This document shows, piece after piece, positions 1 through 64,000 of a stretch of DNA of 64,000 bases (within the stretch, counting starts at the first letter, position 1; each line of letters starts with the position of its first letter). The notes below the pieces were generated by a model that made no database searches, was not told the origin of the DNA, and saw nothing but the letters and a program-made list of their open reading frames with translations. A program made the position numbers and the translations under genes. Source of the DNA: Achromobacter insolitus (lineage in GTDB: Bacteria; Pseudomonadota; Gammaproteobacteria; Burkholderiales; Burkholderiaceae_B); contig NZ_NJIF01000010.1 in assembly GCF_002209555.1 (NCBI RefSeq), forward strand, positions 62,001 to 126,000, read 5' to 3'.

Positions 1-1055
1 AGGTTGCGCACCAGCACTCCCAACGCGTCCAGCCGCCCGCGGGCGACGCAAGCCTGCACGTCCAGCTGGATGCGCAGTTGCTTGCGGGTTGCGTCCGTTT
101 CCCAATCGCGCACCAGCATGACGAGCAGCTTGTCCAGCTCGATCAATTCTGGCTCGTCGGCGCTTGCAATAAGCGCGTCCATGCGGGCCTGGTCCAGCAG
201 CTGCTCCGACAGGCGCGAGGTGCGCTGGGCCACCAGGCGCAATTTCTCGATGGCCGCCGGCGCGTCGCCGGAGCCGGCGCTGCGGGCCACGAGTTCCGCG
301 TGCGCGCTCAAGGCGGCCAGCGGGGTGCGCAGTTCGTGCGCGGCATCCTCCAGAAAGCGGCGCTCGCGATCCATGCCGCCCTTGACACGCAGCAGCAGCT
401 GATTGATCGAGCGGACAAAGGGGCGCAGTTCGCCGGGCATCCCGGCCATGGGCAGCGGCGCCAGGTCGAACGGACCGCGCCGCGAAACCGCCACGCCGAC
501 GCGGTCCACTTTCCTGAATGCACGGCCGACCACTACCCAGCTCACCACCGCCAGCAACACAAACAGAACGGACACGATGATCAGCCCGCGCTTCAGGCTT
601 TGCAGAGACTGCGCCCGCAACTCGCTCTGCGGCCGGGCCACTTGCACCTGCACGCGGCCCTGCGCGTCGGAGATCGCATACACGCGCCAATCCATGCCGT
701 CGGCGGTCACGTCGGAATAGCCGTCCCGGAAACCGCCGCTCAAGGGCTGCTCGGGCGACTCCGGCGAGCGCAGGAGCAGCCGGCGGTCAGCCAGCGACCA
801 CAAATGGAAGCGCACTTTGTCGCGGTCGACGCGGCTGGGCGTAGGCGGCGTGAAACGTTCGGACGGAGCCTCGTTGCCCAGCAGGCTGACCGGCAGGGAA
901 GCCAGCATCTGACTGGCCGCGTCGTGCAGCCACTGGTCGCGCGCGCCGGTCTGCGAACGGGTCGCTTCATATTGCTGGAACCCAAACACGGCGATCCAGG
1001 ACAGGGTCATCGTCAACAGCAGCGTCAGGGTCAGCTGCTTGCGCAGCGTCTTCAT
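1..1055 (-). CDS. Sensor histidine kinase, C-terminus cut by window edge
   Basis: Membrane histidine kinase that should autophosphorylate and pass phosphate to the regulator encoded just upstream. The 351 visible residues show an N-terminal membrane helix (about 8-27), a periplasmic stretch, a second helix, a HAMP-like linker and the H-box HELRTPL with the phospho-accepting His near residue 240. The sequence runs off the window just as the ATP-binding domain (VRNL of the N-box) begins. The ATG overlaps the regulator's TGA (ATGA), so the two genes are translationally coupled. The overall form resembles the QseC/TctE group. TctE-type kinases often control tricarboxylate uptake, but the signal cannot be read from the sequence. 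Confidence 0.87.
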   Translation of the reverse strand, partial: MKTLRKQLTLTLLLTMTLSWIAVFGFQQYEATRSQTGARDQWLHDAASQMLASLPVSLLGNEAPSERFTPPTPSRVDRDKVRFHLWSLADRRLLLRSPESPEQPLSGGFRDGYSDVTADGMDWRVYAISDAQGRVQVQVARPQSELRAQSLQSLKRGLIIVSVLFVLLAVVSWVVVGRAFRKVDRVGVAVSRRGPFDLAPLPMAGMPGELRPFVRSINQLLLRVKGGMDRERRFLEDAAHELRTPLAALSAHAELVARSAGSGDAPAAIEKLRLVAQRTSRLSEQLLDQARMDALIASADEPELIELDKLLVMLVRDWETDATRKQLRIQLDVQACVARGRLDALGVLVRN

Positions 1056-1714
1056 TCCGGCGCCTCGATGCGATAACCCAGGCCATGGACTGTGACGATG
1101 AGCTTGTCGCCGAGTTTGCGCCGCAATTGGTGGATGTAGACCGCCACCGTGTTGCTTTCGATGGCGCCGCTGTCCCCATAGACGGCGGCCTCTAGCTGTT
1201 CGCGGCTGACCGTGTGGCCGACGCGCTCCATGAGCGCCAGCAGCGTCCGGTACTCGTGCGCGCTGAGATTGACTTCGACGCCGTCGCGGGTCACCGCCCG
1301 TCGGGCGGGCTCCAGCACCACGTCGCGGCAGCGCAGCGCCGAAACCACGGCATTGCTGCTGCGCCGGACCACGGCGCGCAAGCGAGCCAGCAGTTCATCG
1401 AGCTGGAACGGCTTGACGATGTAGTCGTCGGCGCCCGCGTCCAGGCCCTGCACCCGCTCGCTCAGCCGGTCGCGGGCGGTCAGGATCAGGACCGGGGTGG
1501 CGTCGTAGCGCGCGCGCAAATGTTTCAGGACCGCCAGGCCGCTGCCGTCGGGCAGGCCCAGGTCCAGCAGCACGGCGTTAAAGCCGTGCTCCACCAAAGC
1601 CAGGCGCGCCTGGGCGACATCGCGCGCCCATTGCACGTCGGCGCCCGATTGCACCAGGCTCGTATGCACGGCGTCGCCCAGCATGGCGTCGTCTTCTACT
1701 AGCAGGACACGCAA
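1052..1714 (-). CDS. OmpR-family response regulator (QseB/TctD-like)
   Basis: DNA-binding response regulator of 220 residues, the partner of the downstream kinase. The receiver domain has the acidic pair EDD at 7-9, the phospho-accepting Asp51 in AVLLDLGLP and a Lys in the usual IVKPF context near residue 100. A winged-helix output domain follows (about 125-218, with VYIHQLRRKLG). The start is read as TTG because the family N-terminus MRVLLVEDD begins exactly there and GGAG lies six bases upstream; no ATG fits. It is divergent from the lyase operon across a 399-base gap, so it may control that operon, but this is inference. Confidence 0.92.
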   Translation of the reverse strand: MRVLLVEDDAMLGDAVHTSLVQSGADVQWARDVAQARLALVEHGFNAVLLDLGLPDGSGLAVLKHLRARYDATPVLILTARDRLSERVQGLDAGADDYIVKPFQLDELLARLRAVVRRSSNAVVSALRCRDVVLEPARRAVTRDGVEVNLSAHEYRTLLALMERVGHTVSREQLEAAVYGDSGAIESNTVAVYIHQLRRKLGDKLIVTVHGLGYRIEAPE

Positions 1715-2113
1715 GAAAGCTCCAGAGGGGTAAATGATGCCGCAGCATGCCGGCTGCGTTTTAAGAACTGATTAAAAGCCGTTGCCCCTGCCACGCGGCT
1801 GTAACGGACATGGGCAGGAGCGGGGAAAAGCCTTGCCAGGCAAAGCACTTGAGCGCCGCATTTTAACAAGCGCCCCCGTCGATCCGGCCAGAGAAACAGG
1901 GTCGCATTCTTCGCTTGACTGTACTTGTATATACGAGTTAAATAAATCTCGCCGATACCGCATCCCCGGAACGCGCCATGAGCGCCATCCGCCGCACCGC
2001 ACCTGGGCAACACCCCTTAGCCATCGTGTGCGCGCAAGCCGTCGGCCTGGCTTTGTCCATGCTCAAGGTGCAGTCCCCCCTCCTTTCCCCCTTCCTCCGT
2101 TCGAGGAGCTGTG
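1715..2113. other. Intergenic region between the response regulator and lyase operon
   Basis: About 400 bases without a convincing gene. It holds divergent promoters in principle, a short palindrome TTGCC-A-GGCAA at 1833-1843, the HutC-like operator listed separately at 1923-1938 and the GGAG ribosome site of the lyase gene at about 2105. Short open frames here have no ribosome site and no recognisable product. Confidence 0.6.
1923..1938. promoter_or_regulatory. HutC-like palindromic operator
   Basis: The 16 bases ACTTGTATATACGAGT form an inverted repeat with one mismatched pair. They closely resemble the CTTGTATATACAAG type of site bound by HutC, the GntR-family repressor of histidine utilisation. 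The site lies about 180 bases upstream of a histidine ammonia-lyase homologue, which fits. No hutC gene is in the window, so the regulator would act in trans. Function is inferred from the motif only. Confidence 0.5.
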
Positions 2114-3874
2114 ATGCGTCGTCTTCCCGTTGTTGAAGTTCGCGTTCAGACAGGCTTTTCCCGCAGGTTTGCTGGTCCGTTGTTGCTGGCCCTCGCCGCC
2201 GCTCTCCCTGCCGCTCCGGCCATGTCCGCCACTGCCGCCGCGCTGGCCGCATCCGCGCAGACGCACGAAGCAGCCCGCCAAGCCCCCCTGGCACTGGACG
2301 GGCGTTCGCTCACTGCGGCGGACGTGGTCGCCGTGGCGCGCGGCGGCCAGCCCGTAGCGCCCACCGAGGCCGCGTGGCAGCGCGTGGCCCGTTCGCACGA
2401 CCTGCTGCTGGAGTACGGCCGCCTGGGACAACCCGTGTACGGCCTGAATCGCGGCGTCGGCCAGAACAAGGACCAGACAATCTTCTCCGGCGACACGTTG
2501 TCGGACGAGGCCCGGGCGCTGTCCGCCGCTTTCAACCACCGCATGTTGCTGTCGCACACCGTGGCCTATGGCGAACCGGCATCGGCGGACACGGTGCGCG
2601 CCGCCATGCTGATACGGCTCAACACCGCGCTGGCCGGCGGCACGGGCATGAGCCCGCCCCTGATCCGTCAGTACGCTGAATTCCTTAATAAGGGCCTGAC
2701 GCCGGTGGTGCTCGGGCAAGGTTCGGTCGGCCAGGCCGACATCACTATCCTGCCGCAGATCGGCCTGGCCATGATGGGTGAAGGGATGGTGGAAGCCGGC
2801 GGCAAGCGCCTGCCGGCGGCCGAAGCCATGCGCCAGGCGGGCCTGTCGCCGGTCAAGCCTTACGCCAAGGATTCCCTTTCCCTGCTGAGCTCCAATGCCT
2901 ACGGCGCGGCGCTGGCCATCCTGGCCGCGCACGACGCCAGCCGGGTGCTGGACCGCGCGGACGAGGTTGCCGCCCTGTCGCTTGAAGGCCTGAACGGCAA
3001 CGTCGCTCCCCTGCTGCCCGCCACCCAGGCCCAACGTCCGTATCCGGCCCAGCAGCAGGTGGCGCGGCGGATTCTGTCGCTGCTTGAAGGCAGCGCGCTG
3101 TGGCAGGTGGATGCGCAGCGTCCCCTGCAGGACCCCTTGAGCTTCCGTACCGTGAGCCAGGTGCATGGCGCCGCCCGCGAAGCCTTGCGGCAGCTGGACA
3201 CACAGTTGGTGGTGCAGATCAATACGTCGGACGACAACCCGACCGTGGCGCTGGACGTCTCTCCGCCGGCTGGCGCGACGCCGCAGGAGGCCCGCTATTA
3301 CGTCACCGAAGGCAAGCTGCGCGGCGCCGTGCTGCCCAGCGCCGGGTTCGACCCCACGGCCTGGGTGGTGCCGTTGCAGTCGGTGGGGGTCGCGCTGTCG
3401 CAGGTGGCCCAATCTTCGGCGCAGCGGGTGCTGCGCATGGGCGACCCGGCCTTCACCAAGCTGCCGCGCTTTCTGTCACCCAACGAAACCACACTGGCCT
3501 ACACCACCATCCAGAAGCCCGTTTCGCTGCTTGCCACGGAGATCCGGGCCTTGTCCCAGCCCGTATCGTCGGACGCCCTGGCCGTTGCGGGGAACATCGA
3601 GGATGTGGCCACGAACGGCCCGCTGGCCGCGCAACGCGTCGCGCAACAGGCCGCGCGCCTGCGCACTTTGCTCGGCATCGAACTGATCCACGCGGCGCAG
3701 GCTGTGGACCTGCGCACCCGCGCCGACCCGCAGCGTGCCGTGGGCAAGGGAACCGGCGCGGTGCTCGCGGCCTTCCGGCAGGAAGTGCCATTTCTTTCGC
3801 AAGACAGGAGGCTCGCCGACGACATTGCGCGCGCCGATCAGTTTCTTGACACGGAGCGCGGCGCCGCGCGATAG
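2114..3874 (+). CDS. Exported aromatic amino acid lyase (HAL/PAL) family protein, atypical active site
   Basis: Homologue of histidine/phenylalanine ammonia-lyases, 586 residues. The N-terminus has twin arginines near 18-19, a hydrophobic stretch and an APAMSA cleavage-like site, which suggests export; cytosolic HALs lack this. Family landmarks present are the catalytic-loop Tyr109 in VYGLNRGVG, QDPLSFRTVSQVHG and QINTSDDNP. At the position of the Ala-Ser-Gly triad that forms the MIO electrophile, the sequence instead reads GSVGQADITILP (Gln207-Ala-Asp209). Classical MIO chemistry is therefore doubtful. GTG at 2111 is a possible alternative start; ATG at 2114 has GGAG upstream. It heads an operon with a Bug receptor and a cyclodeaminase-like protein. 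Confidence 0.83.
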   Translation: MRRLPVVEVRVQTGFSRRFAGPLLLALAAALPAAPAMSATAAALAASAQTHEAARQAPLALDGRSLTAADVVAVARGGQPVAPTEAAWQRVARSHDLLLEYGRLGQPVYGLNRGVGQNKDQTIFSGDTLSDEARALSAAFNHRMLLSHTVAYGEPASADTVRAAMLIRLNTALAGGTGMSPPLIRQYAEFLNKGLTPVVLGQGSVGQADITILPQIGLAMMGEGMVEAGGKRLPAAEAMRQAGLSPVKPYAKDSLSLLSSNAYGAALAILAAHDASRVLDRADEVAALSLEGLNGNVAPLLPATQAQRPYPAQQQVARRILSLLEGSALWQVDAQRPLQDPLSFRTVSQVHGAAREALRQLDTQLVVQINTSDDNPTVALDVSPPAGATPQEARYYVTEGKLRGAVLPSAGFDPTAWVVPLQSVGVALSQVAQSSAQRVLRMGDPAFTKLPRFLSPNETTLAYTTIQKPVSLLATEIRALSQPVSSDALAVAGNIEDVATNGPLAAQRVAQQAARLRTLLGIELIHAAQAVDLRTRADPQRAVGKGTGAVLAAFRQEVPFLSQDRRLADDIARADQFLDTERGAAR

Positions 3875-3913
3875 GCGCCGCGCCACAGTCCGACCGACAA
3901 CAAGGGGAATTCC

Positions 3914-4897
3914 ATGAACAAGTATCTTGCGCTGTACCTGGGCGGCAGCTTGCTGGCCGCCTCACTGTCCGGGCCCGCGGCGGCGGCCGAAGGCAAGTAT
4001 CCTGCCAGACCCGTGACCATCGTCGTGCCGTTCGGGGCCGGCGGCATCGCCGATGCGCTGCCCCGCATCGTCGGCCAGGAACTCAACGGCAAATGGGGGG
4101 TGCCGGTCATCATTGAGAACAAGGTCGGCGCCTCCGGCAACATCGGCATGGACTACGTCGCGCGCGCCAATCCCGACGGCTATACGCTGGCTCTGGCGCC
4201 CGCCGGCAATCTGACCGTCAACCCGCTGCTCTATACCAAGCTGTCTTTCAATACGGCCAGGGACTTCGCGCCGGTGACCATGCTGGCCACCTCGCCCAAT
4301 GTGCTGGTGGTCAACGACCGCGTGCCCGCCAAGACATTCACCGAACTGGTGGCCTATGCGCGCCAGCATCCGGACAAGCTCAATTACTCCTCGCCGGGCC
4401 CCGGCAGCGGCGCCCACCTGGCGGGCGAACTGCTGAACCAGTCGGCCGGCATCGTCACGCGCCACATCCTGTACAACGCCATGGCTGCCGCCGTGAACGA
4501 TGTGGTGGCGGGCAATGTGGACATGATGTTCGCCGGCGTGTCCACCGTGTTGCCGCATATCCAGTCCGGCAAGCTGCGCGCCTTGGCGGTCGCGGGCCCG
4601 CAGCGCCTGCCGCAATTGAAGGACGTGCCCACGGTGGCCGAAAGCGGTTATCCCGGCTTCGACGTGACCTCCTGGTACGGCATCGTCGCGCCGGCCAAGG
4701 TGCCCGCCGCGATCCTCGACCAGCTACAGGCAGACATCGCGCAGGCCCTCCAGAAAGAATCCGTGCGCCAGAAGTTCGCCGGCCTGGGCGTCGACCCCGC
4801 CGGTTCAAGCCGCGCGGATTTCACCCGGGCGATTCAGCAGGAAACCGACAAATGGGCGGCCATCGTCAAGCAGGCCGGCATACAACCGATCCAATAA
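3914..4897 (+). CDS. Bug/TctC-family periplasmic solute receptor
   Basis: Tripartite tricarboxylate transporter receptor-type protein of 327 residues. The signal peptide covers roughly residues 1-25 and ends in AAAA. The mature protein starts with the family hallmark YPARPVTIVVPFGAGG, and later has NPDGYTLALAPAGNL and DVPTVAESGYPGFDV. These receptors bind small carboxylates or amides in the periplasm. No TctA or TctB permease gene is nearby, as is common for Bug proteins in Bordetella-like genomes. The gene lies 39 bases after the lyase and 13 before the cyclodeaminase-like gene with a good ribosome site (AGGGGAA), so it probably serves the same pathway. The ligand is unknown. Confidence 0.92.
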   Translation: MNKYLALYLGGSLLAASLSGPAAAAEGKYPARPVTIVVPFGAGGIADALPRIVGQELNGKWGVPVIIENKVGASGNIGMDYVARANPDGYTLALAPAGNLTVNPLLYTKLSFNTARDFAPVTMLATSPNVLVVNDRVPAKTFTELVAYARQHPDKLNYSSPGPGSGAHLAGELLNQSAGIVTRHILYNAMAAAVNDVVAGNVDMMFAGVSTVLPHIQSGKLRALAVAGPQRLPQLKDVPTVAESGYPGFDVTSWYGIVAPAKVPAAILDQLQADIAQALQKESVRQKFAGLGVDPAGSSRADFTRAIQQETDKWAAIVKQAGIQPIQ

Positions 4898-4910
4898 CAG
4901 AGGAGACATC

Positions 4911-5915
4911 ATGCAATCCATAGACATTACCTACCTGAATGGCCCCGACGTCCGCGCGCTGGCCCTGACCGACGCGGAAATCCTGGCGGCAGTGCAAAAC
5001 GCGCTCGACGCCCAGGGACGAGGCAAGACCGTCATCGAACCGCGCATGCACCTGGTGCCCGAGTCTTCCGCCAAAGGGCACTTCAATGTGCTGCGCGGCT
5101 ATATCGAGCCGCTGCACGTGGCCGGCGTGAAGGTGGTCAGCGACTTCGTCGACAACTACAAGGTCGGCCTGCCTTCGGAAATGGCCTTGCTCAATCTGTT
5201 CGATCCGGTCAATGGCAAGCCGCTGGCCGTGGTCGACGCCACCGCCATCACCGACATGCGTACCGGCGCGGTGACGGCGCTGGGCGCCAAGTATCTGGCG
5301 CGCAAGAACAGCAAGGTGCTGGGCCATGTCGGGTCGCGCGGGACTTCATACTGGAACGTGCGCCTGCTGGACAGCCTCTACGACTTCGACGAGATCCGCG
5401 TGCATTCGCGCCGCCCGGAAAGCCAGCAGGCCTTTGGCGAGCGCCTGTCGCGCGATCTGGGCAAACCGGTGAAGGTCGTCAACGATTGGGAGTCCTGCGT
5501 GCGGGGCGCCGACATCGTGGTCGAGGCCTCGCGCCTGCCCGAGCCCACGCCGCTGCTCAAGACCGAATGGATCAAGCCCGGCGCCCTCGTCATGCCCTAT
5601 GGCACCATGAGCGCCGTGGAACTGAGCCTGACCGACATCATGAGCAAGGTGGTGGTCGATGACTGGGGCCAATGCCGCAAAGGCTTGCCCTACGGCGCCT
5701 TGCGCGCCCACGTCGACAGCGACCGCATCACCGAGGAAAATCTTCACGCCGAACTGGGCCAGATCGTGGCCGGCCTGAGACCAGGCCGAGAGCGCGACGA
5801 CGAGACCATCCTGTTCTGGCACCGCGGCCTGTCCACCACCGACATCGCGCTGGGCCATGCCATGCTTGAAAAGGCCCGCGGAATGGGTCTGGGCCAGACC
5901 TTGAAATTCGCGTAG
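4911..5915 (+). CDS. Ornithine cyclodeaminase / mu-crystallin family protein
   Basis: NAD(P)-binding protein of 334 residues. This family includes ornithine and lysine cyclodeaminases, alanine dehydrogenases and ketimine reductases. Visible features are the substrate-side region with PRMHLVPE, DATAITDMRTGAVTALGAKYLA, then a Rossmann segment starting KVLGHVGSRGTSYWNVRLL. The second glycine of the usual GxGxxG reads as GSRGTS here, so the dinucleotide loop is slightly altered. AGGAG precedes the ATG. Together with the lyase it makes an operon of two amino-acid-type enzymes that typically release ammonia. The exact substrate cannot be decided from the sequence. Confidence 0.87.
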   Translation: MQSIDITYLNGPDVRALALTDAEILAAVQNALDAQGRGKTVIEPRMHLVPESSAKGHFNVLRGYIEPLHVAGVKVVSDFVDNYKVGLPSEMALLNLFDPVNGKPLAVVDATAITDMRTGAVTALGAKYLARKNSKVLGHVGSRGTSYWNVRLLDSLYDFDEIRVHSRRPESQQAFGERLSRDLGKPVKVVNDWESCVRGADIVVEASRLPEPTPLLKTEWIKPGALVMPYGTMSAVELSLTDIMSKVVVDDWGQCRKGLPYGALRAHVDSDRITEENLHAELGQIVAGLRPGRERDDETILFWHRGLSTTDIALGHAMLEKARGMGLGQTLKFA

Positions 5916-5925
5916 GCGCCGCGCC

Positions 5926-6744
5926 ATGGAGCTCATCACTTCGACCCGGATGTACGACGTGGCGCCGGGAGCGCGGGATGCCTGGCATGCGCTGCTGGAG
6001 ACTGCCCATGCGCGCGCCGGGCTGCGCGTGCGCTTCGTCGAGCACGGCTGGCCCACGCCCATCGGCGAGCTATGGGAACGCCCCGGCCTGTGCGGCGCCT
6101 TCATGTGCGGCTGGCCCTACATCGCGGCCCTGCAGGCGGGCCGGACCTTTGCCGCCGTGGCCGCGGTGGTGCCAGACTGGCCCGCCTATGAAAACCTGCC
6201 GCGCTACCGCAGCGAATTCCTGGTGCGCGCCGACTGCACATGGTCGTCGCTGGCCGATGCGGCCGGCAGCCGCTATGGCTGGATGGTGCTTGACTCGCAA
6301 TCGGGCTGGAACGCGCCGCGCGCGGCCCTGGCTGGCCTGGCGCCCGCCGGCGGTTCCCTGTTCGCGGCATCCAAGGGGCCCTACGGCAATCCGCGGGGCC
6401 TGCTTCGCGCCCTGGCCGAAGGCGAAATCGATCTGACCGCGGCCGACGGCTGGTACCTGGATCTGCTGCGCGAGCACGATCCGGGCGCGCTGGCTGGAGT
6501 GCGCACCCTGGCATACACGCCATGGACGCCCAATCCGCTGCTGGTCGCCGGACCCGATGTGGCCGAGGCCGCCGTGCGGGCCCTGTCGGAAGCGCTGGTG
6601 GCAATGCATGAAGATCCCGCTTGCGCGCCATTGCTGCGCGCCGCCCATGTAGCGCGTTTCACGCCTGCCAATCCGGCCTCTTATGCGGCCTTGAACGACA
6701 TGGCGCGCGCCGCGGAGGCGGCAGGCTATCCCGCGATACGCTGA
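5926..6744 (+). CDS. PhnD-like substrate-binding-domain protein without signal peptide
   Basis: Protein of 272 residues resembling the type-2 periplasmic-binding fold of PhnD/SsuA-like receptors. Recognisable segments are GAFMCGWPYIAAL near residues 60-72, RSEFLVRADC and a ligand-loop-like LDSQSGWNAPRAAL. Unlike true ABC receptors it begins MELITSTRMY with no hydrophobic leader, so it is predicted to be cytosolic or to be missing its leader. No ABC permease or ATPase is adjacent. It follows the cyclodeaminase-like gene by 10 bases and closes the operon. It could be a sensor or a pathway enzyme; its role is unknown. Confidence 0.7.
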   Translation: MELITSTRMYDVAPGARDAWHALLETAHARAGLRVRFVEHGWPTPIGELWERPGLCGAFMCGWPYIAALQAGRTFAAVAAVVPDWPAYENLPRYRSEFLVRADCTWSSLADAAGSRYGWMVLDSQSGWNAPRAALAGLAPAGGSLFAASKGPYGNPRGLLRALAEGEIDLTAADGWYLDLLREHDPGALAGVRTLAYTPWTPNPLLVAGPDVAEAAVRALSEALVAMHEDPACAPLLRAAHVARFTPANPASYAALNDMARAAEAAGYPAIR

Positions 6745-6936
6745 GAACGGGGCAGCCCCTCCTCTTCCCATAGGACGGACTGCCCCATTCTGCCTGTCGG
6801 CAACGCTTTAAAGAATTATTAATACCCCGTGCCGACAATGCGCTCCTGTGAAGACGGGTCTACCGGCCCGCTCGATCCACGCATAGCAATGAAAGTTGGC
6901 GCAAGTCCGTCTGGACCGCGCGCGGGAGATGCATAC

Positions 6937-7866
6937 ATGAAACGCCTGCATGGCATGGAATTGTTCGCCGAAGTGGCGAAGGCGCATAGCTTCAGCCGGG
7001 CTGCCGCCGCGCTCGGCATGCCCACCTCCACGGTGTCGCGGCAGGTGGCCGAGCTGGAGCGCTCGGTCGGCCTGCGCCTGCTCAGCCGCAACACGCGCCG
7101 GGTGGAGCTGACCGACGCGGGACGGCTGTACTTCGAGCGCTGCCGCCGCATCGTGGCCGAGGCGGAGATTGCCCACGAGGAACTGCGCGACCAGCTGGAA
7201 ATTCCCAGCGGCCCGCTGCACGTCCAACTGCCGGCCGCCTATGCCCTGGACGCGCTGATACCCGCGCTGGTGGCGTTCGGCGGCCGCTACCCGGAAATCC
7301 GCCTCCAGATGAGCGTGGCCGGACCGGAGTTCGCCGAGCACCCGCCCGAAATCGGCGACGTGTCGATCCGTCTGGGCGAACAGCCCGATTCCTCACTGGT
7401 GGCGCGCCGCCTGGGCGAGGTCCACGCCCACCTGTACGCCTCGCCCGCCTACCTGGCCGCCCGAGGCACGCCCGCCAGCCCCGCCGACCTGCAACACCAC
7501 GACTGCATCGGCCTGCGCACGGGAGGCGGCCAGCCCGCGCCCTGGCCGCTGCAACGCGGCCGCGACCAGTTGCTGGTGCCGGTGGAGCACCGCTACGGCG
7601 CCAACGACGCCAGCATGGCCAGGCAGCTCGCCGTGCTGGGCGCGGGCATTGCCGCGCTTGGCGGCGATGAAAGCGGCCGCCTGCGCTCGGGCGAACTGGC
7701 GCGCGTGCTGCCGGCGTGGAGCCTGGCGCCCGTCGAGGTTCACGCCGTGACCGAAACGCGTTTGCTGCCCGCGCGGACCCGACGGTTCATCGATTTCCTG
7801 GCCGACTATCTGGACAACCCGGCGCGCGCCCGGGCGCCCGATCTGCAGATCCGCCGCGCGGCCTGA
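6937..7866 (+). CDS. LysR-family transcriptional regulator
   Basis: Regulator of 309 residues with an N-terminal winged helix-turn-helix ([32 protein letters not shown], about 8-40) and a LysR effector domain (about 90-295). ATG 6937 was chosen over upstream in-frame starts because GGGAG lies eight bases before it and MKRLHGMELF is the usual LysR beginning. It is co-directional with the lyase operon and about 190 bases after it. Control of that operon is possible but not shown. Confidence 0.92.
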   Translation: MKRLHGMELFAEVAKAHSFSRAAAALGMPTSTVSRQVAELERSVGLRLLSRNTRRVELTDAGRLYFERCRRIVAEAEIAHEELRDQLEIPSGPLHVQLPAAYALDALIPALVAFGGRYPEIRLQMSVAGPEFAEHPPEIGDVSIRLGEQPDSSLVARRLGEVHAHLYASPAYLAARGTPASPADLQHHDCIGLRTGGGQPAPWPLQRGRDQLLVPVEHRYGANDASMARQLAVLGAGIAALGGDESGRLRSGELARVLPAWSLAPVEVHAVTETRLLPARTRRFIDFLADYLDNPARARAPDLQIRRAA

Positions 7867-7996
7867 CGCCCGTCACAATATTGCATCCCGAGACGATGCG
7901 GCCCCCTTTTTCCGGGCATGCCGCCGTTTCCAGCCGCCTCTTGCCCCTGACCCTGCCGTCCACCGTGTAAACTCCCCCCTTTTTGACTCTGGTGGT

Positions 7997-8806
7997 ATGT
8001 TGCAGGCCCCACAGCGCACAGGTTTAAGCGGCCCGACGCTCATTCGCTTGCTGACTCGCCTGACGGATGCCGACGTCCCGCAATCCAGGCAATCGCTTTC
8101 GGACCATCTGAGCCAGTGGCTTGGCTGGACGGATGCGATCGCGCTTTCGGCGGCGCTGAACACCAGCCCGCCGGTGATCGCCCCCGGCGCGCGCATGTTC
8201 AGCAGCGCCGAGGAACGCGAATGCGCCCGCGTGCGGACCACTCTGGCCGACGCCATCGCCAGCGACACCGCGGCGACGGCCGCCAAGCGGCCCGTGCCTG
8301 GACAAGCGCCCGCGCCCGCAAAGCAGCTGGCGGCGCTGGCCGAAGCCGACGCCGACTACGCGAATTTTCGCCAACGCTATCTATCGTTGCAGCACACGAT
8401 GGAAACGGCCGTGGGTAATCTGCGCAGCCGGCTGCGGGGCATGGTCGCGGCCAAGAATGGCGAAATGACGCGCCTGGCGGTGGTCGACGCCATCATGGAC
8501 CGCGCCCTGTTGCCCAAGGAACGCGCGCTGTTCGGCGCGATTCCGAGATTGCTCCAAGGCCATTTCGACCGCCTGCGCGAGGCCGAGGCCACTGCGCTGG
8601 CTGCGGCGCAAGCCGAAGCCGAGGCCCAGGCCGAATCGGAAGCCGCGCCCGATGGCGAGGCGGACGAAACGCCGGCGCCGACGGCTGTCACGCCAGGCGC
8701 ATGGCTGGATACGTTCCGCAATGACATGCGCAGCGTCCTGCTTGCCGAATTGGATGTTCGTTTACAACCGGTCGAAGGGCTGCTTGCCACCCTTCGCGCC
8801 AGCTAA
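7997..8806 (+). CDS. DUF3348-type protein, first gene of motor-like operon
   Basis: Protein of 269 residues, recognised as the DUF3348 type found beside DUF802 genes in Burkholderiales. It has no signal peptide or membrane helix. The middle is predominantly helical (YANFRQRYLSLQHTMETAVGNLRSRL), followed by a charged Ala/Glu-rich coiled segment (about 190-220) and a C-terminal helix WLDTFRNDMRSVLLAELDVRL. It sits 10 bases before the DUF802 gene. A role as cytosolic partner or assembly factor of the membrane complex is inferred from position alone; no enzymatic motif is visible. Confidence 0.78.
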   Translation: MLQAPQRTGLSGPTLIRLLTRLTDADVPQSRQSLSDHLSQWLGWTDAIALSAALNTSPPVIAPGARMFSSAEERECARVRTTLADAIASDTAATAAKRPVPGQAPAPAKQLAALAEADADYANFRQRYLSLQHTMETAVGNLRSRLRGMVAAKNGEMTRLAVVDAIMDRALLPKERALFGAIPRLLQGHFDRLREAEATALAAAQAEAEAQAESEAAPDGEADETPAPTAVTPGAWLDTFRNDMRSVLLAELDVRLQPVEGLLATLRAS

Positions 8807-8816
8807 CCGGGACACT

Positions 8817-11800
8817 ATGTCCAAATATCTGACTAATCTCGTTGTTTTCTTGGCGGGTCTGGCCGTCGTGGGCTGGATCGGCATGGGCTATGCGGGCAGC
8901 AACCCGCTGGCGCTGGCCGTAACCTTGCTGATTGCCGTCTGCTACCTGACGGGCGCGCTCGAATTGCTGCGCTATCAGCAGGCAACCTCTGCGCTGACGC
9001 GCGCCTTGTCGGACCTGACCGATGCGCCGGGCAACCTGGGATCCTGGCTGGACAAGCTGCCGCCTGCCCTGCGCAACGCGACGCGCCTGCGCATCGAAGG
9101 CGAGCGCGCCGGCCTGCCCGGCCCCGCCCTGACGCCGTATCTGGTCGGCCTGCTGGTGCTGCTGGGCATGCTGGGCACGTTCCTGGGCATGGTCGTGACG
9201 CTGCGCGGCACCGGTCTGGCACTGGAAAGCGCAACCGACCTCGCCGCCATACGCGCCTCGCTCGCCGCGCCGGTCAAGGGTCTGGGCTTCGCGTTCGGCA
9301 CCTCGATCGCCGGCGTGGCCAGCTCCGCGATGCTGGGCTTGCTGGCGGCGCTGTGCCGCCGCGAACGGGTGCGCGCGGCCCAACTGCTGGACAGCAAGGC
9401 CGCGACCACCCTGCGCGTGTACTCGCAGGGCTATCAGCGTGAAGAGTCCTTCAAGCTGCTGCAGCGCCAGGCCGAAGTGATGCAGCGCCAGGCCGAGTCC
9501 ATGCCCACCCTGGTCGAACAATTGCAAACCATGATGAACGGCATGGCGCAGCAGAACCAGGCCCTGAGCGACCGCCACATGGCCAGCCAGGATGCGTTCC
9601 AGAGCAAGGCCGAAGCGGCCTACTCGCGCCTGGCCGCCGTCATGGAGCAATCCATGAAGGAAACCGTGGCGCAGAGCGCGCGCTCGGCCGGCGCCGCGCT
9701 GCAACCGGTGGTTGAAGCGACGATGGCCGGGCTGTCGCGCGAAACCGCGTCCTTGCAGGACACGGTGGCCGAGGCCGTGCAGCGCCAACTGGAAGGCCTG
9801 ACGGCGAACCTGCAGGCCACCACCAGCAATGTCGCCGATATCTGGAACCAGGCTTTGGCCGGACAGCAACGCGCCAGCGAGGCAATGTCCCAGAACCTGC
9901 GCGCCTCGCTCGAGCAGTTTGCCCAAACCTTCGAACAGCGCTCGGCCGCCTTGCTGGACAGCGTTTCCTCCCGCCTGGAAGAGTCCTCCGGCAGCATGTC
10001 CCAAGCCTGGACCCAGGCGCTGTCGCGCCAGGAACAGGCCAGCGAAAAGCTGGCTGGCGACAATCTGCAGGCCTTGACGGCGGCGGCCGCCAGCTTCGAA
10101 CAGCACTCGGCCTCGCTGCTGCGCACCCTGAACCAATCGCATACCCTCCTGCAATCCGAACTGGCTTCGCGCGACCAGCAGCGCCTTGCCGCCTGGACCG
10201 AAACCCTGGGCGCCATGGGCGCCACGCTGCGCCAGGAGTGGGAACAGTCCGGCGCGCAGGCCGCCCAACGCCAGGAGGCCATCAGTGCCACGCTGGCGCA
10301 GGCCGTGCGCGACATCACCGCGCAGGCGGAAGTCCAGGCTCAGCTGCTGGAAGGCGTGTCGGCCCGCATGGAAGCGGCAGCCAACGGCGTCTCGCAACAA
10401 TGGGCCAGCGCCCTGGCCCGCCAGGAACAGGCCGGCGAAAAACTGGCCGACGACAATCGCCAGGCACTGGCCGCCGCAGCTGCCACCTTCGAGCAGCATT
10501 CCGCTGCCCTGCTGCAGACGCTGGACCAGTCGCACGCGCAATTGCAGGCCGCGCTGGCCTCGCGCGATCAGGAGCGCCTGGCCGCCTGGACCGGTACGCT
10601 GACCGCCATGGCCACGACGCTGGGCCAGCAATGGCAGCAGGCCGGCGCCGACACGGTGGCACGCCAACAAGCCGTCAGCGACACGCTGGCCCAGACCGCC
10701 CGCGACATCACTGCCCAGACCCAGGCCCAGGCCGGCTTGCTGGAAAACGTATCGGCCCGCCTGGAAGCGGCGGCCGGCAGTGTTACGCAGTCCTGGACCG
10801 AGGCGCAGACACGCCAGGAACACCTCAACGCCAAGCTGGCCGGCGACAACCAGCAGGCGCTGGAAACCGCCGCAGCGGCCTTCGAACAGCATGCCGCCAC
10901 CCTGCTGCAGACGCTGAACCAATCGCACGCCGAACTGCAGGCCGCGCTGGCTTCTCGCGACCAGGAACGCCTCACCGCCTGGACCGGCACGCTGACCGCC
11001 ATGGCCGCCAAGCTCGGCCAGGAATGGGAACAGGCCGGCACCCAGGCCGCCCTGCGCCAGCTGGAAGTCAACGACACACTGGCCCAGACCGCGCGCGACA
11101 TCACCGCCCAGACCAAGGCCCAGGCCGATCTGCTGGAAAACGCCTCGGCCCGCCTGGAAACGGCGGCCCACGGCGTCACCCAGGCCTGGACCGATGCGCA
11201 AGCGCGGCAGGAGCAGGCCAACGCCAAGCTGGCTGGCGATAATCAGCAAGCGCTGGAAGCGGCCGCCGCCGCGTTCGAACAGCACTCGGCGGCCTTGCTG
11301 CAAACGCTGGAGCAGTCCCACGCCGGGTTGCAGGACACCTTGGCCTCGCGCGACCAGGAACGCCTGTCCGCCTGGACCGGCACCCTGACCGCCATGGCCG
11401 CCAAGCTCGGCCAGGAGTGGGAACAGGCCGGCACGCAAGCCGCCCTGCGCCAGCTGGAAGTCAACGACACACTGGCCCAGACCGCGCGCGACATCACTGC
11501 CCAGACCCAGGCCCAGGCCGACCTGCTGGAAAGCGCCTCGGCGCGCCTCGAAACGGCGGCCAACGGCGTCACCCAGGCCTGGACCGAAGCGCAGGCACGC
11601 CAGGAACAGGTCAACGCCAAGCTGGCGGGCGACAACCAGCAGGCGCTGGAAGCCGCGGCCGCCGCCTTCGAACAGCATTCGGCCGCGCTGCTGCAGACGC
11701 TGGAACAGTCGCAAGCGGATCTGCAAACCGCGCTGGCGGCCAAGGACGAAGCGCGGCTGGACGCCTGGACCGGCAAGCTCGGCACGATCGCCGACACGCT

Positions 11801-12506
11801 GCGCACCGAATGGGAACACACCAGCGAATACACGGCCAACCAGCAGCAGCAGATCTGCGACACCCTGGCCGTGACCGCGCAGGACATCAGTGCCCAGGCC
11901 CAGGCGTCCGCCAACGACACCATCGCCGAAATCGGCCGCCTGGTGCAGGCGGCCTCGGAGGCGCCGCGCGCCGCCGCCGAGGTCATCGGCGAACTGCGGC
12001 AGAAACTCTCCGACAGCATGGAGCGCGACAACGACATGCTGGAAGAACGCAACCGCCTGCTGGAAACACTGGGCACCCTGCTGGACGCCGTAAACCATAC
12101 CGCCGCCGAACAGCGCACGGCGGTGGACGCGCTGGTGTCCTCGTCCGCGGATCTGCTGGACCGCGTCGGCACGCAGTTCACCGACCAGGTCCAGGCCGAA
12201 ACCGGCAGGCTGGCGGAAGTGGCCGCGCAGGTCGCGAGCGGCGCGGTCGAAGTGGCCAGCCTGGGCGAATCGTTCGGCGCCGCCGTGCAGCTCTTTGGCG
12301 AATCCAACGACAAGCTGGTCGCGCATCTGCAACGTATCGAAGCGGCGCTGGACAAGTCCATCGCGCGCGGTGACGAACAGCTCGCCTATTACGTGGCGCA
12401 GGCCCGCGAAGTCGTGGACCTGAGCATGGTGTCGCAGAAGCAGATCATCGAGAACCTGCAGCAACTGGCCAGCCAACGCGCCACGGCCGGAGCGGAAACG
12501 GCATGA
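8817..12506 (+). CDS. DUF802 protein: MotA/TolQ-like membrane domain with giant helical tail
   Basis: Protein of 1229 residues. Helices at about 4-24 and 28-50 are followed by two more: residues 104-129 with LLGMLGTFLGMVVTL, and 152-179 with PVKGLGFAFGTSIAGVASSAMLGLLAAL. The last pair matches the core of MotA/TolQ/ExbB ion-channel subunits. From about 190 to the end the chain is an Ala/Gln/Glu-rich helical tail with no further membrane segment. The tail contains five 131-residue tandem repeats starting at residues 404, 535, 666, 797 and 928. MotA-type core plus long cytosolic tail is the layout of ZorA in Zorya. The start at ATG 8817 (MSKYLTNLVV) is preferred to an upstream in-frame ATG lying inside the DUF3348 gene. 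The stop overlaps the next gene as ATGA. Confidence 0.88.
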   Translation: MSKYLTNLVVFLAGLAVVGWIGMGYAGSNPLALAVTLLIAVCYLTGALELLRYQQATSALTRALSDLTDAPGNLGSWLDKLPPALRNATRLRIEGERAGLPGPALTPYLVGLLVLLGMLGTFLGMVVTLRGTGLALESATDLAAIRASLAAPVKGLGFAFGTSIAGVASSAMLGLLAALCRRERVRAAQLLDSKAATTLRVYSQGYQREESFKLLQRQAEVMQRQAESMPTLVEQLQTMMNGMAQQNQALSDRHMASQDAFQSKAEAAYSRLAAVMEQSMKETVAQSARSAGAALQPVVEATMAGLSRETASLQDTVAEAVQRQLEGLTANLQATTSNVADIWNQALAGQQRASEAMSQNLRASLEQFAQTFEQRSAALLDSVSSRLEESSGSMSQAWTQALSRQEQASEKLAGDNLQALTAAAASFEQHSASLLRTLNQSHTLLQSELASRDQQRLAAWTETLGAMGATLRQEWEQSGAQAAQRQEAISATLAQAVRDITAQAEVQAQLLEGVSARMEAAANGVSQQWASALARQEQAGEKLADDNRQALAAAAATFEQHSAALLQTLDQSHAQLQAALASRDQERLAAWTGTLTAMATTLGQQWQQAGADTVARQQAVSDTLAQTARDITAQTQAQAGLLENVSARLEAAAGSVTQSWTEAQTRQEHLNAKLAGDNQQALETAAAAFEQHAATLLQTLNQSHAELQAALASRDQERLTAWTGTLTAMAAKLGQEWEQAGTQAALRQLEVNDTLAQTARDITAQTKAQADLLENASARLETAAHGVTQAWTDAQARQEQANAKLAGDNQQALEAAAAAFEQHSAALLQTLEQSHAGLQDTLASRDQERLSAWTGTLTAMAAKLGQEWEQAGTQAALRQLEVNDTLAQTARDITAQTQAQADLLESASARLETAANGVTQAWTEAQARQEQVNAKLAGDNQQALEAAAAAFEQHSAALLQTLEQSQADLQTALAAKDEARLDAWTGKLGTIADTLRTEWEHTSEYTANQQQQICDTLAVTAQDISAQAQASANDTIAEIGRLVQAASEAPRAAAEVIGELRQKLSDSMERDNDMLEERNRLLETLGTLLDAVNHTAAEQRTAVDALVSSSADLLDRVGTQFTDQVQAETGRLAEVAAQVASGAVEVASLGESFGAAVQLFGESNDKLVAHLQRIEAALDKSIARGDEQLAYYVAQAREVVDLSMVSQKQIIENLQQLASQRATAGAETA
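10026..11990 (+). repeat. Five 393-bp in-frame tandem repeats in the DUF802 tail
   Basis: Units start at 10026, 10419, 10812, 11205 and 11598, an exact 393-base spacing (131 codons). Each begins with RQE-type codons and carries FEQHSAALLQTL, RDITAQ and WTGTLTAMA-like segments. Units 3 and 4 are the most alike, while the fifth diverges in its second half. A weaker partial unit precedes 10026. The repeats probably arose by unequal recombination and set the length of the tail. Confidence 0.92.
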
Positions 12507-13153
12507 GCGAGGACATCGACGGCGGCGTGGAGCCGACAGTCCCGGCCTGGGCCGTCTTCGGCGACCTGATGTCGGTGCTGCTGGGCGCCTTCGTGCTGAT
12601 CCTGGTCAGCGTCGTCGCCGTGCAGCTGCAGCTATCCACCCAGCTCGAGGAAGAGGTCAAGCAGCGCCAGGAAGAAACCCAACGCCGCGAGACACTGGAA
12701 CAGGCGCTGGCGGGCCCCTTGGCCGCCGGCCGCGTGACCCTGATCGACGGCCGCATCGGCATCAGCGGCAGCGTGCTGTTCGCGCTGAACTCCGACCAGT
12801 TGCAGCCCGAAGGCCGGGAAGTCCTGAAGACCCTGATCGAGCCGCTGTCGGCCTATCTGAAGTCGCACAACGAAATCCTGATGGTCAGCGGCTACACCGA
12901 TGACCAGCAGGTGCGCGAAGGCAACCGCCGCTTCGCCGACAACTGGGACCTTTCGGCGCAACGCGCCCTGACCGTGACCCGCGCGCTGATCGACGAGGGC
13001 GTCCCGTCGTCCGCGGTGTTTGCCGCGGCCTTCGGTTCCGAGCAGCCGGTGGCCTCGAACAATGACGAGGAAGGCCGCGCCAAGAACCGCCGGGTGGAAA
13101 TCGCCCCGATCCCCAAGCCCGCCAGCGACGCCGGGACATCGCATGGCCAGTGA
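12503..13153 (+). CDS. MotB/ZorB-like OmpA-domain protein
   Basis: Protein of 216 residues with one N-terminal membrane helix (about 17-38). At its start it carries the motif AVFGDLMSVLLGAFVLIL, with Asp21 where MotB-type stators have their proton-binding aspartate (ADFMTAMMAFF). A coiled segment (45-70) leads to an OmpA-like peptidoglycan-binding domain (about 90-205) with GYTDDQQV and NWDLSAQRALTV. These match the family's ligand Asp and the NxxLSxxRA signature. There is no cleavable signal, so the protein should be anchored in the inner membrane. The ATGA overlap with the DUF802 gene implies coupled synthesis of the two channel partners. Confidence 0.92.
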   Translation: MSEDIDGGVEPTVPAWAVFGDLMSVLLGAFVLILVSVVAVQLQLSTQLEEEVKQRQEETQRRETLEQALAGPLAAGRVTLIDGRIGISGSVLFALNSDQLQPEGREVLKTLIEPLSAYLKSHNEILMVSGYTDDQQVREGNRRFADNWDLSAQRALTVTRALIDEGVPSSAVFAAAFGSEQPVASNNDEEGRAKNRRVEIAPIPKPASDAGTSHGQ

Positions 13154-13790
13154 CGGCACCCGCGGCGAGCTCGTCGGCGCCCGAGCCATGCTGGACGCCT
13201 GGCGCGAAGCTGGCGCGGACCGCGTCGCGCCCGTCCGCTTCCAGTTCATGGACGCCCTGGAGCGCCGTGCCGCGGCGCACGGCGGCGAAGCCCGCAGGCT
13301 GCTGGACGGCAAGCTGGCGGCGCTGATCCAGGCCTATGAGTCCGAACTGGATAGCGCCCGGGACCCAGACTCGACGCCGAACCGGCCTGCCGCCGCGACG
13401 CCAGAACCCGGCCCGCTGGCCGCGCTGACCGCCTACATGGCCGATCCCGGAGCTGATGCGCGCGGGACCACAAACCTGCGCGCCTCCTACCCCGAACTGG
13501 AGTCGCTCGAGTACTTCCGCAGCGTCTGGTCGCGGGTCAGCGCCGATCGCCAGGTCCGGCAGTCGCAGGAACAGGTGCACAAGAACGCCGGCCCGCTCAA
13601 CTCCAATCAGCTGGTGCACCGCGCGCTGTCCCTGATGCGCGAGGTGTCGCCAGGCTATCTGCAGCAGTTCCTGTCCTATACCGATGCGCTGATGTGGCTG
13701 GAGCAGGTGCACGCGGCTCTCGCACCCCCTCCCAGGGAGGCCGCCCCCCGCGCGGGCGCCAAGAAAACGGCGCGCGGCAAAGGGCGCTAA
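13143..13790 (+). CDS. DUF2894-type protein, last gene of motor-like operon
   Basis: Protein of 215 residues recognised as the DUF2894 type. It is soluble, with no signal or membrane helix. It has an N-terminal helical part (RGELVGARAMLDAWREAGAD), a variable Pro/Ala-rich middle near 80-100, a conserved-looking segment around LESLEYFRSVWSRVSADRQVRQ and a Lys/Arg-rich C-terminus (GAKKTARGKGR). The start overlaps the OmpA-domain gene by 11 bases, which fixes it as the fourth member of the operon. The basic tail could touch nucleic acid or membrane, but no function is known to me. Confidence 0.78.
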   Translation: MASDGTRGELVGARAMLDAWREAGADRVAPVRFQFMDALERRAAAHGGEARRLLDGKLAALIQAYESELDSARDPDSTPNRPAAATPEPGPLAALTAYMADPGADARGTTNLRASYPELESLEYFRSVWSRVSADRQVRQSQEQVHKNAGPLNSNQLVHRALSLMREVSPGYLQQFLSYTDALMWLEQVHAALAPPPREAAPRAGAKKTARGKGR

Positions 13791-13858
13791 CGCGGGTCGC
13801 CACCGCCTCGCGGCCCGCTCGATTTGCGCCTGCCCGGCCATCGGCAGTAAGATACGTT

Positions 13859-13879
13859 CCATATACAAACCATATATGG
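13859..13879. promoter_or_regulatory. Palindromic CCATATA repeats before ParD-like gene
   Basis: CCATATA at 13859-13865 is followed by the perfect 10-base palindrome CCATATATGG at 13870-13879, ending 12 bases before the ParD-like start. Closely spaced palindromes just upstream of an antitoxin gene are typical autoregulatory operators, and the sequence is also AT-rich enough to be part of a promoter. Confidence 0.42.
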
Positions 13880-13891
13880 ATCATTCACTCC

Positions 13892-14137
13892 ATGGGCATC
13901 GTCAAGATTTCCGAGCAGATGCATGAGAACCTTCGCGTCGCCAGCGGCGCGCTCAGCCGCTCCATCAACTCTCAGGCCGAACACTGGATGCGCATCGGCA
14001 TGCTGTCCGAGCTCTATCCCGAACTGCGCCACGCCGATATCTGCCAATTGCTGATCCGCATCGAACAGGCAGAAGGCTTTGCCATCGCCTCGCTGTCCCA
14101 AGGGCTACCGCAATCCGCCCAGCAGGAGGCCGCATAA
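13892..14137 (+). CDS. ParD-like antitoxin-family protein
   Basis: Small protein of 81 residues resembling the ParD-like antitoxin family. The N-terminus MGIVKISEQMHENLRVASGALSRSINSQAEHW has the beta-strand plus helix-helix pattern of a ribbon-helix-helix DNA-binding domain. The C-terminal 40 residues are a separate helix pair that could bind a partner. The stop codon TAA is immediately followed by the ATG of the aminopeptidase gene. No ParE-type toxin is present. The neighbouring aminopeptidase takes the place where a toxin gene would be, and a palindrome sits upstream. The start follows family length; the ribosome site is weak. Confidence 0.77.
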   Translation: MGIVKISEQMHENLRVASGALSRSINSQAEHWMRIGMLSELYPELRHADICQLLIRIEQAEGFAIASLSQGLPQSAQQEAA

Positions 14138-14929
14138 ATGGCAAAGAAGGTTTCCATCAAATCCGCCGCCGACATCGAAATGGCCCGCAAGGCCGGCGCC
14201 ATGGCGGCGGAAGTGCTGCACATGATTGCCGAGCATGTCCGTCCGGGCGTCACCACCGATGAGCTGGACCGCATTTGCCACGACTACATCGTCAACGTGC
14301 AAAAGGCCATTCCCGCCAACGTCGGCTACCACGGCTTTCCCAAGACCATCTGCGCCTCGGCCAACCACGTGATCTGTCACGGCATCCCGTCGGCCAAGGT
14401 GCTGAAAAACGGCGACATCCTCAATATCGACGTCGCGGTCATCAAGGACGGCTGGTTCGGCGACACCAGCCGCATGTACTACGTCGGCCAGCCCAGCCCG
14501 CTGGCGCGGCGCCTGGTCAACACCACTTATGAAGCCATGCGCGCGGGCATCATGGCGGTCAAGCCGGGCGCCACGCTGGGCGACGTGGGCCATGCCATCC
14601 AGACGGTGGCCCACCGCGAGCACTTCAGCATCGTGCGCGAGTACTGCGGCCACGGCATTGGCCAGATCTACCACGACGATCCGCAAGTGCTGCACTACGG
14701 CCGTCCCGGAGAAGGCCTCGTGCTGCAACCCGGCATGATGTTCACCATCGAGCCGATGATCAACGCCGGCAAGCCCCAGACCAAGCAGTTGCCCGACGGC
14801 TGGACCGTGGTCACCAAGGACCGCTCGCTGTCGGCGCAATGGGAACACATGGTGGTCGTGACCGAGACAGGCTACGAGGTCCTGACGCCCTGGCCGGACG
14901 GCTTCGGCGACTATCCTCCCATTCCCTGA
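14138..14929 (+). CDS. map: Type I methionine aminopeptidase
   Basis: Removes the initiator methionine from nascent proteins. The 263 residues match the family length. All catalytic and metal-binding residues are visible: His81 (CHGIP), Asp98 (NIDVAV), Asp109 (FGDTS), His172 (CGHGIG), Glu205 (FTIEPM) and Glu236 (QWEHMV). AGGAGG lies eight bases before the ATG, inside the ParD-like gene, so both are co-translated. Housekeeping map usually lies beside rpsB, so this is probably a second copy. That cannot be checked within the window. Confidence 0.95.
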   Translation: MAKKVSIKSAADIEMARKAGAMAAEVLHMIAEHVRPGVTTDELDRICHDYIVNVQKAIPANVGYHGFPKTICASANHVICHGIPSAKVLKNGDILNIDVAVIKDGWFGDTSRMYYVGQPSPLARRLVNTTYEAMRAGIMAVKPGATLGDVGHAIQTVAHREHFSIVREYCGHGIGQIYHDDPQVLHYGRPGEGLVLQPGMMFTIEPMINAGKPQTKQLPDGWTVVTKDRSLSAQWEHMVVVTETGYEVLTPWPDGFGDYPPIP

Positions 14930-14986
14930 TCCCGTGGCGTGACGCCCCACTCAGCCTTGCCCGTGGCAAGGAACGGAGTGCGGACA

Positions 14987-15018
14987 GGCAAGGGCACGAT
15001 CATGATCGTGCCCTTGCC
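14987..15018 (+). terminator. Perfect 32-base palindrome after map, terminator-like
   Basis: GGCAAGGGCACGATCA is followed at once by its exact reverse complement, giving a very stable hairpin 58 bases after the map stop. The trailing sequence GTTTCC has only a weak T-run, so termination may be modest or bidirectional. It separates map from the MFS gene. Confidence 0.65.
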
Positions 15019-15038
15019 GTTTCCGCCATACGCGCTCC

Positions 15039-16259
15039 ATGTCCGCCCTGCCCTCCGCATTCCGCCGCCTCGCCGCCTCTAACCTGGCCGCGCAATTCTC
15101 CGAACAGATGGCGCTGGCGGCCGCTCCCCTGGTGGCGGTACTGGCGCTAGGCGCCAGCGCCGCTGAGACGGGCTATCTGCAAACCGCCCAAACCCTGCCG
15201 TTCCTGCTGCTGTCCCTGCCCGCCGGCGTGCTGGCGGACCGGATATCGCGGCGCACGTTGATGACCGCCGCCGAATGCGTGCGCGCCGCCAGCCTGCTGG
15301 GCTTGCTGGCGTTGCTGGCCACGGGCGGGCTCAGCCTGGGCTGGCTGGCGGCGCTGGGATTTCTTGGCGCGGTCGGCACGGTCGCCTACAACGTCGCGGC
15401 CCCCGCGCTGGTGCCGCGGCTGGTCGCGCCCGCCGAACTCGCCAGCGCCAACCGCTGGCTCGAACTGGCGCGCAGCACCGCCTTCTCCGCCGGCCCGGCG
15501 GCCGGCGGGGCGCTGGTCGGCTGGATGGGCGCGCCGTCGGCCTACGCGCTGGCCACCGTGCTGTCGCTGCTGGCGGCGGGGCTGCTGGCGGGACTGCGCC
15601 ACGACACGCCGGGACCGGCGCAGCGCCGGCACCTGCTGGAGGAACTGCGCGAAGGCGCGGCCTTCGTCCTCACGCACCCGCTGCTGCGCCCGGTACTGGT
15701 GACCGCCGTGTTCTTCAACACGGCCTGGTTCGTGTTGCAGGCGATCTACGTGGCCTACGCGATCGAACGGCTGGGCCTGTCGGCCGCGGCCGTCGGCGTC
15801 ACGCTGGGCGTATACGGCGGCGGCATGGTGGCGGGCGCCCTGCTGGCGCCCTGGCTGGCCCAGCGCCTGAGTTTTGGCGGCATGATCGCCGTCGGCCCGC
15901 TGGCAGCCTTGATCGCAAGCGGCATCCTGTTGTCCACCCTGGCGTATCCGTCCGGCGCCTGGGCGGCGGCGGGCTTCTTCCTGTTTGGCGCCGGCCCTAT
16001 CCTTTGGACCATCACCACCACCACGCTGCGCCAGGCGATCACGCCCAACGTCCTGCTGGGGCGCGTGTCCGCCGTGATCCTGACCGCCACCTTCGGCGCG
16101 CGGCCCGTGGGCGCGCTGATCGGCGCCACGCTTGCCGCCCGGGTCGGCGTCGAGGCCTGCCTGTGGGTATCCACCGCCGGCTTTGCCGTACAGTTCGTGG
16201 TGCTGTATACCTCGCCGGTGCTGCGGTTGCGCAGCCAGCCCGAAGCCGGCGCCTGCTGA
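15039..16259 (+). CDS. MFS transporter (EntS/DHA3-like)
   Basis: Inner-membrane major facilitator of 406 residues with about 12 hydrophobic helices. The cytosolic loop after helix 2 reads GVLADRISRRTLM, the MFS motif A. Helix 7 begins after a loop VLVTAVFFNTAWFVLQAIYV. The arrangement resembles the DHA3/EntS-type exporters. There is no adjacent siderophore or drug gene to indicate the substrate. The ATG follows the palindromic terminator by 20 bases without a strong ribosome site. Likely function is efflux of a small molecule. Confidence 0.85.
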   Translation: MSALPSAFRRLAASNLAAQFSEQMALAAAPLVAVLALGASAAETGYLQTAQTLPFLLLSLPAGVLADRISRRTLMTAAECVRAASLLGLLALLATGGLSLGWLAALGFLGAVGTVAYNVAAPALVPRLVAPAELASANRWLELARSTAFSAGPAAGGALVGWMGAPSAYALATVLSLLAAGLLAGLRHDTPGPAQRRHLLEELREGAAFVLTHPLLRPVLVTAVFFNTAWFVLQAIYVAYAIERLGLSAAAVGVTLGVYGGGMVAGALLAPWLAQRLSFGGMIAVGPLAALIASGILLSTLAYPSGAWAAAGFFLFGAGPILWTITTTTLRQAITPNVLLGRVSAVILTATFGARPVGALIGATLAARVGVEACLWVSTAGFAVQFVVLYTSPVLRLRSQPEAGAC

Positions 16260-16353
16260 ACGCTGTTGCGCACGGAAAAACGAAAATCTGTATCTGTCGG
16301 CGGCAGCGGCGGGCCGCTAGACTGCACCGGTCAGTCAACACGGTGCCGGCACG

Positions 16354-16977
16354 ATGCTGAAAATCCTGGGTAAAGCCTCATCCATCAACGTGCGCAAGGT
16401 GCTCTGGACCTGCGCCGAACTAGGCCTGCCTTTTGAACGCGAAGACTGGGGTTCCGGCTTCCAGTCCACCGACGATCCCGCATTCCTCGCCTTGAACCCG
16501 AACGCCATGGTGCCCGTCATCCAGGACGGCGATTTTGTGCTTTGGGAGTCCAACAGCATCATCCGCTATCTGGCTGCGCAATACGGCGGCCAGCACCTGC
16601 ACCCCGCCGAGCCCCGCCTGCGCGCCCGCGTCGACCAGTGGATGGATTGGCAAGCGACCGACCTGAACCGCTCCTGGAGCTACGCCTTCATGGCCCTCGC
16701 GCGCCTGTCCCCCGCGCACCGCGACGGCGACGCGTTGGCGGCATCCTGCCGCGACTGGACGCACACGATGGAAATACTGGACCGGCGCCTGGAGCAGGCC
16801 GGCGGCCACGTCGCCGGCCCCGCGTTCTCGCTGGCCGATATCCCGGTGGGCCTGTCGGTCAATCGATGGTTCCACACCCCATTCGACAAGCCCCGGCTGC
16901 CGGCTGTGGCCGCCTACTACGACCGGCTCGCCGAACGCGAAGGCTACCGGCTGTACGGCCGCAACGGCACGGCCTGA
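16354..16977 (+). CDS. Glutathione S-transferase family protein
   Basis: Cytosolic protein of 207 residues. The N-terminal thioredoxin-like domain (about 1-78) has [20 protein letters not shown], then the cis-Pro in [10 protein letters not shown] and the glutathione gamma-glutamyl site [12 protein letters not shown] helical C-terminal domain follows (about 85-200) with [14 protein letters not shown]. The Ser-Ser-Asn start of helix 1 fits beta/theta-type bacterial GSTs. It stands alone between the MFS gene and sodC, so the physiological electrophile is unknown. Confidence 0.91.
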
Positions 16978-17005
16978 CGCGGCACGGCCTGACGCAGTCT
17001 GCCTG

Positions 17006-17530
17006 CTACTTCACCACGCCGCAAACCAGACGGCCGCCCCCGCCGCCCAGGGGTGCGGGCGTATCGCTGTAGTTGTCGCCGCCCACGTGCACCATCAGCG
17101 CATGACCCTTCACGTCGGCCAGCTTCAGATGCGGCGCCACCACCGCCTTCTTGGCCGAGCCGTCCGCGGCAACCACGATGAACGGCAGATCGCCCTGATG
17201 GCCATCGGTGGCCATCGGCCCCTTGTGCGCCTTGGTGCCCTTGGGATCCAGGTGCCCGCCCGCAGCGCCGCCCGGCGCCATCTGGTTGTTCACCATGCCC
17301 GGCCCGCAGGAACCCTTTTCATGCACATGGAAACCATGCTCGCCCGGTGGCAGGCCCTTCAGGTTCGGCGTGAACTGCAGTCCGCCCTTGGTGTCCTTGA
17401 GGGAGATCGTGCCAGCGCTCTTGCCCACGCCGTCCACGCTCAGGAACGACATCGACACATTTTCCGCCAGCGCCGCGCCAGACGCGCCAGCCAACGCAAG
17501 CGCCGTGACCAGCATCGAGATTTTCTTCAT
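17006..17530 (-). CDS. sodC: Periplasmic Cu/Zn superoxide dismutase
   Basis: Dismutates superoxide in the periplasm. The 174 residues begin with a clear signal peptide (MKKISMLVTALALAGASGAALA). The mature chain carries the copper-site segment GEHGFHVHEKGSCG (His68 and His70, Cys74), the zinc-region histidines in GGHLDPKGTKAH and near GPMATDGHQGDLP, the late copper ligand in HALMVHVGGDNYSD and the closing Cys of GGRLVCGVVK. The start is set at ATG 17530, where GGAGG stands upstream and the signal peptide begins; an in-frame upstream extension is unlikely. Confidence 0.94.
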   Translation of the reverse strand: MKKISMLVTALALAGASGAALAENVSMSFLSVDGVGKSAGTISLKDTKGGLQFTPNLKGLPPGEHGFHVHEKGSCGPGMVNNQMAPGGAAGGHLDPKGTKAHKGPMATDGHQGDLPFIVVAADGSAKKAVVAPHLKLADVKGHALMVHVGGDNYSDTPAPLGGGGGRLVCGVVK

Positions 17531-17679
17531 GGAGTGCCTCCAAGATACGCGCCCGCGAGCCGCGGACGCCCGGTGGTGCATGACCGGCCCGTTGCCGCCC
17601 ACGCCGAAAAAAACAATAGCATTCGCCTCCCGCGGTCCGCCAGCAATCTTCGTTCCTGATACAAACGCCACCCCGGGCA

Positions 17680-18999
17680 TCACCCCCGCATCAGCAACAC
17701 CACCGCATGCAAGCCCACCCCTATCAACCCGCCCACCAACGTCCCGTTGAACCGGATGTACTGCAAATCCCGCCCCACGCTCAGTTCCAGCTCGTCGACC
17801 AGATGCCGTTCATCCCAATTCTTCACCGTGCGGGAAATATGCTCCGTGACCCCGCTGCGCAACCTTCCGGTCAGGCGCCGCGCCCCGCCCAGCACATGGT
17901 TGTTGATCGCTTCCCGCAATCCGGGGTCTTCGCCCAGCTTGCGCCCCAAGGCCAGCAAGGCGTTTTCGAGATGCCGCGCCAGCGCCGAATCCTCGGCCGA
18001 CAGATCACGCCGCAGCGCCGCGTGAATGTCATCCCATAGACCCTGCACGTACTCTTGCACCTTCGGATGATCGATCGCCCGCTGCTTCAGCGCCTCCACC
18101 TGCGCCGACAAGGCCGGATCATCCTTCAGCCGCCGGATGTAGTCCTGCACCCAGGCTTCGTAGTCCCGCCGCACCGGATGCCCGGGCTCGGACAGCACCT
18201 CGCGCAGTTCCTCCACCAATGCCCGCGCCAGCCGGTCCGCCAGATTGTCCGCGATGCCGTCCACCGACTTGACCACGTCCACCGCCGCAATGATGCGCGG
18301 CCATTCCTTCTTCGCGAACTTCACCAGCAGACTCGACGCCCGCGCCTTCACGTCCTCGTCACCCAGGTAGCCACCCAGCCGCTCCAGCGCGGCATCCAGC
18401 AGCTCCTGATGCCGCCCGTCACGGGTCAGCAGGCCCAGCACCTCGCCCGCGGTATCGGCCGCGTCCCAGCGCCGCAGATTCTTCACGACGAATTCCTGGA
18501 TCACGCCGCGCACCGCCCGGTCATCCAATAGATCCAGGGTCTGGAGCGCCACATTGCGCGCGCCCTCGCTCAGGGCCCGCGCCTGACGCGGACGCGCCAG
18601 CCAGCGGGAAAGGCGCGCCGCCGGATCGAACACCCGCAGCTTCTCCATCAGCGTGTCCGGATCCAGGAAATGATCGCGCACGAAGACCGCCAGGTTGTCT
18701 CCAATGCGGTCCTTGTTGCTGGGAATGATGGCAGTGTGCGGAATGGGCAGGCCCATCGGCCGGCGGAACAGCGCCACCACCGCGAACCAGTCGGCCAGCG
18801 CCCCGACCGTGGCCGCCTCGCAGAACGCCCGCACCCAAGCCCAGGCGCCCTGCCCGCCCATCACATGGCTGGTAATGAAGCCGCTTACCATCGCCACCAG
18901 CAGAGCCAGCGCGGCGATCTTCATGCGCCGCAGCTGTGCGCGGCGCGCATCGGAAGCCAGCTCGGAATGCGTGGCGGCGAAATGGGGCGTGTCTGTCAT
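17680..18999 (-). CDS. DUF445-family membrane-anchored protein
   Basis: Protein of 439 residues of the DUF445 (YjiN-like) type. It has a membrane helix at about 28-46 (IAALALLVAMVSGFITSHVM), then the family signature ATVGALADWFAVVALFRRPMGLPIPHTAII at about 63-92. A long charged helical middle follows, and the C-terminal helix GTLVGGLIGVGLHAVVLLM is hydrophobic. Membrane helices at both ends fit a membrane-tethered helical protein. GGAGAG precedes the ATG. Biochemical function is not known to me. Confidence 0.87.
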   Translation of the reverse strand: MTDTPHFAATHSELASDARRAQLRRMKIAALALLVAMVSGFITSHVMGGQGAWAWVRAFCEAATVGALADWFAVVALFRRPMGLPIPHTAIIPSNKDRIGDNLAVFVRDHFLDPDTLMEKLRVFDPAARLSRWLARPRQARALSEGARNVALQTLDLLDDRAVRGVIQEFVVKNLRRWDAADTAGEVLGLLTRDGRHQELLDAALERLGGYLGDEDVKARASSLLVKFAKKEWPRIIAAVDVVKSVDGIADNLADRLARALVEELREVLSEPGHPVRRDYEAWVQDYIRRLKDDPALSAQVEALKQRAIDHPKVQEYVQGLWDDIHAALRRDLSAEDSALARHLENALLALGRKLGEDPGLREAINNHVLGGARRLTGRLRSGVTEHISRTVKNWDERHLVDELELSVGRDLQYIRFNGTLVGGLIGVGLHAVVLLMRG

Positions 19000-19060
19000 G
19001 GGCTCTCCGGCGTGGACAGCCCCAGCATAACAATAGAGGCCGGCCGCCGGCCGGGCTGGA

Positions 19061-20449
19061 TCAGCCCAGGGGCGGCAGCAGGTTGAACAGCAGGACCATG
19101 ATGAGTCCCACCACGGAGACGATGGACTGCACTACCGAGATCGTCTTGGTGGCTTCGCCCATGGTCATGCCGAAGGACTCCTTCACCATCCAGAAGCCCG
19201 CGTGATTGGCATAGTTGAAGAACAGCGAACCGCAGCCGATCGACAAGGCGAGCAGCGGCAGGTTCAGGCTGGGATCGGCACCCGCCAGCGGTGCCAGCAG
19301 ACCCGCCGCGCCCACGATGCCGACCGTGGCCGACCCCGTGGACACCGACAGCAGCATGGCGATCAGCCAGCCCAGCGCCAGCGGCGGCAGCGAGAACTGA
19401 TGCGTCAGCTGCACGATGGCGTCGCCCACCTTGGCGCTGGTAAGCACCTGCTGGAATGCGCCGCCGCCCGCGATGATCAGCATGATGCCGGCAATGGGTT
19501 TGAGACTCTTGCCCATCGCGTCGCGCAGTTTTTCGGCATCCCCGCCCCGCATCAACACCAGCGTGAACGCGGCAAACAGCACGCCCAGCAGCATGGCGAC
19601 CATCGGATCCCCAAGGAATGCCGCCACGCGCATGGCGCTGGAGCCCTTGGGCAGCAACATCTCGGCGCCCGCGTGCACCAGCATCAACAACGCCGGTAAC
19701 AAGGCCGCCAGCACGCCCAGGCCGACGCTGGGCGGGTTACGGCCGGCTGCTTCCTGCCGGGTGGTGGTGAACTGCTCGAGCAGCGCCTCGTCCGGACGCG
19801 TCGTCATGCGCGGCGAGATGAACGCGCCATACAAGGGGCCGCCGAAAATCATGGCCGGCAGCGCGGCGATAAAGCCGTAGATCATGGTCGGCCCCACCGT
19901 CGTTTTCAACGTGGCGATCGCCGTCAGCGGCCCGGGGTGCGGCGGCACCATGCCGTGCATCGCAGCCAGGGCCGAGATCACCGGCACGCCCACGTACACG
20001 TAGGCCGAGCCCTTGAAGCGTTCCTGGCTTTCCAGCTTGCGCGCCACGCTGAAGATCAACGGCAGCATCACCACCAGGCCCACCTCAAAGAACATTGGTA
20101 TGCCGATAACGAAAGCCACCAGGGTCATGGCCCAGGGAATCATGCGGGCAGACGTATGGCTGAGAATGGCATTGGCCAGGCGTTCGGTCGTGCCAGAATC
20201 CGCCAGGATCTTGCCCAGCATCGCACCCAGCGCAATCACCACGCCCACCGCGCCCAGAGTCTTGCCCGCGCCGTTGCTCAGGTTCTTGACGATGGCAACG
20301 GGCTCCATCCCGGTGGCGAACCCCACGCCGATAGAAACGATCAATAGCGCCAGCAACGGATGCATGCGGATGCGCGAGACGATAAGCGCAACCAGCACCA
20401 GCACGCTGGCCAGGGCGGTAAGAAGCAGTTGGATGTCGGAGGAGGACAT
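19061..20449 (-). CDS. GntP-family gluconate/organic acid permease
   Basis: Inner-membrane proton symporter family for gluconate and related hydroxy acids, 462 residues with about 12-14 helices. Family signatures visible are MHPLLALLIVSIGVGFATGM, AGKTLGAVGVVIALGAMLGK, IPMFFEVGLVVMLPLIFSVA and GMVPPHPGPLTAIATL. No gluconate kinase or sugar-acid catabolic gene is adjacent; the only neighbour on its strand is a LysR regulator upstream (124-base gap). The substrate is therefore inferred only at family level. Confidence 0.9.
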   Translation of the reverse strand: MSSSDIQLLLTALASVLVLVALIVSRIRMHPLLALLIVSIGVGFATGMEPVAIVKNLSNGAGKTLGAVGVVIALGAMLGKILADSGTTERLANAILSHTSARMIPWAMTLVAFVIGIPMFFEVGLVVMLPLIFSVARKLESQERFKGSAYVYVGVPVISALAAMHGMVPPHPGPLTAIATLKTTVGPTMIYGFIAALPAMIFGGPLYGAFISPRMTTRPDEALLEQFTTTRQEAAGRNPPSVGLGVLAALLPALLMLVHAGAEMLLPKGSSAMRVAAFLGDPMVAMLLGVLFAAFTLVLMRGGDAEKLRDAMGKSLKPIAGIMLIIAGGGAFQQVLTSAKVGDAIVQLTHQFSLPPLALGWLIAMLLSVSTGSATVGIVGAAGLLAPLAGADPSLNLPLLALSIGCGSLFFNYANHAGFWMVKESFGMTMGEATKTISVVQSIVSVVGLIMVLLFNLLPPLG

Positions 20450-20573
20450 GGACGGGCCTGGAAAAAGATGGGCGCGGCCCTGCGGCCGTTTGCCGTGAGG
20501 AAACGGGATTTTATTCCCGCCAAGCTGAACGCCCAGTCAGGAAACCCGCTCGACCGCGGCATGTCCACAGGCT

Positions 20574-21503
20574 TTAGCCCGCCGCGCCCAGCAATCCCGG
20601 CCGGCCCTCGTGGGCGGCCTGGGCCCGTTCCAGGATGAATTCGATGATCATCGCGATCGCCCGCGGGTGATGCCGGTTGGGCATGTACAGCATGTACATG
20701 CCGCGTCCGAAAATGCTCAGCCGCCACTGCGGCAGCGCGGCCACCAGATCGCCGCGCGCGATGTCGTCGTGGACCACGTAGTCCGGCACCACGCCCACGC
20801 CCAGCCCTGCCAGCGTCGCGTCGCGCAGAAACGCGTAGTTGCGCGAAATGACGGTCGGCTCCAACACCACGTGCTGCCGCGGCTGGCCGCCGTAGTAGGC
20901 GGAAAGCCGCAAGGGACGGCCGATGACCGCCGCGCTGATGATCGGCGTGCGCGTCAGGTCCTCCGGACGCTGCGGCAGGCCGCGGGCGGCCATGTAGGCC
21001 TGCGAGGCGCAGGCCACGTAGCGGACCTGGCCCAGTTCACGCGCAACGAGATTCTGGGGCGGCTCGGACATGATGCGCACGGCGATATCGACCTCGTCGC
21101 GCAACAGGTCATCAACGCTGTTCTCGAACAGCACGTCCAGCACGATATCGGGATAGGTGCGCTTGAATTCCAGCAGCCACGGCGTCATCACAAACTGGCC
21201 GTAGCCGCTGGGCACGCTCAAGCGCACTTTGCCCTGCGGCGTCTTGCCCAGGGTCTCGACGGACTCCCGGGCCGCCGCGAGTTCGTCCTGGATGCTGCGG
21301 CCATGCTGATACAGCTTTAGTCCTATTTCCGTGGGCTCCACATGCCTGGTGGTGCGGCGCACCAACTGCATGCCGACCGACCGCTCCAGCTGGTTCAGGT
21401 GATAGCTGACATTGGCGCGCGTCATCTTCAAGCGCCGCGCGGCCTCGCTGAGATTGCCCGCATCCAGTATTTCCACCAGCAATGTCAGGGATTTGGTGTC
21501 CAT
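20574..21503 (-). CDS. LysR-family regulator, divergent from beta-oxidation operon
   Basis: Regulator of 309 residues beginning MDTKSLTLLVEILDAGNLSEAARRLKMTRANVSYHLNQLE, a LysR winged helix-turn-helix, followed by the effector domain (about 90-295). The start at 21503 gives the normal family length; an upstream in-frame start would add 14 unlikely residues. It is transcribed away from the hydratase/dehydrogenase gene across a 203-base gap containing a TCAAA-N4-TTTGA palindrome. This is the usual arrangement for a LysR activator and its target operon. A co-inducer such as an acyl-CoA is plausible but inferred. Confidence 0.92.
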   Translation of the reverse strand: MDTKSLTLLVEILDAGNLSEAARRLKMTRANVSYHLNQLERSVGMQLVRRTTRHVEPTEIGLKLYQHGRSIQDELAAARESVETLGKTPQGKVRLSVPSGYGQFVMTPWLLEFKRTYPDIVLDVLFENSVDDLLRDEVDIAVRIMSEPPQNLVARELGQVRYVACASQAYMAARGLPQRPEDLTRTPIISAAVIGRPLRLSAYYGGQPRQHVVLEPTVISRNYAFLRDATLAGLGVGVVPDYVVHDDIARGDLVAALPQWRLSIFGRGMYMLYMPNRHHPRAIAMIIEFILERAQAAHEGRPGLLGAAG

Positions 21504-21540
21504 CGTGAGCCTCCGCGCCGATCCTGTGCACGGCGTGATT

Positions 21541-21556
21541 GTCAAATTTCTTTGAC
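21541..21556. promoter_or_regulatory. LysR-type operator palindrome
   Basis: GTCAAATTTCTTTGAC is a perfect six-base inverted repeat around TTTC, containing the T-N11-A pattern of LysR boxes. Further TGTCAA-type half-sites follow at about 21562 and 21581. The cluster lies between the LysR gene and the beta-oxidation operon. Confidence 0.5.
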
Positions 21557-21706
21557 CTCAATGTCAATTATCGATGTCATTGTCAAGACTTCTTTACTGA
21601 GAAAGAATGGGCCAATAACAAGCGGGCCGCTCCTGGCCCATCAGCCCTGGCCTTTGCGGCAGTCGACTGCGGCGCGCTGAGGCAGGCCACAACGGAGACA
21701 CTGTCC

Positions 21707-23824
<2,118 letters not shown>

Positions 23825-23850
23825 ACCCCGCTACCAGACAGGAAACCGCC

Positions 23851-25032
23851 ATGCGCGAAGCCGTCATCGTCTCCACTGCCCGCACGCCCATCACCAAGGC
23901 CGGACGGGGCGAATTCAACCTGATCGCCGGCCCCACATTGGCCGCGCATGCGGTGCGCGCCGCCGTCGACCGCGCCGGCATCGACCCCGCCCTGATCGAG
24001 GACGCCTTCATCGGCTGCGGCTACCCGGAAGGCGCGACGGGCCGCAACGTCGGTCGCCAGGCCGTCATCCGCGCGGGCCTGCCCGTCACCGTGGGCGGCG
24101 CCACCATCAACCGCTATTGCGCCTCGGGCCTGCAGGCCATTGCCTCGGCAGCAAGCCGCATCGTCATGGATGGCGCGCCCGCCATGATTGCCGGCGGCGT
24201 GGAACTGGTGTCGCAGATCCGCACCCGCGACGACGGCGTCAGCGGCATGGACCCATGGATCGTGGCCAATAAGCCCGAACTCTATCTGCCCATGATCGAA
24301 ACCGCGGACATCGTGGCGGCCCGCTACGGCATCTCCCGCGAAGCCCAGGACCGCTACGCCGCGCAAAGCCAGGCACGCACCGAAGCCGCGCAAGCCGCCG
24401 GCCGCTACCAGGAAGAGATCATTCCCGTCACCACCACCATGTCCGTCACCGACCGCGCGACGGGCGCCGTCAGCGAGCGCGAGGTCACGGTGGATCGCGA
24501 CACCTGCAACCGGCCCGGCACCACCTACGACGCCCTGGCCTCGCTTGCGCCCGTGCGCGGCGCCGGCCAGTTCGTCACGGCGGGCAACGCCTCGCAATTG
24601 TCCGATGGCGCCGCTGCCTGCGTGCTGATGGAGGCCTCGGAAGCCCAGCGCGCCGGCATCCGGCCGCTGGGCGCGTTCCGCGGACTGGCGATCGCGGGCT
24701 GCGAACCCGACGAAATGGGCATCGGCCCGGTCTACGCCGTGCCCAAGCTGCTGGCGCGCCACGGCCTCAAGGTGCAGGACATCGACCTCTGGGAACTGAA
24801 CGAGGCCTTTGCCTCGCAAGCCCTGTACTGCCAGGAAAAGCTAGGCATCCCGATGGACCGCCTGAACGTGGACGGCGGCGCCATCGCGCTGGGCCATCCA
24901 TTTGGGGTCACGGGCGCCCGCCTGGCCGGCCACGTACTCATTGAAGGCCGCCGCCGCGGCGCCCGCTATGCCGTCGTCACCATGTGCGTGGGCGGCGGCA
25001 TGGGCGCGGCCGGCCTGTTCGAAATCTACTGA
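23851..25032 (+). CDS. Thiolase (acetyl-CoA acyltransferase)
   Basis: Cleaves 3-ketoacyl-CoA to acetyl-CoA and a shortened acyl-CoA. The 393 residues show the nucleophile Cys90 in NRYCASGLQ, the His349 motif [10 protein letters not shown] and the second Cys379 in CVGGGMG. The segment [11 protein letters not shown] is also typical. It begins 26 bases after the hydratase/dehydrogenase gene with a good ribosome site (AGGAAA). Operon context points to degradation rather than synthesis. Confidence 0.94.
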
Positions 25033-25040
25033 GGATCCCC

Positions 25041-26237
25041 ATGGACCTGGAATTCACCCCCGAAGAAAACGCCTTCCGCGACGACGTGCGCGCCTTTCTC
25101 GCCAACCGCCTGCCCCAACGCCTGTCTGCCAAGGTCGAGCAAGGCAAGCTGCTGACCCGCGCCGACATGGCCGAATGGCATGCCATCCTGAACCAACAGG
25201 GCTGGCTGGCCAGCCACTGGCCGGTCGAATACGGTGGCACGGGCTGGAGCACGGTGCAGAAATACATCTTCGAAAACGAATGCGCGCTGGCGGGAGCGCC
25301 GCGCATCGTGCCATTCGGCCTGAGCATGCTGGGCCCGGTGCTGATCAAATACGGCACCGAGGCACAGCGGCGCCACTGGCTGCCCCGCATCCTGGACGGA
25401 TCCGACTGGTGGTGCCAAGGCTATTCCGAACCCGGCGCGGGCTCGGATCTGGCCTCGGTCAAGACCACGGCAGTACGCGACGGCGACAGCTACATCGTCA
25501 ACGGCCAGAAGACCTGGACCACGCTGGGCCAATACGCCAACATGATCTTCTGCCTGGTGCGCACGTCGCAGGAGGGCCGCCGCCAGGAAGGCATCAGCTT
25601 CCTGCTCATCGACATGACGAGCCCCGGCGTGGAGGTCCGCCCGATCATCACGCTGGACGGCGAGCACGAAGTCAACGAAGTCTTCTTCTCCGACGTGCGC
25701 GTCCCCGCCGCCAACCTGGTGGGCGAGGAAAACCGGGGCTGGACCTGCGCCAAGTATCTGCTTACCTACGAACGCACCAACATCGCCGGCGTCGGACAAT
25801 CAACCGCGGCGCTCGCCCGCCTGAAAGCCGTCGCCCAGCGCCAGCGCAAGAACGGCCGCCCGCTATCCGAGGACCCGGACTTCGCCGCCCGCCTGGCGCG
25901 CGTGGAGATCGAGCTGGCCAATATGCGCACCACCAACCTGCGCGTGGTGGCGGCCGTGGCGGGCGGCGGCGCGCCCGGCGCCGAAAGCTCGATGCTGAAG
26001 ATACGCGGCACCCAGATCCGCCAGGAGATCAGCGCGCTGAACCGACGCGCGATGGGCCCTTACGCCCGCCCCTTTGTGCCCGAAGCACTGCACGACGGCT
26101 ACGACGCGCCGCCCGTCGGGCCCGAGGGCGCGGAAAGCGCCGCCGCGCAGTACTTCAACAACCGCAAGCTGTCGATATTCGGCGGCTCCAATGAAATCCA
26201 GAAGAACATCATCTCCAAGATGATCCTGGGACTGTAA
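25041..26237 (+). CDS. Acyl-CoA dehydrogenase (PimC-like, large subunit type)
   Basis: FAD-dependent desaturase of acyl-CoA thioesters, 398 residues. Typical segments are WCQGYSEPGAGSDLASVKT, VNGQKTWTTLGQYANMIFCLVRT and the C-terminal FGGSNEIQKNIISKMILGL. ATG 25041 follows the thiolase stop by eight bases. Paired with a second, more divergent dehydrogenase immediately downstream, it matches the two-gene acyl-CoA dehydrogenase arrangement of pimeloyl-CoA dehydrogenase (PimC/PimD), which suggests a heteromer. Substrate is inferred from that analogy. Confidence 0.93.
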   Translation: MDLEFTPEENAFRDDVRAFLANRLPQRLSAKVEQGKLLTRADMAEWHAILNQQGWLASHWPVEYGGTGWSTVQKYIFENECALAGAPRIVPFGLSMLGPVLIKYGTEAQRRHWLPRILDGSDWWCQGYSEPGAGSDLASVKTTAVRDGDSYIVNGQKTWTTLGQYANMIFCLVRTSQEGRRQEGISFLLIDMTSPGVEVRPIITLDGEHEVNEVFFSDVRVPAANLVGEENRGWTCAKYLLTYERTNIAGVGQSTAALARLKAVAQRQRKNGRPLSEDPDFAARLARVEIELANMRTTNLRVVAAVAGGGAPGAESSMLKIRGTQIRQEISALNRRAMGPYARPFVPEALHDGYDAPPVGPEGAESAAAQYFNNRKLSIFGGSNEIQKNIISKMILGL

Positions 26238-26246
26238 AGGCCGGCC

Positions 26247-27380
26247 ATGAACTTTGAACACACCGAAGACCGGCGCATGCTCTCCGACATGCTGCGCCGC
26301 TTTGTCGCCGAACAGAGCGACTTCGCCACGCGCGACCGCAACGCCCGTTCGCCGCGCGGCTACAGCCTGGAACTGTGGCAGCGCTATGCCGAACTGGGCG
26401 CCATCGGCGCGTTGTTCGCCGAGGCGGACGGCGGTCTGGGCGGCACCGGATTCGATATTTCCGTCGTGTTCGAGGCGCTGGGCCGCGGCCTGGCGGTCGA
26501 ACCGCTGCTGGACGCGCTGATGGTCGGCAGCGCCATCGCCGCCGCGGGCACGCCGGCGCAACGTGAAGCACTGGAAGGATTGATCTCGGGCGCCCTGACA
26601 GCCTCCCTCGTCCACGTGGAACCTGGCTCCGGCTACGAACTTGCGCACATTGAAACCCGTGCCGACCGGGGCTCCGACGGCTGGGTGCTCACTGGCGTCA
26701 AGGGGGTGGTCACGGCAGGCGAACATGCCGACCTGTTCCTGGTTGCGGCCCGCAGCGCGGGCGGCCCGGACGACGAAGCCGGCATCAGCCTGTTCCTCGT
26801 CAGCGCGGGCACGCCCGGCCTGACGGCCCGCGGCTACGGCCTGATCGATGGCGGCCGCGCCGCGGAACTGGTGTTCGACGAGGTACGGCTTTCGCCAGAA
26901 GCCCTGCTGGGCGAGGCCGGCGCCGGCTATCCGCTGCTGGAACGCGCTGCCGGCCGCGGCATCCTGGCCTTGTGCGCCGAAGCCGTGGGCGCGATGGACT
27001 GCGCGCGCGATGCCACGCTGGAGTACCTGCGCACGCGCCGCCAGTTCGGCGCGCCCCTGGGCAGCTTCCAGGCGCTGCAACACCGCATGGCCGACGTACT
27101 GCTGGAGATCGAACAGGCGCGCTCGGCCGTGATCAATGCCGCTGCGGCCCTGGACCACCCCGACCGCGTCAGCCGCGAACGCGCGCTGTCCGCGGCCAAA
27201 TACACCATCGGCCGCATCGGCACCCTGGTGGCCGAGGAAAGCATCCAGTTGCACGGCGGCATCGGCATGACCTGGGAGCTGCCGCTGGCGCACTACGCCA
27301 AGCGTCTGGTCATGATCGACCACCAGCTCGGCGACGAAGACCACCACCTGCGGCGCTACATTGCGCTGGGGCAGGCTTGA
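26247..27380 (+). CDS. Acyl-CoA dehydrogenase (PimD-like, small subunit type)
   Basis: Second acyl-CoA dehydrogenase homologue, 377 residues, nine bases after the first. It keeps the family fold: LGAIGALFAEADGGLGGTGFDISVVFEALG near the N-terminus, the FAD-region RRQFGAPLGSFQALQHRMAD, and QLHGGIGMTWELPLAHYAKRL near the end. The flavin/substrate loop is degenerate: HVEPGSGYELAHI replaces the usual EPGAGSD form. Such divergence is usual in the second member of paired dehydrogenases, so it probably works together with the preceding protein. Confidence 0.92.
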   Translation: MNFEHTEDRRMLSDMLRRFVAEQSDFATRDRNARSPRGYSLELWQRYAELGAIGALFAEADGGLGGTGFDISVVFEALGRGLAVEPLLDALMVGSAIAAAGTPAQREALEGLISGALTASLVHVEPGSGYELAHIETRADRGSDGWVLTGVKGVVTAGEHADLFLVAARSAGGPDDEAGISLFLVSAGTPGLTARGYGLIDGGRAAELVFDEVRLSPEALLGEAGAGYPLLERAAGRGILALCAEAVGAMDCARDATLEYLRTRRQFGAPLGSFQALQHRMADVLLEIEQARSAVINAAAALDHPDRVSRERALSAAKYTIGRIGTLVAEESIQLHGGIGMTWELPLAHYAKRLVMIDHQLGDEDHHLRRYIALGQA

Positions 27381-27395
27381 ACGGAGGCCCGCGCA

Positions 27396-29327
27396 ATGAC
27401 CCAGGCTCTCGCTGCCCCGCCCCTGTCGCCCCCTTTTGCCGCGCCGTTTGCCGTGCGCAGCGCGGCGGACGTGCAACGGCTGCAGGCCCGGCCGTTGGCC
27501 GAAACGCTCACGGTGCACAGTACCTATGAGATCTTCCGCAACTCGGCTGCGGCCTTCGGCGACAAGACCGCGCTGACTTTTCTGCGCAGCGCCGACCCGG
27601 GCGACGCGCCGGTGCGCTGGAGCTACCGTGAACTGCTCGCCGGCATCCACCAGACCGCCAACCTGCTGCGCGAACTGGGCATCGGCCCGGAGGACGCGGT
27701 CGGCATTCTGCTGCCTGGCTGCCTGGAATACCACCTGGCCCTGTGGGGCGGCGAAGCCGCGGGCATCGTCCAGCCGCTGAACCCCTTGCTGGCGGAAGAC
27801 AAGCTCGCCTCCCTCATGACCACGGCGCGCGCCAAGGTGCTGATCGCCTATGGATCCGACGTGGAGTGCGGTTCCTGGTCCAAGGCGCTGCGCCTGCGCG
27901 AACGCGTGCCCACGCTGCGCACGCTGCTGCGCGTGGCGCCGCTGGATGAGCCGCCCTCGGCCCGCCCGGCGCTGCCCGACCAGACGCTGGACTTCAACGC
28001 CGCGCGCGCGGCGCAACCGGCGGATCACCTGGTCAGCGGCCGCGAGATCCGGGGTGGCGACGTAGCCGCGTATTTCCATACCGGGGGGACCACCGGCGCG
28101 CCCAAGTTGGCCATCCACACGCATGCCAACCAGGTCTTCAGCGCCTGGGCCGCGGTGCAATTGCAGAACGCCGGGCCCGATGACGTGGTCATCAACGGCT
28201 ATCCGCTGTTCCATGTGGCCGGTGTGCTGCCAGCCTCCCTGGCCGCGCTGTCGGCGGGCGTGGAAACCGTCATCCCCACTACCCTGCTGCTGCGCAACCG
28301 CGATGTACTGCGCAACTACTGGCGCCTGGTTGAACATCACCGCGCCACGTCGCTGCAAGGCGTGCCCACCATCCTCGCGGCGCTGGCGGAAATCCCTCTG
28401 GCGGGCGCCGACATTTCGTCGCTGCGCTACTGCCGCACCGGCGCCGCGCCCCTGCCCGCCGAACTGGCGGCCCGCTTCAAGCGCCTGTTCGGACTGCACG
28501 TCAATGAAAGCCTGGGCATGACCGAAATGGCCGGCATATCGACCATCTCGCCGCCGGGCTGCGAGTTCCCGGTAGGCTGCGTCGGCTTTCCCCTGCCCTA
28601 TGTGCAAGTCCGGATCGTCGGCCTGGACATGCCTGCTGGCACGCCGGCGCGCGACCTCCCCGCAGGCGAGCCCGGCATGGTGCTGTTCAAGGCTCCCAAC
28701 GTCATACCCGGCTTTCTCGATCCCGAGGACACCGCGCGCGCCTTCACCCCGGATGGCTGGTTGATCAGCGGCGACGTGGGCTACCTGGACGAGGCCGGCC
28801 GCCTGCACCTGCAAGGCCGCGCCAAGGACCTGATCATCCGCAGCGGCCACAACATCGATCCCAAGACCATCGAAGACGCGCTCGCCACGCACCCCGCGGT
28901 GCAGCTATGCGCCGCGGTCGGCGCGCCCGACGCCTACGCAGGCGAATTGCCGATCGCCTTCGTCACGCTGGCGGAAGGCGCCCAGGTCGAGGAAGCCGAC
29001 CTGCTGGCCCATGCCGCCACGCACGTGGACGAAAGCCCCGCCCGGCCCAAACGCGTCATCGTGCTGGAAAGCATGCCCATGACCAATGTGGGCAAGATCT
29101 ACAAGCCCGACCTGCGCCGGCTGGCCACCGCCGTGTCGGCCCAGGCCGTGATCGCGCGCGCGCTGCAAGATGCCGGCCTGGCCGACGACGGCGACCTGTT
29201 CCGCGTCGATACCCAGGCGCAGCCCGAGGTCGCGGTCCTGGCCAGCGCCCGCGCAACCGAACCGTTGAAGGCCGCCCTGCGCGACGCGCTGGCGCGGCTG
29301 CCGGTCAAAGTCGTCCTGCGCGACTGA
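27396..29327 (+). CDS. Acyl-CoA synthetase (AMP-forming)
   Basis: Activates a carboxylic acid to its CoA thioester with ATP. The 643-residue chain has the phosphate loop YFHTGGTTGAPK, the adenine/acid motif NESLGMTEMAG, DGWLISGDVGYLDEAGRLHLQGRAKDLII and the catalytic-lysine motif NVGKIYK. It has a long N-terminal extension (about 45 residues) and a C-terminal extension of about 75 residues beyond that lysine. It starts 15 bases after the second dehydrogenase gene and supplies the first step for the same pathway. The exact acid is unknown; a dicarboxylate or substituted acid fits the operon. Confidence 0.9.
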   Translation: MTQALAAPPLSPPFAAPFAVRSAADVQRLQARPLAETLTVHSTYEIFRNSAAAFGDKTALTFLRSADPGDAPVRWSYRELLAGIHQTANLLRELGIGPEDAVGILLPGCLEYHLALWGGEAAGIVQPLNPLLAEDKLASLMTTARAKVLIAYGSDVECGSWSKALRLRERVPTLRTLLRVAPLDEPPSARPALPDQTLDFNAARAAQPADHLVSGREIRGGDVAAYFHTGGTTGAPKLAIHTHANQVFSAWAAVQLQNAGPDDVVINGYPLFHVAGVLPASLAALSAGVETVIPTTLLLRNRDVLRNYWRLVEHHRATSLQGVPTILAALAEIPLAGADISSLRYCRTGAAPLPAELAARFKRLFGLHVNESLGMTEMAGISTISPPGCEFPVGCVGFPLPYVQVRIVGLDMPAGTPARDLPAGEPGMVLFKAPNVIPGFLDPEDTARAFTPDGWLISGDVGYLDEAGRLHLQGRAKDLIIRSGHNIDPKTIEDALATHPAVQLCAAVGAPDAYAGELPIAFVTLAEGAQVEEADLLAHAATHVDESPARPKRVIVLESMPMTNVGKIYKPDLRRLATAVSAQAVIARALQDAGLADDGDLFRVDTQAQPEVAVLASARATEPLKAALRDALARLPVKVVLRD

Positions 29328-29368
29328 GCAGTCCCCCCACACACAACAACAACCCAGGAGACAACCCC

Positions 29369-30355
29369 ATGACCCACCAGCCTTCGCGGCGTGCCTGCCT
29401 CGCCGCCATCCTGCTCTCGATGGCCGGCGCCGCCCTGCCGTTCGCCGCCATCGCACAAGCCACGTTTCCCTCCAAGCCGATCACACTGATCGTGCCGTTC
29501 CCGGCCGGAGGCTCCACCGACCGGCACCTGCGCATCGTGGCGCAGGACGCCTCCAAGTACCTGGGCCAGCCCGTGATCGTCGAGAACCGGCCCGGCGCCG
29601 GCGGCACCCTGGGCCCGGCCACCATGGCCAAGACCGCCAAGCCCGACGGCTACACGATCAGCCTGTACACCCTGGCCATGCTGCGCATGCCCTACATGCA
29701 GAAAAGCAGTTGGGACCCGATCAACGACTTCAGCTTCATCCTGGGCCTGTCGGGCTACACCTTCGGTTTCACCGTCCGCGCCGACTCGCCCTACAAGACC
29801 TTCAATGAATACATCGAAGCCGCGCGCAAGGCGCCCGGCACCATAGATTACGGTTCCACCGGCGTCGGTTCCTCGCCCCACCTTCTGATCGAGGAAGTCG
29901 CCATCAACGCCAAGGTCAAGCTGAACCACGTGCCTTTCAAGGGCAATGCCGACATGCAGCAGGCGCTGTTGGGCGGCCACGTCATGGCCCAAAGCGACGC
30001 CACCGGCTGGGATCAGTTCGTCGACTCCGGCAAGATGCGCCTGCTCGTCACCTTTGGTGAAAAACGCACCACGCGTTGGCCCGACGTGCCCACCGCCCAG
30101 GAGCTGGGCTACAAGGTCGTGTCCACCTCGCCCTATGGCCTGGCCGGGCCCAAGGGCATGGATCCTGCCGTCGTGAAGACGCTGCACGACGCGTTCAAGA
30201 AGGCGTTGTTCGACCCCGCCAGCATGGACGTCATGAAGCAGTTGAACCAGGAGCCCGCGTACCGCAACAGCCAGGACTACAAAGAATGGGCGCAGGCCAC
30301 TTACGTCAAGGAAAAAGGCCTGATCGAATACCTGGGTTTGATGGCGAAGGACTGA
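29369..30355 (+). CDS. Bug/TctC-family periplasmic receptor ending the beta-oxidation operon
   Basis: Periplasmic receptor of 328 residues with a signal peptide (about 1-30, RRACLAAILLSMAGAALPFAAIAQA) and the family start FPSKPITLIVPFPAGGSTDRHLR. Later family segments are PDGYTISLYTLAML and DVPTAQELGYKVVSTSPYG. ATG 29369 has CCAGGAG nine bases upstream. It follows the synthetase by 41 bases, so it is very likely in the same operon and captures the acid that the synthetase activates. TctC-type receptors for adipate are known from Rhodopseudomonas (AdpC). No TctAB permease is nearby. Confidence 0.92.
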   Translation: MTHQPSRRACLAAILLSMAGAALPFAAIAQATFPSKPITLIVPFPAGGSTDRHLRIVAQDASKYLGQPVIVENRPGAGGTLGPATMAKTAKPDGYTISLYTLAMLRMPYMQKSSWDPINDFSFILGLSGYTFGFTVRADSPYKTFNEYIEAARKAPGTIDYGSTGVGSSPHLLIEEVAINAKVKLNHVPFKGNADMQQALLGGHVMAQSDATGWDQFVDSGKMRLLVTFGEKRTTRWPDVPTAQELGYKVVSTSPYGLAGPKGMDPAVVKTLHDAFKKALFDPASMDVMKQLNQEPAYRNSQDYKEWAQATYVKEKGLIEYLGLMAKD

Positions 30356-30362
30356 GCTGGCT

Positions 30363-30390
30363 CGCGGACCGCGCCTAGCGCAGGTCCGCG
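30363..30390. terminator. Hairpin between convergent receptor and ABC genes
   Basis: CGCGGACC at 30363-30370 pairs with GGTCCGCG at 30383-30390 around a 12-base loop. The hairpin starts eight bases after the Bug stop and overlaps the end of the convergent ABC ATPase gene. No T-run follows, so a terminator role for the plus-strand operon is only likely. Confidence 0.45.
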
Positions 30391-30989
30391 ACCTTGACCG
30401 ACCGGGCCTCGCAGGCCTGGACCAGTTCGGGATCGTGGCTCGCGAACAGCACGACCCTATCCCGCCCCCAGGTCTTGAATTGCTCGGCCAGCACGGCGCG
30501 CGCCTGCGCATCCAGCCCGTTGCTGGCGCCGTCCGCGATGATGACGGCCGGGCCGCCCAATGCGGCGGCCGTCAGATAGACCTTGCGACGCGTGCCTGTC
30601 GACATCTGTTCAAAGCGCTTGTCCAGATGCGGTTCCAATCCCAGCCGGTACGCCAGGTCGAGCACGTCCGCGGTCAGCGGCACGTTCTTTTCGGCTGCGA
30701 CCCGTTCCAGCAATCCGCGCCCCGTCTGCGCGGGCTCCGCCATGCAATTGTCGGGCACATAGGCCAGACGCGCCCGGGCTTGCGCGGGTTCCTGCGCCAG
30801 GGAATGCCCGTCGATCCAGACGTCCCCTTCATCCGGCAAGACAACGCCCGCGATGATGCCCAACAGAGTGGACTTTCCGGTGCTGTCTTCTTCGCACAGC
30901 GCCACGCAACCGGGCGTGAACGCGTGGGTCAGCCCCTGGAAGACGAGATGGTCGCCGTAGCGCTTGCTGAGATGGTCGATGCGTAGCAT
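30375..30989 (-). CDS. Degenerate ABC-type ATPase domain protein without permease
   Basis: Single ABC nucleotide-binding domain of 204 residues. The fold is clear, but several catalytic motifs deviate. The Walker A region reads EEDSTGKST (33-41), without the first two glycines but with Lys39. The Q-loop position is Asp80 (YVPD), and the signature is STGTRRK. Walker B reads VIIADGASNGLD, with Gly154 in place of the catalytic Glu. The H-loop His185 is kept. Weak or absent hydrolysis is predicted. No membrane component is adjacent. It lies 56 bases downstream of the autotransporter gene on the same strand. ATG 30989 begins the domain (MLRIDHLSKRYG). Confidence 0.8.
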   Translation of the reverse strand: MLRIDHLSKRYGDHLVFQGLTHAFTPGCVALCEEDSTGKSTLLGIIAGVVLPDEGDVWIDGHSLAQEPAQARARLAYVPDNCMAEPAQTGRGLLERVAAEKNVPLTADVLDLAYRLGLEPHLDKRFEQMSTGTRRKVYLTAAALGGPAVIIADGASNGLDAQARAVLAEQFKTWGRDRVVLFASHDPELVQACEARSVKVADLR

Positions 30990-31045
30990 GGCCGGGAGTG
31001 TACTTCGGCCGCCCAAGCGCCTACAAGACCGGCGCCGCCGTCTTC

Positions 31046-34000
31046 CTACCACGTGTACTTCACCCCTATGCGGCCGGCATATTGGTGATAGTCCTGCGCG
31101 CCCCATGAACCGGCCACGTTGACCCAGCCCGTCCAGCCCTTGGTGAAATCCGCATGTACGCCCAGCTTGAGCTCATAGCGGTCTTTCGGATAGAGATCGC
31201 CCACCGGCAGCTGGTTGAATGACACGGAGCTATCCGTGCTGCTGTGCCACCAGTTCAAGGTTGCGAACGGCTGCGCCTTGCGGCCATTGCCCAGATCGAA
31301 AGTGGAATGGGTGCGTACGCCCAGGCGCGTGATGGTTCCATGGGAGTCCGCGCCACCCACGCGCGTGCCGTTGGATTCCGTCAGGCTGTCCGTGTCCGAG
31401 CTCACATAGATCAACTGCGCCTGGGGTTCGAGCACCCAATCTCCGCGCAGCTTGAACGCATAGCCGGTCTCGGCGGACACGGCCCAGGCGCGGGAATCGT
31501 AGTCCACGCGCGGCAGATCGGTACCCATCACCCGGTTGTTGTACCAGCCGTACTGGAACCAGGTGTCCACATAGGCGCCGAGCTTGCTCTCATCGTTCTG
31601 GAACCAGGTGCCATACACCCCCGCGCTATAGCCTTGCACCCTGCCCTTGGCCTTGTAGGGGTTGCCGTCGGCGCGGGCCGTGCTGTCGGCGGAGCCATAA
31701 CCCACCATCGCGCCGACATGCAGGCGGTCGGTATCCGAGAACAGCTTCCATTGCGCCACATCGCCGCCGCCTTGCAGCAGGAACATGTCGGTGCTGACGT
31801 CGAAGTTGCCGTCGCGGCTATGCGAGCCTTCCCACTTGCCCACCGCACGCAGCCAGAGCGCCCGCCGCTTGCTGTCCTGGGATTCAAACTGCTGGGTTTC
31901 GATGAATTGCGGTTCTCCCAGGCGGTCGTGCATGCTCTGCACGAACATCTGACCGACCAGCCGCTGGTTCGCCAGGTAGGCGGCCACTTCGGGCCGGTAT
32001 AGCGGCTCCGGATCCGGCGGAGTCGGCGGCACCGGAGGCGTGGGCGGCGCGGGCGGCACAGGCGGTTCTGGTGGCACCGGAGGCGGGTCCGGCTCTTTCT
32101 CGGACCTCAGGTACCAGCTTTGATCGGCCGGCGCGCTTGCCGAACCCTGGTACAGCCGGTATTCATATGGACCTGCCACGGCCCGGCCAGCCAGCGCGAA
32201 CGCGCCCGATCCGGAAACGCCGCCATTCACCACCTGGACCACCTGTATCCCGCTGGCCGTGGTCAGCGCGCCGGGCCCGCCCGCGTTCTTGATGCGCAAT
32301 TGCGACGCGCCGGTAGCGCTGCCGCCATCGATGACCAGCTTGTCCGACGGCGAGCTGTCATCGCCCAGATAGGTATTGAGCGCGATGACGCCATCGCCGC
32401 TGTAGTTGCGCACCGTCAGGGTCTTGTATGCCCCTGCCTGTGGCGGCGTGAAATCGATCAGGCTGGGGTCATTGACCAGATTGGTGATGGTGGAGTTGCC
32501 GGTCAGCGTCCAAGTGGAATCCACCAGCGTTACGTTCGATGTACTGCCCGTCTCCGTGACCGCCGCGCCCGTCAGGGTAGCGTTGCGCGCCATCACATTG
32601 GCTGTGGCGGGCGAGCCGGCAAGCGCGCCGGTCGCATTGAGGCCGACCGGATTGCCGGCTTCTGGCGCCAGACTGGGGTCTATGCCACGCAGTGCGCGGG
32701 TCCTGCTGCTCAGCAGGGAACCGGAACTGGCGACCTGCAGCCAATTGGTGGCGCCCTGGACGGTCGTGCCGTTCAGCTCGATGTTCGCCACGCCCCCGTC
32801 CGCCCCGATGGCCGTCCCGGCCGCGCTGGTGATGTTGCCGCCGTTGATGGTCGCGCCCTGCGTGCCCGTATCGCTGGTGAGCAACAGGCCGATGGACTGC
32901 GCGCCGTTCACGCCGATCGTGCTGCCGGTCGCGGCGAAGTTCGATGTGCCGGCCACGACCACCCCATGCGCCTGCGCGCCGGATGTCCGTACGGAGCCAT
33001 CGTCGAAAACCACGCTGCTGGCCGCGCCTTGCGCCAGGATCCCGAACCCGCCCTGGCCCGTGGTGACGATGTTGTTACGCGTGGCCTGGAAGACGGTGGC
33101 CGGCTGGCCGGAGCTCGTGTAAGCGTACAGGCCTACCGCGTCGGTACCTCGGGTTTCGACCTGCAAGTCCGCCAACTCGGCACGCGATCCGTCTATGCCT
33201 ATCACGCCATAGGCATCCGCTCCTTCGGTAAGAATGCGCGCCGTCGAGCCGCCTTGCGGCGCCACGACCAGATGGTTGGTCGGACTGACGTAGCGGCGCA
33301 GGAACACCCCGCTGCTGTCCGGGCCCGTGGTGTGGATGTCGGTCGTGCCCTGCATCACGGCTTCCCCCACGCCCAGCATGTAGAAGCCGTCAGATGTCTG
33401 GCCTGTGGTGTTGATGCGTAGCGTGGACCCGGGCGCCGACGTGAATCGGCGCACGATCGAATCCGGATAGGTCAGGCTGTAGCCCAGTTCGACACCGCGT
33501 GCATACGTCCCGCCCGCCGTCTGCACGTCGAGAACGCCGCCGCCATCCAGCGTAATCGCGGTGTTGTTGCTGGTCATGATGCCCTTGGGCCAGGGGTTGC
33601 CGCCGGCCGGCGCGGTCTCGATCTTGAGGGTTGCGCCATTACCGACGGTTAACTGGCTCAGGGTGCCGAATGGCGTATGGCCCAGATTCACGCCCTGGAA
33701 GCCGCGTATCGTCACGTTGGAATTCGGCGCCAGCGAAAATGTGGCCCGAGAATTCGTGGTCGATTGCAATCCCAGGCCGGTGGCCGTCACCGTCGTAATG
33801 GTGACGTTGGTCCCGCTCTGGAAGTTGATATTGGCTGCCGCGCCATTGGTCGCGAACACCCCCAGATCGACGTTGCCGATGGCGATGTTGCCGGGACCGA
33901 AGTTCAACGTCGCGTTGCCGACCCGGATCGCCGTGCTCGAACCCGTGCCCGTTACGCTGTCACCACCGTTCAAGGTGAACGTCGTGCCGGCTGGAACGAT

Positions 34001-34105
34001 GAATGGCGCGTAATTGGCGCCCCACGCCGTCGTGGCGGCCAGCGACATGGCGACGCCTATCGATCGGGAAAACAGAAGCTTCGGGGGAGATGCGTGGTGT
34101 GCCAT
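31046..34105 (-). CDS. Autotransporter (type Va) with pertactin-like passenger
   Basis: Self-secreting surface protein of 1019 residues. The signal peptide covers about 1-30 (SIGVAMSLAATTAWGA). The passenger (about 31-690) is rich in Gly, Thr, Asn and short strands with repeated GxxVxxxG-like turns, as in beta-helix passengers. A Pro-rich spacer (PPVPPEPPVPPAPP, near 700) precedes the outer-membrane barrel (about 745-1019), which ends in an aromatic residue (GVKYTW). The spacer and barrel arrangement resembles Bordetella pertactin-type autotransporters. No protease triad or RGD was noticed. Upstream DNA is strikingly AT-rich, consistent with a regulated promoter. Adhesin or surface factor is inference. 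Confidence 0.93.
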   Translation of the reverse strand: MAHHASPPKLLFSRSIGVAMSLAATTAWGANYAPFIVPAGTTFTLNGGDSVTGTGSSTAIRVGNATLNFGPGNIAIGNVDLGVFATNGAAANINFQSGTNVTITTVTATGLGLQSTTNSRATFSLAPNSNVTIRGFQGVNLGHTPFGTLSQLTVGNGATLKIETAPAGGNPWPKGIMTSNNTAITLDGGGVLDVQTAGGTYARGVELGYSLTYPDSIVRRFTSAPGSTLRINTTGQTSDGFYMLGVGEAVMQGTTDIHTTGPDSSGVFLRRYVSPTNHLVVAPQGGSTARILTEGADAYGVIGIDGSRAELADLQVETRGTDAVGLYAYTSSGQPATVFQATRNNIVTTGQGGFGILAQGAASSVVFDDGSVRTSGAQAHGVVVAGTSNFAATGSTIGVNGAQSIGLLLTSDTGTQGATINGGNITSAAGTAIGADGGVANIELNGTTVQGATNWLQVASSGSLLSSRTRALRGIDPSLAPEAGNPVGLNATGALAGSPATANVMARNATLTGAAVTETGSTSNVTLVDSTWTLTGNSTITNLVNDPSLIDFTPPQAGAYKTLTVRNYSGDGVIALNTYLGDDSSPSDKLVIDGGSATGASQLRIKNAGGPGALTTASGIQVVQVVNGGVSGSGAFALAGRAVAGPYEYRLYQGSASAPADQSWYLRSEKEPDPPPVPPEPPVPPAPPTPPVPPTPPDPEPLYRPEVAAYLANQRLVGQMFVQSMHDRLGEPQFIETQQFESQDSKRRALWLRAVGKWEGSHSRDGNFDVSTDMFLLQGGGDVAQWKLFSDTDRLHVGAMVGYGSADSTARADGNPYKAKGRVQGYSAGVYGTWFQNDESKLGAYVDTWFQYGWYNNRVMGTDLPRVDYDSRAWAVSAETGYAFKLRGDWVLEPQAQLIYVSSDTDSLTESNGTRVGGADSHGTITRLGVRTHSTFDLGNGRKAQPFATLNWWHSSTDSSVSFNQLPVGDLYPKDRYELKLGVHADFTKGWTGWVNVAGSWGAQDYHQYAGRIGVKYTW

Positions 34106-34348
34106 CTGATTCGTCTCCGTGTAGACGTCCGCGCAACATGCGGGGACGCTATCAAACCAGACCCCGAACAGCCGGGGATAACGACGATAGACTTCGATAC
34201 CTACGCCAAACGCCCTAATCCGGGCGTGTAATACGTGTAAATATTCGCATTAATTTATCGAATAATCATTTCTTTTGCGCAATGTGGCGTTAAGTGTGTC
34301 GATTTGGCAACGAGACCCTCTTCCGGCGCACCGGCCCGCGACGGGCAT

Positions 34349-34382
34349 GGGATGGCTGGGGGTAGCGCGCCCCAGCCATCCC
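34349..34382. terminator. Long GC hairpin after the SDR gene
   Basis: GGGATGGCTGGGG (34349-34361) pairs perfectly with CCCCAGCCATCCC (34370-34382) around eight bases. It lies six bases beyond the stop of the minus-strand SDR gene and would separate it from the autotransporter gene. There is no T-run on the minus strand, so it may act as an RNA-stabilising or factor-dependent terminator. Confidence 0.5.
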
Positions 34383-34388
34383 CGAAAT

Positions 34389-34985
34389 TCACCACACGCG
34401 GAACACACGCCCCGTCTGGGCGCCTTCGACGCTGCGGCTGTAGGCCAGCGCCACACGGCTCGCGGGCGCGGATTCGAAGCCCTGGAAGTACGGGCCGTAG
34501 CTGTCCAGCGATTCCGTCAGCACCGTGGGACTGACGGAATTGATGCGGATGCCGCCCAGTTCCACGGCCGCGCCTCGCACGAAGCCGTCGATGGCCATGT
34601 TCACCGCGGAAGCGTTGGCGCCGTAGCGGATAGGTTCATCGCTCACGATGCCGCTCGTGAGGGTGATGGAGCCGCCTGCGTTGAGGTAGTGCTGGCCGAT
34701 AAGCGCCAGGTCCACCTGGCCCAGCAGTTTGTCGTGCAGGCCGATCTTGAACTGCTCGGCCGTCATTTCCGCAAGCGGGCCGAAGTGCAGGCCGCCTGTG
34801 GTGGAGACGATGGCATCGACCTTGCCCACTCGTTCGAACAGCGCGCGAATGCTGTCGCTGCGGGTCACGTCCACCTGATGCTCGCCGCGGGACTTGCCCA
34901 CGGCGATGATGTGGTGGCGCTGGCCCAGCTCTTGGGCGACCGCGCGGCCGATGGTGCCGGTGGCGCCGATCAGGATGATTTTCAT
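34389..34985 (-). CDS. Short-chain dehydrogenase/reductase
   Basis: NAD(P)-dependent oxidoreductase of 198 residues. The cofactor loop is IGATGTIGRAVA (5-16), followed by DAIVSTTGG. The catalytic region has LTSGIVSDEPIRYGANASAVN, where the Ser is present but the usual YxxxK reads YGANA, so the tyrosine is kept and the lysine is replaced. This resembles the small SDRs lacking Lys that are common next to LysR genes. GGAG precedes the ATG. It is divergent from the LysR gene at 35118 with a 132-base gap and is its likely target. Confidence 0.88.
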   Translation of the reverse strand: MKIILIGATGTIGRAVAQELGQRHHIIAVGKSRGEHQVDVTRSDSIRALFERVGKVDAIVSTTGGLHFGPLAEMTAEQFKIGLHDKLLGQVDLALIGQHYLNAGGSITLTSGIVSDEPIRYGANASAVNMAIDGFVRGAAVELGGIRINSVSPTVLTESLDSYGPYFQGFESAPASRVALAYSRSVEGAQTGRVFRVW

Positions 34986-35117
34986 GGGGAACTCCGGTTC
35001 AGGTAGGTTGTGTGCCGCACCGGCGTGCCGCCAGCGCTTGCTCGCATTCTGGCCAAAGGGCTCCCGGCGAAAAATCCTAAAATGGTCGGATCACTTCACA
35101 CTCAGGGTGCGTAATTC

Positions 35118-36029
35118 ATGGACCGCTTGCTCAGCATGGAAGTCTTTGTGGCGGTCGTTGAACTGGGCAGCCTGACTGCGGCGGCGGCCCGCCATGGAAT
35201 GTCACCCGCCATGGCGGCCAAGCACATCAAGGGGCTGGAGGCGCGGCTTGGCCTGCGGCTGATGAATCGCACCACCCGCCGCCAGAGCCTGACCGAAGCC
35301 GGCCAGGCCTATTTCGCGCGCTGCAAGCTGATCCTGTCGGACATCCGCGATGCGGAACAAGGCGCCGAAGCGATGCGTTCGGCTCCGCGCGGCCATCTGC
35401 GCATCACGTCCACGGTGACCTTCGGGTCGTTCGCCCTGGCGCCCGCGATCGCCGACTATCTGTCCGAGTATCCCGACGTAAGCGTGGACCTCGCGCTCAG
35501 CGACGCCGTCGAAGACGTCGTGGCCTCGCGCTACGACCTGGCGGTGCGCATCGGCGAACCGGCAGACTCTGGCCTGGTTGCGCGCAAGATCGGGCGCTAC
35601 CAGATGATCATCTGCGCGGCCCCCGCCTATCTGGAACGCCATGGCACCCCCGAAACCGCGAGCGACCTGGCGCGACATCAATGCCTGGACTTTTCCTACT
35701 GGAACCGCCGCACCGGCTGGCGCCTGAACTCGCAGGAAGGCGACGGCGCGGCCTATCCCGCCGGCCGCTTCGTGTCGAACAATGGCCAGGCACTGCGGCA
35801 GGCGGCCCTGGCCGGCTTCGGCATCGTGCTTCAGCCCGAGCTGCTGCTGGCCGAGGATGTGCGCGCAGGCCGGCTGGTGCCCATCCTGCAGTCCGCCTGG
35901 CCAGTCGCCCGGCCGATCACGCTGCTGTACCCCAAGGACCGCAAGGCCTTGCCCAAGCTCACGACCTTTGTGGAGTTCATGGTCCGGCGGTTCACAGCCC
36001 CCGCCAAGCAGCAGCCGAGTTTTTGCTAG
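35118..36029 (+). CDS. LysR-family regulator divergent from SDR
   Basis: Regulator of 303 residues: MDRLLSMEVFVAVVELGSLTAAAARHGMSPAMAAKHIKGLEARLG forms the winged helix-turn-helix, followed by the LysR effector domain with the CrgA-like segments PRGHLRITSTVTFGSFALAPAIADYL and YDLAVRIGEPADSGLVARKIG. Its gene is back to back with the short-chain dehydrogenase gene, suggesting direct control of it. Confidence 0.93.
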   Translation: MDRLLSMEVFVAVVELGSLTAAAARHGMSPAMAAKHIKGLEARLGLRLMNRTTRRQSLTEAGQAYFARCKLILSDIRDAEQGAEAMRSAPRGHLRITSTVTFGSFALAPAIADYLSEYPDVSVDLALSDAVEDVVASRYDLAVRIGEPADSGLVARKIGRYQMIICAAPAYLERHGTPETASDLARHQCLDFSYWNRRTGWRLNSQEGDGAAYPAGRFVSNNGQALRQAALAGFGIVLQPELLLAEDVRAGRLVPILQSAWPVARPITLLYPKDRKALPKLTTFVEFMVRRFTAPAKQQPSFC

Positions 36030-36060
36030 ACTGACCGCCCCAACTCCCCTGCACCGCCCC

Positions 36061-36747
36061 ATGTCCCAGGAAGACCGCCCCGATCCCAGCGCCGACGATA
36101 TCGCCAAGGAAATCGCGGCGGCCATCGTCGCGCACAAACTGCCTCCGGGAACGCGGCTGCGCGAGGAGGCGCTGGCGGGGGTGTATCAAGTCAGCAGGAC
36201 CAAGATCCGCGCCGCGCTCCTGATGCTGTCCAAGGACAAGCTGATCCATATCGTGCCGGACAAGGGTGCGTTCGTAAGCAAGCCCGATGCGAACGAGGCG
36301 CGCGAAGTCTATGCCGTGCGGCGCATCCTGGAAGCGGCCCTGGCCCGCGAGTTCGTGGCGCGCGCCACCGCGGCGGACTATCGCCGCATCGAGGCGCACC
36401 TGGCCGAGGAACGCAAGGCGCTCGACAGCAGCGACGTGCAGGAACGCAACCGCCTGCTCGGCCATTTCCATATCCTGCTGGCCGAGGCCGTGGGCAATAG
36501 CGTGCTGACCGGCATGCTGCGCGAGCTGTCCGCCCGCAGCGCCGTCATCACCATGCTGTATCAGAGCTCCCACGACGCCAGTTGCTCGTCGCAGGAGCAC
36601 CACGCCTTCATCGAGGCCGCCCGCGCCGGCGATGCCGACCGCGCCTGCATGTTGATGGACCAGCACCTGGAACACGTGCAGACCGCGCTGAACTTCAAGG
36701 ATGGCGGACGCAGCGGCAGCGACCTGGTCAGCGCGCTGCTCAGCTGA
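36061..36747 (+). CDS. GntR-family (FCD) transcriptional regulator
   Basis: Regulator of 228 residues with a GntR winged helix (about 12-75: IVAHKLPPGTRLREEALAGVYQVSRTKIRAALLML) and an all-helical FCD effector domain (about 85-215) with metal/ligand-type residues in HFHILLAEAVGN and the final HHAFIEAARAGD. FCD regulators usually respond to carboxylates. It follows the LysR gene by 31 bases but lacks a strong ribosome site. No obvious catabolic target is adjacent. Confidence 0.88.
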   Translation: MSQEDRPDPSADDIAKEIAAAIVAHKLPPGTRLREEALAGVYQVSRTKIRAALLMLSKDKLIHIVPDKGAFVSKPDANEAREVYAVRRILEAALAREFVARATAADYRRIEAHLAEERKALDSSDVQERNRLLGHFHILLAEAVGNSVLTGMLRELSARSAVITMLYQSSHDASCSSQEHHAFIEAARAGDADRACMLMDQHLEHVQTALNFKDGGRSGSDLVSALLS

Positions 36748-36799
36748 AGCCGCGCCCGCCGGCGCCCGGGCCCTGCGCGCCAGCCACTGCCCGCGCCGG

Positions 36800-37672
36800 C
36801 TACCCCGCGCGCAGCAGTTGGCCCATGCGCTGCTGCAGCCATTGCTCGGTCTCGCTCAGGGTGCCGCCCTGCAGCCAAAGGGTGCGCACGGATAGCATGG
36901 GCAGGAACAGATCCGTGCAGCGGACGCTGACGAGCGCGCTGCTGAACCCTTCGTATTCGCCGATGTTCAGCGGCAGGATCGCCCAACCCACCCCATTGGC
37001 GGCCATGGCGGCGATGTTGTAGCTGCTGTCCGCCCGCCACACGGTGGGGCTCAGCACCACCTGATCCACGCCGTCCATCTGCATCAGCAGTTGGCGATGC
37101 CGCGCCAGGTCGTTGCGTCCGACCTCGGGCAGCGCGGCCAGCGGGTGGGCCTGGGCCACGAAAATGCCCTGGGCCACGTTGCCCAGGTGGCGGTGTGCAA
37201 AGACGCTGCCAGGGTCGCCCCGGTCGAAATGGAACGCCAGGCTGGCACGGCCCTGCTCCACGTAGTCCGCCACCTCCGTCGCGGTCCCGTTGAGCTGGGT
37301 CAGTTCCAGCGCCGGGTAGCGTTCGGCGAGTTCCTTGAGCAGTTGGTCCGCCACCAGATAAGGCAGCCCCTCGTCCAGCGCGATGGACAACTGCGCCTCG
37401 CGCCCGGCGGCGAAGGACAGCGCGCGCTGCTCCAGGGAGCCCGCCTGGCGCAGCAGTTCGCGCGCCTCTTGCAGCATGACCGCGCCGGCCGCGGTCAGGG
37501 TGGCGTTGCGACGCGATCGGTCGAACAACTCCACCCCCAAGTCCGCTTCCAGCAAGCCCACCGAGGTGCTGACTGCCGACTGTGCGCGGCCCAGGCGTCG
37601 CGCCGCCGCGGAGAACGACCCGGCCTCTGCCGCAGCGATGAATTGGCGGAGCTGCTCCAGTGTCCATTGCAT
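36800..37672 (-). CDS. LysR-family regulator divergent from MFS pump
   Basis: Regulator of 290 residues: MQWTLEQLRQFIAAAEAGSFSAAARRLGRAQSAVSTSVGLLEADLG gives the helix-turn-helix, and the remaining 200 residues form the effector domain. It is back to back with a DHA2 efflux gene. The 153-base gap carries two palindromes, which supports a regulator/target pair. Confidence 0.93.
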   Translation of the reverse strand: MQWTLEQLRQFIAAAEAGSFSAAARRLGRAQSAVSTSVGLLEADLGVELFDRSRRNATLTAAGAVMLQEARELLRQAGSLEQRALSFAAGREAQLSIALDEGLPYLVADQLLKELAERYPALELTQLNGTATEVADYVEQGRASLAFHFDRGDPGSVFAHRHLGNVAQGIFVAQAHPLAALPEVGRNDLARHRQLLMQMDGVDQVVLSPTVWRADSSYNIAAMAANGVGWAILPLNIGEYEGFSSALVSVRCTDLFLPMLSVRTLWLQGGTLSETEQWLQQRMGQLLRAG

Positions 37673-37690
37673 GGCTGATTTCTCAATGAC

Positions 37691-37737
37691 CCATCTGATT
37701 TATAGATGGATTCTAACTTTTTCTTGCTGATTGCAAG
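37691..37737. promoter_or_regulatory. Two palindromes between LysR and MFS genes
   Basis: CCATCT-N7-AGATGG spans 37691-37709 and CTTGC-N5-GCAAG spans 37723-37737. The first contains a T-N11-A core typical of LysR sites. Both lie in the divergent promoter region upstream of the efflux gene and its probable regulator. Confidence 0.45.
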
Positions 37738-37825
37738 ATGGATAATGGCGCTCTCTGAAACCCGGCCATCCCGGCCCCGCCCGCGCACGCGGCGCGGCAA
37801 GCGTTTCAGCTTCTGGAGTAGAACC

Positions 37826-39337
37826 ATGCAGCGGACTGAACCGAACGCTGTCGCCACGGCCGCGCCCGGCCGCTGGCTGGTGCTGGCCATCGTGTCCAGC
37901 GCCTTGTTGTTGATCGTGGTGGACATGACCGTCCTCTATACCGCGCTGCCCCGGCTTACGCATGAGTTGCACGTCAACGCGTCGGAAAAGCTGTGGATCG
38001 TGAACATATACGCGCTGGTCGTGTCCGGCCTGCTGCTAGGCATGGGCACGCTGGGCGACCGTCTGGGTCACAAGCGCCTGTTCATGGCGGGGCTGGCCGT
38101 GTTCGGCGCGGCCTCGCTGGCGGCGGCCTATTCGCCGGGCGCCGCCGCGTTGATCGCGGCGCGCGCGCTGCTGGCGGTGGGTGCCGCCATGATGATGCCC
38201 GCCACCCTGTCGATCCTGCGCCTGACCTTCGCCGATGAGCGCGAACGCGCCATTGCCATTGGGGTCTGGGCCTCGGTGGCTTCGGGCGGAGCCGCGGTAG
38301 GGCCGGTCGTGGGCGGCGTGTTGCTCGAGCATTTCTGGTGGGGTTCCGTGTTCCTCATCAATGTGCCCATCGTGCTGCTGGCGCTGCCGCTGGCCTGGCG
38401 CTACATCCCGGCCAGCCGCCCGGACGCCTCGCGGCCCTGGGATCTGCCGGGTTCACTGCAGGTCATGGCCGGCCTGATCCTGTGCGCCTACGCGCTGAAG
38501 GAACTGGGCAAGACCGAGCCTTCCTGGCGCGATGCCGGCCTGGCCTGCGCAGCGGGCGCGGCCATGCTCGCGGTGTTTGTACGGCGCCAGCGCGCGCGCC
38601 CCTATCCCATGATCGACTTCGCCATCTTCCGCAACCTCAGCTTCAGCTCGGCCGTGGCAGCCGCCTTGTTCGCCGCGGCCGCGCTGTTGGGCATGGAACT
38701 GGTGTTCAGCCAGCGGTTGCAGCTGGTCATGGGCATGTCGCCCCTGGAAGCCGCCCTCTTCATCCTGCCCCTGTCGCTTGCCGCCTTTATCGCCGGCCCG
38801 TTGGCCGGCTGGCTGCTGGGGCATGTCAACAGCGCCACCATGCTGTTCCTGTCGCTGCTGGTATCGGGCCTGGGCATGACCGGCTACCTGCTCAGTTACG
38901 ACGGCGCGCTGCTGCCGCAAATGGCCAGCCTGTGCGTGCTGGGCGCGGGCATCGGCGCCACCATGACCGCGGCGTCCAGCACCATCATGCAAAGCGCCAC
39001 CCCGGAGCGCGCCGGCATGGCGGCATCCATCGAGGAAGTGTCGTACGAACTCGGCGGCGCCGTGGGCGTCACGCTGATGGGTTCCATCCTGTCCGGCGTC
39101 TACGCGCACACGCTCGCCGTGCCGCCCGGCCTGGCCCAGTCCGACATGGCCCGCGACAGCCTGGACCAGGCGCTGATCGTCGCCGACGGCCTATCGTCGG
39201 ACCTGGGCATGGTGTTGACCCGCCTGGCCAAGACGGCCTTCGACACCGGCTATGCCGCCGTCATCGCCACCGCGGCGGCAATGCTGTTGGTCACGGCCGG
39301 ATTCGTGCTCTTCAACCGCAGGCGCATGGCGACCTGA
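37826..39337 (+). CDS. DHA2-family MFS multidrug efflux transporter
   Basis: Drug/proton antiporter type of 503 residues with about 14 hydrophobic helices. Family landmarks are VVDMTVLYTALPRL in helix 1 (motif D1), GTLGDRLGHKRLF (motif A) and SGGAAVGPVVGGVLLEHFWWGSVFLINVPIVL (motif C and its following helix). ATG 37826 is preferred because GGAG stands seven bases upstream and the N-terminus MQRTEPN precedes helix 1 normally; an upstream in-frame ATG would add 40 basic residues. It resembles QacA/SmvA-type cation exporters. Control by the divergent LysR regulator is likely. Confidence 0.91.
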   Translation: MQRTEPNAVATAAPGRWLVLAIVSSALLLIVVDMTVLYTALPRLTHELHVNASEKLWIVNIYALVVSGLLLGMGTLGDRLGHKRLFMAGLAVFGAASLAAAYSPGAAALIAARALLAVGAAMMMPATLSILRLTFADERERAIAIGVWASVASGGAAVGPVVGGVLLEHFWWGSVFLINVPIVLLALPLAWRYIPASRPDASRPWDLPGSLQVMAGLILCAYALKELGKTEPSWRDAGLACAAGAAMLAVFVRRQRARPYPMIDFAIFRNLSFSSAVAAALFAAAALLGMELVFSQRLQLVMGMSPLEAALFILPLSLAAFIAGPLAGWLLGHVNSATMLFLSLLVSGLGMTGYLLSYDGALLPQMASLCVLGAGIGATMTAASSTIMQSATPERAGMAASIEEVSYELGGAVGVTLMGSILSGVYAHTLAVPPGLAQSDMARDSLDQALIVADGLSSDLGMVLTRLAKTAFDTGYAAVIATAAAMLLVTAGFVLFNRRRMAT

Positions 39338-39363
39338 GACAGGCCAGCCATGCCAGCCGCAGC

Positions 39364-40647
39364 TCAGCAGTTGCGGAAAGCGTGATCCATGTCTGCGATC
39401 AGGTCCTCCTCGTGCTCCAGGCCGATCGACACGCGGACCAGCCCTTCGGACACGCCAGCCGCATCGCGCTCGGCGGCCGGCACGCCGGAATGCGTAGTCG
39501 AGGCCGGATGGCAGATCAGCGATTCAGTGCCGCCCAGGCTGACGGCCGACTTGAACAGGTGCAAGGCGTTGATGAAGCGGAACGCCTTGGCGCGCCCGCC
39601 ATCCAGCACGAAAGCGAAGGTCGAGCCCGGCCCCGTGCATTGGCGCTTGTACACCTCCTGGTAGGCCCGGTCACTGATCAATTCGGGATGGAATATGCGC
39701 ACTTTTTCAAGCGGATTGCCTGATAGCCACTGAGCCACCTTGGTCGCCGTGCGCGCCGCCTGTTTCATCCGCAATACCACCGTCTCCATTGAACGCGTGA
39801 TCATCCAGCACGAATGCGGGTCCAGCTGCGAGCCAAACGCGCTGCGGATGGCGCGCACCTTCTTGATAAGGGACTTGCTGCCGGTGACGGCGCCCGCCAC
39901 CAGGTCGCTATGGCCGCCCACGTACTTGGTCAGCGAATACACGCATAGATCCACGCCGTGCTCCGCCGGCTTCTGGAAGATCGGTCCCAGAAGCGTGTTG
40001 TCGCACACCGACACCGGACGGTAGCCATGCCGCGCTTCAAACGCGTCGAGCTCGTTCTTCATGGCCTCGAAGTCGATGAGTGCATTGGTCGGGTTGGCCG
40101 GCGTTTCCACATAGAAGAGACGCACCGGTCCCTGGGCCGCCGCGGCCTCCAGCGCCGCCCGCATGCTCTTGGCCGACAGGCCGTCCTCGATGGCGTGCGA
40201 GCCTATGCCCCATTCCGGAAAGATCTTGGAAATCAAGGTCTCCGTGCCGCCATACAAGGGCACCGACTGCACCAGCTGGTCGCCCGGCCGCAAAAAAGCC
40301 ATGAACACCGCGCTGATCGCCGACATGCCGCTGGAAGTGACCGCGGCGTCTTCCGATCCGTCCAGCAAGGCCAGGCGGTCTTCGACGATCTCCAGGTTGG
40401 GATGATTGAACCGGCTGTACACCAGCCCCGCCGATTCGCCCTGGGGCAAGGGCTTGCGGCCAGAAACCAGGTCGAAAAACGCCGCGCCATCCTCGGCCGA
40501 ACGGAATGCGAAAGTCGATGTCAGGAACACCGGCGGCTTGACCGCGCCCTCCGACAGAAAGGGGTCGAAGCCGTAGGACATCATCTGCGTTTCCGCGTGC
40601 AGCGGGCGGCCGAAGATGTCTTTCTTGTGATAGCTGGAATAACTCAT
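39364..40647 (-). CDS. PLP-dependent Cys/Met-metabolism enzyme (cystathionine gamma-synthase/lyase family)
   Basis: Enzyme of 427 residues using pyridoxal phosphate for sulfur amino acid elimination or replacement. Visible features: stacking Tyr132 in PLYGGTETL, Asp216 in VCDNT, Schiff-base Lys241 in YSLTKYVGGHSDLVAGAV, and SLGGTESLICHPASTTH near the C-terminus. The active-site Cys typical of Pseudomonas methionine gamma-lyase is not evident at GGT, so synthase, cystathionine lyase or methionine lyase cannot be told apart. GAGAGG precedes the ATG. The divergent Lrp gene points to amino-acid-responsive control. Confidence 0.91.
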   Translation of the reverse strand: MSYSSYHKKDIFGRPLHAETQMMSYGFDPFLSEGAVKPPVFLTSTFAFRSAEDGAAFFDLVSGRKPLPQGESAGLVYSRFNHPNLEIVEDRLALLDGSEDAAVTSSGMSAISAVFMAFLRPGDQLVQSVPLYGGTETLISKIFPEWGIGSHAIEDGLSAKSMRAALEAAAAQGPVRLFYVETPANPTNALIDFEAMKNELDAFEARHGYRPVSVCDNTLLGPIFQKPAEHGVDLCVYSLTKYVGGHSDLVAGAVTGSKSLIKKVRAIRSAFGSQLDPHSCWMITRSMETVVLRMKQAARTATKVAQWLSGNPLEKVRIFHPELISDRAYQEVYKRQCTGPGSTFAFVLDGGRAKAFRFINALHLFKSAVSLGGTESLICHPASTTHSGVPAAERDAAGVSEGLVRVSIGLEHEEDLIADMDHAFRNC

Positions 40648-40837
40648 GGTGTGCCTCTCTGTCTGGATTCCGGGCGCCCGGACGGGCCGCCGGGCAGGCG
40701 CGTCACGCATGCAGAGACGATAGCGCCGGCCGCCTCGGGCTGCATGGAAGTATGGCGACAGGGCGGGGCAAGTTTCTTTCCATTTCGCTCACCAGACCGC
40801 CATAATGCGAAATAACCTTTCCTATTGACGGCCACCC

Positions 40838-41317
40838 ATGAAAGACTCTGCCTTGTTACATCAACTTGACGCGATCGATTGGAAAATCATGAAAATCCTT
40901 CAAGAAGATGGCCGGCTCAGCAATGCCGAATTGGCCGAACGCGTTTCGCTATCGGCCTCGCCTTGCTGGAAACGTTTGAAGCGGCTGGAGTCCGCCGGTG
41001 TGATCCGGGGCTACCAGGCCGTACTGGACCGCCGCGCGCTGGGCATCGGCGTCGTGGCCTTCGTCAGCATCTCGCTGGAGAACCACACGGAAAAGACCTG
41101 CCAGGCCTTCGAAGCCAGCGTGCTGGCCATGCCCGAGGTCCTGGCCTGCCACAACACCACCGGGCAGCATGACTATCTGCTGCACATCGTGGCGCGCGAT
41201 TTCGACGCCTACTCGGAGTTCGTGCGCAGCCGCCTGCGCACCTTGCCCGGGGTCAAGGAGCTGCTGAGCACGCTATCCATGCACGAGGTGAAGTCCTCGA
41301 CGAGGCTGCACCTCTAG
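40838..41317 (+). CDS. Lrp/AsnC-family transcriptional regulator
   Basis: Regulator of 159 residues: N-terminal helix-turn-helix (LDAIDWKIMKILQEDGRLSNAELAERVSLSASPCWKRLKRLE) and a C-terminal RAM/AsnC ligand domain with the TGQHDYLLHIVARD motif. It is divergent from the PLP enzyme gene with a 190-base gap, the usual layout for a substrate-sensing Lrp regulator and its target (as for methionine or cysteine catabolic enzymes). The ligand is inferred to be a sulfur amino acid. Confidence 0.94.
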   Translation: MKDSALLHQLDAIDWKIMKILQEDGRLSNAELAERVSLSASPCWKRLKRLESAGVIRGYQAVLDRRALGIGVVAFVSISLENHTEKTCQAFEASVLAMPEVLACHNTTGQHDYLLHIVARDFDAYSEFVRSRLRTLPGVKELLSTLSMHEVKSSTRLHL

Positions 41318-41350
41318 GGGCCATTGAGACCCCGCGCCCCGGTCCGCACG

Positions 41351-42364
41351 CTACATCACGCCGGGCACGACGCGGTTGCGCCCCTGCCGCTTCGCCTGAT
41401 ACAGGCCACGGTCAGCCACCTGAATCAGGTCGGTGCAAGCCTGCTCGCCCTGGGGCACGGCCGTGGCCGTGCCAATGCTGACGGTCAGCCAAGGGCCGTC
41501 GCCCGTGTCCTTTTGCGGAATCTGCAAAGCCTCCACCGCGCGGCGCAGCTTTTCGGCGGCGAGCCGCGCGCTGCCGGCCGGCGTGCCGGGCAATACCAGG
41601 GCAAACTCCTCGCCGCCAAAGCGGGCCGCCAGGTCGGTCGAGCGGTCGCAGCTGGCAAAGATGGTATTGGCAACCCGCTTGAGCGCTTCGTCGCCCGCGA
41701 TGTGGCCGTATGTGTCGTTGTAGGCCTTGAAGTGGTCCACGTCGATCATGAGCATGCTGATCTCGCGGCCGTCGCGTCGCGCGCGCTGCCATTCGGCGTT
41801 GAGGTATTCGTCGAAATAGCGGCGGTTGCCCAGGCCGGTCAAGCCATCGGAATTGGTCAGGCGGCGCAGTTCCATATTGCTTTCCAGCAGCTGTTGCTGG
41901 CTCTGGCGCAAGGCCTGGTAGGCCTCGTCGCGCTGCACCAGCGCCAGATAGGAGCGCGAGTGGTAACGGATGCGCGCCACCAGCTCGATGGAATCGGGCA
42001 GCTTCACCAGATAGTCGTTGGCGCCGGCGGCAAAGGCCGCGCTCTTGATCGCAGGATCTTCCTTGGTGGACAAGACGATGATGGGGATGTCGCGCGTCAC
42101 GGGATGACCGCGGTACTCCTGTACCAGGCTCAAGCCGTCCACTCCCGGCAGCACCAAGTCCTGCAGGATGACCGTGGGCCGGGTCTGGATCGCCACCGTC
42201 AGGGCTTTTTCGGGATCCGAGCAATAGTGGAAGTCGATATTGCCCTCCGTGGCCAACGCCCGCCTGATGGCCTCGCCGACCATCACCTGGTCGTCGACGA
42301 GCAACACCATGGCCGCATGCGAATGCAGGTTCGCCGAGGCCGAGCTGTCAATGGGAGGTTGCAT
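41351..42364 (-). CDS. wspR: WspR: response regulator diguanylate cyclase
   Basis: Output of the Wsp system: makes cyclic di-GMP when phosphorylated. The 337 residues comprise a receiver domain with Asp69 ([10 protein letters not shown]), a helical linker (about 140-170) and a GGDEF domain with the active motif GGEEF (250-254). The inhibitory I-site RSTD (241-244) lies exactly five residues before it, so product inhibition is expected. ATG 42364 has AAGGA seven bases upstream; an upstream in-frame start is less likely. It is the last gene of the wsp operon, 34 bases after wspF. Confidence 0.93.
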
Positions 42365-42398
42365 AGTAAGTCCTTGAATTCTCTCGAGGTCCGTCCGC

Positions 42399-43409
42399 TC
42401 AGGCAAAAGCCTGGATCAAGCGGGGAGCGATTTGGTCCAATGGGCTGATTTCCACTGCGGCCTGCATGGCCGCCGCGGCCTTGGGCATGCCGTAGACGGC
42501 GCTGGAGGCCTGATCCTGCGCAATCGTCAGGTAGCCGCGCTCGCGCAGCGCCTTCAGCCCGCGCGCGCCGTCCTGGCCCATGCCCGTCAGCAGCACGCCG
42601 ACTGCCATGCCGCGCCAGTGCTGCGCCACGCTATGGAAAAAAACATCGATGGAAGGCCGGTACAGGCTTTCCTTGGGGCTCTCGGTGTAACGCAGCGTGC
42701 CGTCCGCCAGCATATGCAGATGGTCGCCGGTACCGGCCAGCAGGATCTGGCCGGGCTCTGGCCATTCGCCCTCGCGCACCAACCTGACAGGCAGCGGCGC
42801 CTGTTCGTTGAGCCAGTCCGCCATGCCCCCGGCGAACGAGGCGTCCACGTGCTGCACCAGCACGATGCCGGCGGGAAACGCCGGCGGAATGCCCTTGAGC
42901 AGTTGCGCCAGGGCCGGCGGACCGCCCGCCGAGGCGCCGATGACCAGCAAGCGCTTGGCGTCCGCCTGCGGCATGGGCCGCGCCACGGGAGTCAGGGCGG
43001 GACGCTTGCCGTAGCGGCCGATGAGCCAGCCCACGTTCCGTATCTTGCGCAGCAGCGGCGCCGCGGCCGTGCGCATGTCCGCGCCGCCAACCACCGGCGT
43101 ATCGGCCGCGTCGAGCGCGCCGTGGCCCATGGCGTCGAACACGCGCGAGGTATGGCGCGCCACGTCGGCGGTGACCACCACGATGGCGCACGGTGTTTCC
43201 GCCATGATGCGGCGCGTGGCCTCCACGCCGTCCATGATGGGCATGATGAGATCCATCAGCACCACGTCCGGACGGTCACGCGCGCACAGGTCCACGGCCT
43301 CCTGGCCGTTGACAGCGACCCAAGCGACATCCAGCCCGGGTTCCAGCGCAATGGCGCGCCGCAGCACTTCGACTGCCATCGGCATGTCGTTGACGATTCC
43401 GACTCTCAC
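42399..43409 (-). CDS. wspF: WspF: CheB-type protein-glutamate methylesterase
   Basis: Removes methyl groups from the WspA receptor and thereby dampens the pathway. The 336 residues have a receiver domain with Asp53 (VVLMDLIMP) and a methylesterase domain with catalytic Ser160 (GASAGG), His187 (LVQHVDASF) and the Asp in [12 protein letters not shown]. In Pseudomonas, loss of wspF gives wrinkly, biofilm-overproducing cells. Here all catalytic residues are intact. It overlaps wspE as ATGA. Confidence 0.92.
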
Positions 43410-45655
43410 GTGTGAGCCTTTCCGATCAAGTCTTCCACGGCCTCGAGCAGCGCATCATCATGGAAGCTGCCCTTGGCCAGATAGTAGTCGGCGCCAGCGT
43501 CCAGCCCGCGCCTCCTGTCCTCTTCCCGGTCCTTGTACGACACCACCATCACGGGCAGCCCCTGCAACTTGGGGTCGGCCTTGATGCGCGACACCAGCTC
43601 GATGCCGTCCATGCGCGGCATGTCGACGTCGGTCACGACCAGGTCGAAAGCCTCGCCGCGCAGCATGTTCCAGCCGTCCATGCCGTCCACCGCCACGGCA
43701 ACGTCGTAGCCGCGGTTCACCAACAGCTTGCGCTCCAGTTCGCGCACCGTGAGGGAATCGTCAACCACCAGCACGCGCTTGCGCCTGCGTGTCTGCTCGG
43801 CCGCGCCCGCGCCATCCACCCGCGTCAGCTGTCCGCCCTCCACGAGCTTCTGCACCGACACCAGCATGTCTTCCACGTCGAGGATCAGCAACGGCGTGCC
43901 GTCATCCATCAAGGCGCCCGCCATCACGTCCTGCACCTTGCCCAGGCGCGGGTCCAGCGGCTGCACCACCAGCGTGCGCTCGCCCACGTAGCGGTCCACG
44001 GCGATGCCGTAAAGCCTGTCATGGTCGCCGATCAACACCACGCACACCGTCTCGGATGCCGGCGCGGACCCGCTCTTGCGCAGGATCTGGCGCGCGGACA
44101 CCAATCCGATCTGGCGGTCCATGAAACGGAAATGCTGATGCCCCTCCAGCTGTTCGATGTCCTGCGCGCGCACCTGCAGCGCATGGTTCACGTAGGCCAG
44201 CGGAAAAGCGTAGATCTCGTCCTGCACCTCGACCAGCAGGCTGCGCACCACCGACAGGGACAGGGGCATTTCCAGCATGAAGCGCGTGCCCTGGCCCGTA
44301 TGCTGCTGGATGCGCACCGCGCCGCGCAGCTGGCGCACCATGGTCTGCACCACGTCCAGGCCCACGCCGCGCCCCGAAATCTCGGTGACTTCGCCGCGCG
44401 TGCTGAATCCCGACAGGAACAGGAACTCCAGCAGCTCGGCCTCGGTAAGCCGCGCCGCGGTTTCCGCGCTGGCCAGCTTGCGCTGCGCCACCTCCGTGCG
44501 CAGGCGGTCCAGCGATATGCCGGCGCCGTCGTCGCCCAGTTCGATCAGCAACATGCCGGCCGCGTGGCGCGCCGACAAGCGGATCAGGCCTTCGGCCGGC
44601 TTGCCCGCCGCCAGGCGTTCCTGCGGCATTTCGATGCCGTGGTCCACCGCGTTGCGCAGCAGATGCATCAGCGGCGCATCCAGCTTTTCCAGGATGTCAC
44701 GATCCACCTGGGTGGACTCGCCTTCGATTTCCAGCCGCACCTGCTTGCCCAGCGCGCGGCCTATGTCTCGCACCATGCGCGCCATGCCGCCCACCCCGTC
44801 GCCAAACGGCCGCATGCGGCAAGCCAGCGCGGTGTCGTACAAGCGCTGGGCAAGATGGCCCATGCGCCAGCCGAATTCGTCGACCTCGCTGGTGCGCTGC
44901 GAGAGCTCCTGCTGGCATTGTTCGACGATGCGCAGCGCATCGTCCAGCGCCGCCTGCGCTTGCGCGTCCAGGACCTGTCCGGCCAGCGCGGCCCGCACGC
45001 CATCCAGCGCCTGCACCGCCCCTGCCTGCATGCGTTTCAAGCGCAGCATCGAGGAACCGAAGGGTCCGATCCAATGCGACTCGACCAGCGTCTCGCTGGA
45101 CAGTCCCAGCAATTTATTGAGCGTGTCGGCCGTCACGCGCAACACCCGCTCGCCCTCGCCCAGCCCCAGATCGGAACTGCGCCGTTGCAACACGGCGGCG
45201 GGCGGTTCGTCCATGGCCGGAATCGGCGGCAGGAAATCCGACGGCTTGGGTACCGAGACCGCGGCCGGCGGCGTGTGCGGCGCGTTGCTCAGGCGCTCCA
45301 CCAGCTCGTCGATCTCGCTGCCCAACTCCGCGCCCGGCGTCGCCACCCGCTGCAGCAGGTCCGCGCCCAGCAACAAGGCGTCGATATCAGCCGCTTGCAA
45401 ACGCAGGCGGCCCTCACGCGCTTCGACCAGGCAGTCCTCCATGGCGTGCGCGATGCGCACCGCCGGATGCAGGTCGACAATGCGGGCGGCGCCCTTGAGC
45501 GAATGCGCCGCGCGCATGCAGGCTTCCAGCTGCGGCGCCGAGGTCGGATCGTGCTCCAGCGCCAGCAGACCGTTGTTCAGCACCTGCACCTGGGTGCGGG
45601 TTTCGAGCTGGAACAGCTCCAGGAGCGAGGCATCGCGCATCTGTTCCGGATTCAC
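43406..45655 (-). CDS. wspE: WspE: CheA-type hybrid histidine kinase with receiver
   Basis: Kinase of the Wsp signalling complex, 749 residues. Domains in order: Hpt with phospho-accepting His51 (RAAHSLKGAAR), dimerisation and ATPase part (LMHLLRNAVDHGIE, GDDGAGISLDRL, GRGVGLDVVQTMV), CheW-like regulatory domain (about 480-600) and a C-terminal receiver (KRVLVVDDSLTVRE, Asp in LVVTDVDMPRMDG). It should phosphorylate both WspR and WspF. The start overlaps the wspD stop by four bases. Confidence 0.94.
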   Translation of the reverse strand: MNPEQMRDASLLELFQLETRTQVQVLNNGLLALEHDPTSAPQLEACMRAAHSLKGAARIVDLHPAVRIAHAMEDCLVEAREGRLRLQAADIDALLLGADLLQRVATPGAELGSEIDELVERLSNAPHTPPAAVSVPKPSDFLPPIPAMDEPPAAVLQRRSSDLGLGEGERVLRVTADTLNKLLGLSSETLVESHWIGPFGSSMLRLKRMQAGAVQALDGVRAALAGQVLDAQAQAALDDALRIVEQCQQELSQRTSEVDEFGWRMGHLAQRLYDTALACRMRPFGDGVGGMARMVRDIGRALGKQVRLEIEGESTQVDRDILEKLDAPLMHLLRNAVDHGIEMPQERLAAGKPAEGLIRLSARHAAGMLLIELGDDGAGISLDRLRTEVAQRKLASAETAARLTEAELLEFLFLSGFSTRGEVTEISGRGVGLDVVQTMVRQLRGAVRIQQHTGQGTRFMLEMPLSLSVVRSLLVEVQDEIYAFPLAYVNHALQVRAQDIEQLEGHQHFRFMDRQIGLVSARQILRKSGSAPASETVCVVLIGDHDRLYGIAVDRYVGERTLVVQPLDPRLGKVQDVMAGALMDDGTPLLILDVEDMLVSVQKLVEGGQLTRVDGAGAAEQTRRRKRVLVVDDSLTVRELERKLLVNRGYDVAVAVDGMDGWNMLRGEAFDLVVTDVDMPRMDGIELVSRIKADPKLQGLPVMVVSYKDREEDRRRGLDAGADYYLAKGSFHDDALLEAVEDLIGKAHT

Positions 45656-46314
45656 GCCAGACTCCGTTCCAACGCTTGCATCAGCAAGGTGTCATCCAAT
45701 ACGCCTACCGCGCGGCTGCCGCAGCGGACCATGCCGCGCGAATACTTCAAGCTTGCGCCCTCCACGGTCGCCGGCAGGGGTTCCAGTTGCTCCAGATCGA
45801 CGGCGTGGATGCCCTCGACCTCGTCCACCGGCGCCACCACCGCCCGGCCTGCCCCGCCCAGGATCAGCATGCGCGCGGTAACCGGCCGCTCGCGCGATGT
45901 ATCCGCCGCGGCTTCCAGGCCCAGCAGGCGCGCCAGCGACACGCATACCGTCAGCGAGCCGCGCACGTTGGTCACGCCCAGCATGGCCGGATCGCGGCGA
46001 TGCGGCAGGCTCAGGATGCGGCGGGTGCCGGCCACTTCGTCCAGGGCCCGCGTCGGCAACCCCAGCCATTCACGATGCACGCGAAACACCAGCAGCGAAG
46101 ACAGATTGGCGCCAACGACCTCGGCCGCGCCCCCGTCCACTTCGTCCATCTGCGGCGGCAGGCGGTCGAGGATGCGCTTGGCCGCCGCGGCATACACCGG
46201 ACAGTTGCGGCAATGCACGTGTTCCGGCAACTGTCCGCAGCTCTTGTCGCCGCGGATACCGATACGGTTCCAGCAATCGTCCACGTCGGACAGCGCGCTT
46301 ATCGTCTCAGCCAC
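45652..46314 (-). CDS. wspD: WspD: CheW-type adaptor
   Basis: Scaffold linking the WspA receptor to WspE, 220 residues. The N-terminal segment DDCWNRIGIRGDKSC, followed by HCRNCPVY, is a cysteine-rich region characteristic of WspD-type proteins. The CheW beta-barrel (about 85-215) follows with LLVFRVHREWLGLPT and VTNVRGSLTVCVSLARLLGL. The start is taken as GTG 46314 because GGAGG lies six bases upstream and it gives an eight-base overlap with wspC; a farther ATG would add 20 arginine-rich residues encoded within wspC. Confidence 0.89.
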   Translation of the reverse strand: MAETISALSDVDDCWNRIGIRGDKSCGQLPEHVHCRNCPVYAAAAKRILDRLPPQMDEVDGGAAEVVGANLSSLLVFRVHREWLGLPTRALDEVAGTRRILSLPHRRDPAMLGVTNVRGSLTVCVSLARLLGLEAAADTSRERPVTARMLILGGAGRAVVAPVDEVEGIHAVDLEQLEPLPATVEGASLKYSRGMVRCGSRAVGVLDDTLLMQALERSLA

Positions 46315-47584
46315 GTCGCGCCTCCCCGCGCGCCGCGCGCGCCTGCAGGCGGCGGGCCGCTTCGTGGTCGCCATCCGAGGCTACCAGTGCGGCGAGGTGC
46401 AAAAGAGCCTCGCGATGCGTCGGGTCCAGATAAAGCGCCTTGCGGTACGCCGCCTGCGCCTGCCGCACGTCACCCGTTGCGTCTTGCAGCAGGCCCTGCA
46501 AGTACAGGGCCTGCGCGCTGGCGCCATGACTCTGGATATGCGCCCGGCACTGCGCCATGGCGTCCTGTACCCGCCCCTGGTCGGCCAGCGTTGCGATGTG
46601 GCGCAAGGACGCCTGCGCGCCGTCTGGCGCGGCCGACGACGCGGCAGGCGCAGCGGGAATGGGGGCATGGGGCACCGGCAGGCCGGGCGCCGGCGTCTGG
46701 GCCAGCGGCCGCCTGGGCGGAGTCCAGCTGTGCACGATGGGCCGTGCCGCGGCCGGCGCGGCGACAGGCGCTGCGGGCGGCGGCAGCGGCTTGGCCAGAA
46801 ATGCGAACGAGCGCGCCATCGCCACCGCGGGCAACCGGCGACTGGTCAGCAGCGTGGTTTCGGCTGGCCCCACAAAAAGCACGCCGTCGTCGCGCGTGAA
46901 CCCGCGCAGCAGCTGCACGGCGCGTTCCTGGGTGGCCGAGTCGAAATAGATGAGCAGGTTGCGGCAGAACACGAAGTCATAGGGCGCAACCCCCGCCAGC
47001 AGATCGGGATCGAACAGATTGCCCGGGCGGAAACGCACCTGCCCGACCACCTGGGCTGCCAATTGATGGCCGTCAGCCGTTTCGGAAAAATAGCGGTCGC
47101 GGTAGCCGAGCTCTTCCCCTCGGAACGAATTGCGGCCGTACAGGGCGCGCTGCGCGAATTCGACCATGCGCACGCTGATGTCGACCGCGTCGATCTGGAA
47201 ACGTTCGGCCGCGACACCGGCGTCCAGCAGCGCCATGGCGATGGAGTACGGTTCCTCGCCGCTGGAACACGGCACGCTCAGCACGCGCAGCACGCGGCCC
47301 TCCGCGCCAGGGGCATACAGGCGCGCGCGCGCCAGCGCGGCCATGGCCGCCTGCGATTCCGGATAGCGGAAGAACCAGGTCTCCGGCACGATGACCGCTT
47401 CGATCAGCTGCTGCATTTCAACCGGGGAAGCCTGCACCTGCCACAGATAGTCCTGCTCATCGGCGATGCCGGCAATGCCCATTCTGCGGCGCACCGCCCG
47501 CTCAACCGCGGCCTTGCCGATGGAACCGCTGTCCAGGCCCATGCGCCGCTTGAGCAAGGCGCTGAAATCGTCGATGAGCATCAT
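46307..47584 (-). CDS. wspC: WspC: CheR-type methyltransferase with TPR tail
   Basis: S-adenosylmethionine-dependent methyltransferase that modifies WspA, 425 residues. The CheR all-alpha N-domain (about 1-75) includes VIVPETWFFRYPE. The SAM-binding part has VLSVPCSSGEEPYSIAMALLDAG and FVFCRNLLIYFD. After a Pro/Ala-rich linker (about 285-325) the C-terminus holds TPR-like helices (ALYLQGLLQDATGDVRQAQAAYRKAL). This tail is typical of WspC and absent from plain CheR. It overlaps wspB by four bases. Confidence 0.93.
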   Translation of the reverse strand: MMLIDDFSALLKRRMGLDSGSIGKAAVERAVRRRMGIAGIADEQDYLWQVQASPVEMQQLIEAVIVPETWFFRYPESQAAMAALARARLYAPGAEGRVLRVLSVPCSSGEEPYSIAMALLDAGVAAERFQIDAVDISVRMVEFAQRALYGRNSFRGEELGYRDRYFSETADGHQLAAQVVGQVRFRPGNLFDPDLLAGVAPYDFVFCRNLLIYFDSATQERAVQLLRGFTRDDGVLFVGPAETTLLTSRRLPAVAMARSFAFLAKPLPPPAAPVAAPAAARPIVHSWTPPRRPLAQTPAPGLPVPHAPIPAAPAASSAAPDGAQASLRHIATLADQGRVQDAMAQCRAHIQSHGASAQALYLQGLLQDATGDVRQAQAAYRKALYLDPTHREALLHLAALVASDGDHEAARRLQARAARGEARRG

Positions 47585-48114
47585 GGCCGCGCCCCGCGCG
47601 CCACGCCAGCGGCATCATCGGGAAACAAGCGCGCGCGCACAGGCGCCGGCAGCAGGTCGTCCACATTGACCGCCTGCACCATGCCGCCGGCATCGCTGAG
47701 TACCGGTCCCAGATAGCGGGCGTCCGGATTGTCCAGGCCGCCGGACTGGAAGGCAGCGGGATCGTAATGCACGGTTTCGGTCGCCTGCTCCAGGATCAGC
47801 CCCAGCAGATGCTCCGCTGCTGCGGGGCTCGTCTGGTAGCGCACCAGCGCCAGGCGGGTGCTGGTAACGGCCGCGGCGGCATGGCCACCCGCCAGCGCGC
47901 TCATGTCGATGACCGGCACGGGTACCCCGCGGCGGTCCAGCACGCCCGCTACCCAGGCCGGCGCGCCCGGCACCTGCTTCAGCTCTCGCAGGCCCAGCAC
48001 CTCGATGATGCCGCTCGCGTCCAGCGCGTAGCGGTCGCCGCCGATGCGGAACAGCAGGTACAGCCGGCGTCCGGCCGCGGCGGAGGGAGCGTGCTGCGCC
48101 ATGGCTGCCATCAC
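47581..48114 (-). CDS. wspB: WspB: CheW-type adaptor
   Basis: Second CheW-like coupling protein, 177 residues, lacking the cysteine-rich leader of WspD. The CheW core shows [48 protein letters not shown] and [16 protein letters not shown]. It overlaps the wspA stop by four bases. Two in-frame ATGs at 48114 and 48111 are equally possible starts. Confidence 0.9.
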
Positions 48115-49730
48115 ACCTTGAAACGCGAAACGCCGCTACGCAAATCGTTGGCCACCAGGTTCAGCTCTTCGATCGCCAGCGTGGACTGGCGCAGCGATTC
48201 CACGGTCTGCTGGGCGGCGTCGCTCAGCTGCTGCAGCGCCTGGTTGATCTGTTCGGCGCCGGTGGCCTGCGCCTGCATGCCCTCGTTGACCATCTGCACG
48301 CGCGGCGCCAGCGTCTGCACCTGCTGAATGATCTGCGACAGCTGATCGCCCACCTGCTGCATGTCGGCCATGCCGCGCCGGACCTCTTCCGAGAACTTGT
48401 CCATGCCCATGACGCCCGCCGACACGGACGACTGGATTTCGCGCACCATCTGCTCGATGTCGTAGGTAGCGACGGCGGTCTGATCCGCCAGACGGCGGAT
48501 CTCGGTCGCCACCACCACGAAGCCACGGCCATACTCGCCGGCCTTCTCGGCCTCGATCGCCGCGTTCAGCGAAAGCAGATTCGTCTGGTCGGCCACCTTC
48601 GTGATTGTAGTTACTACTTGTGTGATATTTCCGGCTTTCTCGTTCAGGATCGCCAGCTTGGCATTGACCGAACCCGCCGCGCCCACCACGTTGCGCATGG
48701 TGTCTTCCATGCGCGCCAGCCCCACCTGACCGCTACCCGCCAGCGCCGCTGTCTGCTCGGCAGCGCCCGAGACTTCGGCCATGGTGCGGACCAGCTCGCG
48801 CGAGGTCGCGGAAATTTCCCGCGAGGTGACGCCGATCTCGGTCGTGGTCGCAGCCACTTCAGAGGCGGTGGCTTGCTGTTGCTTGGAAGTCGCCGCGATC
48901 TCGGTAACCGAGGTGGCCACTTGCACCGCCGAGCGCTGGGTCTTGCCGACCAGGCCGGTCAGTTCATCCACCATGCCGTTGAAACCCGATTCGATGGCAT
49001 TGAACTCATCCTTGCGCGCCAGCGTCAGGCGCCGAGTGAGGTCGCCGCCTCCCGTGGCCTCAAGGGTCTTGACGATGGCGCGCATGGGGTTGGCGATGGC
49101 GCGCATTAGCAGAATGCCGCAAATGATGGCGGCCACGATGGCCAGCGCCAGGGACACCAGCATGCGCACTTCAGCACTGTCCACGGATTGCTTGATGGCG
49201 ACGGCGGCTTCGTCCGCCTGCTTCTTGTTCTCCGACACCATCTTGGCCAGGATGTCGCGGCCCTTGTAGAACGCGGGCCGCAGTTCGGCCTTGATCAGGG
49301 CTTGCGCCCGCGCCGGGTCGGCCAGTGTGGCGGGCGCCAGGATCATTGCGCGGATGCGCTTGTAATCCTGCAGCTCCTTTTCGAAATCCTGGAACATCCG
49401 GCTGTCGTCCTCGCGCGCAATGGTGCGACGGTACTGCGCGATATGGTCCTCGAGCAGCTGATCGTTCTGCGGCAGCGCATCCAGGACGTTGCGCCGCTCC
49501 TGCTCGGTCTCCATATTGAAGGCGTCCTGCACCACCACGAAGCCGGCGAACCACGAGGCGCGGATCGAGGTGCTGTAGTAGATGCCGGGGACGGCGTCGT
49601 TATTGATCAGCTCGACTTCCGACTCGATGACCAGCAGCCGCCGGTAATCCATCACCACCATCAACGCCATGATGGCCAGAATCGCCAGGAAGCTGGCCAG
49701 GATGCGCTGGCGTAGTGTCAGATTCTTCAT
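48111..49730 (-). CDS. wspA: WspA: membrane chemoreceptor (MCP)
   Basis: Surface/contact-sensing receptor of the Wsp complex, 539 residues. A first membrane helix (about 9-27) precedes a four-helix-bundle sensor domain (about 30-190). The second membrane helix ([20 protein letters not shown], about 193-212) leads to a HAMP domain. A long signalling coiled coil has the conserved hairpin [32 protein letters not shown]. First gene of the operon, with AGAGG upstream of ATG. The system needs no dedicated ligand-binding protein. Confidence 0.93.
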
Positions 49731-49773
49731 GCCGGAAAACCTCTATGCAAATTCAACTCGTCGATTGGACCGA

Positions 49774-49802
49774 AATATTCTGGAACCAAACCAGGGACAC
49801 AA
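49774..49802 (-). promoter_or_regulatory. Possible sigma-70 promoter of the wsp operon
   Basis: On the minus strand TTGTGT and AATATT are spaced by 17 bases, about 45 bases upstream of the wspA start. Both boxes deviate from consensus, so this is only a candidate within the 248-base gap to the amidase gene. Confidence 0.28.
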
Positions 49803-49914
49803 GGCTGTCCATTTATTACGGGATGTTGTGAGTTGGTTGACAATTATTGCAAAGGCGAAGCCCGCCAGCCACGGGAAAGGCCGAAATTGCACCAAATATG
49901 ACGGTTGTCGTCGG

Positions 49915-49943
49915 AAAAAAGCAAAGCCCTCTTACAAGGGCTT
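49915..49943 (-). terminator. Rho-independent terminator of the amidase gene
   Basis: Reading the minus strand, AAGCCCT, a six-base loop and AGGGCTT form a hairpin, followed by TGC and six T residues. It lies 36 bases after the amidase stop. On the plus strand the same hairpin is followed by GTCTTTT, so it may work in both directions. Confidence 0.72.
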
Positions 49944-49978
49944 GTCTTTTCCCGCAACAATGCGTACCAAGCGCGTTT

Positions 49979-51460
49979 TCAGGCGATTCCGCCCCAGAGC
50001 GTCGCCGGCGGACGGGATTCGACCCAGTCGCGGGCCTGGCCGTAGGCGTGCGCCAACTGCAGCACGGCCAGGTCGGCCTGCGGCGGCCCGATCAACTGCA
50101 TGCCCATGGGCAACCCCGCCGCGTTAAAGCCCACTGGCACGCTGATCACCGGGCAGCCCGCCAGCGTCCAGGGCGTGACCGTTTCCATCCAGCGGTGATA
50201 GGTGTCCATCGGACGCCCCCCGATTTCCTTGGGCCAGTCCAGCGCCGCATCGAAAGGGAATACCTGCGCCGAAGGCACCGCCAGGTAGTCCACGTCCTCA
50301 AACATGCGCAACACCGTGTGATACCAGGCGCTGCGCTCTTCGGTCGCCTGGTAGACCTGCCGCGCCGTCATGCCTTCCAGCCCTTCCACCTCCCAGACCA
50401 CGGCCGGCTTGACCAGCTTGCGCGTCTCCGGGTTGTGGACCAGCGGGTGGAGCTGCCCCCCAACCATGAGGTGGCGATGCGCCAGCCAGATCCGCCAAAG
50501 GCGTTCGCCAGCGAACGGCACCTGGTAATCGACCGTCTCGCAACCTGCCAGCCTCAAGTCCGCGAGGGCCAGCTCGCACAGTTCCAGGATGCCCGCTTCC
50601 ATCGGCAGATAACCCTCCCAGTCCCCCAACCATCCCACGCGTTTGCCGCGCAAGTCGGCATCCAGAGCTTGGGCGAACTGCGCCGGATCGCCGGTCAGGG
50701 ACAACGGCACGCGGCGGTCGGGGCCCGCCATCACGGACAGCAGCAGGGCCACGTCCCGCGGCGAACGCCCCATGGGTCCTTCATACGCGAGCTGCTTGAG
50801 GAACACCTCGGTCGACGGCCCGTAAGGCACGCGGCCGGCCGACGGCCGCATGCCATAGACGTTGCAGAACGCCGCGGGATTGCGCAGCGAACCGCCGAAA
50901 TCGCTGCCGTCCGCCACCGGCAGCATGCGGGCGGCCAGCGCCGCGGCCGCCCCGCCGCTGCTACCGCCCGCGGTTCTGGACGGATCGTAAGGGTTGCCCG
51001 TGGTGCCGTACACCTGGTTATAGGTATGCGAACCCAGGCCGAACTCCGGCACATTGCTGCGGCCGATAAAGATGGCGCCGGCCGCGCGCATCCGCTCGAT
51101 GATGATGGAGTCGTGCGCCGTGACCTGATCCTTGTAGACGAGCGAGCCCATGGACGTGACCATGCCGCGCACCGCCGTCAGGTCCTTGGGCGCCTGCGGC
51201 ATGCCATGCAGCCAGCCCAGCCATTGGCCGGCCGCCAGTTGGGCGTCGCGCTCGTCGGCTTCGCGCAGCAGTTCGTCGCTGTCGCGCCGGGCGACAATGG
51301 CGTTCAGCTTAGGATTGATCCGGTCGATGTGCGACAGATAGGCGGTCATGACCTCCCGGCAGGAAACCTGCCGCTGCCGGATCGCCTCGGACAGCGCGTG
51401 GGCGGGCATGGCCACGATGTCGTTCAATGCATCGGCGGCGGCCGGGGCTGCGAGGGTCAT
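49979..51460 (-). CDS. Amidase-signature family hydrolase
   Basis: Hydrolyses an amide or related bond, 493 residues. Amidase signature residues are visible: catalytic Lys in LHGMPQAPKDLTAV (about 92), the Gly/Ser-rich core RTAGGSSGGAAAALAARMLPVADGSDFGGSLRNPA, with the cis-Ser and nucleophile Ser in GGSLRNPA. No signal peptide. AGGAGA precedes the ATG, and a terminator follows the gene, so it is monocistronic. The substrate is not evident. Confidence 0.9.
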   Translation of the reverse strand: MTLAAPAAADALNDIVAMPAHALSEAIRQRQVSCREVMTAYLSHIDRINPKLNAIVARRDSDELLREADERDAQLAAGQWLGWLHGMPQAPKDLTAVRGMVTSMGSLVYKDQVTAHDSIIIERMRAAGAIFIGRSNVPEFGLGSHTYNQVYGTTGNPYDPSRTAGGSSGGAAAALAARMLPVADGSDFGGSLRNPAAFCNVYGMRPSAGRVPYGPSTEVFLKQLAYEGPMGRSPRDVALLLSVMAGPDRRVPLSLTGDPAQFAQALDADLRGKRVGWLGDWEGYLPMEAGILELCELALADLRLAGCETVDYQVPFAGERLWRIWLAHRHLMVGGQLHPLVHNPETRKLVKPAVVWEVEGLEGMTARQVYQATEERSAWYHTVLRMFEDVDYLAVPSAQVFPFDAALDWPKEIGGRPMDTYHRWMETVTPWTLAGCPVISVPVGFNAAGLPMGMQLIGPPQADLAVLQLAHAYGQARDWVESRPPATLWGGIA

Positions 51461-51674
51461 GCGGGTCTCCTTGTGGCGCCGGGAGTTCCGGGCGCGCTGT
51501 CTTATCGGGTGACGCGAGCCGAACGCCGGCCGCGCAGGCAGACAATATTACGCAAACGGAAGGCGCCGCGCTCGCGGCGTTCGCGCGCGACGCGCGCCTG
51601 AAAACTTGCGCCAGATCAAACCGCGGGCTGGCAGACTCGACCTAAGATCGCCTTCCGCCCCACAGGAGACGACC

Positions 51675-52082
51675 TTGACCCCAGCCGAAGACATTTGCAC
51701 GGAAGCCGAAATCCGCGACCTGGTGCACACCTTCTATGGCAAGGCGCGCGCCGACGCGCAGCTGGGGCCGGTCTTCAACAGGCAGGTGCATGACTGGGAC
51801 GAGCACCTGGCGACGCTGTCGGATTTCTGGTCCGCCGTGTTGCTGGGCACCCGTCGGTTTACCGGCATGCCCATGCCCAAGCACGCCGCCATGCCGAACC
51901 TGAGCGCCGAATTGTTCGAGCGCTGGCTGGCGCTGTGGCGCGAAACCACGGACGCCCTGCCCAACCGCGCGCTGGCCGACGCCGCCCAGGAAATGGCCAA
52001 GCGCATGGCGCGCAGCCTGTGGTACGGCTACCAGCTCAGCCGCGACCCCAGCCAGCCGCTGACGGAACTGCGCCCGGCCTGA
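51675..52082 (+). CDS. Group III truncated haemoglobin
   Basis: Small haem protein of 135 residues, of the group III (trHbP) type. Segments IRDLVHTFYGKARADAQLGPVFN, WDEHLATLSDFWSAVLLG and the proximal-His helix KHAAMPNLSAELFERWLALW fit this group. TTG 51675 is chosen because AGGAGA lies five bases upstream and homologues begin near here; no ATG with a ribosome site exists. It is divergent from the amidase gene and its stop directly abuts the convergent helicase stop. Role in oxygen or NO handling is known only at family level. Confidence 0.86.
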   Translation: MTPAEDICTEAEIRDLVHTFYGKARADAQLGPVFNRQVHDWDEHLATLSDFWSAVLLGTRRFTGMPMPKHAAMPNLSAELFERWLALWRETTDALPNRALADAAQEMAKRMARSLWYGYQLSRDPSQPLTELRPA

Positions 52083-54353
52083 TCATTCCACGCGCCACCA
52101 GCCGGGCAGCAGGCCGCGCACCTTGGCGCGCCGGTAGCGGTCATCGATCAGGTGCACCGTGCCCACGTCGTGCTCGGTACGGATGACACGGCCCGCCGCC
52201 TGCACCACTTTCTGCATGCCCGGGTACAGATAGGTGTAGTCGTAGCCCTTGTCTACCCCATACCGCTGGTCCATGGCGCGCTTCATGTTTTCGTTCACGG
52301 GGTTCACCTGAGGCAGCCCCAGCGTGGCGATGAAAGCGCCAATCAGCCGCTTGCCTGGCAGATCCACGCCTTCGGAGAAGGCTCCGCCCAGCACCGCGAA
52401 GCCCACCCCCTGCCCCGCCTCGGTAAAACGCGCCAGGAACGCGGCGCGGCCGGCCTCGTCCATGCCGGGGGTCTGCAGCCAGATCGGCACCGAGGGATGG
52501 CGTTCGCGCATCAGGTCGGCCACCTGCCGCAGGTAATCGAAGCTGCTGAGAAAGCCCAGGTAGTTCCCGGGCCTTTCCTCGTACTGGCGCGCAATCAGCT
52601 CGACGATGGGAGCCAGTGAACGCTCGCGATCCCGATAGCGCGTGGAGACATTGCCCACCACCCGCACCGCCAGTTGCTCGGCCTGGAACGGCGCGGCCAC
52701 GTCCAGCCAGGGCGTGGCCGCTGGCAGGCCCAGCGTGTCACGGTAGAACTGCTGCGGACTGAGCGTGCCGGAGAACAGCACCGTGGCGTGTGCCGCCGCA
52801 TAACGCGCCGCCAGATACGGCGCAGGAATCACATTGCGCACGCACAGAACGGACGGCCGCGTCTTGGCGCCGGCGGCGCTTGCGTCCGAAAGGGTCACGT
52901 CGAACAGCGCATGCGAACCGAACTGCTCGGCCAGCCGCATGAATTGCAGGGCCTCGAAGTAGAACGCCAGCACCGGATCATCCTGCGGCAGTGGCGATTC
53001 CGCCATGTGATCCATGATTGCGCCCACCGCCTTCTGCACCGCGGCCAGCACGCCGGCTGCGACGTCGTCATAGGCCTGATAGCGTTCCGCCTGTTTTTTG
53101 TTCAGCGCGTTCCAGGAACGCTGCAAGCCGTCCAGGGACTTCTTCAGGGCCTTGGGCGCGGCATAGCGCGCCGCCGCCAGCGAGGCCTGGTCCAGTTCGC
53201 CGGTGTACATGCGGCGGGCCCGGTCGACCAGATTGTGCGCCTCGTCCACGAGCACAGCCACCTTCCACTGATACGCCTGCGTCATGGCGTACAGCATCGC
53301 CGTGGCATCGTAGTAGTAGTTGTAGTCGCCCACCACGACGTCGCTCCAGCGGATCAGTTCCTGCGACAGGTAATACGGGCAGACCTGATGCTCACGCGCG
53401 GCCGCCGCCACCGTGGCAGCGTCCAGCCGCGCGTGCGCGAGCGCCGCCTCGCGCGCCTGCGGCAGGCGGTCGTAGAAGCCCTGGGCCAGCGGGCAGGACT
53501 CCCCATGGCAGGCCAGGTCCGGGTGCACGCAGGTCTTGTCGCGCGCCTGCAGGTCCAGCACGCGCAGTCCGGGCGCCGCTGGCTGCGCGTTGACGGTTTC
53601 CAGCGCTTCCAGCGCCAGGCCGCGGCCCGGGCTCTTGGCCGCCAGGAAGAAAATCTTGTCCAGGCCCGCGCCCGGGCTGGCCTTGAGCAACGGAAATATC
53701 GTGCCCAGCGTCTTGCCTATGCCGGTGGGCGCCTGCGCCATCAGGCAGCCGCCGTCCCGCGCCGTGCGGTAGGCGGCCACGGCCAGGTCGCGCTGCCCCG
53801 CGCGGAATTCGCCATGCGGAAACGCCAGTTGCTCCAGTGCCACGTCGCGCGCCTGCCGGTGTTCCAGTTCTGCGGCGGCCCAGGCCAGGAAACGCGCGCA
53901 TTGTTCGCGGAAGAACGCAGCGAGCGCCGGAGCCTCGTGCGTTTCCACCAGCACGGTCTCTTCCTCGGTGACCACATTGAAATACACCAGCGCCACGCGC
54001 AGGCTATCCAGCCCGCGCGCCTGGCACAGCAGATGCCCATACACCCGCGCCTGCGCCCAATGCACGGCGCGGTGGTTGTCGCGCACGCTGTCCAGCCGGC
54101 CGCGATAGGTCTTGATTTCTTCGAGCTGGTTGGCCACCGGGTCATAGCCGTCGGCGCGGCCGCGGACCAGCAGGCCTTCATGCTGGCCTGACAACACCAC
54201 TTCGGTCTCGTACGCCGGCCCGCGGCGGGCGGTCACGGCCGCGTGGCCCGCCATGCCCTCCAGGCCCGTGGGCGCGGGGGTGAAGCGCAGATCCAGGTCA
54301 CCGGCGCGCGCCGTGAATTCGCATAACGCCCGCACCGCCACGGCATAGCTCAT
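52083..54353 (-). CDS. DinG/XPD-type Fe-S helicase with nuclease-like N-terminus
   Basis: Superfamily 2 DNA helicase of 756 residues. The N-terminal 170 residues look like a PD-(D/E)XK/Cas4-type fold (VRGRADGYDPVANQLEEIKTY, with Asp69 and Glu79-Ile-Lys81). Walker A is QAPTGIGKT (207-215) and the DEAH box is in VAVLVDEAHNLVDRA. Between them, cysteines in KTCVHPDLACHGESC and HQVCPYYL are placed like the Fe-S cluster ligands of XPD/DinG helicases. Motif VI-like VVQAAGRVIRTEHD lies near the C-terminus. The start overlaps the nuclease gene by four bases (ATGA), so both are co-translated. Confidence 0.92.
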   Translation of the reverse strand: MSYAVAVRALCEFTARAGDLDLRFTPAPTGLEGMAGHAAVTARRGPAYETEVVLSGQHEGLLVRGRADGYDPVANQLEEIKTYRGRLDSVRDNHRAVHWAQARVYGHLLCQARGLDSLRVALVYFNVVTEEETVLVETHEAPALAAFFREQCARFLAWAAAELEHRQARDVALEQLAFPHGEFRAGQRDLAVAAYRTARDGGCLMAQAPTGIGKTLGTIFPLLKASPGAGLDKIFFLAAKSPGRGLALEALETVNAQPAAPGLRVLDLQARDKTCVHPDLACHGESCPLAQGFYDRLPQAREAALAHARLDAATVAAAAREHQVCPYYLSQELIRWSDVVVGDYNYYYDATAMLYAMTQAYQWKVAVLVDEAHNLVDRARRMYTGELDQASLAAARYAAPKALKKSLDGLQRSWNALNKKQAERYQAYDDVAAGVLAAVQKAVGAIMDHMAESPLPQDDPVLAFYFEALQFMRLAEQFGSHALFDVTLSDASAAGAKTRPSVLCVRNVIPAPYLAARYAAAHATVLFSGTLSPQQFYRDTLGLPAATPWLDVAAPFQAEQLAVRVVGNVSTRYRDRERSLAPIVELIARQYEERPGNYLGFLSSFDYLRQVADLMRERHPSVPIWLQTPGMDEAGRAAFLARFTEAGQGVGFAVLGGAFSEGVDLPGKRLIGAFIATLGLPQVNPVNENMKRAMDQRYGVDKGYDYTYLYPGMQKVVQAAGRVIRTEHDVGTVHLIDDRYRRAKVRGLLPGWWRVE

Positions 54354-55993
54354 GCGGCGTCCTCACGCCAACTGACGTGGCATACCCGCACGGGCATGCC
54401 GTGCGACACGCAATATTGCAGCCAGCGGATCTGGTTGTCCTGCAGCTTGTCGCCCGGCCCTTTTACCTCGATCAGCTCATAGCGGCGTTCCGACGGCCAG
54501 AAGCGGACCAGGTCAGGCAGGCCGGACCGGTTGGCCTTGACGTCGCGCAAGAGGCGTTCGAAATAGAGCTTGAGATGTGCGGCAGGCAGGCAGTCCAGCG
54601 CCTGGTTCAGCAAGTCTTCGGACAAGGAACCCCAGAACACGAAGGGCGATTGCAGCCCCGACTTGTCCGCATAGCGCCGCAGGATCAAGTCGCGATAGTG
54701 AGGCGTATCCAGTTGCGCCAGGCATTGCGCGAACAACGCCGCGCGGCGCTGATGGAAATCCGGCGCGTCCAGGTCCGCCGGGCCGCGCTGGAAAGGATGG
54801 AAGAAAGCCCCCGGCAAGGGCGCGAACACCGCGGGCCAGCACAGCAGCCCGAACAGCGAATTGATCAGCGCATTTTCCACGTAATGCACGGGCGCATCGT
54901 CCCGGTGCAGGTGATCGCGCGTGACGAATTCCACCGAGGCGGGCTCCGCCGGCCGCGCCAGCGTCAGGTCGGTGCGCAGCAAGGCCGGCGCCGCCGCGCG
55001 CGCCGGCGCGCTCTGCCCGACGCCACGGTGCAGGCGAGGCAACATGCGCACCAGGCGCTGGGCTTCTTCTTCGCTTTCGGGCGCTGTCTGCGCCTGCAAG
55101 GCCAAGGCCAGGGCATCGCCGTATCGCGCCATGCGCTCATAGACGCGAATACGGCGATGCCGCGCGCCCGGGTAGGCACAGCTTTCATAAGCGCGTTGCG
55201 CAGTGTCCCAGTCCTGCGCCCGCTCGCAAGCCTGCCCAATACGCAAAAGAACCTTGGCGCGGCGCTTTTCCAGCCAGGGATTGCCGCTGGCGCAGGCCTG
55301 CACCGCCTGCATCAGCATGTCAGGGTCGGCGCCCTCGCCCAGCGCCACGCGGCAGGCGTGCAAGGCCAGATAACAGTCCACATCGTCCCGCGTCTGGAAT
55401 GCGCGGGATGTGGCATCGAACGGCACCGTCTCATACTGGAACACGCCCAGGTCTGCCAGCACGAACTCCGACCAGTCCTGGTGCAGGTTGCCAAAGAACA
55501 TCAGGCGAAAGCGTTCGCAGATGTCTGTGACGGTCACGCGCCAGACTGGCTCTTGCGCGCCAGGGTTCCAGTCCGTGCATGGCCGCGGGGCTGCGCCTGC
55601 CGTCCGGGCGGCCTCCAGCAGGTCGGCCTTGCGGGATCCGGATTTGACGCAGACCCCGGCAAACATGCGGTTGAGCTCCGGCTTGGTGTAAAGGCCGAAC
55701 AACTCGTCCAGCGTCATCGGCGCGTGCGCATCCAACCACCCCAGCGCCAACAGCGGCTCGGCGGCGACTTCCGCCGCGCCGATTTCCTCGTAGACCAGCC
55801 GGCTGGCGCGGAACCAGGGGCCTCGCCGCATCAGCATGCGCACCATCAGGGCCTGGGACGCCTGCGGCAGGGCTGGAAACTCGGCCATGAAGCGGCGTTC
55901 GCCGTCGTCCAGCAGGTCGGCGTAGCGGTCACCGACCCACGCCAGCGCGCGCTGGAAGTTGTGCAGATAGTAGTAACGGTAGGCGGGAAACAT
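54350..55993 (-). CDS. FAN1-like VRR-NUC domain nuclease
   Basis: DNA-repair nuclease homologue of 547 residues. The C-terminal VRR-NUC domain (about 480-540) has LPDLVRFW, then ELIEVKGPGDKLQDNQIRWL, the PD...ExK catalytic core of structure-specific nucleases. The middle region (YESCAYPGARHRRIRVYERMARYGDAL) is TPR-like and the N-terminus (YYLHNFQRALAWVGDRYADLL) matches bacterial FAN1 proteins. FAN1 cuts 5' flaps and unhooks interstrand crosslinks. Pairing with a Fe-S helicase in one transcript suggests joint action in crosslink repair. Confidence 0.9.
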   Translation of the reverse strand: MFPAYRYYYLHNFQRALAWVGDRYADLLDDGERRFMAEFPALPQASQALMVRMLMRRGPWFRASRLVYEEIGAAEVAAEPLLALGWLDAHAPMTLDELFGLYTKPELNRMFAGVCVKSGSRKADLLEAARTAGAAPRPCTDWNPGAQEPVWRVTVTDICERFRLMFFGNLHQDWSEFVLADLGVFQYETVPFDATSRAFQTRDDVDCYLALHACRVALGEGADPDMLMQAVQACASGNPWLEKRRAKVLLRIGQACERAQDWDTAQRAYESCAYPGARHRRIRVYERMARYGDALALALQAQTAPESEEEAQRLVRMLPRLHRGVGQSAPARAAAPALLRTDLTLARPAEPASVEFVTRDHLHRDDAPVHYVENALINSLFGLLCWPAVFAPLPGAFFHPFQRGPADLDAPDFHQRRAALFAQCLAQLDTPHYRDLILRRYADKSGLQSPFVFWGSLSEDLLNQALDCLPAAHLKLYFERLLRDVKANRSGLPDLVRFWPSERRYELIEVKGPGDKLQDNQIRWLQYCVSHGMPVRVCHVSWREDAA

Positions 55994-56060
55994 CGGCCGG
56001 GCCGGAAGACTGGATATTTATCCAGCAATCATAGCAGGCGCCCGCCCCGCGCGCGCCCGT

Positions 56061-56576
56061 TCAGTCTTGCCAATGGCGCAGCAGATTGAACCCTTCGTCC
56101 GGGTGCGGCTCGGCAAAGTACGCCGTGATGGCATCGTATTGCTCGTCCGTGGTGGTGTAAGGGTGCGTGCCCGAGGCGTTGCGCGCGCGCAGCCTGGCCT
56201 TGCACACCTCATCGGGCAGGTCCAGGTAATGCAGCTGATGCGTGCAGCCTGCCGCTTGCGCCACTTGCCGCAGCCATTCCCGGCTGCGCCGCGTGTTGGC
56301 CGGAAAATCCAGCACCACCGATAGCCCTGCCTTCACCAGCGCGGCGACGTGGCTGCCCATTGCATTGCGCAGGCGGCTGGCGCAACGGCCGTAGTCGGCA
56401 AGGTCCAGAATCTCACCTGGATACAGCGCGGCCAGCCAGCTGTCCTCGTTGAGCAGGATGGTGCGTGGCCGCGCGGCCAGTTTCCGCGCCAGGGTGGACT
56501 TGCCCGCCCCGATCTTGCCGCATAGAAAGTGCAGCATGGGCGCGGCCGAAGGGGAAGCATCAGTGTTGGACATCAT
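56061..56576 (-). CDS. Small P-loop kinase/AAA-type ATPase
   Basis: Protein of 171 residues with Walker A GKIGAGKST (20-28), a basic/acidic motif ILLNEDSWLAALYPGEILDLADY, a hydrophobic strand with Asp in VVLDFPANTRRSREW and an Arg-rich lid region (KARLRARNASGTHPY). The fold is that of small-molecule kinases such as chloramphenicol phosphotransferase or zeta-toxin-like kinases. The substrate is unknown. ATG 56576 was chosen because AGGAG lies nine bases upstream. A terminator hairpin and a possible leader peptide lie just before it. Confidence 0.82.
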   Translation of the reverse strand: MMSNTDASPSAAPMLHFLCGKIGAGKSTLARKLAARPRTILLNEDSWLAALYPGEILDLADYGRCASRLRNAMGSHVAALVKAGLSVVLDFPANTRRSREWLRQVAQAAGCTHQLHYLDLPDEVCKARLRARNASGTHPYTTTDEQYDAITAYFAEPHPDEGFNLLRHWQD

Positions 56577-56620
56577 GGGGGGCTCTCCTGGAGGAAACTG
56601 CATGCAGGAGACGGGCCAAC

Positions 56621-56644
56621 AAAAAACCCGCCTCTGGCGGGTTT
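56621..56644 (-). terminator. Rho-independent terminator or attenuator
   Basis: On the minus strand AAACCCGCC, loop AGA and GGCGGGTTT form a nine-base-pair hairpin (56624-56644) that runs into TTTTTTGTT. This is a canonical intrinsic terminator. It ends the transcript coming from the MoaF-like gene. It lies only 45 bases upstream of the kinase gene, so it could also be regulated (see leader peptide). Confidence 0.85.
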
Positions 56645-56667
56645 GTGTAGCGATGTACTGACGCGCG

Positions 56668-56730
56668 CTAACCCACCATGGTCCTAATGGTGGTAATAAT
56701 CAGGGCGAACGGGGTCAGGGATCGGCGCAT
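56668..56730 (-). CDS. Possible 20-residue leader peptide of an attenuator
   Basis: Short frame reading MRRSLTPFALIITTIRTMVG, stopping 24 bases before the terminator hairpin. Its Thr-Thr-Ile-Arg-Thr-Met-Val codons form a seven-base-pair hairpin (CCACCAT with ATGGTGG at 56673-56693). GTGGGTT at its end can pair with AACCCGC of the terminator's 5' arm, giving mutually exclusive structures as in amino-acid operon attenuators. The ribosome site is weak and the downstream gene is not a biosynthetic gene, so translation is unproven. Confidence 0.35.
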   Translation of the reverse strand: MRRSLTPFALIITTIRTMVG

Positions 56731-56762
56731 GACATGAAGCTTGCGCCCACCGTCCACGCTTG

Positions 56763-57113
56763 TCAAATGTCTTGGGCGTTCTGAATAGCGAGCTCGGTCA
56801 GCGGTCCCTGCATGCGGTAAAAGCCCAGATCGGCGGCCGTGAAATAGGCCTGCGAACGGCCGCCGACGAAATCGTCGATATGCACGACCGTGGCGCCGTC
56901 TGCTTCCTGCCAGGAGATCGCGTAAACGCCGTCGCTGACTTCCTGCCACTGGCATTGCGCCTCGCCGCTCGCGCCGGCATAGGCGCCGGAGACGATGGCG
57001 TAGCGGATCGTCTTGCCGTCTTCCGAATAGATGTTGTGTGCCGACAGACCGTCATAGTCGACACGGAAGCTGCGGCCGGCGAACAACGGACGGGAGGTGT
57101 TGGGGGTGCTCAT
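56763..57113 (-). CDS. MoaF-like small protein
   Basis: Protein of 116 residues resembling the MoaF/lipocalin-like beta-barrel type. It has alternating strands (FAGRSFRVDYDGLSAHNIYSEDGKTIRYAIVSG, GVYAISWQEADGATVVHIDDF, SQAYFTAADLGFYRMQGPL) and no signal or helix-turn-helix. It follows the aldo/keto reductase gene by 72 bases on the same strand and is probably the last gene of that operon. It ends before an intrinsic terminator. Function is uncertain; MoaF-like proteins occur beside reductases in several operons. Confidence 0.72.
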   Translation of the reverse strand: MSTPNTSRPLFAGRSFRVDYDGLSAHNIYSEDGKTIRYAIVSGAYAGASGEAQCQWQEVSDGVYAISWQEADGATVVHIDDFVGGRSQAYFTAADLGFYRMQGPLTELAIQNAQDI

Positions 57114-57185
57114 GGTCAATCCCGAAAAAAGTTGGCTGGGAGCGCTGCCGACCCTGTCCTGGATCGACCGCGCTCATGGCTTCAA

Positions 57186-58211
57186 TCAGAGCGGCAGGGG
57201 CGCGTCCGCCGACACCAAGCCTTGCTCGCGCAGCGCATTCCAGAATGCAGCGGGAATCGGCGCCTTGGCCAAGGCCAGATTCTCGGCAATGCGTTCCGGC
57301 CGGCTGGCGCCAGGAATGGCAGCGATCACCGCCGGATGGGCCAGCGAAAATTGCAGCGCCGCCGCGCGGATGTCGACCTGATGATCGGCAGCCAGCCGGC
57401 GCAGCCGCTCCACGCGCGCCAGCACCTCCGGCGTGGCCTTCTGGTATTCGTAGTGCGCGCCGCCTGCCAGCACGCCGGAGTTGTACGGACCTCCCACCAC
57501 GATGCCCACGCCGCGCTCCAGGCTGGCCGGCATCAGCTTGCGCAGTGCCTCGGCGTGGTCAAGCAGCGTGTAGCGGCCCGCCAGCAGAAAGCCGTCGGGA
57601 TCGGACTGCTCCAGCGCCATTTCGCAGGGTTCGACGCGGTTCACGCCCAGGCCCCAACCCTTGATCACGCCCTGCTCGCGCAGGCGGGTCAAGGCCTTGG
57701 CGGCGCCATCCATGGCCACCTGGAACACGTCCTTCCAGCTGTCGCCATGAAAGTCCACCGCCGGGTCATGGATGAAGACATGGTCGATGTGGTCGGTCTT
57801 CAGACGCTTGAGGCTGCCCTCGATGGCGCGCATGGTGCCGTCGGCCGTGTAGTCGTAGGCGATCTTGTTGGACAGACCGTGCTCGAACAGGCCGCCCTTC
57901 TCGCCCAGGTCGCGCCTGGAAGTATCCTCCACCTCGTCCAGGATCAGGCGCCCCACCTTGGTGGTCAGCACGTATTCGCTGCGCGGATGGCGCTGCAGTG
58001 CCTCGCCCAGGCGAAGCTCGGCCAGGCCCGCGCCGTACAGCGGGGCGGCGTCGAAGTAGCGTATGCCTTGCTGCCAGGCAGACTCCACCGTGGCCAGCGC
58101 TTCCTGCTCGGGAATGTTGCGGTACATGTTGCCCAAGGGCGCCGTGCCGAAGCCGATTACGGTCGGCGCGGACATGCGCTTGGGCGCGGTCCTGTCGGTT
58201 TTCGTGTTCAT
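57186..58211 (-). CDS. Aldo/keto reductase (aldose dehydrogenase-like)
   Basis: NAD(P)H-dependent TIM-barrel oxidoreductase of 341 residues. Catalytic tetrad elements are visible: FDAAPLYGAGLAE (Asp and Tyr), TTKVGRL (Lys) and HVFIHDP (His). It resembles D-threo-aldose dehydrogenases and pyridoxal dehydrogenases (FGTAPLGNMYRNIPEQEAL, LEQSDPDGFLLAGRYTLLDH). It lies three bases after the Old Yellow Enzyme gene in a tightly packed operon. The substrate is probably an aldehyde or lactol. Confidence 0.9.
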   Translation of the reverse strand: MNTKTDRTAPKRMSAPTVIGFGTAPLGNMYRNIPEQEALATVESAWQQGIRYFDAAPLYGAGLAELRLGEALQRHPRSEYVLTTKVGRLILDEVEDTSRRDLGEKGGLFEHGLSNKIAYDYTADGTMRAIEGSLKRLKTDHIDHVFIHDPAVDFHGDSWKDVFQVAMDGAAKALTRLREQGVIKGWGLGVNRVEPCEMALEQSDPDGFLLAGRYTLLDHAEALRKLMPASLERGVGIVVGGPYNSGVLAGGAHYEYQKATPEVLARVERLRRLAADHQVDIRAAALQFSLAHPAVIAAIPGASRPERIAENLALAKAPIPAAFWNALREQGLVSADAPLPL

Positions 58212-58214
58212 GGC

Positions 58215-59333
58215 TCAGGCCTCTTCGGTTTCCAGTACGGGGTAGTCGGTCAGGCCGCGCTCGCCGCCGCCGAACAGCGTTGCGCGGTCATGCAGGTTCA
58301 GCGGCGCGCCGGTGCGCAGCCGTTCGGGCAGGTCGGGATTGGCGACAAAGGGCCGGCCAAAGCCGATCAGGTCGGCCCAGCCCTGCTCCAGCGCCTCGCG
58401 GGCGCGCTCGGCCGTATAGGCGCCGGCATAAATCATGGTGCCGGGGAAAGCCTGGCGCAGGCGCTGCTTGAAGTCCACGGGCATGTGCGGCGCATCTTCC
58501 CAATCCGCCTCGGCGATGTGGATATAGCCCACGCCCATGCCGGCCAGCAGCCTGGCCGCGCCCAGGTAGGTAGTTTGGGGGTCGGCGTCCTCGCAGCCGT
58601 TGAGCGTGGTCAGCGGCGCGAGGCGTATGCCCACGCGGGCGGCGTCGCCCGTGCCCTCGACCAGCGCCTGCGCCACTTCGCCCAGGAAGCGCAGGCGATT
58701 TTCCAGCGCGCCGCCGTACTCGTCCTTGCGGTTGTTGGCGTTCGAATCTATGAACTGGTTGACCAGGTAGCCATTGGCCGCGTGCAGTTCCACGCCGTCG
58801 AAACCCGCAGCCATGGCGTTGCGCGCAGCCTGGCGGTATTCACCGACGATGGCATGGATCTCGGCAACGCTCAGGGCGCGCGGCTCGGAGGCCTGGACAA
58901 AACCGGGCTTGCCCTCGGCATCGGCCACGAAGACATTCACCCCCTTGGCCTGGATGGCCGAGGAAGACACGGGCGATGCACCGTCGAGCAGGCTGGTGTG
59001 GCTCAAGCGGCCCACATGCCAGAGCTGGGCGAAGATGCGGCCGCCCGCCGCGTGCACCGCATCGGTTACCTTGCGCCATCCCGCCAATTGCTCGGCAGTG
59101 TGGATGCCGGGCGTCCAGGCGTATCCCTTGCCCAGGGGCGAGATCCAGGTGCCTTCGCTGACGATGAGGCCGGCGCTGGCGCGCTGCGCGTAATACTCGG
59201 CCATGAGCTCATTGGGCACGTCGCCGGGCTGGCTGGCGCGCGAACGCGTCATCGGCGGCATGACGATGCGGTTGGGTAGTGTCAACCCACCCATGGAATA
59301 CGGTTTGAACAGGAAATCTTGGGTATCAGACAT
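58215..59333 (-). CDS. Old Yellow Enzyme-family alkene reductase
   Basis: FMN-dependent reductase of activated double bonds, 372 residues, similar to NemA/xenobiotic reductases. Visible are FKPYSMGGLTLPNRIVMPPMTRSRA, the substrate His/Asn pair in GVELHAANGYLVNQFIDSNANNRKDEYGG and the C-terminal FMN-phosphate motif GFGRPFVANPDLPERL. GGAGA lies six bases before ATG 59333. The first eight bases overlap the LLM gene. It probably detoxifies quinones, enones or nitro compounds. Confidence 0.93.
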   Translation of the reverse strand: MSDTQDFLFKPYSMGGLTLPNRIVMPPMTRSRASQPGDVPNELMAEYYAQRASAGLIVSEGTWISPLGKGYAWTPGIHTAEQLAGWRKVTDAVHAAGGRIFAQLWHVGRLSHTSLLDGASPVSSSAIQAKGVNVFVADAEGKPGFVQASEPRALSVAEIHAIVGEYRQAARNAMAAGFDGVELHAANGYLVNQFIDSNANNRKDEYGGALENRLRFLGEVAQALVEGTGDAARVGIRLAPLTTLNGCEDADPQTTYLGAARLLAGMGVGYIHIAEADWEDAPHMPVDFKQRLRQAFPGTMIYAGAYTAERAREALEQGWADLIGFGRPFVANPDLPERLRTGAPLNLHDRATLFGGGERGLTDYPVLETEEA

Positions 59334-60303
59334 TGCAAATCTCCACGGCCGGTGCAGCCACCTTGGCCGATGAACGATGAAAAATTGGCAGCACGTGCTC
59401 GGCGATCTCGTGAAAGGTCTCGTCCAGCGGGCGCTGGTTGCGGCGAAAATGCAGCCCAATGTGATCGACGCCTGCGGCGCGCAGCGCGTGCAGTTCGGCA
59501 ATCAGCGCCTTGCGGCCGCCGCGCAGGCCGAAGCGCCAGCGTTGCAACGGCTCGTCGGCGTTTTCCGCCAAATCCAGATGGATAAAGCTGGCATAGGGTT
59601 TGGTATGAGGCGTGTCGCCCGCCACGTCGCGCCAGGCCGCCACGCGGCGCGCGTGGTTCTCTGGCGTGCCCGGATAGGCCAGGCAGCCGTCCATGTGCTC
59701 CCCGACCCAGGAGGGGGTCTGCTGGGCCAGGCCTGCCACCAGCAGCGGCAGGGGCGACTCCACGCGAGGCAGCACATCCAGTCCGTCCGGCAGGCGGGCC
59801 TGCGGCCCTTCCCGCAGAAGCGCCACCTGGTCGCGGAAGTTAGCGCCACGCCCCTCGAACTCTCGGCCGAACAGCGGATACTCCACAGGTCGATCGCCGC
59901 TGGCCACGCCCAGCAGCAGGCGGTTGCCGCTCAGGCGCTGCACCGTTGCGGCCGACTTCAGCGTAAGCAACGGCTCGCGTATGGGCAGCACCACGGCTGC
60001 GGTGCCCAGCAGGATGTTCTGCGTGACGCCAGCCAGATAGCCAAGATAGGAAAACACCTCGAACACCTGGGCTGCGTCGCCGAAGGATGGGTCGTACAGT
60101 GGCACGTCCCGCACCCACAGGGCGCGAAAACCAAGCCGGTCGGCCAGCCGGGCCAGTTCGGCATGGCGGCGCAGATCCGGCTCGCCCGGCAGGCGGCCAG
60201 TCTGGCGCCGCGCCTGTTCGCCCGCAAGCGTCCAGTCATTGTCCAGAGGGGCTTCGATGCCTATGCTGAAGCCTCCTTCAGTCAAACGAGCCAGAGCAGT
60301 CAT
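59326..60303 (-). CDS. LLM-class flavin-dependent oxidoreductase
   Basis: Luciferase-like monooxygenase fold, 325 residues. Typical segments are LARLADRLGFRALWVRDVPLYDPSFGDAAQVFEVFSYLG, then TQNILLGTAAVVLPIREPLLTLKSAATVQRLSGNRLLLGVASG. It belongs to the reductase operon: 12 bases after dkgB with a ribosome site AGGAG, and overlapping the next gene. It could oxidise a substrate or act as a flavin reductase; the sequence does not decide this. Confidence 0.91.
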   Translation of the reverse strand: MTALARLTEGGFSIGIEAPLDNDWTLAGEQARRQTGRLPGEPDLRRHAELARLADRLGFRALWVRDVPLYDPSFGDAAQVFEVFSYLGYLAGVTQNILLGTAAVVLPIREPLLTLKSAATVQRLSGNRLLLGVASGDRPVEYPLFGREFEGRGANFRDQVALLREGPQARLPDGLDVLPRVESPLPLLVAGLAQQTPSWVGEHMDGCLAYPGTPENHARRVAAWRDVAGDTPHTKPYASFIHLDLAENADEPLQRWRFGLRGGRKALIAELHALRAAGVDHIGLHFRRNQRPLDETFHEIAEHVLPIFHRSSAKVAAPAVEICNV

Positions 60304-60315
60304 TTCAGGCGCTCC

Positions 60316-61122
60316 TTAATCCCACGCCGGGGCCAGGCCTTCGGGACTGACTTCGCGGCCATTGCGCTCCAGGGAGGCGATCAGGGCCATGTCCTCCGCG
60401 TCCAGCTTGAGGTCGCGGGCCAGCAGGTTGCTTGCCAGGTTCTCGCGCTTGGTGGATGACGGAATCACCGCGTAGCCCAGTTGCAGCGCCCATGCCAGAG
60501 CCACCTGCGCCACGGTGGCCTGGTGCTTGGCGGCGATCTTGGCCAACACCGGATCCTTGAGCACCTTGCCGTAGGCCAGGGTCATGTAAGAGGTCACCTG
60601 GATGCCCTGCTCCTTCAGGAAGGCAGTCAGCTTGTTGCCTTGCAGGTAGGGGCTGAGTTCGATCTGGTTGGTGGCGATCTCGCCCTTGCCCACCGCGGCG
60701 ATGGCCTGGCGGGTCAGCTCGATGTTGAAGTTGGAAATGCCGATCTGGCGGGTCAGGCCCAGGGCCTTGGCTTCAGCCAGCGCTTCCATGAATTCGGGCA
60801 GTTCCACGCCGTTGCCCGGGGCGGGCCAGTGGATCAGGGTCAGGTCCACATACTCGGTGCGCAGCTTCTTCAGGCTGTCGCGCAGGCTGGGCACCAGCTT
60901 GGTCCTGGCGTAGTTGTCGGTCCAGATCTTGGTGGTCACGAAGAGCGCTTCGCGCGCCACGCCGCTCTCGGCGATGGCCTGGCCCACTTCAGCCTCGTTG
61001 CCATAGATCTGCGCCGTATCGACAGCGCGGTAGCCCACGCCAAGTGCGTTGCGCACCGAGTCGATCACGACTTGGCCGTTCAAGCGGAAGGTGCCGACGC
61101 CGAAGGAAGGAATATTGCTCAT
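60316..61122 (-). CDS. dkgB: 2,5-diketo-D-gluconate reductase B-type aldo/keto reductase
   Basis: Broad-specificity NADPH reductase of 268 residues, nearly the length of E. coli DkgB. Motifs: [21 protein letters not shown] (Asp, Tyr), [10 protein letters not shown] (Lys), LTLIHWP (His) and the cofactor motif [15 protein letters not shown]. In enteric bacteria DkgB reduces methylglyoxal and ketones. Here it is the first gene of the minus-strand operon and lies behind an AT-rich operator block. ATG 61122 has AGGAGT upstream. Confidence 0.9.
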
Positions 61123-61189
61123 GGAAGGACTCCTGGAATGATGTGAAAAGCGAAAGTTGTTTCCCGATGGACAGAAGTTTGCGCTTTCC

Positions 61190-61244
61190 ATATTTGCAAA
61201 TTAAGCCCTATATCAAACAAACTCTTTTGAAATTAAGTCAAATA
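61190..61244. promoter_or_regulatory. LysR-type operator block upstream of dkgB operon
   Basis: AT-rich 55-base block that includes ATATTTGCAAATTAAGCCC and the inverted repeat TTGA-N7-TCAA at 61227-61241. It is about three-quarters identical to the block at 63479-63533. It lies about 70 bases upstream of dkgB and contrasts with the GC-rich surroundings, so it is a probable promoter/operator. Confidence 0.55.
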
Positions 61245-61291
61245 TAGGAGCACGACCGATCATGGGTTCGCGGCGCGGGCAAGCATCGGTC

Positions 61292-61717
61292 TCAGAGCCC
61301 CAATACATTGGCGCCTATGCAGGCGTCGACGGCGCGCTCCAGCTTTTTGTCGTGGACGACGAGCGTGATCTCCATCGATCCCGTACCGACCTCCAGGTCC
61401 AGCAGATGGCCGGCATAGGCATTGAAGTTGCTGTCGCCGGCCACGCCATGCAGGTGGATGGACGGGGCGCCGTCCTTCCACGCCACGGAGCCGACGATGC
61501 TGCCCATCTCCACATTGGAGAAAGTCTTGGCATCGAACTCCTTGCGGTCCGCATTCCAGTAGCCAAAAGTGGCATGGGCGAAGCCAAGCGCGCTCACGCT
61601 GGCAGCCGGAACGTTCTCGGCCTTGGCCAGCTTTGTCAGTTCTGCAAAGGCGTTGTCACCCATGCGCAAAACCATCAGATAGCCGGTGGGTGTCTTGATA
61701 TAGCGAGGGACTCTCAT
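61292..61717 (-). CDS. PPC/DUF296-domain protein
   Basis: Protein of 141 residues of the PPC (DUF296) type. It has the segment GFAHATFGYWNADRKEFD and the histidine-containing strand GAPSIHLHGVAGDSNFNAYAGHLLDLEVG. In plants this domain accompanies AT-hook DNA-binding proteins; stand-alone bacterial versions are not well understood. It has no DNA-binding helix of its own here. It follows the GlcG-like gene by 18 bases and is the last gene of the MFS operon. Confidence 0.87.
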   Translation of the reverse strand: MRVPRYIKTPTGYLMVLRMGDNAFAELTKLAKAENVPAASVSALGFAHATFGYWNADRKEFDAKTFSNVEMGSIVGSVAWKDGAPSIHLHGVAGDSNFNAYAGHLLDLEVGTGSMEITLVVHDKKLERAVDACIGANVLGL

Positions 61718-61735
61718 ATCTGCCTCTGCCCCGGC

Positions 61736-62143
61736 TCAGTCCAGGGCCCCGGCATCGGCCGCGGCGCGGGCGACCTCGGCGTCCTGATCGGGCGAACCGC
61801 CCGAGACACCGACGGCGCCAATGAGCCGGCCGCCGGTCCCGCGTACCGGCACGCCGCCGCCAAAGACAATCAGGCCGCCATTGGTGCGCTCCAGCCCATG
61901 GGCCGGGCTTGCGGGCTTGCACCATTCACCCACCACCTCGGTGGCCTCGCCAAACAGGACCGAGGTCCTGGCCTTGTTCAGTGCCACATCGATGGAGCCC
62001 AGAAAAGCGCCGTCCATGCGGGCAAAGGCCGTCAGCTGCGTGCCGCTGTCCAGCACGGCAATGTTCACGGCAATGCCGAGCTGATCAGCCGTCTTGCGGG
62101 CTGCGGCAATTGCCGCTTGCGCCTGCGTCAGCGTGATGTTCAT
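61736..62143 (-). CDS. GlcG/HbpS-like haem-binding-family protein
   Basis: Protein of 135 residues of the GlcG/HbpS fold: TLTQAQAAIAAARKTADQLGIAVNIAVLDSGTQLTAFARMDGA, GGLIVFGGGVPVRGTGGRLIGAVGVSGGSPDQD. Members bind haem, cobalamin-like or redox cofactors, and some take part in stress sensing. No signal peptide at ATG 62143, so it should be cytosolic. It follows the MFS gene by 102 bases on the same strand. Confidence 0.88.
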   Translation of the reverse strand: MNITLTQAQAAIAAARKTADQLGIAVNIAVLDSGTQLTAFARMDGAFLGSIDVALNKARTSVLFGEATEVVGEWCKPASPAHGLERTNGGLIVFGGGVPVRGTGGRLIGAVGVSGGSPDQDAEVARAAADAGALD

Positions 62144-62245
62144 GAAATTCCTTGAAGCAAGAGTTGCGGCATGACGCGACCGCGCCACGCCTGCGTAGAA
62201 GAGAGGCTGCGTTCCGTAAAAGAGTCACGCCAGCCGAGGTTGGCT

Positions 62246-63430
62246 TCAGGCGCGGGCCAGTTGCCGGGCGGCGGCACGGCTGTCCAATCGGCCGGACAGC
62301 ACCGTCAGGCCCAAGGCGGCCAGCGTCACCAGCGCGGCGACCCAGGGGGTGTGGGCCAGGCCCAGCTGGCTGACGACCTGGGCGCCAGCCCACGAACCGC
62401 CGGCCACGCCCAGATTGAAGGCAGAGATATTGAAGCCCGTGGCGACATCGGTGGCGTCAGGCGCGACTTGCTCCGCCAGGCGCACCACATAGACCTGCAG
62501 GCCGGGCACGTTGCCAAAGGCCACGGCCCCCCAGGCCAGCACAGTCAGCAACATCAGCGGCTTGCTGGGAGCGGTGAAGGTCAGCGCCAACAGCACGGCG
62601 GCCAGCAGCGCAAAGATGAGCTTGAGCGCCACCACCGGCCCCTTGCGATCGGCCAGACGGCCGCCCCAGAAATTACCGATAGCCACCGAAACACCGTAGG
62701 CCAGCAGCACCAGACTCACCACATCGGGGCTGAAGCCTGTGATGTCTTGCAGAATCGGCGCCAGGAAAGTGAAGGCAATCAACGAGCCGCCATAGCCCAC
62801 GGCCGTCATGGCATAGACCAGCAGCAGGCGCGGTTGCAGCAACACGCGCAGTTGGCGGCGCAGCGGCGCCGGTTCGGTATGCGCAATATTGCGCGGAACC
62901 AAGGCCAGCGCGCCGATCATCGCTACCAGGCCAAAAGCCGCGACAACCAGGAAAGTAGTGCGCCAGCCAAAGTGCTGGCCGATGAAAGTGCCCAGCGGAA
63001 TGCCGGTGACAAAGGCCACGGTCATGCCGCTGAACATCGTCGCGATCGCGCTGGCGCCTTTCTCGCGTGGCACCAGGCTGGTGGCAACGATGGTGCCCAC
63101 CGAGAAGAACACGCCATGGGCCAGGCCGGTCAGCAGGCGTGCCACGATCAGCGTGCCGTAGCCCGGGGCCAGCCAGGCCACCAGGTTGCCTGCGGTGAAT
63201 AAGCCCATCAGGCCGACCAGCAATAGCTTGCGGGACACACGGCCGGTCAGCGCCGTCAGAATGGGCGCGCCCACGGCCACGCCCAGCGCATACAGGCTGA
63301 CCAGCAGGCCAGCTGAAGGCAAGGAAACGCTCAGGTCGTTGGCAATGGTCGGAATCAATCCGACGATAACGAATTCAGTGGTCCCTATGGCAAAAGCCGC
63401 CAGGGTCAGGGCAAGCAGGGCGAGAGGCAT
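62246..63430 (-). CDS. MFS transporter (DHA1, AraJ/NepI-like)
   Basis: Efflux-type major facilitator of 394 residues with 12 hydrophobic helices. Helix 1 is FAIGTTEFVIVGLIPTIAND, helix 2 ends GAPILTALTGRVSRKLLLVGL (motif A-like), and ARLLTGLAHGVFFSVGTIVA and GIPLGTFIGQHFGWRTTF follow. This is typical of sugar- or drug-efflux members such as AraJ, NepI and YdhP. It is divergent from the LysR gene with 102 bases between them and heads an operon with the GlcG-like and PPC genes. Confidence 0.91.
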   Translation of the reverse strand: MPLALLALTLAAFAIGTTEFVIVGLIPTIANDLSVSLPSAGLLVSLYALGVAVGAPILTALTGRVSRKLLLVGLMGLFTAGNLVAWLAPGYGTLIVARLLTGLAHGVFFSVGTIVATSLVPREKGASAIATMFSGMTVAFVTGIPLGTFIGQHFGWRTTFLVVAAFGLVAMIGALALVPRNIAHTEPAPLRRQLRVLLQPRLLLVYAMTAVGYGGSLIAFTFLAPILQDITGFSPDVVSLVLLAYGVSVAIGNFWGGRLADRKGPVVALKLIFALLAAVLLALTFTAPSKPLMLLTVLAWGAVAFGNVPGLQVYVVRLAEQVAPDATDVATGFNISAFNLGVAGGSWAGAQVVSQLGLAHTPWVAALVTLAALGLTVLSGRLDSRAAARQLARA

Positions 63431-63478
63431 GGCTGCAATCCGGTGAAATTTTTCGATGGAGTGCAGTCTCCTCCGTTT

Positions 63479-63533
63479 ATATTTGCGGATTAAGCCCCGT
63501 ATTAAATAAATTCTCTTGAATTAAATTCAATAA
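63479..63533. promoter_or_regulatory. LysR-type operator block between MFS and LysR genes
   Basis: AT-rich block starting ATATTTGCGGATTAAGCCC with the inverted repeat TTGAA-N5-TTCAA at 63516-63530. The palindrome ends two bases before the ATG of the LysR gene, as expected for autorepression. It matches the block at 61190-61244 at about 42 of 55 aligned positions, which suggests both are bound by the same regulator. Confidence 0.58.
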
Positions 63534-64000
63534 TGAAGACCACCCTCGATGAATTGCAGGCCTTTGTGGCAGTCGTGGATACGGGCTCCATCACAGCCGC
63601 TTCCGAACTGCTGGGCCTCACGATCTCAGCCACCAGCCGCACACTGGGGCGGCTGGAAGAAAAGCTGCAGACCACGCTGCTGCGCCGCACCACGCGCAGG
63701 CTGGAGTTGACCGAGGAAGGCGCCACCTTTTTGCAAAGCGCCCGCGCCATCATCGCCTCGGTCGACGAAGCCGAGGAGCAGATGGCCGCGCGGCGCATGC
63801 GGCCTGCCGGGCGGCTGCGCGTCGATGCGGCCACGCCCTTCATGCTGCATGTGCTGGTGCCGCTGATCGCGGGCTTTCGCGAACGGTACCCCGAGGTGGA
63901 GCTGGAGCTGAACTCCAACGAAGGCATCATCGACTTGATCGAAAAACGCACCGACGTGGCGTTTCGCATCGGCGTCCTCAAGGATTCCACCCTGCACGCG
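63533..64000 (+). CDS. LysR-family regulator, C-terminus beyond window
   Basis: The visible 156 residues start MKTTLDELQAFVAVVDTGSITAASELLGLTISATSRTLGRLEEKLQ, a LysR winged helix-turn-helix, and continue into the effector domain (PAGRLRVDAATPFMLHVLVPLI). The gene is cut by the window end. It is back to back with the MFS gene and overlaps an operator-like block, which points to control of the MFS operon and itself. Confidence 0.92.
   Translation, partial: MKTTLDELQAFVAVVDTGSITAASELLGLTISATSRTLGRLEEKLQTTLLRRTTRRLELTEEGATFLQSARAIIASVDEAEEQMAARRMRPAGRLRVDAATPFMLHVLVPLIAGFRERYPEVELELNSNEGIIDLIEKRTDVAFRIGVLKDSTLHA

Follow-up and report, generated by a model that had tools for sequence, protein, structure and literature searches.

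A probable Zorya type III anti-phage operon in the core genome of Achromobacter, with a ZorA tail of repeats close to whole helical turns

The window, a stretch of 64,000 nucleotides from Achromobacter insolitus, contains a four-gene operon that probably encodes an anti-phage system of Zorya type III and that belongs to the core genome of the genus. All four encoded proteins match the PADLOC profiles of Zorya type III with E-values of 6.3e-83 or better. This type was published in 2021 as a set of ZorA, ZorB, ZorF (DUF3348) and ZorG (DUF2894), and the system of Stenotrophomonas nitritireducens, when placed in E. coli, lowered plaquing for at least one tested phage (PMC8565338, covered here in part). 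The window copy shares the described features of the type: the DUF3348 gene lies directly upstream of zorAB and the DUF2894 gene overlaps zorB by 11 nucleotides, ZorA combines a MotA/TolQ-like core with a long tail, and ZorB a membrane helix and its aspartate with an OmpA-like domain. The profile matches together with the publication rule out that the operon type is undescribed, and the operon of the window is a further copy of a known defence family. Protection against phages by the Achromobacter copy is predicted by analogy with the protection conferred by the Stenotrophomonas relative in E. coli.

The four genes are co-directional (window 7997-13790, + strand; Table 1) and are separated, in order, by a 10-nucleotide gap, a 4-nucleotide overlap and the 11-nucleotide overlap already mentioned. 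Their Pfam families are DUF3348, DUF802 (six stretches in ZorA), OmpA and DUF2894. The same gene order is found in 135 of 140 related loci (L011-L150) and the remaining five are interrupted by the end of a contig, which argues against a chance arrangement. The names ZorF and ZorG, used here as in PMC8565338 with DUF3348 as ZorF, are swapped in PADLOC-DB 2.0, where DUF2894 is labelled ZorF3. On the opposite strand, an open frame of 1262 codons (window 8688-12476, - strand) covers nearly all of zorA and probably arises as a side effect of GC-rich coding.

Table 1. Features of the operon, in window coordinates.
Feature	Position	Strand	Evidence
DUF3348 protein (ZorF, Payne 2021; PADLOC-DB 2.0 label ZorG3), 269 aa	7997..8806	+	PADLOC 9.4e-149; Pfam PF11828 2.9e-89
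ZorA type III (DUF802), MotA-like core and tail of about 1000 residues, 1229 aa	8817..12506	+	PADLOC ZorA3 E=0; PDB 8vvn_C 1e-5, residues 109-244
Membrane segments of the MotA-like ZorA core, residues 98-180	9108..9356	+	Hydropathy; top conservation (0.89-0.95) in the 44-row ZorA alignment
Tandem array of the 393-bp / 131-residue ZorA tail unit, 4.6 copies	10000..11818	+	Tandem Repeats Finder, 78% matches; self-identity 0.49 at lag 131
Conserved distal tail tip of ZorA, residues 1001-1229 (approximate)	11817..12503	+	44-row alignment numbered on L058; window boundary by analogy
ZorB type III, one membrane helix and OmpA-like peptidoglycan-binding domain, 216 aa	12503..13153	+	PADLOC ZorB3 5.4e-119; OmpA residues 92-196
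ZorB Asp21 codon, expected ion-carrying aspartate	12563..12565	+	Invariant in 13/13 aligned ZorB; position like D24/D21 of types I/II
DUF2894 protein (ZorG, Payne 2021; PADLOC-DB 2.0 label ZorF3), 215 aa	13143..13790	+	PADLOC 6.3e-83; Pfam PF11445 5.1e-62

The sequences of ZorA and ZorB support a predicted ZorAB-type motor with a long tail. The hydropathy of ZorA reveals four hydrophobic segments (residues 8-26, 33-51, 98-127 and 158-180), which are followed by about 1000 residues of tail. Residues 108-287 match the ZorA2 profile (4.2e-10), and a similar region aligns with the ZorA chain of the solved Zorya I motor from Shewanella (8VVN; Table 1). Pfam searches at an E-value of 0.01 found no MotA/ExbB match in ZorA; the ZorA1 and ZorA2 profiles, which do match, are described as MotA/ExbB/TolQ. 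ZorB contains a single hydrophobic segment (residues 22-40), with Asp21 located just before it, and an OmpA domain recognised by Pfam (6.6e-20). Its matches in the PDB are ZorB chains (8QYD, 8VVN), MotB and PomB, and the OmpA domain resembles also that of Pal. Asp21 is conserved throughout an alignment of the window protein with 12 of 80 ZorB sequences (A2), at a position like that of the ion-carrying aspartates of ZorB in types I and II, where an assembly of five ZorA around two ZorB is established (PMC11890865, covered here in part). An earlier note on this DNA had described four packed genes with 10-base spacing or overlaps, the second encoding four membrane helices and a tail of about 1000 residues and the third one helix with a MotB-like aspartate and an OmpA domain, and had read them as a ZorAB-like motor whose core a profile comparison should relate to known families. 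The gene coordinates, the hydropathy and the domain matches agree with this description, and the relation to ZorA2, to the 8VVN ZorA chain and to the ZorB chains of 8QYD and 8VVN confirms that the motor was correctly recognised. The note had further regarded the DUF3348 and DUF2894 proteins as undescribed partners, which does not hold: they are the ZorF and ZorG of Zorya III, named in 2021 along with phage-defence data (PMC8565338).

Within Achromobacter the operon behaves as part of the core genome, and it is uncommon over the order. DUF3348 is found in 41 of 43 genomes of the genus and, as a single copy in each, in all 40 good genomes (completeness 90% or more, contamination 5% or less); the two genomes without it (G219, G224) are poor assemblies. 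In the same 40 genomes, Cas1 is present in two and HsdM in 15. Among the good genomes of two other genera of the family, DUF3348 was detected in 9 of 9 and in 10 of 13. At higher ranks its presence declines: carriers make up 65 of 200 genomes for the family, 23 of 399 for the order (ZorB3 at 1e-60) and 7 of 274 for the class, with the genome of the window included each time. The remark of the earlier note that the operon type seems conserved in Burkholderiales thus stands for the genus and fails for the order as a whole. The closest named relatives of the window ZorB, among the best 80 of 555, are 13 Achromobacter proteins with 86-95% identity. A high conservation of Zorya III was already shown for one species, Ralstonia solanacearum (PMC13064858, covered here in part; section 7 figure legend), and in the part of the literature that was covered we found no account of a genus-wide core status. 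Defence systems are rarely present in nearly all genomes of a genus, and such a distribution would equally suit a housekeeping function; the lack of defence genes among nine tested neighbours and of a recognised effector enzyme, described below, likewise speaks against defence.

The surroundings of the operon are shared to a large extent within the genus and are different in other genera. In the window, a gene of a ParD-like antitoxin family directly precedes a methionine aminopeptidase gene (13856-14926). Both genes also follow the operon in 30 of the 40 further loci of the genus, and two of the remaining ten end with the contig. The other eight (L099, L105, L107, L110, L111, L114, L125 and L128) lack these usual neighbours in an uncut stretch; since most of them group in the Zor tree, with L099 apart, more than one change of the flank may have occurred next to an operon that itself persisted. 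Linking loci by shared flanking genes unites those of the genus in one group, except for one cut-short locus, and the chaining also joins one locus from outside (L139). The nine neighbours that were tested contain no defence genes, the only matches being weak ones of CARF profiles to the helix-turn-helix part of a LysR gene, which rules out a typical defence island. ZorB is present in 27 records filed as plasmids, all of at least 366 kb and 7 of them typed as mobilizable, and no phage record matches DUF3348; together these results rule out phage or plasmid cargo as the main mode of existence.

We have compared trees of the four Zor genes, excluding the repeat tail, with trees of rpoB and rpoC. 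For 38 genomes of the genus (without G045 and G221, where genes are missing at contig ends, and G223, where rpoB is split over contigs), 13 of 35 splits are common to both trees, compared with at most 2 after shuffling of labels, and the distances correlate with a Mantel r of 0.77 (no more than 0.24 in any of 2000 shuffles). In the family set of 57 genomes, from which G045 and two genomes lacking rpoB (G021, G114) were left out, the correlation reaches 0.93, with at most 0.45 in shuffles. For the most part, the operon is thus inherited vertically within the genus. It is not free of recombination or transfer, because among Zor splits with a support of at least 80, 10 of 33 for the genus and 18 of 47 for the family contradict rpoBC splits that are equally supported. 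Purifying selection on all four genes is seen in their median dN/dS: DUF3348 has 0.19, the ZorA core 0.18, ZorB 0.10 and DUF2894 0.36. The DUF2894 gene evolves fastest (0.36, compared to 0.10-0.21 for the other three), and its protein could be the part that faces phages or could simply be under looser constraint.

The same evidence bears on a different reading, according to which the operon encodes a core motor of the envelope or cell surface, similar to TolQR/Pal, and the anti-phage effect in E. coli would be a side effect of overexpression. In favour of such a motor are the presence of DUF3348 in every good genome of the genus and of a related one (40 of 40 and 9 of 9), the largely vertical inheritance, the common neighbourhood in the genus, the purifying selection and the lack of a DUF3348 match in phage records. 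We nevertheless consider it unlikely. Carriers are few among the 399 genomes of the order (23) and the 274 of the class (7), and in another genus three of the 13 good genomes are without it, so the operon is dispensable; a Stenotrophomonas copy has been published to protect from phages (PMC8565338); and ZorA is closest to the ZorA of known Zorya systems, with no MotA/ExbB match in Pfam at 0.01. The assignment as a Zorya type III defence system kept in the core genome is the one that we prefer.

The partners of the motor are two small proteins. An AlphaFold2 model of the DUF3348 protein is all-helical and of good confidence (pLDDT 88, pTM 0.82), and that of the DUF2894 protein is helical with uncertain packing (pLDDT 77, pTM 0.43). 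Foldseek searches at an E-value of 0.001 retrieved no solved structure for either model, and in Pfam ZorF and ZorG match no family besides their own DUF. The underlying alignments combine the window proteins with 54 of 78 DUF3348 (A1) and 48 of 79 DUF2894 sequences (A3). Among the four operon proteins and nine neighbours (window 4911-18999), we found no profile match to ZorC or ZorD of type I, nor to ZorE, the HNH nickase of type II. The operon is thus devoid of a recognised nuclease or effector enzyme, and it is possible that an enzyme escaped recognition or that an effector is encoded elsewhere. During phage infection of B. cenocepacia, reported changes were confined to the first gene or the first two genes in both the Zorya I and the Zorya III operon (PMC12584637, covered here in part). 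A conventional mobile defence system, resembling Zorya types I/II and equipped with a nuclease effector, would account for the homology to the ZorAB of these types and for the occurrence of ZorB on 27 large replicons filed as plasmids. We regard this as improbable for an operon that is core, single-copy and largely vertically inherited in the genus, that has no match to ZorC, ZorD or ZorE in the nine tested neighbours, and whose ZorF and ZorG contain their own DUF only, which leaves room for an unrecognised nuclease.

Most of the ZorA tail in the window consists of tandem repeats (Table 1), a feature unmentioned in the earlier note and, in the parts covered, in the description of type III (PMC8565338). 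The 131-residue unit recurs in 38 of 40 complete ZorA proteins of the genus, the exceptions being G217, with a unit of 87 residues, and G213, with odd and doubtful repeats. The latter, a ZorA of Achromobacter pulmonis (G213, identical to L014 / L097), contains repeats of 400 and 145 bp that are 99-100% identical and not divisible by three, which possibly reflect a very recent event or a fault of the assembly. Complete ZorA proteins range from 555 to 1229 residues, and 14 of 137 ZorA rows have 697-698 residues with no repeat found; the 137 rows contain some records twice, owing to an overlap of named loci with the genome set, and a broken frame of 348 residues (L067) that was left unrepaired. 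Proteins of 784, 871, 958, 1045 and 1132 residues correspond to 697 plus one to five times 87, others are a few residues off, and such steps of 87 recur in Paraburkholderia, Caballeronia and Cupriavidus; further lineages have units of different lengths. In Achromobacter, lengths of 1098 and 1229 and of 1076 and 1207 differ by 131 residues, and 1098 and 1200 by 102. Within species the length was found to be constant in three P. caribensis, two P. largidicola, two C. metallidurans and two near-identical Caballeronia, and in two records labelled P. fungorum the lengths of 871 and 784 are one unit of 87 residues apart. Among repeats with units of at least 30 bp in 2.88 Mb of DNA, 153 of 195 rows fall in ZorA, in a set of loci that were chosen around ZorA and are in part duplicated. 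Across 44 aligned ZorA sequences, conservation is highest in the motor core, lowest in the middle of the tail (0.57-0.71) and intermediate in the last 200 residues (0.71-0.91), and the simplest picture is that of a motor, followed by a spacer of variable length and a conserved tip. A straight helix rises by 0.15 nm per residue, which as an estimate gives about 150 nm for a ZorA of 1229 residues and about 72 nm for the form with 697.

Most repeat units come close to whole turns of a helix. With 3.635 residues per turn, 21 of all 23 in-frame units deviate from an integer number of turns by no more than 0.14, the misfits being a unit of 10 residues (2.75 turns, 1.9 copies, two genes) and one of 103 (28.3 turns) from a single doubtful record. 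The survey covers periods of at least 30 bp and disregards any unit that is a multiple of a shorter one in its gene. In its first part it yielded 12 units of 11, 33, 51, 55, 62, 69, 76, 80, 87, 102, 131 and 149 residues, with a mean cosine of 0.926 at 3.635, a value reached by none of 20,000 jittered sets in which each unit was shifted by up to six residues and the best period chosen anew for each set. This count omits the 10-residue unit (30 bp, 1.9 copies; G202, L075) and, from G213 (L014), the 103-residue unit and the 400- and 145-bp periods, this being the record with near-identical and partly out-of-frame repeats and a possible assembly fault; with 10 and 103 restored, the 14 units have a mean cosine of 0.767, which was reached by 3 of 20,000 jittered sets. 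Loci on plasmids add a unit of 113 residues that fits whole turns. Out of 40 later loci, one ran off its contig (L259), leaving 39 usable ones, and two repeat earlier loci without a new unit (L231 and L249, equal to L070 and L028); several belong to genera that had already been sampled. They contribute eight units of 18, 22, 29, 40, 73, 94, 98 and 109 residues, all of which fit, with a mean cosine of 0.92 at the period fixed beforehand that was equalled by none of 200,000 jittered sets. The four short ones (18, 22, 29 and 40) all come from one genus, and for the four long ones alone the value was reached by 390 of 200,000 sets, or 101 of 200,000 when the unit of 113 was included. All 23 in-frame units, misfits included, have a mean cosine of 0.818, which no jittered set out of 20,000 attained.

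A hydrophobic periodicity of 3.65-3.67 was measured in the tail independently of the repeats; by comparison, a left-handed coiled coil has 3.5 residues per turn and a hendecad has 3.667. Among repeats outside ZorA, the 12 unit lengths that are in frame had a mean cosine of 0.215, which is a weak control since most of these units are short. The fit to whole turns is itself weak for 39 distinct tail lengths measured from anchor to anchor, which exclude the 14 of 137 rows without anchor motifs, as 1446 of 20,000 jittered sets reached it, perhaps because small deviations sum over long distances. For differences of anchor lengths up to 100 residues, the fit was reached by 3 of 20,000 sets, and it is clear only up to 100-200 residues. 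The unit lengths suggest that the ZorA tail is one continuous and nearly straight helical assembly, intermediate between a left-handed coiled coil and a hendecad, whose register must be kept. In the literature on Zorya, as far as it was covered, we found no report of tail repeats or of unit lengths near whole turns.

These features can be combined in a mechanism in which ZorA and ZorB would form an ion-driven motor of the inner membrane. Once a phage disturbs the wall, ZorB could grip the peptidoglycan, and the flow of ions would then turn the ring of ZorA together with its cytoplasmic tail, whose conserved tip might relay the signal to the small helical ZorF and ZorG. The tail would act as a continuous helical rod that changes its length by tandem duplication of blocks comprising nearly always whole turns, which would preserve the register from motor to tip. 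The rotation of ZorA, the contact of its tip with ZorF and ZorG and the roles of both proteins are inferred from this arrangement. Zorya III could accordingly be viewed as a resident, vertically inherited motor responding to wall damage, with the ZorA tail as a drive shaft of tunable length and locked register and with the non-enzymatic ZorF and ZorG coupling the tip to a host factor or an unlinked effector, an interpretation that we offer tentatively and hold to be rather doubtful as a whole. If true, whole-turn blocks would fix the angular position of the tip relative to the motor as the shaft reaches more or less far into the cell, and type III would not follow the model of nuclease recruitment that has been put forward for every Zorya type.

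For the repeats, we give an even chance to a neutral explanation, in which slippage lengthens the gene, units that do not comprise whole turns break the bundle and vanish, and length itself has no function. The spread of complete ZorA proteins from 555 to 1229 residues, including the 14 of 137 rows at 697-698 that lack a repeat, is in line with this explanation. Against it could be held that length is constant in the small within-species sets and that types I and II require their tail for defence (PMC11890865), neither of which shows that length matters. In type III, tail-length variants that occur naturally in whole-turn steps make reach and register of a drive shaft separable by experiment, and a system without a recognised nuclease tests the proposal that all Zorya types recruit one. 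The fixation of a defence system across a genus is also relevant to asking which of these systems count as core functions of the cell. New in this analysis, as far as the literature was covered, are the genus-wide core status and the modular tail with units close to whole turns; we judge the tail to be the more interesting of the two, as it makes length and register directly testable.

Compared with known systems, the operon is closest to Zorya type III (PMC8565338), with which it shares the four proteins, the gene neighbourhood and the domain content, the window copy being distinguished by a ZorA of 1229 residues with 4.6 copies of a 131-residue unit. With types I and II (PMC11890865; PDB 8VVN, 8VVI) it has in common a MotA-like ZorA core with a cytoplasmic tail and a MotB-like ZorB with a membrane aspartate and a peptidoglycan-binding domain, whereas ZorC/ZorD or ZorE were not found among the 13 proteins tested and two small helical partners are present instead. 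MotAB, PomAB, TolQR and ExbBD exhibit the same general motor architecture, and the OmpA domain of ZorB resembles MotB, PomB and Pal; the window ZorA differs in the lack of a MotA/ExbB match in Pfam at 0.01, in its very long tail and in the four-gene context. Finally, among the core defence systems (HCADS, PMC13064858), type III Zorya is likewise conserved, in that case in Ralstonia solanacearum, whereas the core status described here spans the species of a genus and was compared with rpoBC.
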